A stretch of 22,108 nucleotides of DNA, from positions 1 to 22,108 of the IMG/VR virus record IMGVR_UViG_3300037963_005014. One strand, 5' to 3'. Position numbers and translations under genes: made by a program. Positions 1 to 22,108 of the stretch are shown in pieces (within the stretch, counting starts at the first letter, position 1; the number at the start of each line of letters is the position of its first letter). The stretch comes from a virus. The notes below the pieces were generated by a model. The model did not search any database, had not been told where the DNA came from, and saw only the letters and a list, made by a program, of their open reading frames with translations.

Positions 1-359
1 TCGTCTGGCTTGAACCCGATGATGGTAGCCGCCTCTTCTTTAAACCTTGGTATCATTGAGGCTGGGTTCCTTGTTATCTGTCCGCTTTCCAAGAAGTACT
101 TAAAGAAAGACTTCAAGCAAGTAAGGATGGCGTTCAGAGTGTTGCCTTTAACCGGCACTCCCTTGTTGCTCCTCTTGCATGAAACAAGAAACGAGTGGAG
201 AGTACTATGGTCTAGCGGGTTCTGCTTTGTGGTGAAGCAGTGTCTGGAAAACTTGCTTAGGTAGTTCTCATAAACAAGTATTGTATTGTCAGAAGCCCCC
301 AGCTTTTTCCAGCCGATGTACTCCTTTATCATTTGTGGTAGCGTTTTTGTTTTCTTCAT
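1..359 (-). CDS. int: Tyrosine recombinase (phage integrase), N-terminal part, truncated by window edge
   Basis: Reading the minus strand from the ATG at 357-359 gives an open frame of 119 codons running off the left edge. It shows the SAM-like core-binding domain typical of tyrosine recombinases: an N-terminal helix (YIGWKKLGASDNTILVYENY), then an SFLVSC helix, then a third helix with KSFFKYFLESGQITRNP, matching the family pattern of a '...FFKFL...G.I..NP' ending. The catalytic C-terminal domain with the R-H-R-Y residues lies outside the window, so activity cannot be judged. The family integrates and excises phage DNA by site-specific strand exchange; a Xer-like resolvase is the alternative. 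The ATG lies 4 bases downstream of a copy of the 17-bp palindrome, so its expression is probably controlled through that site. It directly follows the HTH gene at 371-688. Confidence 0.85.
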   Translation of the reverse strand, partial: MKKTKTLPQMIKEYIGWKKLGASDNTILVYENYLSKFSRHCFTTKQNPLDHSTLHSFLVSCKRSNKGVPVKGNTLNAILTCLKSFFKYFLESGQITRNPASMIPRFKEEAATIIGFKPD

Positions 360-363
360 AGCT

Positions 364-380
364 TATACTGTCACAGTTTA
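364..380. promoter_or_regulatory. 17-bp palindromic operator-like site, copy 1
   Basis: Reads TATACTGTCACAGTTTA, with one mismatch between the arms. It overlaps the TGA stop (371-373) of the upstream HTH gene and ends 4 bases before the integrase ATG. A 23-bp stretch including it (357-379) is identical to 2203-2225 in front of dnaB. Confidence 0.75.
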
Positions 381-688
381 AATAAGGATAACAGATAGTC
401 TCTGTTGATTGCTCCTTTAACGTGGGCCATTGCTGGGCCTCTCATTAAATACTTTCTGGTTTTAGCTTGGTTGACTAGGTCAACTCCGCAGGCGTCTGCA
501 AACGCAGCGGCTTCAGAAACTTGGATGCCTCCCCAAGTTTTCATCTTGCTGATTTGCCCTATGCGTTTAACTGCAATGCCTGACCGTTCCGATATCTGCT
601 TATTTGTTAGCGCGGCCCGCCCGTCACGCGCTAGTACGCGCACTAAGTTCGGGGGAAGCTTGTCTATTTTTTTAAGCAGGGATGACAC
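371..688 (-). CDS. Small HTH (XRE/Cro-like) DNA-binding protein
   Basis: A 105-residue protein. Residues about 25-75 read as a helix-turn-helix region: TNKQISERSGIAVKRIGQIS, then a 'W-G-G-I-x-V-S-E-A-A-A-F-A-D-A-C-G-V-D' stretch typical of XRE/Cro-like regulators. The C-terminus is basic. It is read immediately after the excisionase-like gene (1-base gap) and is followed by the integrase, so the three form a likely lysogeny/excision cassette. I infer a transcriptional regulator or recombination-directionality role. It is one of several candidates for the protein that binds the dispersed 17-bp palindrome, but nothing in the sequence proves this. Its TGA stop lies inside one of those palindromes. 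Confidence 0.7.
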   Translation of the reverse strand: MSSLLKKIDKLPPNLVRVLARDGRAALTNKQISERSGIAVKRIGQISKMKTWGGIQVSEAAAFADACGVDLVNQAKTRKYLMRGPAMAHVKGAINRDYLLSLFKL

Positions 689-689
689 A

Positions 690-911
690 TTAGGATTCCT
701 GTTTGTTTTCCTTACCTACGTAATCTCTCACGCGAAAGTTAGGGTTCTTGTCTAAGAAATCCGTCAGCCAAGATAACTTGAATCGGTGTGATCCTTTGCA
801 TCCCGCTGCTTTCTTTAGCGCAGATATATACGTGCGGCTAACCCCAAGCTTTTTTGCAGCTTGAGCCGTGTCAACGAGGTATGTCTCCTCAGATACTTGT
901 GTAACTTCCAT
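690..911 (-). CDS. Small HTH protein, excisionase/MerR-like
   Basis: The frame is open from 995, but the ATG at 909-911 is preferred because it yields a compact 73-residue protein and overlaps the end of dnaB by only 23 bases. Residues about 12-35 (DTAQAAKKLGVSRTYISALK) form a helix-turn-helix like that of excisionases and DNA-binding domains that read a 'xxAAxxLGVSRxxI' motif. The C-terminal half is charged. Its place between dnaB and the XRE-like gene, two genes upstream of the integrase, fits a recombination-directionality factor (Xis), but this is inference; it could equally be a small transcriptional regulator. Confidence 0.65.
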   Translation of the reverse strand: MEVTQVSEETYLVDTAQAAKKLGVSRTYISALKKAAGCKGSHRFKLSWLTDFLDKNPNFRVRDYVGKENKQES

Positions 912-2205
912 TCTCAAATCTTGTATGGTTTTTAAAGAACACCAGAGGAATCTTGCATCCGCTTTCTCCCTCTCTGTTCTTATCAATACTAACAAATACT
1001 GGCAGCCCCGGCCCTATCGGGGGGACATTAGGGTCGCGCCAAATAAACAAAACAATATCAGCGTCCTGTTCAATGGCCCCGGAATCACGAAGGTCAGATA
1101 GCTTGGGAGGTCTGGAGTCCTTGTCCACTTGCCGTGACAACTGACTCAGCACAATGACAGGAACCTTCAACTCTTTTGCTATTGCTTTAAGGCCGTTGCT
1201 AATCTCAGCAACCTCGTCATTGCGCGAACCCTTGTCCCTTGTTGAACGTATTAACTGTAGGTAGTCAATGAACAAAGCCTTAATGCCGTGCTGCTGCTTC
1301 ATCCTACGTGCCGCCGCCGAGATTTGTTGGACTGACAATGCACTCCTGTCATCTATAAATATGGGAGCGTTTGCAATAGCAGAAGCTGCCGTAGCCATAG
1401 CCCCCATGTTAGCAGCCACCTCATCCCTGCCTACCTTGGCTTGTGTATGTATGAGTCTGGCTATTAATGACTCCGCTGACATCTCCAAGCTGAAGATACC
1501 CACTGACTCATTGTTATCCACGGCCATGTTCCTTGCCATGCACAAAGCCAAACTTGTTTTGCCCATGCTTGGGCGAGCAGCAAGTATGGTTACACTGGCT
1601 GGCTGAAGTCCCATTGTCTTCTCATCTATGTCAGCATAGCCGCAGCTAATCCCACGCAATGAGCTTGGGTCAAGCAGGCCAGCCTCAACCTTTGCTATGT
1701 ACTCAGCAACCATGTCTGTATTGCTGCGCTCACCAGAGCCAGCGTTGTCCTGCGCTATCTGTAGGATATCTCTTTGCACACAGTCCAACGCCTGCGATGC
1801 GTCAGGGGAATGATACCCCTCTTTAACAGCTTGATGGCCTGACTCAATAAGCTTCCGCTTAATCCAGTAGTCACGTAATTCTTTAGCGTAGTATGGCCAG
1901 TTGCTTGGGACGCTCATCTTGTCAGAGAGTCCGCTTACATATTGTGGGCCTCCCACATCATCTAATGAGTCCTCCTTTTTAAGGACGTTTATAAGAGTAA
2001 GCAGATCAATGTTCTGCCTATCATCTTGCAACTTCATAATTGCATTGAACACTATTTGGTTTTTGATGTCATAGAAATATCCACGGCAAGCGGGATGCTC
2101 CGAGACAAAACCACTTAGTGCTTCCTTTGGGTCTTCAACTAGGCAACCCAGAAGCCCTTCCTCCATATCCGCATTGTGAGGCGGCACTCTTAACTCTTTC
2201 TCCAT
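889..2205 (-). CDS. dnaB: Replicative DNA helicase, DnaB family
   Basis: A 438-residue protein, close to the usual length of DnaB helicases. The N-terminal DnaB-N domain (about 5-110) begins with the typical 'P-x-x-x-x-x-E-x-x-L-L-G' stretch. The RecA-like C-terminal domain has a Walker A motif, ARPSMGKT, at about 210-217, the conserved GIFSLEMS at about 237-244, Walker B LFIDYLQL at about 311-318, and LSQLSR followed by a LSDLRDSGAIEQDAD motif at about 369-383. It unwinds DNA at the replication fork as a hexamer. A palindrome copy (2210-2226) lies 4 bases before the ATG, where a ribosome-binding site would be expected; no clear Shine-Dalgarno is visible. No primase is seen in the window. Confidence 0.95.
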   Translation of the reverse strand: MEKELRVPPHNADMEEGLLGCLVEDPKEALSGFVSEHPACRGYFYDIKNQIVFNAIMKLQDDRQNIDLLTLINVLKKEDSLDDVGGPQYVSGLSDKMSVPSNWPYYAKELRDYWIKRKLIESGHQAVKEGYHSPDASQALDCVQRDILQIAQDNAGSGERSNTDMVAEYIAKVEAGLLDPSSLRGISCGYADIDEKTMGLQPASVTILAARPSMGKTSLALCMARNMAVDNNESVGIFSLEMSAESLIARLIHTQAKVGRDEVAANMGAMATAASAIANAPIFIDDRSALSVQQISAAARRMKQQHGIKALFIDYLQLIRSTRDKGSRNDEVAEISNGLKAIAKELKVPVIVLSQLSRQVDKDSRPPKLSDLRDSGAIEQDADIVLFIWRDPNVPPIGPGLPVFVSIDKNREGESGCKIPLVFFKNHTRFENGSYTSI

Positions 2206-2209
2206 AGCT

Positions 2210-2226
2210 TATACTGTCACAGTTTT
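2210..2226. promoter_or_regulatory. 17-bp palindromic operator-like site, copy 2
   Basis: Reads TATACTGTCACAGTTTT, with two arm mismatches. It overlaps the TGA stop (2217-2219) of the upstream nuclease gene and sits 4 bases before the dnaB ATG, in the same arrangement and almost the same sequence as copy 1 before the integrase. Confidence 0.72.
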
Positions 2227-2573
2227 TGGAACTCTTCTGGCAGTTCTCTCACCAACTTAAAAAAATCTTCCAGCGACATGGCAACAAGCCACGGCGCATG
2301 GTTCTTTCTAAACGCAAACACTGGTATCTGTTCTTCTTTCGCGTCACGTTTAGCTTGGGCATACCCATCACGTGTAGCCCCCCTTTCACGGTGCTTCACC
2401 TCAAAGTGAAACTTGTTAAGTGAATCACATCTTACGTCAGGGGCTGCTCCTCCATCTGCTCCGATGGCAGAGTGTTGGCATCCGCGAATAGCATCCTTGT
2501 AGCCAGCCTCTCTTAGTTCATCGCGAAACGCACGTTCCGCTACCGCGCCCTTACGCCTGCTGTTTATTGGCAT
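2217..2573 (-). CDS. PD-(D/E)XK endonuclease, Holliday-junction resolvase-like
   Basis: A 118-residue protein. It opens with SRRKGAVAERAFRDELREAGY, which resembles the N-terminal helix of small resolvase-like nucleases (basic residues plus a Glu). This is followed by AAPDVRCD (about 43-50) and FHFEVKHRE (about 55-63), giving the PD...ExK catalytic core. I infer cleavage of branched DNA during phage recombination or replication (RecU/Hjc-type role); other small PD-(D/E)XK nucleases are possible. It sits between dnaB and two further nuclease-like genes and overlaps the next upstream gene by 23 bases. Confidence 0.7.
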   Translation of the reverse strand: MPINSRRKGAVAERAFRDELREAGYKDAIRGCQHSAIGADGGAAPDVRCDSLNKFHFEVKHRERGATRDGYAQAKRDAKEEQIPVFAFRKNHAPWLVAMSLEDFFKLVRELPEEFQKL

Positions 2574-3042
2574 AGATTGTTTCCCAGCTTATGTTGGGGT
2601 TGTGTTTGTCTATGACGTAGAATGTTTCCACAACGTCAGAGTAGCGACTGTCTTTCTTCTCTTCAGCCCACCAGCTTTTCTCTGTCTTCTGTACATCTAT
2701 TACTATCATGCACTTAAAGTCAGCCGAAGGTATGATGTAGTAGCACGGCTTGGCCCCTTTCCTTTTATCAAAAGAGTTCTTGTTGCAGATTATAATTACT
2801 TGGTAAGGCCAATCATGTGGCCCGCTAAATACTTGGCGAGTCTGTTTAACCTCACAGCGTTGGACTAAAAAGAAATCACCAGAGTCCGTCATGTTTAGAC
2901 GATCCCTCTGGTTAGTGGCAATGTGAGTGGGCGGTATCTGCACCGTATGCCCACGTGACAAAAGGTAATTAACTAACCGCTGAACAGTTGGAATGCTTTC
3001 AGCAATATGCTTCTTATACTTTTGCCAGTCTTGCTCATTCAT
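2551..3042 (-). CDS. Putative PD-(D/E)XK-type nuclease
   Basis: A 163-residue protein with a plausible nuclease core: a conserved-looking 'SGDFFLVQRCEVKQTRQ' stretch at about 54-70, in which an Asp and a following E-V-K could be the catalytic D...ExK. Strands with aromatic and hydrophobic residues follow (YQVIIICN, CYYIIPSADFKCMIVIDV). I do not recognise the exact family. It overlaps the DUF2800-like gene by 4 bases and the resolvase-like gene by 23 bases, so the three are translationally linked. The role is inferred as DNA processing; the assignment rests on one motif and position. Confidence 0.5.
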   Translation of the reverse strand: MNEQDWQKYKKHIAESIPTVQRLVNYLLSRGHTVQIPPTHIATNQRDRLNMTDSGDFFLVQRCEVKQTRQVFSGPHDWPYQVIIICNKNSFDKRKGAKPCYYIIPSADFKCMIVIDVQKTEKSWWAEEKKDSRYSDVVETFYVIDKHNPNISWETIYANKQQA

Positions 3043-4151
3043 TTCTTCTTAGCTTTAAGTGATGGCTTTGCGTTTGCGCTATTGATTACAGCGTGAAAAT
3101 TGTCACGCACCCACTGCTTTGGTTCTTTTACTTTAAGATGTTTAGCTGCCAGCTTTTCTAATGCACTGGTAGATATAGAAGCCTTTGAATAAAACTCATC
3201 AGCAGGAATGCCTAGTTCAACAGCCAACTTAAACGCCACTTTAGTTGAAGACACTGAGTTGATTTCTCTTCCGCGAGCCATATACCATCCATCAACATTG
3301 TCGTCATTGGCTATTAACTTTTTAGCTTGTTCAGCTAAATCCTCATAGACTTTAGTGGCTGCATCTTTAGCTTCACGTGCCACTGACAAGTAATGCCCAC
3401 GTTCCTTCTCTGACATTTCAGAAAAGTTTTTGTCAGGTATATCTTGGTAAGCGTAAATCTTGTGCTGCAATGCCGGGCATAAGGACTTAGCCTTGCACCA
3501 CTGGCAGGCTTTGTCTCCCGGCTCAAGCCATCCATCACCGGACAAGGCAAGCAGGACTGCATCACGTATATCTTTCTCTGCTTTTATTAACTCTTCTTCA
3601 CTGAATGTATGACAGAGAACGTGATCATAAATAGATTCGGGTTGGGCAAAGCAGTACCTTACCTCCTTCATGCCTTGGTCTCTCCACTTCTGCCACCACA
3701 AAACAGATTCAGCTTTTGCCTGCCAGTTATTAATGACAGTGTCCTGACCTCTGCCTGTCTTGTAGTTACAGACCACACCGTTGCCAGTGTTCAAGCACCT
3801 CGCGGCTATGTCCAGTTTGCCTGACCATATGCGGTTGCCGTTGTGGCTGTACCAATATCTGATCTCTCTCTCAATATCATGGCAGTCATGGAACAGCAGC
3901 TTATCATACTCTTCCAGTTCAGAGACAACATCCAACTCTTCACTGGTCAAGTCCAACCGACTGACGCTGCCGTCCATGACGCCATGTATCCTTGTGCCTC
4001 GTGCAGCCCAAGGTGATTCCGGTTGAGGGGGGGATTGCTGCTCCAGCTTTAAAGAGCCGGGGCAATACACCACACGACTGATGCCGCTTGCACTTGGCAA
4101 GCCGCCCCTCTCATCCTGAGATTGTGATTCTAGTGTGCTAGGATTTGGCAC
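3039..4151 (-). CDS. DUF2800 / Cas4-RecB-like PD-(D/E)XK exonuclease
   Basis: A 370-residue protein with GTG start (4149-4151). It opens with LPSASGISRVVYCPGS (about 18-33) and AARGTRIHGVMDG (about 49-61), typical of the DUF2800/Cas4/AddB nuclease superfamily. A GKLDIAA segment (about 115-121) supplies one acidic residue, and VVCNYKTGRG carries the lysine. The usual Asp of 'DxK' is Asn here (N-Y-K). A C-terminal CQWCKAKSLC cluster (about 216-225), with the early Cys, resembles the Fe-S/zinc cysteines of Cas4-like nucleases. The family acts as DNA exonucleases paired with ssDNA-annealing proteins, which fits the neighbouring upstream gene. The C-terminus (270-370) is lysine-rich. Activity is uncertain because of the Asn. 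Confidence 0.8.
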   Translation of the reverse strand: MPNPSTLESQSQDERGGLPSASGISRVVYCPGSLKLEQQSPPQPESPWAARGTRIHGVMDGSVSRLDLTSEELDVVSELEEYDKLLFHDCHDIEREIRYWYSHNGNRIWSGKLDIAARCLNTGNGVVCNYKTGRGQDTVINNWQAKAESVLWWQKWRDQGMKEVRYCFAQPESIYDHVLCHTFSEEELIKAEKDIRDAVLLALSGDGWLEPGDKACQWCKAKSLCPALQHKIYAYQDIPDKNFSEMSEKERGHYLSVAREAKDAATKVYEDLAEQAKKLIANDDNVDGWYMARGREINSVSSTKVAFKLAVELGIPADEFYSKASISTSALEKLAAKHLKVKEPKQWVRDNFHAVINSANAKPSLKAKKK

Positions 4152-4716
4152 TGTGTGCTACAGCTAAGGCTAGAAACTTAGCCGGGTACTGGATTATGCT
4201 TTTTGCATATGAATCCTTAACGTCCCGATAGGTTTGATCACTCTTGATCTCCTCCCGTGAGAGAAGAAATTCATTCACTGATTTCTCATTGTCACCAACT
4301 ACCTCCTCAAGAAGTTGAGCCTTGGTTTTTTTAGCCGGTGAATCAGCAGGCTTTGCTTGGGTCATTTGACTACCGGACTCATTACGAGTAGCTGCGATTT
4401 CCATCTCCTCAAGTGAGGGACGTTGAGCGTCCTTGTCTTGATACTTTGAGTTGGCGATTGCTCTGCCTATTGCAGATGTTTCTGAAGTCTCTACCCAGTT
4501 GGTAGTGGTTGCCCCTCGGTCTTTCTGTTTCCAGTCCATCGCGAAGCCCGTGCTAATGACATCTCCATTCTCATGTAGTTCGGCCTTGAAGCAGACCATT
4601 GTGAAGTCATCACTGTGCCAGTGGATGTCCGTGTGTACGGTGACGTTGGGGTTTGTAGCGTGAAGCCTTTTAAGTCTGGCCTCAACTGTTTCATATTTAC
4701 TTGGATCGTAACGCAT
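4138..4716 (-). CDS. ERF/ssDNA-annealing-like recombination protein (tentative)
   Basis: A 192-residue protein. The N-terminal half has alternating strands (VTVHTDIHW, FTMVCFKAEL, VISTGFAMDW), then TTNWVETSETSAIGRAIANS (about 72-91), a motif shared by many phage recombination or ssDNA-binding proteins where 'ETSAIGRAL' precedes a helix. The C-terminal half is charged and probably flexible. It overlaps the exonuclease-like gene by 14 bases, and exonuclease plus annealing protein is a classic phage recombination pair; this context supports the call. I cannot tell ERF from related ssDNA-binding families by eye. No Shine-Dalgarno precedes the ATG (4714-4716). Confidence 0.5.
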   Translation of the reverse strand: MRYDPSKYETVEARLKRLHATNPNVTVHTDIHWHSDDFTMVCFKAELHENGDVISTGFAMDWKQKDRGATTTNWVETSETSAIGRAIANSKYQDKDAQRPSLEEMEIAATRNESGSQMTQAKPADSPAKKTKAQLLEEVVGDNEKSVNEFLLSREEIKSDQTYRDVKDSYAKSIIQYPAKFLALAVAHSAKS

Positions 4717-4783
4717 TATTTAAGCAGGGGTAGGGTAATTAAATTGTTTTATGTACGCAACAAATAAATGCAATAGCCAAATA

Positions 4784-5074
4784 TTAATTACCTTTATCTT
4801 GAATTTCATGCTTATACTCAAACCTTGAGGTGATAAGTAGCTTGGGTTTTAGTACTTGTTCATAAGCTTCAATGAGCTTATCCAAGCAGCCTTGGTCTGA
4901 AGCTTCACGTGCTAGGTACAACAGCTTCAGCTTTGGTAAGGAAGAAGTTTTAATCACTGCTTTATTATTCTGAACCAGTTCAATGTTCTTCTCTGCCTCT
5001 GCCTTCATAAACCGCTTGGCGGCATTCATGTTGGCTATGCTCTTCATCCGCTGCCTTTTGTACTCCTTCTTCAT
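4784..5074 (-). CDS. Hypothetical basic helical protein
   Basis: A 96-residue protein with no family I recognise. The N-terminus is very basic (KKEYKRQRMK), followed by alanine- and glutamate-rich helices and a 'KLLYLAREASDQGCLDKLIEAYEQVLKPKLL' region that looks like a helical hairpin. It overlaps the end of the RlpA-like gene by 4 bases (ATGA-type coupling), so both are probably translated from one mRNA. Confidence 0.65.
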   Translation of the reverse strand: MKKEYKRQRMKSIANMNAAKRFMKAEAEKNIELVQNNKAVIKTSSLPKLKLLYLAREASDQGCLDKLIEAYEQVLKPKLLITSRFEYKHEIQDKGN

Positions 5075-5463
5075 TTACTCTTAGGTATAGATATGATTTC
5101 AACTTTGACTCCTTTCAGAAGGCCAGCATCTGGATGGGCAAGCTTACTGAAAGCTGCCTTTGTTAAATCAATCTGCCTGTCAGGATGCCGCCGTTGGCAA
5201 GGGCCGCGATCATTCACTCTGCAAATGACATACTTATTACCAAGAGTGACACGAACCTTAGTCCCTAAAGGTATGCCCGCAGGCATGGCACAAGTCATAG
5301 CCTTGTCATCTAACGGTTCCCCGGATGCTGTTAGCTTGCCGACAAGCCCGTCTGTTTTACCACCGTACCAAGAGGCAGTGGTTGTTATTGGTTTGAACTT
5401 GGGTTGTGCTATCACATAGTACATCACAACGGAACACAGTATTATTGTAGTTATTATTTTCAT
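5071..5463 (-). CDS. RlpA-like double-psi beta-barrel protein
   Basis: A 130-residue protein. Residues 3-20 (IITTIILCSVVMYYVIAQ) form a signal peptide or N-terminal anchor; no lipobox Cys is evident at the end of it. The rest is an RlpA-like DPBB domain: TASWYGGKTDG (about 29-39), LTASGEPLDD (about 44-53), AGIPLGTKVRVT (about 62-73), VICRVNDRGPC (about 78-88, containing the conserved DRGP) and RQIDLTKAAFSKL. RlpA proteins bind or cleave peptidoglycan strands lacking stem peptides in the periplasm. A phage copy among early genes could act in lysis, superinfection control or host envelope change; which one is inference. A hairpin-rich leader lies directly upstream. Confidence 0.82.
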   Translation of the reverse strand: MKIITTIILCSVVMYYVIAQPKFKPITTTASWYGGKTDGLVGKLTASGEPLDDKAMTCAMPAGIPLGTKVRVTLGNKYVICRVNDRGPCQRRHPDRQIDLTKAAFSKLAHPDAGLLKGVKVEIISIPKSK

Positions 5464-5492
5464 TAGTAGTTTTGTTTGTGGTTAAAAGAAAA

Positions 5493-5624
5493 CCAGCCAC
5501 GAACCATTGGTTATGAGGTCTAGGTTCGTGACTGGTAAGCCCCGCAGTGGAGTGATCCCCACTTAAAGGGCGATTAGCTATGGAGTGCTAATAGCTACTG
5601 GAAAACGCTACATAAACCAGCAGC
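5493..5624 (-). ncRNA. Candidate structured RNA / mRNA leader with four consecutive hairpins
   Basis: Four inverted repeats follow one another: 5493-5505 with 5523-5535 (12 of 13 pair), 5546-5550 with 5559-5563, 5573-5578 with 5587-5592, and 5594-5601 with 5617-5624 (7 of 8 pair). They fill the gap between a small gene (5673-5846) and the RlpA-like gene. The minus strand is favoured because its neighbours are on that strand, and a possible TTGACT -35 (5654-5659) lies just upstream. It may be a structured leader of rlpA or a free small RNA; I do not recognise a known family. Confidence 0.4.
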
Positions 5625-5672
5625 GCGACCAAGCTATCAACACGCCAAGGCACAGTCAAGTAATGGTAATTT

Positions 5673-5846
5673 CTATTTATCTTTCTCTTTTGTTTTACTG
5701 TAGTTGAATCCTTTCGGCGCAGCATCCAAGCCGCGCTTCTTCAAGAACTTCTTAAAGCCATCGTCCACTGCCTTTGCCATGCCAACATAGGCATCGTCAG
5801 GCACGAAGTCAGACTGCTCATACTGGTTAGTATCATTCCTATTCAT
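5673..5846 (-). CDS. Small hypothetical protein
   Basis: A 57-residue frame read from the ATG at 5844-5846 (an in-frame ATG two codons upstream at 5850-5852 is an alternative) to the TAG at 5673-5675. The protein has an acidic N-terminus (NDTNQYEQSDFVPDDAY) and a lysine-rich C-terminus (DGFKKFLKKRGLDAAPKGF and KTKEKDK), which reads as plausible coding sequence. Its start overlaps the end of the 5839-6093 gene by 8 bases, the usual spacing in this operon. The function is unknown. Confidence 0.6.
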   Translation of the reverse strand: MNRNDTNQYEQSDFVPDDAYVGMAKAVDDGFKKFLKKRGLDAAPKGFNYSKTKEKDK

Positions 5847-6093
5847 TCTCATTTTTATTAACGAACTTTATTGTGATTGTTTTCTTTTCCTTTTCTTTAA
5901 TTGGCCACTCACCATCAAACTCAAAAGCCCCAAGCTCTTCATAAGTTTTGTCCCGTAGTTGGCGAAGGTAGGTCACTGTACCGGGGCATCCCGCGATACA
6001 ATCCATGTCCTTAATATCTAGTATTGCTTTACGTTTAGTCCCCTCAAATGTAGTTGAGAGTTTTACGTGAGTTGCATGGCGTGGCTTCTTCAT
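5839..6093 (-). CDS. Hypothetical protein
   Basis: An 84-residue protein of no family I recognise. It looks like a small beta-rich fold (HVKLSTTFEGTKRKAILDI; TVTYLRQL; KTITIKFV) with two cysteines in a 'DMDCIAGCPG' turn. A palindrome copy lies 18 bases before its ATG (6091-6093), inside the 3' end of the upstream HTH gene, so this gene probably starts a regulated unit. The stop overlaps the start of the next small gene. Confidence 0.62.
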   Translation of the reverse strand: MKKPRHATHVKLSTTFEGTKRKAILDIKDMDCIAGCPGTVTYLRQLRDKTYEELGAFEFDGEWPIKEKEKKTITIKFVNKNENE

Positions 6094-6545
6094 TAGAACA
6101 GTTCCTCTTCCTTTACTGTGACAGTATTAATGTTTTGTTCAGCTATCTGATCCAACACATTCACCATTGCGTGAGTCCAATAAGGATGAGACCTAGCCTC
6201 GGCACTCATTATAGCTGCCTTGATATCCCTGCTGCTTAACAAGCTATCACGCTCCCGCCTTGACAGTTTAATTACGTATTCTTCTGGCATTTTTTTAAAT
6301 GAACCTTTCGGCCTTCCTCTTTTCTTGCGCTCACCTTTCTTTAGGTATCTTTCAGCCCTGCATTTCAAGACGCTTATGTTTTGTTTGGTGCATCCCATTT
6401 CATCAGCGATCTCTTGAAGGGTGCGTCCGTTTGCTTTCTTTAGAAGCACGATCTTCTCTTTCTCATTTATGATCTTATCAGAGTACCCTTTGCAAATCTC
6501 TCTGATTTTATCATATCGGTTTAACGTAGTGTATTTAGGTTCCAT
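6093..6545 (-). CDS. HTH protein resembling sigma-70 region 4
   Basis: A 150-residue protein. Residues about 28-70 (NEKEKIVLLKKANGRTLQEIADEMGCTKQNISVLKCRAERYLKKG) read as a sigma-region-4-like helix-turn-helix: 'R-T-L-Q-E-I-A-D-E-M-G-C-T-x-Q-x-I-S-x-L-x-x-R-A-x-x-x-L'. It is followed by an AT-hook-like basic segment KKRGRPKGSFKK (about 74-85). No region 2 is present, so it is not a complete sigma factor; it may be a DNA-binding regulator or an RNA-polymerase-appropriating factor. The last codons contain a palindrome copy that belongs to the next gene. It overlaps the upstream small gene by 11 bases. Confidence 0.68.
   Translation of the reverse strand: MEPKYTTLNRYDKIREICKGYSDKIINEKEKIVLLKKANGRTLQEIADEMGCTKQNISVLKCRAERYLKKGERKKRGRPKGSFKKMPEEYVIKLSRRERDSLLSSRDIKAAIMSAEARSHPYWTHAMVNVLDQIAEQNINTVTVKEEELF
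6112..6128. promoter_or_regulatory. 17-bp palindromic operator-like site, copy 3
   Basis: Reads TTTACTGTGACAGTATT. It lies inside the 3' end of the HTH gene (6093-6545) and 18 bases before the ATG of the next gene (5839-6093). Confidence 0.7.
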
Positions 6546-6738
6546 ATTTGTCTATTAGTTTTTGAACTGCGCGAGCGCAACTTTTCTTATGTATCGGCTC
6601 AACGTAGTATCCTTGATCTCTCAGTGTCCTGACAACGCATTGCGTTGCCTCCAGTATTCTTTTAGCGGAGTGGTCTTTAGTTCCAACCGCTAAACTTTGC
6701 GCTACAACTTTATATATCCCTGCTCTCCCTATCCTCAT
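6535..6738 (-). CDS. Small hypothetical protein
   Basis: A 67-residue basic protein of unknown function (GRAGIYKVVAQSLAVGTK at the start, then helices with CVVRTLRDQGYYVEP and a KKSCARAVQKLIDKYG tail). It overlaps the GIY-YIG-like gene by 29 bases and the HTH gene by 11 bases, indicating a single operon. Codon use and overlaps support it being real. Confidence 0.58.
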   Translation of the reverse strand: MRIGRAGIYKVVAQSLAVGTKDHSAKRILEATQCVVRTLRDQGYYVEPIHKKSCARAVQKLIDKYGT

Positions 6739-7204
6739 CAGATGCCTCGCGGTCTATGTGGTAGATTAAGTCTTCCATTTGCCATACGCACTCACAACCC
6801 ATGAGCATTTCATCCGGGCCTGTCAGCCTGTTGCAGTTGCCTTCAACGCCATACAAGTTTAATGAGTTTATGTATTGGGCTACCCTAAAGGAGTAATGAA
6901 ACCATTCCCCGCGCTCATGTCTGTAGGGATGGAACCATTTATGAAAAGCTCTTTCAGTATCTGGCCCGCCATCAACAGCCCCAAGTAGATGAAGCTTCAT
7001 AGGATTGCCGCACTGCAAAGACTCAAGCCTGTTGCGGATATCAACAGTGCGCCCCACTTTAACGTAGGTCTTGCCGTCCCACCCCAATCTTTCAAACTCT
7101 TCTCTTGTTAGCTTCTGCCACAAGTCCTCTCCTTGGAGGATGAAGTATATTAATCCTTGCAGTCGGATTTTTTTTGCGCGGTCTGAGCTTGGGTTACGAG
7201 GCAT
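6710..7204 (-). CDS. T5orf172/Mug113 GIY-YIG-like domain protein
   Basis: A 164-residue protein. The segment from about 47 to 105 (YVKVGRTVDIRNRLESLQ, then an 'ERAFHKWFHPYRHERGEWFHYS' ending) matches the T5orf172/Meiotically-upregulated-gene-113 family of GIY-YIG-related nucleases: 'Y-V-K-V-G-R' at the start of the domain, a conserved Arg, the 'E-R-A-F-H' helix and a terminal GEWF. Family members are found in phages and are thought to cut DNA; the target is unknown. Residues 110-164 are a less conserved tail. Its start overlaps the next upstream gene by 55 bases; a shorter start is possible. Confidence 0.72.
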   Translation of the reverse strand: MPRNPSSDRAKKIRLQGLIYFILQGEDLWQKLTREEFERLGWDGKTYVKVGRTVDIRNRLESLQCGNPMKLHLLGAVDGGPDTERAFHKWFHPYRHERGEWFHYSFRVAQYINSLNLYGVEGNCNRLTGPDEMLMGCECVWQMEDLIYHIDREASDEDRESRDI

Positions 7205-7434
7205 TCGTGGTCTAAGTGGCTGGCTAAATCTAAAAAGCTATCAAAGCTTCTCCCGTCACTGAATGTCTTCAAGCATTGCTTGAGAACTTTCTTCTGAAAG
7301 GAACGGCTTTCATCTTTTAGGAAATCATAGATACCAAAGATGCTTTCATTCCAAACCCAACTATCAACTAACTGTTCTATCTCCTTGTCAGTTGTGGGAA
7401 TATCCCAGCTTATTTCTTTATCACTTTCACTCAT
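7150..7434 (-). CDS. Hypothetical acidic protein
   Basis: A 94-residue protein with an acidic N-terminus (SESDKEISWDIPTTDKEIEQL) and helices including KKVLKQCLKTFSDGRSFDSFLDLASHLDHECL. No family is recognised. It sits 2 bases after the small basic gene upstream and overlaps the GIY-YIG-like gene by 55 bases; the long overlap means either gene could start later. Confidence 0.58.
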   Translation of the reverse strand: MSESDKEISWDIPTTDKEIEQLVDSWVWNESIFGIYDFLKDESRSFQKKVLKQCLKTFSDGRSFDSFLDLASHLDHECLVTQAQTAQKKSDCKD

Positions 7435-7436
7435 GG

Positions 7437-7646
7437 TTACTTCTTCTTACGTGGCTTCTGTCTGTTAGTCGCCTTCGTCTTGTTAGAAAACGGGGCGTTA
7501 ACCTTGGTTGCAAGCGGAGCCATAGTGCGCCCCCCATAAGAGATAGACCTATGCATCTCACGTAAGAACGGAGATGTATTTAAATCTCTTTTTTTGTGGG
7601 TTCCGCTTTCTAATATCATATCTTCTGATTTGTTTTTTTCATTCAT
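7437..7646 (-). CDS. Small very basic hypothetical protein
   Basis: A 69-residue protein ending in a long basic tail (NKTKATNRQKPRKKK) with little predicted structure. The basic tail suggests nucleic-acid binding, but no known domain is visible. It overlaps the upstream gene by 4 bases (ATGA coupling) and is 2 bases from the next, supporting it as part of the operon that starts at 8101. Confidence 0.55.
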   Translation of the reverse strand: MNEKNKSEDMILESGTHKKRDLNTSPFLREMHRSISYGGRTMAPLATKVNAPFSNKTKATNRQKPRKKK

Positions 7647-8101
7647 AATTTTACAGCCTTTCTTCCTGCCTTCATGGCAGAAAAGTTTTCAGTGCGTCCT
7701 TCACTTACATCATTACGGTAGTTGAGGACAGCAACGTCCACCATTCCTTCAAGGACACTGCGCTTGTACTTATCCAAGCTCATCAGTGCTGATTGCGCTG
7801 CCCCAAGGGGACAGAACCAAGCGGTTGCTGCTGCAAAACATATGATCTTGTCCTGCGTTGCCCCGCTTATTGATCCATCTATCATTTCTTTAATGGACAA
7901 ACTACAGCCGAAGCCGAAGTCTCCATCTATCATTTGCTTAACGGCTTCAGCTATATCATCCGGGTTGTTTTCCAGACGGTACTTAAACGCCTTTGCGTTG
8001 TGCTGCTTCACTGAAACATGAAGAAGGTCAAGCTCTCTGATTTGTTTATGGTATTTGTACGCTTCATCTCTGACGTACTGTGCATGGTTTGGATTACTCA
8101 T
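7643..8101 (-). CDS. Hypothetical protein, first gene of an operator-preceded operon
   Basis: A 152-residue, mostly helical protein. It starts with SNPNHAQYVRDEAYKYHKQIREL and has a Cys- and Gly-containing middle (DGDFGFGCSLSIKEMIDG) and an alanine-rich stretch (CFAAATAWFCPLGAAQSAL). I do not recognise a family. A palindrome copy lies 11 bases before its ATG (8099-8101), so it probably leads the gene set down to 5839. The C-terminus is basic. Confidence 0.65.
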   Translation of the reverse strand: MSNPNHAQYVRDEAYKYHKQIRELDLLHVSVKQHNAKAFKYRLENNPDDIAEAVKQMIDGDFGFGCSLSIKEMIDGSISGATQDKIICFAAATAWFCPLGAAQSALMSLDKYKRSVLEGMVDVAVLNYRNDVSEGRTENFSAMKAGRKAVKL

Positions 8102-8112
8102 TGTTATATTGT

Positions 8113-8129
8113 TGTACTGTTACAGTATA
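8113..8129. promoter_or_regulatory. 17-bp palindromic operator-like site, copy 4
   Basis: Reads TGTACTGTTACAGTATA, with T instead of S as the centre and one arm mismatch. It stands 11 bases before the ATG of the 7643-8101 gene, in the gap after the VWA gene. On either side is a possible weak long-range inverted repeat (8137-8145 with 8197-8207). Confidence 0.7.
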
Positions 8130-8211
8130 AAGTAGAGAGAGGCGGCGATCAATGCAGGGCAATGAATCCTGTCAGCAATCTTAATAGCTGTATGTACCGC
8201 CCCTCTCAAAT

Positions 8212-9681
8212 TCATGCAGCCACCTCCACGCTGATGTAGTGTGTCTGCGGATGGTCTGGCTTGATGTCAGCCTCCGGGTCAGTGTTGATTCCTACGTAAA
8301 CTGTAGGCACTCCTGTGTGTGGGACGGCATGGTCTTGCCACATTACTTCCCAATACATATCAGACACTATCAAGCACCAATCATATTCAGATGCTCTTTG
8401 CTGAACCCAGCGGATTGATGGGATCATATTAGTGCCACCTCTGCCGTACCATTCATTGGGAATCTTCAAGGGGAAGCTTGCGTTAGTGAACGTCCTAGTG
8501 CCTGCTTCAATAACTCTTGTATCACACTGCACTAAAGTCACTGTAGCGTTGCGGTATTCACGTATGATCTTGTCAATCTGGTTGATTGCCTCGGCACATT
8601 CTGAATCACCCATGCTGCCAGAGGTGTCCACAATAACAACCCCAGTGGTTTTGTTCTTGGTCTTGTTGTCGGGTAGCATCACGCCACGCCGATGACCGTG
8701 TCTTCTTGATGGTCTCTTCCAAGTGTACCCGCCAAGAGCCTTCTTGGATATCCATTGGCGAAGCAAAGCCCATCCATTGTTGGCACGTTTGTTCACGTGA
8801 TCCATCATGGACAACCCTTCACCAAGACCCTTGCCTTGTTGCTTTTGCAGGACAACAGCGTCCGCAACCATGTCCTTCCACTCTTCCTCCACCTCGGCGG
8901 CGTCTTGTTGCTCAGAGGTAGGGGCATCCTCAACACCCCCCAAGCTTGGCTTGTTGTAATCATCACCAAGGTACTTCTTAACCCTCTCTTGGAACTTGTC
9001 TTCCTCGGCTTGAGATTTAGACGGGCTGCCTCCACTTGTTGGTTGGCTATTAGTGTCTGCCTCTCCCTCCCCCGTGCCTTGCTCAGTGGATTCATTGACA
9101 TCAGCATTGCCAAGGCTTTGCCTGCCGGGCTGGCTTGAGTCTCCAACTGCCTCACCATCACCGTCCCCATCAGTACATTGATCATCCTCTTCTTCAGAGT
9201 TAATCTCTTCTACTAGTTTGGTATAGTACCACTCAGCAGATTTACCGGGGGGCATGGATAAGTAATTGCCTTCAAGTGGGAATATCCCAGCAGCAACACC
9301 GTCCCCCTTGAGGTCACTCAGTATCCCAAGATTGTTATACCAAGGTTCAAGGTGCGAGTTGATTGCCAAGTCAGCCGCCACATTCCACAGCCTTGGGTCA
9401 CGATCACCGCGCCTCACATGATGGGCGAATAAAACATGAGCTACCTCATGCAGCATGATGCCCTTCACAATTTGAGATGACAGCTTATCAATCCACTCAG
9501 GAGAGTAGCGTAAATACTTGCCGTTTGTGCAGGCGGTCTCAATGCCAGAGTCCTCAACGATCTTCCACTTGGAAAGGAATGGGATTCCGATTGGATGTTC
9601 TGACCAAAGATAATCTTGTGCGTTGATGATCTTCTCTTTCGGGGTCAGGCCGTTCTTATACATAGGGATTATATTACTCAT
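8212..9681 (-). CDS. Metallopeptidase-like/VWA protein (DUF2201-type), MoxR partner
   Basis: A 489-residue protein with three parts. Residues about 20-160 form a zincin-like domain with HEVAHVLFAHH (H78-E79..H82, an HExxH zinc motif) and an 'AADLAIN' helix. Residues about 158-265 are an acidic, low-complexity linker. Residues about 340-480 form a von Willebrand factor A-like domain with the MIDAS motif VDTSGSMGDS (D352, S354, S356). This metallopeptidase-like plus VWA layout is known in DUF2201 proteins, which pair with MoxR ATPases. It overlaps the DUF3150-like gene by 4 bases. The inferred job is substrate binding for MoxR-driven remodelling; whether the HExxH catalyses is unknown. Confidence 0.85.
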   Translation of the reverse strand: MSNIIPMYKNGLTPKEKIINAQDYLWSEHPIGIPFLSKWKIVEDSGIETACTNGKYLRYSPEWIDKLSSQIVKGIMLHEVAHVLFAHHVRRGDRDPRLWNVAADLAINSHLEPWYNNLGILSDLKGDGVAAGIFPLEGNYLSMPPGKSAEWYYTKLVEEINSEEEDDQCTDGDGDGEAVGDSSQPGRQSLGNADVNESTEQGTGEGEADTNSQPTSGGSPSKSQAEEDKFQERVKKYLGDDYNKPSLGGVEDAPTSEQQDAAEVEEEWKDMVADAVVLQKQQGKGLGEGLSMMDHVNKRANNGWALLRQWISKKALGGYTWKRPSRRHGHRRGVMLPDNKTKNKTTGVVIVDTSGSMGDSECAEAINQIDKIIREYRNATVTLVQCDTRVIEAGTRTFTNASFPLKIPNEWYGRGGTNMIPSIRWVQQRASEYDWCLIVSDMYWEVMWQDHAVPHTGVPTVYVGINTDPEADIKPDHPQTHYISVEVAA

Positions 9682-10577
9682 ACCTCTGTTGGGTTGTAGT
9701 TCTCAAGCGCAGAGAGCAACGAGTCTCCTGCTTCCATTACCTCCTCACGCACAGCGGCAGACTCTTTAACTTGGTCAGCATCCAGTTGATATAAACTGTC
9801 ACGGATTTGCTTCTCAAAATTTTTGATGTCTGCATCATCAGTGATGTTGAGTGAAGGCAAGGCATCACATAGCGTAGTGATTCCAGTCAGAGCAGTGGCG
9901 AAGAACTTTGTGTTCTCTCCTTTGATCTGCTTCTCATGGAAGTTCTTGATGGATGCCATGCTTGTCTTGATCTGATCAACTATCCTGCCAGCAATCTCCT
10001 TCACTGAATCATTCAGCTTCCGGGCATACTTGCGCTCAGTCTCAAGCTTAACTTCCTCTGTCAATTCAACAGAGCCTTTGATGATGATGTTGTTTACATC
10101 AGTGATAGCCTCTGTCTCTATATCAAAGACAAACTGATCGCCCACTTCCTGTGTTGACGGGAACTTATCCGGGTCAAACAAAGTCTGGAGATCATTGGCG
10201 GCACGTTGCCTTGTCTCAGAGTAGCGTCCGACGAATTTGTCCCGCTCGTCATAGAACTCTGCACGTGCATCTTGCAGCCGCTGCTTGATGTTCTGGTATG
10301 TGCTGACTTGTATCAGCCTTTTACCATGTGAGTCCCAAGGATGAGAAAGTGAGTTAAGCATTGCCTTTGCCTCATCACGTACCTTGCGGCACGGCTTGAT
10401 GTCCTTGTTGGTGAACTTCAAGACCTGACTCTTCACCCTGTCCTTGTTGGCGTTGTTTGCCATACAAGCATCTTGGCTTGCGGTCTTGGATGTGTAGGTC
10501 TGGCCGGGTAGACCAGTTGTTATCTTAACGAGAAGACAGTTCTCATTAAGCCGTTGTAATGCTGTTGTGTCATTCAT
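9678..10577 (-). CDS. DUF3150-like coiled-coil protein of the MoxR/VWA module
   Basis: A 299-residue protein of mostly alpha helix. Residues about 1-35 hold a strand with LVKITTGLPGQTYTSK, followed by a long helical body with heptad-like charge spacing (about 85-270), for example RLQDARAEFYDERDKFVGRYSETRQRA and VKLETERKYARKLNDSVKEIAGRIVDQIK. The overall length, the opening strand motif and its position between a MoxR ATPase and a VWA protein fit DUF3150, a family I know from phage and bacterial neighbourhoods of this kind; the match is by pattern only. It starts 17 bases after a palindrome copy and overlaps the VWA gene by 4 bases. Confidence 0.6.
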   Translation of the reverse strand: MNDTTALQRLNENCLLVKITTGLPGQTYTSKTASQDACMANNANKDRVKSQVLKFTNKDIKPCRKVRDEAKAMLNSLSHPWDSHGKRLIQVSTYQNIKQRLQDARAEFYDERDKFVGRYSETRQRAANDLQTLFDPDKFPSTQEVGDQFVFDIETEAITDVNNIIIKGSVELTEEVKLETERKYARKLNDSVKEIAGRIVDQIKTSMASIKNFHEKQIKGENTKFFATALTGITTLCDALPSLNITDDADIKNFEKQIRDSLYQLDADQVKESAAVREEVMEAGDSLLSALENYNPTEV

Positions 10578-10594
10578 AGCGTTTTTAATAATGT

Positions 10595-10611
10595 TATACT
10601 GTGACAGGATT
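10595..10611. promoter_or_regulatory. 17-bp palindromic operator-like site, copy 5 (degenerate)
   Basis: Reads TATACTGTGACAGGATT; the core CTGTGACAG is intact but the right arm is degenerate. It overlaps the moxR stop (10610-10612) and lies 17 bases before the DUF3150-like ATG, so it could regulate the two downstream genes of the module separately from moxR. Confidence 0.62.
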
Positions 10612-11755
10612 AAGCAGCTTTGCGCTCCTCATCCCACGTTTTAAACTCCTCAAGGCCAGCGACCTTGAGACCTCTGTGTAAGGCTGCGTTAAAGAACGCG
10701 CCCTTGCATTCATCTGGCCAGCGATTGGCGTACTTAACGAAAGCACGTGTGGCTTCAGTGTCCTCTTTGCCATCAGCGTATGCGTAGTCAACGAGGTGCT
10801 GAGTGGCAATGTAAAGTATCCCAAAAGAGTCAGCACCATTTGGTACGCTTACTCCCTCTGGATCAGCAATGATCTTATCAGCGTCAGGCACTGACTCCTT
10901 GAGCTTGCGGAATGCCAGTGCTTCCTGACCGGCAACGGAGCCGATGGTTCCGTAGACCAGAGACTTAATAACTTCTGGCCGGGTAGCATAGCCGCCGATT
11001 TTGTGGCACTCCTCTATCAGCTTGATAGCCCAGACAAATGTCCGAGGGGTACACTTGGTGATCTCGGTGTACTCCACCTCTTCCCCGCAAAAGATTTCCT
11101 TTCGGTAATCAGCAAACGCAATAGACCAAGACGGCAAGCCTTGATCTGTTGCCCAGTTCTGCCAGCCTTTAACGGCAGCACTTGACGTACTGTCCACATA
11201 GAAGTGGATCAAGCGTGTCGCCGCCGCCGATGACAAAGGTGTAGTCCCCATGTCCGAGTCTGCATTGCCAGCACCGACAACGTAGACATCATCATCTAAT
11301 TCCCTGCCGTTGATGCAGCGATCCAGATCAAGCTGGAGCGTTGCATTCTGTACCTCAGTGGTGCTGCGATCCTTCTCATCCCACAATAGGATGCATCCTT
11401 TGCGCTTCTTGGGAATGTAGTTTCCCTTTGAATCAAACTGTTTGAGTACTCTCTCCATCTGCGAAGACTGCAAGTACCTGACCTGACCCTTGTCAGTGTC
11501 CGGGCAAGGAAGACCGCCGATATCAGTTGGGTCTTTGTCACTTGTCCGAATGTCTACAAGTTCCATGTCAATTTGCTTGGATACTTGGCCCCATAATTGG
11601 GACTTGCCCAGCCCAACGCCGCCCCAAATTATTGGGACTAATGCTGCACCTTGTTTCCCCTTGCTTTGGAGATACGTCCGAGTCATGTTGATACAAACAA
11701 GGACGCCCATCTTGATGACCTCTAGCGTAGAGGTATAAGCTTTTATTGCTTTCAT
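10610..11755 (-). CDS. MoxR-family AAA+ ATPase
   Basis: A 381-residue protein. Walker A is GGVGLGKS (45-52), Walker B is CILLWDE (121-127), sensor 1 is VVGAGN (about 159-164), and the likely Arg finger is the SSAAATR segment (about 175-181). A TDIGGLP motif (about 77-83) precedes the Walker B, as in MoxR-like ATPases. MoxR proteins work with VWA-domain partners to remodel or mature proteins; the partner is encoded two genes downstream. A near-consensus sigma-70 promoter (11827-11855) and an untranslated leader precede the ATG. The C-terminal 150 residues are helical and family-specific. Confidence 0.85.
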   Translation of the reverse strand: MKAIKAYTSTLEVIKMGVLVCINMTRTYLQSKGKQGAALVPIIWGGVGLGKSQLWGQVSKQIDMELVDIRTSDKDPTDIGGLPCPDTDKGQVRYLQSSQMERVLKQFDSKGNYIPKKRKGCILLWDEKDRSTTEVQNATLQLDLDRCINGRELDDDVYVVGAGNADSDMGTTPLSSAAATRLIHFYVDSTSSAAVKGWQNWATDQGLPSWSIAFADYRKEIFCGEEVEYTEITKCTPRTFVWAIKLIEECHKIGGYATRPEVIKSLVYGTIGSVAGQEALAFRKLKESVPDADKIIADPEGVSVPNGADSFGILYIATQHLVDYAYADGKEDTEATRAFVKYANRWPDECKGAFFNAALHRGLKVAGLEEFKTWDEERKAA

Positions 11756-11826
11756 ATAGCGTTTTTTTTGCGACTATCAAAGGCAAGCCGCCAGCCTTTT
11801 GTTGTTAACCGTCAACAAAGAACGAC

Positions 11827-11855
11827 AATATAAAACAAGCGTCATCCTTTGTCAA
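11827..11855 (-). promoter_or_regulatory. Near-consensus sigma-70 promoter for the moxR operon
   Basis: On the minus strand TTGACA (11850-11855) is followed after exactly 17 bases by TATATT (11827-11832). This gives a leader of about 60 bases to the moxR ATG at 11755. No 17-bp palindrome overlaps it, unlike most gene starts here. The leader also holds GTTGACGGTTAACAAC, an imperfect inverted repeat. Confidence 0.75.
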
Positions 11856-11864
11856 CATATTTTT

Positions 11865-12389
11865 TTACGCACAGTTATCAACTTGAGACAACTCAAGTTC
11901 TTCTATGATGTGATCATCACAAAGCATACGCCCACCTTTTTGTGATGCTGGTGTTGCCCCACATTTTTCACAATGAAATCCGGGGATTGTGTTGGTGGTT
12001 CTTTTAACTTCAGTCACAAAGTTAACATAATCTTGTGCGTCCTTTGCCTTGTCTGGATGCACAACCCATACCTTATCTTGACTGTTCCATCTAGCTCCGT
12101 ACTTCTCTTTGAGGCTTTGTTTAATCTCAAAGGTCTTGCCAGTCAGCGGAACCCATGTTGAGTAGTCCGGTGCTGGCGGGAGTGTCTTCACAAGATCATT
12201 GATCTCATCCATATGAGTGGAGTCTGGGTCAGAGAACCAGCCCTTGACTCCGTTCCTCTCTCCAAATTTGCAGCCTAAAGATTTAAGGCTATCCTTGATG
12301 GAGTATGTATTGCCGGGGATAAGTACCCACTTGGGGTCTATCTCGGCGCGTCTTCTGTACACCCTTGCGTATCCAACTGCGCGTCTCAT
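11865..12389 (-). CDS. Protein with two tandem DUF5710-like repeats and a C-terminal zinc finger
   Basis: A 174-residue protein. Two related segments, about 26-66 (YSIKDSLKSLGCKFGERNGVKGWF) and about 84-120 (FEIKQSLKEKYGARWNSQDKVWVV), share 'x-I-K-x-S-L-K-x-x-x-G-x-x-x' and an aromatic strand. They resemble DUF5710, a small domain of unknown function found in mobile elements. The C-terminus has CEKCGATP...CDDH, a likely zinc site. The N-terminus is basic. It begins a unit 33 bases after a perfect palindrome with extended symmetric arms. The function is unknown; DNA or nucleotide binding is a guess. Confidence 0.68.
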   Translation of the reverse strand: MRRAVGYARVYRRRAEIDPKWVLIPGNTYSIKDSLKSLGCKFGERNGVKGWFSDPDSTHMDEINDLVKTLPPAPDYSTWVPLTGKTFEIKQSLKEKYGARWNSQDKVWVVHPDKAKDAQDYVNFVTEVKRTTNTIPGFHCEKCGATPASQKGGRMLCDDHIIEELELSQVDNCA

Positions 12390-12411
12390 TCTGCTACCTT
12401 TCTGTTTGTAT

Positions 12412-12450
12412 CTCTCACCACCTATACTGTGACAGTATAAGCGGTGAGAG
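12412..12450. promoter_or_regulatory. Extended palindrome around operator-like site, copy 6
   Basis: The perfect 17-mer TATACTGTGACAGTATA is at 12423-12439. On each side a 3-base spacer is followed by 8-base arms, CTCTCACC (12412-12419) and GGTGAGAG (12443-12450), that pair exactly. It lies 33 bases before the ATG of the DUF5710-like gene. The extra arms could make a hairpin in RNA or help dimer or tetramer binding. Confidence 0.8.
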
Positions 12451-12457
12451 TTGTGTT

Positions 12458-12649
12458 TCAGAGGCGAATGCCTCCAGTGCCGTTGGACTTAACTCCAACA
12501 ATTAGATGCCCCTTGTCTGAAGGGAACGACTCTGCGATCTGATTGATCACAGATGTATAACATTGGAGCAGGCTCTCACCTTCTCCGTCTACCTTGTGGG
12601 ATTGTACGTGATCCCCACTCTTCACTGTAACGTAGTATGTTACTGTCAT
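12458..12649 (-). CDS. Small hypothetical protein
   Basis: A 63-residue protein of alternating beta strands (TVTYYVTVKSGDHVQSHKVDG; CYTSVINQIAESF; HLIVGVKS). No family is recognised. It overlaps the upstream gene by 4 bases. The end of the gene (12458) lies 8 bases upstream of the extended palindrome. Confidence 0.6.
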   Translation of the reverse strand: MTVTYYVTVKSGDHVQSHKVDGEGESLLQCYTSVINQIAESFPSDKGHLIVGVKSNGTGGIRL

Positions 12650-12906
12650 AATTTGCTTGATGTTTTATATGCCTGCATTAACTCCTTGTCCCCTAAGTCA
12701 ACCGCCCAGCCGGTGTACTCAGTCCTCTCTCCTTCTCTTATTCCAACCAGAGGCAAAGCGTTTGGGCGTAGCTTTTTAAACCTGTCCAGTTCTTCTACCA
12801 GTTCGGCAAAGCTTTTCACTTTATGCTCAAGCCTAATGGTGGTTGCTGTTCCTTTCACCATGCCATGTCTGATGGTATGGTATATCATGTTATGTTGTTC
12901 TTTCAT
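12646..12906 (-). CDS. Small hypothetical protein
   Basis: An 86-residue protein from the ATG at 12904-12906, chosen because it forms a TAATG stop-start overlap with the small gene upstream; a GTG at 12913-12915 is an alternative start with no better ribosome site. Strand-rich beginning (MIYHTIRHGMVKGTATTIRL), then a helix (AELVEELDRFKKLRP). The function is unknown. Confidence 0.58.
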   Translation of the reverse strand: MKEQHNMIYHTIRHGMVKGTATTIRLEHKVKSFAELVEELDRFKKLRPNALPLVGIREGERTEYTGWAVDLGDKELMQAYKTSSKL

Positions 12907-13073
12907 TACTCCCACGGCTCACGATATGCCACGCCTGCTTCTTCATTGATGTCATCCAGAATTTCTTCCAGCGACTTTTGTTCAGAGGTGATGCGCTCTA
13001 TGATAGTGCGCTCTTCACTCGTCCCATCTCGGAACTTAAAGACTTCCTTAACTATTACCTTAAACTCTTTCAT
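12906..13073 (-). CDS. Small hypothetical protein
   Basis: A 55-residue frame from the ATG at 13071-13073 to a TAA that overlaps the ATG of the next gene (TAATG). The protein reads well as coding: KEFKVIVKEVFKFRDGT, then an acidic helix EERTIIERITSEQKSLEEIL. It overlaps the upstream gene by 14 bases. The stop-start coupling supports it being translated. Confidence 0.6.
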   Translation of the reverse strand: MKEFKVIVKEVFKFRDGTSEERTIIERITSEQKSLEEILDDINEEAGVAYREPWE

Positions 13074-13437
13074 TAAATATCCTTTCTCTTAAAGTTACTT
13101 TTGCTGTGCCACCACTAAAGCTTATGAAAGCTTCAGCCATTTTCATGGCACTCTTTTCTGTATGGGCAAGAGCTACCATTTCATGCCCCCAATCATCACG
13201 ATGCACCACAGCCCACACCCACACATCAGATGGGGGAGAACTATAGTTGCGGTACTGCACCGATGTTCTTCCAGTTGAAACGTCCTCAAGCATGATGTCA
13301 CCGCCTGACTCTGTTATACTGTGACAGTATTGTTGAGTAACCAAGGCGACAACCTTCTGGTCTTGGCGCATCTCAGGAGGGGCGTCCCCTCCTATCATAT
13401 CCATTCCAAGTCTCATTGGTCTTGAATCTTCAGCCAC
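13060..13437 (-). CDS. Hypothetical protein with an internal operator-like site
   Basis: A 125-residue frame from a GTG (13435-13437) preceded by a good AGGG ribosome site. A palindrome copy (13315-13331) lies inside it, encoding the QYCHSITE part. The ATG at 13291-13293 is an alternative start giving 77 residues and placing the palindrome 21 bases upstream, as at other genes. The body from LEDVSTGRTSVQYRNYSS onward includes strand-rich VWVWAVVHRDDWGHEMVALAHTEKSAMKMAEAFI. The function is unknown. Both starts may be used. Confidence 0.55.
   Translation of the reverse strand: MAEDSRPMRLGMDMIGGDAPPEMRQDQKVVALVTQQYCHSITESGGDIMLEDVSTGRTSVQYRNYSSPPSDVWVWAVVHRDDWGHEMVALAHTEKSAMKMAEAFISFSGGTAKVTLRERIFNERV
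13308..13338. promoter_or_regulatory. Extended palindrome around operator-like site, copy 7
   Basis: The core TATACTGTGACAGTATT (13315-13331) is flanked after 3-base spacers by ACTC (13308-13311) and GAGT (13335-13338), which pair exactly. The site is within the 13060-13437 frame, 21 bases before a possible internal ATG at 13293. Confidence 0.7.
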
Positions 13438-13607
13438 GATTCCCTCATGCTGGCTATGGCGTACATCTTGGCGATTGCTTCATGCGTCAGTACATCATGC
13501 TCAATTAGCTTTGCTATTGCACGGGACTCACTCTCTTTCTGCTGCTGCCTGTGCTGCTGAATTGTTTGCATAGCTATAAGTCTTGGCGTTTTAAAGTCTC
13601 CAGACAT
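13413..13607 (-). CDS. Small hypothetical protein
   Basis: A 64-residue helical, polar protein (QTIQQHRQQQKESESRAIAKLIEHDVL then AIAKMYAIASMRESW). The ATG at 13605-13607 is preferred over longer starts because an AAAGGAAAG ribosome site precedes it and it overlaps the upstream gene by just 17 bases. No family is recognised. Confidence 0.58.
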   Translation of the reverse strand: MSGDFKTPRLIAMQTIQQHRQQQKESESRAIAKLIEHDVLTHEAIAKMYAIASMRESWLKIQDQ

Positions 13608-13956
13608 CTTTCCTTTCCGAAGCGTTGTAGTCTGCGGTGACATCCCAGCTTGAGTCTTCCGGTTCAACGAACTTCAATTCATGCATGGTGTACACCTTGC
13701 CCTTTTGAGTGTAGCTCATGTTTTTCTTAACAAGCCACTCCTTGAACCACTTGACTAGTTCATCCTTGTAATACATCAAGTAATTATAGTTGCAGCCATT
13801 GACCATGATGGAAAAATCACTTGCCCCTTTTGGCTTGTACCTTCCGTTCCCTTCCGATGGTTCCCCATCTCCATACCATTCCCAGTACTGGCAACGGAAT
13901 ATGATCTTACTCCTGCGTCTTGTAACGTGCTGGTTGATTATCCTAGATGCTATCAT
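13591..13956 (-). CDS. Hypothetical protein
   Basis: A 121-residue protein with a basic N-terminus (SRIINQHVTRRRSK), a tryptophan-rich strand (CQYWEWYGDG) and a YYKDELVKWFKEWLVKK helix. No family is recognised. A perfect palindrome copy lies 19 bases before its ATG (13954-13956), so it begins an operator-controlled unit. Confidence 0.62.
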   Translation of the reverse strand: MIASRIINQHVTRRRSKIIFRCQYWEWYGDGEPSEGNGRYKPKGASDFSIMVNGCNYNYLMYYKDELVKWFKEWLVKKNMSYTQKGKVYTMHELKFVEPEDSSWDVTADYNASERKDVWRL

Positions 13957-13974
13957 TCAATACCTTTCTCTTTG

Positions 13975-14730
13975 TTATACTGTGACAGTATAGTTGATGT
14001 TCCTTACTTCACTCCTTACTTTTGTGAAGTTTTTCTTTTTACTGCCGTGGACAGTAATCACAATTGACTTTGACTTTTTTGCCGCGCCTTGGCACAGCCC
14101 GCATTTCTCACACTGCACACCGTGCGTTGTGTTGGGGCATACAATCTCCCCGAAGCTTGGTTCTTCTCCAATGTCAGCCACTCTGAAAGTACGCCAGCCC
14201 ATGTCGTGCGCTTTTTCTTTTAGCTCAACCGTATCGGCAGACGCCATGAAGTAGGTCTTGTATCCTTGCAGCAACGGGTTCTTCCACTGGTGCGTGTAGC
14301 CTGTCCAGTTTTTAGATGCTGCCGCAATGATCCTCACTATTGGCATGGGTATCCACACTGGATCACCATATGCACCAAACCTAGTGCTTCTATCTTGAAA
14401 CAATCGGCGAAGCATTGCCTTGTCAGGAACCCAGCCTTGCCCGTCAAACTTCCCGGCGTACCCGTAGTTCCCGTTTTCCCATGATCTCCAAATTGCAAGC
14501 GGAGCTTGGCCAACATTTACGTAGCATATTTCCCCACGTAAAGGGCAATCCCCGCATACCAGTTCATCCAGCCCAGACTTAATAGCAGACACAGGATTCT
14601 CAGACTTAACCAGAATCCATATCTGTATCATGTTGCCTGTCTTTATGTTAGCTGACTTTGTTTTAAAGCCAGTTGCTATGACCACACGAAACGTGTCTTC
14701 ATAGATTACGTATCCATTGCTTTTTTTCAT
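13975..14730 (-). CDS. Conserved-looking Cys-rich phage protein of unknown function
   Basis: A 251-residue protein from the ATG at 14728-14730, chosen because a GGAG ribosome site lies 10 bases before it; a frame-extending ATG at 14769 covers a degenerate palindrome and is less likely. About residues 45-70 contain VCGDCPLRGEICYVNVGQAP, with a C-x2-C and a later Cys, and the end has CPNTTHGVQCEKCGLC, a likely zinc-binding or Fe-S cluster site. The middle region is compact (IAAASKNWTGYTHQWKN). I recall this CGDCPLRG pattern from uncharacterised phage proteins but cannot name the family. Its stop overlaps the next palindrome copy. Confidence 0.65.
   Translation of the reverse strand: MKKSNGYVIYEDTFRVVIATGFKTKSANIKTGNMIQIWILVKSENPVSAIKSGLDELVCGDCPLRGEICYVNVGQAPLAIWRSWENGNYGYAGKFDGQGWVPDKAMLRRLFQDRSTRFGAYGDPVWIPMPIVRIIAAASKNWTGYTHQWKNPLLQGYKTYFMASADTVELKEKAHDMGWRTFRVADIGEEPSFGEIVCPNTTHGVQCEKCGLCQGAAKKSKSIVITVHGSKKKNFTKVRSEVRNINYTVTV
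13976..13992. promoter_or_regulatory. 17-bp palindromic operator-like site, copy 8 (perfect)
   Basis: Reads TATACTGTGACAGTATA, a perfect palindrome. It overlaps the TAA stop (13975-13977) of the Cys-rich gene and lies 19 bases before the ATG of the 13591-13956 gene. Confidence 0.8.
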
Positions 14731-14750
14731 ATTGAGAAGTCTCTCCTCAC

Positions 14751-14766
14751 TACACTGTACAGTAGA
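14751..14766. promoter_or_regulatory. Degenerate operator-like site lacking the centre base
   Basis: TACACTGTACAGTAGA keeps the CTGT...ACAG core but has no central base and two arm changes. It lies 20 bases before the likely ATG (14730) of the Cys-rich gene, at the usual distance for copies here, so it may be a decayed or secondary site beside the perfect copy at 14849-14865. Confidence 0.35.
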
Positions 14767-14848
14767 CATGATCCTGTTGTCACCGCGACTCAGGTATCAC
14801 GCCCTTGATTTTTTGTTCGGTGCTACCGATAACAAGGAGCTACCTTGG

Positions 14849-14865
14849 TATACTGTGACAGTATA
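14849..14865. promoter_or_regulatory. 17-bp palindromic operator-like site, copy 9 (perfect)
   Basis: Reads TATACTGTGACAGTATA, perfect, with 3-base arms CCT and AGG that pair beyond 3-base spacers. It lies 118 bases before the likely ATG at 14730 and just downstream, on the minus strand, of the terminator at 14874-14891. Two short hairpins lie between it and the gene. Confidence 0.8.
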
Positions 14866-14873
14866 GTGAGGAA

Positions 14874-14891
14874 AGACCCCCGAAGGGGTCT
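14874..14891 (-). terminator. Intrinsic terminator-like hairpin
   Basis: AGACCCC and GGGGTCT pair in a 7-bp stem around a four-base loop (TTCG on the minus strand) and are followed on the minus strand by TTTCC. It lies just after the stop of the 14899-15441 gene. The U-tract is short, so efficiency may be modest. Confidence 0.68.
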
Positions 14892-14898
14892 CGGCAAA

Positions 14899-15441
14899 TT
14901 ATGCCGCTTCACTTAATTCACCAGACTTGATTGCAGCATCAAAGGCCCGGTGAACTTTTAGTGCCATTGCCTTGGCCTTTGTTGCGTCTTGTCCGCTGAT
15001 GTTCAAGATGAAGGCGTATGCCTTTTGCCACGGTTCGGCATCTTGCACGATCTCAATTTGCACATCCTCAGTCACCTTTTCCTCGGTCTTGGTGTCCTCT
15101 TTGGCGGGCTTTTTAGCTTCGCGACGCTTCAAGCCAATGTCTTCTGTCAAGGTCTTGCTGACAGTGTTCTTTGCGTGGCTCTTAGAAAAACCGCCCTCAA
15201 TTGCCTTGCCCTCAATCTCTGCGACCAGTTCATCAATCTTTGTTTTCACAGACTTGACCTTTTGGTAGCGTTCTGTGGTTAAGTCTTTTTCCCCAATGAT
15301 TGTGACAAGGCAAGCCTTCACATTCTCACGAAACTTGTCTTCACTTTTTTCATAAGCTCCTAGCTTTTTTGAGGAGTCTTGAGTTGCGGTGAAGATTGCG
15401 TTGAGAAGTTTCTCGCGCTGCTCTTTAGTTACGTTTGCCAT
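14899..15441 (-). CDS. Hypothetical helical, lysine-rich protein
   Basis: A 180-residue protein of mostly charged helices: KEQREKLLNAIFTATQDSSKKL at the start, a middle with SVKTKIDELVAEIEGKAIEGGF, a Lys/Glu/Thr-rich linker (about 112-128) and a C-terminal helical domain (PWQKAYAFILNISG, then ALKVHRAFDAAIKSG). No family is recognised. It is a single-gene unit: an extended palindrome (15515-15565), a strong leader hairpin (15477-15504) and an AGGA ribosome site lead in, and a terminator follows at 14874. This arrangement suggests a well-expressed early protein, perhaps nucleic-acid binding. Confidence 0.68.
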   Translation of the reverse strand: MANVTKEQREKLLNAIFTATQDSSKKLGAYEKSEDKFRENVKACLVTIIGEKDLTTERYQKVKSVKTKIDELVAEIEGKAIEGGFSKSHAKNTVSKTLTEDIGLKRREAKKPAKEDTKTEEKVTEDVQIEIVQDAEPWQKAYAFILNISGQDATKAKAMALKVHRAFDAAIKSGELSEAA

Positions 15442-15476
15442 AATAGTAATAATCCTTTCTGTTTTGGTTAAAGAGG

Positions 15477-15504
15477 AGGCGCACCACAGTCTTGCAGTGC
15501 GCCT
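15477..15504 (-). promoter_or_regulatory. Hairpin in the 5' leader of the 14899-15441 gene
   Basis: AGGCGCAC (15477-15484) and GTGCGCCT (15497-15504) pair perfectly around a 12-base loop, between the extended palindrome and the ATG at 15441. It could stabilise the mRNA or regulate translation. It has no adjacent U-tract, so a terminator is less likely. Confidence 0.5.
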
Positions 15505-15514
15505 TGAGACAAAA

Positions 15515-15565
15515 CACTGTCTCTCTCAACCTATACTGTCACAGTATAAGCTGAAAGAGACAGTG
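15515..15565. promoter_or_regulatory. Extended palindrome around operator-like site, copy 10
   Basis: The perfect 17-mer TATACTGTCACAGTATA lies at 15532-15548. After 7-base spacers on each side, CACTGTCTCT (15515-15524) and AGAGACAGTG (15556-15565) pair exactly, giving a 51-bp symmetric element. It is 90 bases before the ATG of the 14899-15441 gene. Confidence 0.8.
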
Positions 15566-16142
15566 ACCGGGATTGCCCGGTCTCTGCTCTTTGCTGGCTT
15601 TTTGCTGTGTCTGATTGTTACGCTTTCCTTGTTTTTACTGGTTGGTAAGTAATCAGCCACTTTGCGCGGTCATCATGTTTAAGCCTTTGAACCGCTTGCC
15701 GGATGTTTTTGTCTAGCTTTCCGGCTTGCCCGTTTCCGTACTGTTTGCAAGTTGCTGGTTTCAAACTCACGCTAGATCCATGTTTTTACTGGTCATTATC
15801 GCGCAGCCACTTGCGGTTGGTTGGTTTTTCTGCGGGACATACCGCAGCCAACTCAGTTGGTAGAGCGTTGGGATTGCTAGGTCATTCCCTCACCTACTAA
15901 TTGCCAAACCCGCCAAGGTTCCCCGAAGGTGCAAAACTAGTCCCGCCATTACCGGCGACGGGCCGGGCGCGTTTTTTAACACTTGCCAAATTCTAGCAAG
16001 TCCCCGAAGGGCGGCGATTTTACTAGTGCCTGAGCTAGGAGGGGCAAAAGAATCAGTCCTTGTTTCTGCTGGTAGATTCCGTCCAATGGTTCCCTCGGAC
16101 ACCTAGTCAAAAGGCCAGAAACTGCGCTTTTGCTTAGGTTTT

Positions 16143-16159
16143 TGTACTGTCACAGTATT
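16143..16159. promoter_or_regulatory. 17-bp palindromic operator-like site, copy 11
   Basis: Reads TGTACTGTCACAGTATT, with the core CTGTCACAG intact and one change in each outer arm. It is the only copy with no clear gene start nearby, lying in the middle of the noncoding region. It may control an untranslated RNA or a short unrecognised gene on either strand. Confidence 0.65.
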
Positions 16160-16256
16160 GCCGGGGACGTTTTTTGCCCCTTTCAACGTGTGTTATATCA
16201 CCGCACGGGGCAATTTTTTTCCCGGTTTTGCCTACGCCGTCCCGTTTTTTGCCCCA

Positions 16257-16278
16257 ATGCATAATAAACATTATGCAT
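16257..16278. repeat. Perfect inverted repeat ATGCATAAT
   Basis: Two 9-base arms (16257-16265 and 16270-16278) pair exactly around a 4-base AAAC spacer within the noncoding region. It is AT-rich and surrounded by GC-rich blocks, so it could be a protein site or a DNA-unwinding element. Confidence 0.6.
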
Positions 16279-16498
16279 AACAGGCAATGTTTATGGGGGT
16301 AAAACCGTTTCACGGGCAAATCCAACGCAAATTTGGCTTGGCGTTGGGCCGGGCGCGGTTTTTCCCCATGCCTACCCCACCACCGGGGCGGCCAGCCCCA
16401 GCCCTCCTGCTATATATATATGGGTTTTCGGGTTTTCTGAGCCAAATCCTAAAAACACCCTCCTGTTTTACGCCTTGGTCAGGGGTAGGGGGCGTGTG

Positions 16499-16504
16499 TA
16501 TAAT
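16499..16504 (+). promoter_or_regulatory. Possible -10 box of a plus-strand promoter
   Basis: An exact TATAAT lies 26 bases before the ATG of the 16531-16668 ORF. An upstream TTGGTC at 18-base spacing is a poor -35 match (3 of 6). A weak prediction. Confidence 0.35.
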
Positions 16505-16530
16505 GCATCCCCCCTATGGAAGAACTACTT

Positions 16531-16668
16531 ATGAACCTAGTATTGGCCTTAAAACAAGTGAAAGAAGAGAATCCCAACAGCAGAGCGGAAAAAATATTAC
16601 AGAATGCGGTTAAACAGGCTAAGAATATTAAGCATAGGTGGAATACCAACTGGCATTTGATCAATTGA
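16531..16668 (+). CDS. Possible small plus-strand protein
   Basis: A 45-residue frame from the ATG at 16531-16533, which has a GGAAG ribosome site 8 bases before it (an in-frame ATG at 16516 gives 50 residues). The product is helical and polar: LVLALKQVKEENPNSRAEKILQNAVKQAKNI, then KHRWNTNWHLIN. Base use is AT-rich and unlike the GC-rich noncoding DNA before it. It is the only plus-strand candidate between two minus-strand operons. A TATAAT lies at 16499-16504. No homologue is recognised, and it could be a chance frame. Confidence 0.42.
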   Translation: MNLVLALKQVKEENPNSRAEKILQNAVKQAKNIKHRWNTNWHLIN

Positions 16669-16672
16669 GCAT

Positions 16673-16708
16673 AAAAAACCCCCGACACCTATACTCATAG
16701 GGCGGGGG
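16673..16708 (-). terminator. Strong intrinsic terminator of the right minus-strand operon
   Basis: On the minus strand CCCCCG (16703-16708) and CGGGGG (16679-16684) pair, with an inner CCTAT/ATAGG stem, followed directly by six T residues (16673-16678). It lies after the 16756-16941 gene and ends the operon that starts at 18178 or further upstream. Confidence 0.85.
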
Positions 16709-16755
16709 TATAGACGGTGGGTAGTTAATCCTCCCTGTTAGGGCCGTCTATAAAG

Positions 16756-16941
16756 CTATTCTTCTTTATCTTTGGGCCTATGCATTGGGCAATTGTCCGC
16801 TAAGTAGAACACTGCCTTGCCGTTTTCGTCTGGCCACCCTCTTCCGTTGCGGTTGTCGGGTACTGGACACGTACATCCGCTACCAACGGCTGCAATACTG
16901 CCGGGGGTCATTAATTCACTGGGAGACTTCTCTTTATCCAT
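16756..16941 (-). CDS. Small Cys-rich hypothetical phage protein
   Basis: A 61-residue protein: GSGCTCPVPDNRNGRGWPDENG, then AVFYLADNCPMHRPK. The CxC pair and later 'C-P-M-H' could bind zinc. It has the look of a short conserved phage protein but I cannot name a family. It is the last gene before the terminator. Confidence 0.6.
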   Translation of the reverse strand: MDKEKSPSELMTPGSIAAVGSGCTCPVPDNRNGRGWPDENGKAVFYLADNCPMHRPKDKEE

Positions 16942-16945
16942 GATG

Positions 16946-17335
16946 TTATTTCCTGCTTCTGACGCGCTTCCTGCTGGACTTTTTCTTAGCCGCTGGCCTC
17001 CTTGTAGCCTTACGCTTTGTAGAGTCCTTCAGAAGGCTTGTCCACCACTTATGTGCGTCTGGATTGTCTTTAAAGAAAGCTGTAAGCCCGTTGGCTAGTC
17101 TGTTTGTGAGGTTCTCTTCATCTCCTGAGTTTATTCCCATACTGTAGTTAATGGTGTGAATAACCTCATGTAGGAATGTGTTGGCTAATGCTGACTTAGG
17201 TTGATCTTCAACTATGTAAATCATAAGTCCGGTTGTGTCACACCAGCCAAGCTTGTCTTGCCCAACTTCCTCTAAGCATACGTATTGGATTTTATAAATT
17301 AATCCTAGAACACTTATCTCTTTGGGCGCAGTCAT
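16946..17335 (-). CDS. Small zincin-like metallopeptidase with basic tail
   Basis: A 129-residue protein. TFLHEVIHTINYSMG (about 53-67) contains the HExxH zinc-binding motif, followed after about 14 residues by a helix with acidic residues (DEENLTNRLANGLTAFF) that may supply the third ligand. The C-terminal 25 residues (KRKATRRPAAKKKSSRKRVR) are strongly basic and could bind nucleic acid. Phage genomes often carry such short zincins of unknown target. It overlaps the upstream gene by one base. Confidence 0.65.
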   Translation of the reverse strand: MTAPKEISVLGLIYKIQYVCLEEVGQDKLGWCDTTGLMIYIVEDQPKSALANTFLHEVIHTINYSMGINSGDEENLTNRLANGLTAFFKDNPDAHKWWTSLLKDSTKRKATRRPAAKKKSSRKRVRSRK

Positions 17336-17628
17336 TAGTTATCTTCTGGTCTTTTTACCCAAGGGAGTACTCTTTCTTTAGAATAAAGCTCATGTCTTAT
17401 GTCTGAAAGAGTAACCATTCTTCCTAAAAGAAACGCTGTAAACGGGGGTAACATTTTTGTGATTGATTCTATGTTTGAGTTATCTACCTCAACCTCTATT
17501 AAACCAATCTCACACATACTCTCGGCTATGACCTCTTGTAGTCCCTCTATGGCTTCATCAAGATAGTCCTTGTCGGTTATGTCCAACGATCTGTTATTAG
17601 TAGTTCTAGTATTGCCCCGTAATTGCAT
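17335..17628 (-). CDS. Hypothetical protein
   Basis: A 97-residue protein with an acidic helix (DYLDEAIEGLQEVIAESMCEIG) and a strand-rich middle (LIEVEVDNSNIESITKM). No family is recognised. It overlaps the upstream Nmad1-like gene by 52 bases, which is long for this window, so its true start may be later; the TAA/ATG junction with the zincin gene (17335) supports the end. Confidence 0.55.
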   Translation of the reverse strand: MQLRGNTRTTNNRSLDITDKDYLDEAIEGLQEVIAESMCEIGLIEVEVDNSNIESITKMLPPFTAFLLGRMVTLSDIRHELYSKERVLPWVKRPEDN

Positions 17629-17960
17629 ATGTCTTGTGCGGTATCAGATAACTTTTCACTTTCCACTTGTTGTTCTTTCTTTTCTAACAAGTTTGCTAAC
17701 CGCTGTATCTTATCATTAAGGCGTACTAAGACGCCAAATATATTCTGATTTTTATAATTCCAGCCAGCAATGTTTCTTGATCCGTAGTCGTGCTGTTTCT
17801 GGTCAAACAATACGGCACATTTAATCATAACCTTCAAAGCCTCAAGGGTCATTGGCTCACCGAGGTTCAGCGTCCTAAATACGCTTTGAGCTATCTTGTC
17901 TGTGTCAGGGGCTTGAGGAGTTTTTTGCTGTGGTATTGGGTTATTTATGTATGTATTCAT
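17577..17960 (-). CDS. Nmad1-like (DUF1599) nucleotide-modification-associated protein
   Basis: A 127-residue protein. Residues about 53-110 contain DQKQHDYGSRNIAGW, then FGVLVRLNDKIQRLANLL, then SEKLSDTAQDICNYGAI. These give the Nmad1/DUF1599 pattern 'K-x-x-D-Y-G-x-x-N', 'F-G-x-x-x-R-x-x-D-K-x-x-R-L' and 'D-T-x-x-D-x-x-N-Y'. The family, named for its association with DNA-base-modification genes, is found in phages; its biochemical role is not established. No base-modifying enzyme is visible in this window. It overlaps the next upstream gene by 4 bases. Confidence 0.75.
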   Translation of the reverse strand: MNTYINNPIPQQKTPQAPDTDKIAQSVFRTLNLGEPMTLEALKVMIKCAVLFDQKQHDYGSRNIAGWNYKNQNIFGVLVRLNDKIQRLANLLEKKEQQVESEKLSDTAQDICNYGAILELLITDRWT

Positions 17961-18178
17961 TTCTTGTAGTTTATCATTTCAGAGGCTGACCAAAGTGTCT
18001 GGTCACATATGCGGATATCGTGGTCTGGGGTCTCTTCCTTGTGTCTTTCAATTGCTTTGATCAAGCATTCAAGCTTTGACTCTAGTTTATTGTATCTGTA
18101 ATTAGTTACTGCGTTAACAAGCTTTGGGTCTTTTGGCATTTCTTTTTTAAAGATTCCTATTGTTTGGAGTAGTTTCAT
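17957..18178 (-). CDS. Small hypothetical protein
   Basis: A 73-residue protein with a basic helical middle (NYRYNKLESKLECLIKAIERHKEET). No family is recognised. It has no clear Shine-Dalgarno; a terminator-like hairpin (18192-18215) lies just before its ATG. It overlaps the Nmad1-like gene by 4 bases. Confidence 0.55.
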   Translation of the reverse strand: MKLLQTIGIFKKEMPKDPKLVNAVTNYRYNKLESKLECLIKAIERHKEETPDHDIRICDQTLWSASEMINYKK

Positions 18179-18191
18179 ATCATAAAGGAAA

Positions 18192-18215
18192 GAGGGGAGT
18201 ATTTCTACTCCCCTC
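18192..18215 (-). terminator. Terminator-like hairpin
   Basis: GAGGGGAGTA and TACTCCCCTC pair perfectly (10 bp) around a GAAA tetraloop on the minus strand, followed by TTTCCTTTA. It lies between the SSB-fusion gene and the next gene. Alternatively it is a regulatory hairpin at the start of the 17957-18178 gene. Confidence 0.65.
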
Positions 18216-18264
18216 CACTGTCCTTAACCATGAGACATCATACTATGACAAACGGGGCATAGTA

Positions 18265-18942
18265 CTAGAAAACGGGTTCTTCAATTCCGCTTTCCTTTGA
18301 AACCCCAGAGAGGAGTCCCAAATTTCCTACAAGTTTAAGACCGGCCTTTGTAGTGCCGTCCTTTCCTTCATAAGTCCTACACTCTACTTCACCAGTGGCA
18401 AAAACTGGGGTTCCTTCTTTAAGGTTTAAGGCTAGATTAACTGCCCTATCCCCAAAGCTGAGAACATCCCAGTATGTAGAGAAGGTTGTTCCATCTCCTT
18501 TAGGAGAAGGTTTTTCTGTTACAATTGTGGCAGTAAGAAATTCACTGCCTGTCTTTGCTGACTTACGGACGACTGCGTCCCTAACCAGCGTTCCTGCTAT
18601 AGCACAACTATTCATAAGTAATGGTATTAATGTTTCTGCTGACTTTACTATATATGCCCTAACTTTACTTAGAGCATAAATTTCTATTTGCTGAACTCTC
18701 TGACGGGATATCCCCATGATTTCTGCAACCTGAGATTGAGACTTTAAAGTGTTCTCCTCTAACACATCTCTGTCTGACTTGCCATAGTTCTCCATGAGGA
18801 TAGCACGGTTCCTCATTATAAAGATGCAGGTGATACATATTGGTACAGCGTTTTCTAACGGCGAGTAGTAAGCCTTGTTGCACGAACAGCATTTGTAAAT
18901 GCCTCCATGCCCTTCACCAGAACGTATCAAGTATTGGCTCAC
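18265..18942 (-). CDS. Zinc-ribbon / HTH / single-stranded DNA-binding (SSB) fusion protein
   Basis: A 225-residue protein from a GTG at 18940-18942. Residues 18-39 hold two CxxC pairs (C18xxC21, C36xxC39), a likely zinc ribbon. Residues about 67-98 (SQSQVAEIMGISRQRVQQIEIYALSKVRAYIV) are a sigma-region-4-like helix-turn-helix. Residues about 110-208 are an OB-fold SSB: NSCAIAGTLVRDAVVR, FLTATIVTEKP, STYWDVLSFGDRAVNLAL, GTPVFATGEVECRTY and TTKAGLKLVGNL. The tail ends in GIEEPVF, like the acidic SSB tip. SSBs coat ssDNA in replication and recombination. An internal ATG at codon 110 has no ribosome site, so a true fusion is favoured. Confidence 0.82.
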   Translation of the reverse strand: MSQYLIRSGEGHGGIYKCCSCNKAYYSPLENAVPICITCIFIMRNRAILMENYGKSDRDVLEENTLKSQSQVAEIMGISRQRVQQIEIYALSKVRAYIVKSAETLIPLLMNSCAIAGTLVRDAVVRKSAKTGSEFLTATIVTEKPSPKGDGTTFSTYWDVLSFGDRAVNLALNLKEGTPVFATGEVECRTYEGKDGTTKAGLKLVGNLGLLSGVSKESGIEEPVF

Positions 18943-19421
18943 GTGGCAAGAAATAAATACAATAAACTACATTTTGCAACATTTAAATTAAAAAGCTCTA
19001 CTATAGTTAGCGTAAAGCTACCCAAGACTAACTGAAGTAAGTCTTCATTTGTATAGATAAAGCTAACGGCTAACAGTAGGCTAGAAGTTCTCCGGGTAGA
19101 GGAGGATAGGTAGGCACAAGACTCCCCTGTGTAAGGGGAGTTGGCTATAGCCTCCGGTATAGTAATCGGAAAGTATAGGCGACATCCTTGCGTAGCTGGA
19201 ACTAGCGGATTCCGGTCAGTCTGTAAATCCATAAGCAAGGCACTCCGGTCGTAAGACCACTGGCGGTTCCCTTCTTAATAAGGGGGCATCGGTTTGGAGT
19301 TTATCAAGTGATAAGTATTACTAGCCTTTGCTTGGCCCCTTTCTCAGGTAGCCCCTCACACTTGTCAGCGCGTCAGTTCCGTGCGCTGAAAATATGTAGA
19401 GGCAGAACCTAGCAACTAAGG
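18943..19421. other. Hairpin-rich intergenic region between divergent operons
   Basis: About 480 bases with no convincing gene. It holds a run of inverted repeats: AAGACT/AGTCTT (19024-19029 with 19040-19045), ACTCCCC/GGGGAGT (19121-19141), the palindrome GGCTATAGCC (19143-19152), GGATT/AATCC (19207-19230), GGTC-gtaa-GACC (19247-19258, a GNRA loop on the plus strand), CCCTT/AAGGG (19269-19284), TTATC/GATAA (19311-19324) and TCAGCGC/GCGCTGA (19365-19389). It may hold divergent promoters (ACTATAGT near 19000), a structured plus-strand RNA, or an origin or packaging site. Confidence 0.5.
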
Positions 19422-19451
19422 TTGACACGTGTCAAACACATATTGCATACT
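19422..19451 (+). promoter_or_regulatory. Possible late-operon promoter with a palindrome over the -35
   Basis: TTGACA (19422-19427) begins a perfect 14-bp palindrome TTGACACGTGTCAA (19422-19435); 18 bases after the -35 is CATACT (19446-19451, 4 of 6). The start codon of the first plus-strand gene lies only about 12 bases later, so the transcript could be nearly leaderless. The palindrome could be an operator for a different protein from the 17-mer sites. Confidence 0.5.
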
Positions 19452-19462
19452 TTTTTGAACAG

Positions 19463-19708
19463 TTGAACTTTGAAGTATTTACCGAAGAAAAAAACAACAA
19501 ATGGTGGGTAATGGTAAAGTCGCCGTTCATACCAGAGCCAACGCCTGCGGGTCAGAGGTTAGTGAGGATGCAGTTTCCAGTTATATTGAAAGTAGTACAC
19601 GAAGAAAAACAGGAAGCGGAAAAGGAAGCGGAATGGCTGAAAGATCACCTACAGAACTGGAAAAAGAAACAGGGGAAGAGGGTAAAGAAAAAACAACGGA
19701 CTTTGTAA
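19463..19708 (+). CDS. Small hypothetical protein
   Basis: An 81-residue frame with a TTG start (19463-19465); the only in-frame ATG is at 19511, which would remove 16 residues that look like real protein (FEVFTEEKNNKWWVMVKSP). The body is rich in charge, with an amphipathic KVVHEEKQEAEKEAEWLKDHLQ helix and a basic tail. No family is recognised. No Shine-Dalgarno precedes the TTG, consistent with a short or leaderless transcript. The end overlaps the next gene by 76 bases. Confidence 0.5.
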   Translation: MNFEVFTEEKNNKWWVMVKSPFIPEPTPAGQRLVRMQFPVILKVVHEEKQEAEKEAEWLKDHLQNWKKKQGKRVKKKQRTL

Positions 19709-20433
19709 ATTATGTGGTTCAGAGAGTAGGAGGCAAAGCAAGTGTGTTTCAAGCTGTATGGGCAGCAATGATCCAAGAAGCCCCGGCATATCTTCTTGAC
19801 GCACAGAAGCCTATTAAGATGGGGTTTGGGGAATTGTATGCCCTACCCTACCGGGCCAACTGGAGAGAGATAATGCTTGCAAAGTTTCCAAGGCTGGCTT
19901 CAGCTTTAAAGAAAACCCCTAACCCCTTGCTAGAACCTTTTCTAATCAATGTGGGCTGGGACTCTGAGCTTTTTAACTCTGATCTTATTGAGATGAAAGA
20001 CGGAGATAAACACCACGGATGGTGTATTGCGTTTGCACCTAATGACCAATGGTTAAAATTGGTAAGAGCCTATGAAAAAGATCAGCGTAAATCGCTAGGG
20101 GCATACAAATATGCTACTAGGTTTACAAAGCTGGTAAGAAAATATTCAAAAAGAATATTAAAATATTTTTTAAATCATGTTACTCAAGCGTCTATACCGG
20201 CTGCGGCTGTTCGTCACGGCAGCAACGCAGGGGGCGATTATCTTGTGCCGCACATCCCCAAAGGGAAAGTGCGCCCAACGGCTCCTAAAGTCAGCCAGAC
20301 ACGTGTTGTCTGTGATCTTGAGCAACCAGAAGCTGAAGAAAGAGAGGAGGGGGCTTTATATGGCTCGTTTAAAGAAGTGCCACCGATGCCCCTTGTTCCA
20401 TCAAGTCCTAAAGACTTGTGGAAGCGCGGATAG
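19633..20433 (+). CDS. Hypothetical late-region protein
   Basis: A 266-residue protein from the ATG at 19633-19635, chosen over a start at 19501 because AGGAAGCGGA gives a ribosome site directly before it. The N-terminus is charged and probably unfolded (ERSPTELEKETGEEGKEK). The middle contains FVNYVVQRVGGKASVFQAVW, then PFLINVGWDSELFNSDLIEM, and a basic helix with KYATRFTKLVRKYSKRILKY. The end is proline-rich. No family is recognised; its place at the start of the plus-strand genes allows a packaging or virion-assembly role, but nothing proves it. Confidence 0.6.
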   Translation: MAERSPTELEKETGEEGKEKTTDFVNYVVQRVGGKASVFQAVWAAMIQEAPAYLLDAQKPIKMGFGELYALPYRANWREIMLAKFPRLASALKKTPNPLLEPFLINVGWDSELFNSDLIEMKDGDKHHGWCIAFAPNDQWLKLVRAYEKDQRKSLGAYKYATRFTKLVRKYSKRILKYFLNHVTQASIPAAAVRHGSNAGGDYLVPHIPKGKVRPTAPKVSQTRVVCDLEQPEAEEREEGALYGSFKEVPPMPLVPSSPKDLWKRG

Positions 20434-20584
20434 TGGAATGGTTTCTGGCCAGCCTATGGGCTGTTTATGCTGGATGCCGCTAAAAGCAAAGTATGCAGAA
20501 GACTGCTGGTTAAGACAAAATGAAGATAACATCGGCCCAATTGCCAGAGAATACGGATGGCCAGACGCCATCAGAAGAAACTGA
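20360..20584 (+). CDS. Small Cys-rich protein
   Basis: A 74-residue protein from the ATG at 20360-20362, which has a GAGGAGGG ribosome site; a longer upstream frame is less likely. It reads as a zinc-binding fold: KKCHRCPLFHQVLKTCG, then GCLCWMPLKAKYAEDCWL, giving CxxC, C, C, C and C. This cysteine layout occurs in small late-region phage proteins, but I cannot name the family. It overlaps the 3' end of the previous gene by 74 bases and the next gene by 65. Confidence 0.6.
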   Translation: MARLKKCHRCPLFHQVLKTCGSADSGMVSGQPMGCLCWMPLKAKYAEDCWLRQNEDNIGPIAREYGWPDAIRRN

Positions 20585-21056
20585 AGCCTTATCCTGTGAC
20601 AGTATAGCGGAGGTGGGGAAGCCAAAGACTGACACGCCTAAGCTAACCGCCAAAGAACTGGATGACGCAGCTAAGGAGCTTGGCCTTACTAGAGTTGGAG
20701 ATAAGACCGTCAAAGCTTTGCGTGATGTTGGAATTGCGGCAGAGCAGCACGGAGCTATTAAGGTCGCGTTAGGGCGAGTTTTGGTTTCAGACGACAGGCT
20801 TGATAAATTAATGGAAGTTGCTTTGGGTGTCGCTGAAGACTCAGAGGATGATGAGATCAAAATAAAAGCAGCTACTGCTGGGACTGGACTTGCCAACCAG
20901 ATAAGCAAGAACGCGGAGCTAATTTACAAAATGGCCAATCAAAAGATGATTGAGCAAACTGGAGACCAAAGAAAGTTTCAAAGCTTTGGCCCAGATCACG
21001 TTGTTGTTCCTGTTCAAAACAACGTGTCAGTCACTGTTCCCGACTCCCCGGAATAG
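20520..21056 (+). CDS. Hypothetical late-region protein (possible terminase small subunit)
   Basis: A 178-residue protein. Residues about 40-140 are helical: KLTAKELDDAAKELGLTRVG, then KALRDVGIAAEQHGAIKVAL, then IKIKAATAGTGLANQISKNAELIY. The end is strand-rich (HVVVPVQNNVSVTVPD). A helical middle and position upstream of virion genes could fit a terminase small subunit or scaffold-type role, but no HTH or clear motif is seen, so this is weak. A palindrome copy lies in codons 24-29; a GTG start at 20611-20613, just after it, is an alternative. Confidence 0.58.
   Translation: MKITSAQLPENTDGQTPSEETEALSCDSIAEVGKPKTDTPKLTAKELDDAAKELGLTRVGDKTVKALRDVGIAAEQHGAIKVALGRVLVSDDRLDKLMEVALGVAEDSEDDEIKIKAATAGTGLANQISKNAELIYKMANQKMIEQTGDQRKFQSFGPDHVVVPVQNNVSVTVPDSPE
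20590..20606. promoter_or_regulatory. 17-bp palindromic operator-like site, copy 12 (late region)
   Basis: Reads TATCCTGTGACAGTATA, one mismatch from a perfect palindrome, inside the 20520-21056 gene. It is the only copy in the plus-strand block. It could repress late transcription or mark the start of a shorter gene beginning at 20611. Confidence 0.6.
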
Positions 21057-21093
21057 TCATCAATAATAAGAAAATGCTAAAGTCTCCCTTGAG

Positions 21094-21315
21094 ATGTCTG
21101 TTCAAGGGATAGATAGTATTGTCACCGCAATTAACCCGGCAACGGGTACAGATAGAAGCCACATTGAAGTTGTTCAAGCTGGCATAGAAAGAAACAACCC
21201 TAACGCCCTATCTGAAGAGGCTTTGAAAAATATTTTAAATATTCAAGGCGATGCTGTCGGCACACTTAACACCCAAGATGTTTACAACAAAACCCTCAAT
21301 GGAGGATTCTTTTAA
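21094..21315 (+). CDS. Small hypothetical late-region protein
   Basis: A 73-residue protein: SVQGIDSIVTAINPATGTDRSHIEVVQAGIERNNPNALSEEALKNILNIQGD, ending in TLNGGFF. It is polar with short helices; no family is recognised. It ends in TAATG, sharing bases with the start of the tail-fibre-like gene, so the two are translationally coupled and probably function in the same structure. Confidence 0.6.
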   Translation: MSVQGIDSIVTAINPATGTDRSHIEVVQAGIERNNPNALSEEALKNILNIQGDAVGTLNTQDVYNKTLNGGFF

Positions 21316-22108
21316 TGTCTAATATAATCAAAATCAAACGCAGTGACACCAGCCCAGCGGCTGCGCCAACTGCATTAGCTAGGGGCGAGTTAGCTTTCCA
21401 AGAGGTCAGCAATATACTTTATGTAGGTTCTGGAACCGAGACAGGAGGAGAGGCAGCTAACAGGCCAGTAGTGGCTGGGCCTCTTAACTTGATGCCAGTC
21501 CCTACTGCTAACGTAAACCTAAACAGCAAGAGGATCACTAACCTAGCTGCGCCAGTAGCCGCGAACGATTGCGCCCGGAAGGCCGATGTTGATGCGGCGG
21601 TGCAAGGTCTGGACGTAAGGGAGTCAGTCAGGCTACACGTTGTTTCTCCGTCACAAGCCCTGTCAGGCACACCAACGATTGACGGGGTTTCATCTGTTGC
21701 TGGGGATCGCGTTCTAGTGTCCGCTCAAGGGTCTTCTAATGGAATTTATGTAGTAGCTAGTGGGTCATGGAGTAGGGCAACTGACTTAAATGCAAATGAT
21801 AGTTGCTCCGCTAATATGTTTTTCTTCGTGGAGGAGGGAACAGATTACGCTGACACGGGCTGGGTCTGCACAACTAACGAAGATGTAACACTCTCTAACT
21901 TGGCGTTTGCTCAGTTTAGTGGAACGGGTTCCATAACTGCTGGGGATGGTATTGCAAAGAGCGGGAACACACTGAGTGCTGATCTGAAAGCTAACGGAGG
22001 GTTGGTGATTGAGAGCGGTAAGGTTGCTCTGAAGCTGGATGCAAGTTCCATTACTGGCAGCTTACCCAATACTAAAGTTTCTGGGCTTGGTTCACTAGCA
22101 ACTCTCAG
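21315..22108 (+). CDS. Tail-fibre or virion appendage-like protein, truncated by window edge
   Basis: An open frame from the ATG at 21315-21317 (264 codons to the edge). The N-terminus (IKIKRSDTSPAAAPTALARGELAFQ, then NILYVGSG) is a phage structural motif I recognise: 'KIKRS-x-x-x-x-A-P-x-x-L-x-x-G-E-L-A-F'. A downstream region with KADVDAAVQGLD, then DGVSSVAGDRVLVSAQG, NGIYVVASGSWSRATD and FFFVEEGTDYADTGW is conserved in many phage tail or appendage proteins. Repeated short motifs such as SITAGDGIAKSGNTLS are typical of fibre-like beta structures. The role is receptor contact or tail structure; the C-terminus is off the window. Confidence 0.75.
   Translation, partial: MSNIIKIKRSDTSPAAAPTALARGELAFQEVSNILYVGSGTETGGEAANRPVVAGPLNLMPVPTANVNLNSKRITNLAAPVAANDCARKADVDAAVQGLDVRESVRLHVVSPSQALSGTPTIDGVSSVAGDRVLVSAQGSSNGIYVVASGSWSRATDLNANDSCSANMFFFVEEGTDYADTGWVCTTNEDVTLSNLAFAQFSGTGSITAGDGIAKSGNTLSADLKANGGLVIESGKVALKLDASSITGSLPNTKVSGLGSLATL

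Follow-up and report, generated by a model that had tools for sequence, protein, structure and literature searches.

Single-stranded DNA-binding proteins (SSBs) are generally regarded as sequence-blind. SSBs and region 4 of sigma-70 are each known, and what appears to be new in the locus described here is a conserved phage SSB family carrying a head composed of a zinc motif and a helix-turn-helix (HTH) like that of sigma region 4. A region-4-like protein is likewise tied to a replication component in the late transcription of phage T4 (gp33-gp55-gp45), but T4 employs separate proteins and a sliding clamp (PMC7892883), whereas the fusion has an SSB in place of the clamp. The use of one gene for two chains has been described in the endolysins LysIME-EF1 and CTP1L, where full-length and C-terminal products form an oligomer (PMC7098653, PMC4777826); the phage enzyme LysIME-EF1, through an internal start, assembles as a tetramer with a single full-length chain and three truncated ones (PMC7098653). 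These are lysis enzymes whose second product has been shown by experiment, whereas codon conservation is what points to a second product of the fusion gene. A literature search found no published SSB with a sigma-like head joined to it, and the cultured phage records searched did not contain the layout, in line with an earlier note on this DNA, which knew of no standard phage SSB so arranged.

The window, by which we mean the whole stretch of DNA analyzed, is an entire IMG/VR record of 22,108 bases. The earlier note had reported a single continuous frame with CxxC pairs, an HTH and an OB fold, giving no strand; the frame is indeed there at 18265-18942 and lies on the minus strand, running from a GTG start at 18942 to a TAG stop at 18267-18265 (Table 1). 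In the protein of the window, PF04545 and PF00436 are both matched above their curated cut-offs, as they are in all three closest members of the family, and both are matched in 14/14 distinct members at E≤0.01. A structure predicted by AlphaFold2 from a 14-member alignment (pLDDT 79.3, pTM 0.66; a run with 3 sequences was uninformative, with pLDDT 34) shows two strands at the zinc motif (residues 14-17 and 24-27), four helices (43-53, 58-63, 69-76 and 80-100) and then an OB barrel. Among the viral structures listed by Foldseek, none covers the whole protein. Both halves evolve under purifying selection, with dN/dS of about 0.09-0.12 for the N-terminal head and about 0.06-0.07 for the SSB in the three closest sequences, and labelling the open reading frame only "SSB" or only "sigma-like HTH" overlooks half of the protein.

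Table 1. Coordinates of the fusion gene, its parts and the associated features; positions refer to the window unless a contig is named.
Feature	Part of the protein	Position	Strand	Basis
Whole gene: zinc motif, sigma-region-4 HTH and SSB	225 aa	18265..18942	minus	GTG start, TAG stop
Zinc-ribbon-like motif C18-x2-C21-x14-C36-x2-C39	residues 16-41	18820..18897	minus	four Cys invariant, 14/14
Sigma-70 region-4-like helices and HTH	residues 44-97	18652..18813	minus	PF04545 14/14; RpoD region 4, PDB 4g8x/4g94
Recognition helix RQRVQQIEIYALS	residues 80-92	18667..18705	minus	alignment; comparison with RpoD region 4
ATG, probable second start giving a 116-aa SSB alone	codon 110	18613..18615	minus	ATG in 14/14
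Raised conservation of synonymous codons at the internal ATG	codons 101-120	18583..18642	minus	scan permutation
SSB OB fold	residues 110-210	18313..18615	minus	PF00436 14/14; Foldseek 5xgt/5yyu SsbA/SsbB
SSB-type C-terminal tip GIEEPVF	residues 219-225	18268..18288	minus	all members end in F
Downstream genes: small protein, Nmad1-like (DUF1599), small protein, metallopeptidase-like		16946..18178	minus	same order in relatives; Pfam
Conserved gene flanking the fusion gene opposite the downstream set, transcribed divergently		19501..20433	plus	conserved in relatives
Palindrome TATACTGTNACAGTATA, sites 1-6		364-380, 2210-2226, 6112-6128, 8113-8129, 10595-10611, 12423-12439		
Palindrome TATACTGTNACAGTATA, sites 7-12		13315-13331, 13976-13992, 14849-14865, 15532-15548, 16143-16159, 20590-20606		
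Prepilin-like ORFs		L044:24-479, L003:3984-4316, L050:10615-11106, L034:2641-3234, L035:6580-6840		

The match of the SSB part to PF00436 (E=3e-9, 37.2 bits against a cut-off of 26) also exceeds the cut-off in the relatives L002 and L003 and falls below it in G006 in the domain search, and the best Foldseek matches of the predicted fold are SsbA and SsbB of S. aureus (5xgt/5yyu; E about 1e-9, target TM about 0.75). The fusion shares with bacterial and phage SSBs the OB fold, the aromatic residues W158 and F163 in a TYWD...FG block, the aromatic Y191 and a tip of the PF or PxF type. W158, F163 and Y191 are invariant among the aligned members, and they correspond to W54, F60 and W88 of E. coli SSB. 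The full OB-fold SSB with an SSB-type end that had been proposed is thus what the profile, the fold match and the terminal GIEEPVF describe; the tip ends in F in all members, mostly as PF or PxF, with modest acidity. Compared with E. coli SSB, the tail is short and the acidic tip weaker than the E. coli sequence DDDIPF, and the fusion differs from all these SSBs by the 109-residue N-terminal head. In each of seven larger records (a 64-kb relative and six others, four of them of 48-71 kb), the fusion is the sole match to PF00436; as these records may be fragments, a second SSB elsewhere is possible.

In the head, the two CxxC pairs (C18/C21 and C36/C39, residues 18-39) form a conserved C4 motif in 14/14 members, which upholds the zinc-ribbon of the earlier note as a motif and not as a member of a known family, the segment having no Pfam or NCBIfam zinc-family match above cut-off. 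The likeness of the HTH to sigma region 4 is borne out by the fold prediction and by the PF04545 profile (E=9e-8, 32.0 bits against a cut-off of 24.1), although the match spans positions 21-49 of 50, which is the HTH half, and the 4.1 part is weak. The recognition helix reads SRQRVQQIE in the fusion and TRERIRQIE in sigma, with glutamines in the fusion at the positions equivalent to the key residues E585 and R588 (E. coli numbering). Unlike sigma-70, the fusion has the C4 motif before region 4 and an SSB after it, and the domain search detected region 4 only, with regions 2 and 3 absent; the fusion protein is therefore not a sigma factor. A stand-alone 145-aa protein with a Cys motif and the same RQRVQQIE helix, without SSB, is encoded on contig L042 by the frame that includes 4222-4245. 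It resembles the head in the Cys motif and in the sigma4 HTH (hhalign 96% over residues 64-96) and differs from it in Cys spacing, in the lack of an SSB and in a similarity confined to the HTH, and it may be related to the head in its unfused form.

The same single-frame fusion is found in 16 further viral contigs at 48-90% identity, so that the family numbers 17 contigs including the window, from which 14 distinct sequences were aligned (lowest identity 48%). The two close relatives are L002, which shares 90% identity and sits on a contig of 64 kb, and L003, which shares 80%; both carry it in a single frame. In L003 this frame stays open across 12 nt inserted where the head meets the SSB, immediately ahead of the SSB start. 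L044 (70%) was added when the family alignment was used for scanning. Scans at the protein level that began from a single sequence or from three had returned L002 and L003 only, and no fusion relative in bacterial genome contigs. The wider family was obtained through a degenerate DNA pattern for RQRVQQIE, which matched 26 stretches, 15 of them with zinc motif, sigma4 and SSB in one frame. Since the members outside the close clade were recovered through the recognition helix, the recruitment itself accounts for part of the constancy of residues 80-87; L044, recruited by another pattern, has R in place of Q84. Such recruitment could also have passed over split or headless versions; no split version appeared in the family-alignment scan, and a search for one through the neighboring gene led to the same two relatives only. 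L053 and L054 proved to be sigma-like only. The earlier note had named two separate genes joined by a frameshift or an assembly error as the finding that might undo its reading; no split and no frameshift was seen, and because the same single-frame fusion occurs in 16 other contigs, neither explanation holds. The fusion is a real, previously unnamed SSB family of uncultured tailed phages.

The fusion gene lies at a divergent junction as the first gene of a conserved operon, and the gene order is common to most members, including the neighbors of the divergently transcribed gene. The divergent intergenic region of about 500 bases (18943-19460), which is partly alike in L002 and has no Rfam match, is likely a switch region and a candidate site for binding of the head. 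The analysis yielded no target site for the head. A TTG close to the start codon, considered as part of a sigma-70 promoter spanning codons 1-8, was discarded, since its promoter score does not exceed that of random positions. Farther along the same leftward block, at 8212-11755, lies a set comprising a MoxR-type ATPase and a metallopeptidase/VWA protein (DUF2201), partly present in relatives.

How many products this gene makes depends on codon 110, which is ATG in 14/14 members, preceded by a linker that varies in length and sequence, and at which (residue 109-110) homologous SSB structures begin to align. An invariant Met110 is weak evidence when taken alone, because Met76, inside the HTH, is likewise invariant. 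The discriminating evidence for a second start is codon constraint: in 12 diverged sequences, synonymous-codon identity exceeds expectation mainly at codons 1-10 and 101-120, and the best windows of 12 to 20 codons past codon 12 are those at codons 101-120 (column-permutation P 2.5e-4 to 5e-5; windows of 16-20 codons give 5e-5 to 1e-4 in the permutation scan), with the three closest sequences alone giving P 0.002-0.03 there. The permutation test ignores phylogeny, and the rest of the gene, which shares the same tree, is its internal control. The same signature marks the starts of ordinary genes of the phage, which served as a control: the fraction of identical codons is 0.76 over codons 2-5 and falls to 0.46 past codon 50. 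Upstream of ATG110 the sequence is 65-80% A/T with little predicted structure and resembles other starts of the phage. A ribosome site at codon 110, which the earlier note had proposed to look at in relatives, is lacking in the form of a Shine-Dalgarno sequence, but the majority of the phage's genes lack one too, so that its absence says little. Codon 110 is probably a second start, although the constraint at codons 101-120 could instead mark another RNA element. The earlier note had also reckoned with translation from codon 110 only; the start there is probable, and the purifying selection on the N-terminal part speaks against its being the only one. Protein-level selection on the N-terminal part and a start at codon 110 together mean that both forms are probably made, and we infer from the sequences that one gene gives two in-frame products, a targeted and a plain SSB. 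We also considered a coupled leader ORF of 7 codons, which in the three closest members ends within the GTGA start; it was dropped, being absent outside that clade.

The reading toward which we lean, by a little, is that the fusion is a replication SSB with a fused head, made as two products that form mixed oligomers in which the head tethers the SSB to a phage site. A small DNA-binding protein with a zinc motif and sigma region 4 would have been joined in frame to the N-terminus of an SSB and then retained. Initiation at codon 1 (GTG or ATG) would give the 225-aa protein and initiation at ATG110 the plain SSB of 116 aa, and the OB domain would bring both into mixed oligomers, with plain subunits coating ssDNA and one or more full-length subunits bearing the dsDNA-binding head. 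Most subunits could be plain and few could carry the head, as in LysIME-EF1, and the internal start would be a simple means of setting the ratio of targeted to plain subunits. Through the head the SSB would be held at a particular place on the phage genome, and the likeliest candidates are its own operator, within the divergent switch region, and the origin; because the gene opens its operon at the divergent junction, the head most plausibly acts there, as an operator binder, or near the origin. The ssDNA arising from replication could titrate the head away, and an SSB with such a head could alternatively double as an ssDNA-sensing regulator. Less likely than not is the fuller proposal that the plain and site-targeted SSBs supplied by the internal start form mixed oligomers with a few sequence-specific heads, which mark the operator or origin and report ssDNA levels to gene control. 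As the only detectable SSB of this phage lineage, and one with a conserved head, the fusion offers a natural and testable case of an SSB that could be site-directed.

Several other explanations have to be weighed against this one. The full-length fusion may be the sole product and the only SSB, with a head on every subunit and with the constraint at the junction due to another RNA or DNA element or to chance. The reading frame has no interruption, purifying selection acts on the N-terminal part, codon 110 has no Shine-Dalgarno site, and the linker residues K100, E103 and I106 are invariant, indicating that the region is partly conserved as protein; yet the synonymous peak falls exactly on the canonical SSB start, and Met110 is retained despite the variable linker, so we hold a single product to be unlikely while according it serious weight. 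The A/U-rich stretch ahead of codon 110 might, on the other hand, be a translational operator for the SSB like that of T4 gp32, with the head a separate matter. T4 gp32 represses its own mRNA via UUAAA/UAAA elements beside the start (PMC535899), and in every member the stretch has many A residues and little structure, with UAAA-like runs in several, but gp32 belongs to a different OB family and we give this operator a low probability. It would in any case add to the dual-start reading and not replace it, because codon 110 must be a start there too.

A different role for the head, as a gp33- or sigma4-like contact with RNA polymerase on the beta flap that couples transcription to the ssDNA of the fork, takes up the earlier note's proposed link between replication and transcription. 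It would agree with the sigma region 4 fold of the head and has a precedent in T4, where gp33 takes hold of the tip helix of the beta flap and late transcription is activated by the replication clamp (PMC7892883, PMC2988020). What makes it rather improbable is that only the HTH half of the PF04545 profile (positions 21-49) is matched, the 4.1 part being weak, and that the best conserved element is the putative DNA-contacting recognition helix, even if its invariance is partly imposed by the search, whereas gp33 alone does not bind DNA (PMC7892883). All sequences are metagenomic contigs, which might raise the suspicion that an assembly or sequencing error fused two genes; as the same in-frame junction recurs across 17 contigs with identities as low as 48%, most of which share the gene order, this is already refuted by the relatives and its probability is practically nil.

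A dispersed palindrome, TATACTGTNACAGTATA, occurs in 12 copies in the window, where 0.04 would be expected, and most of them lie 10-50 nt ahead of a start codon. The 64-kb relative G001 has about 25 copies and L003 has 7, and the palindrome looks like the dispersed operator or start-associated site of some regulator. It was rejected as a common target of the head, since six other fusion-bearing phages contain no copy at all.

The gene starts of the window and of L012-L015 are mostly devoid of Shine-Dalgarno sites and A/T-rich upstream, which suggests a host with non-Shine-Dalgarno initiation. Prepilin-like ORFs (SFTLIELLAVVSIIAIL) adjoin the fusion gene or lie near it in five phages, and in L044, L050 and L034 a CxxC...CxxC segment precedes the prepilin-like ORF; these ORFs are a possible clue to the host.
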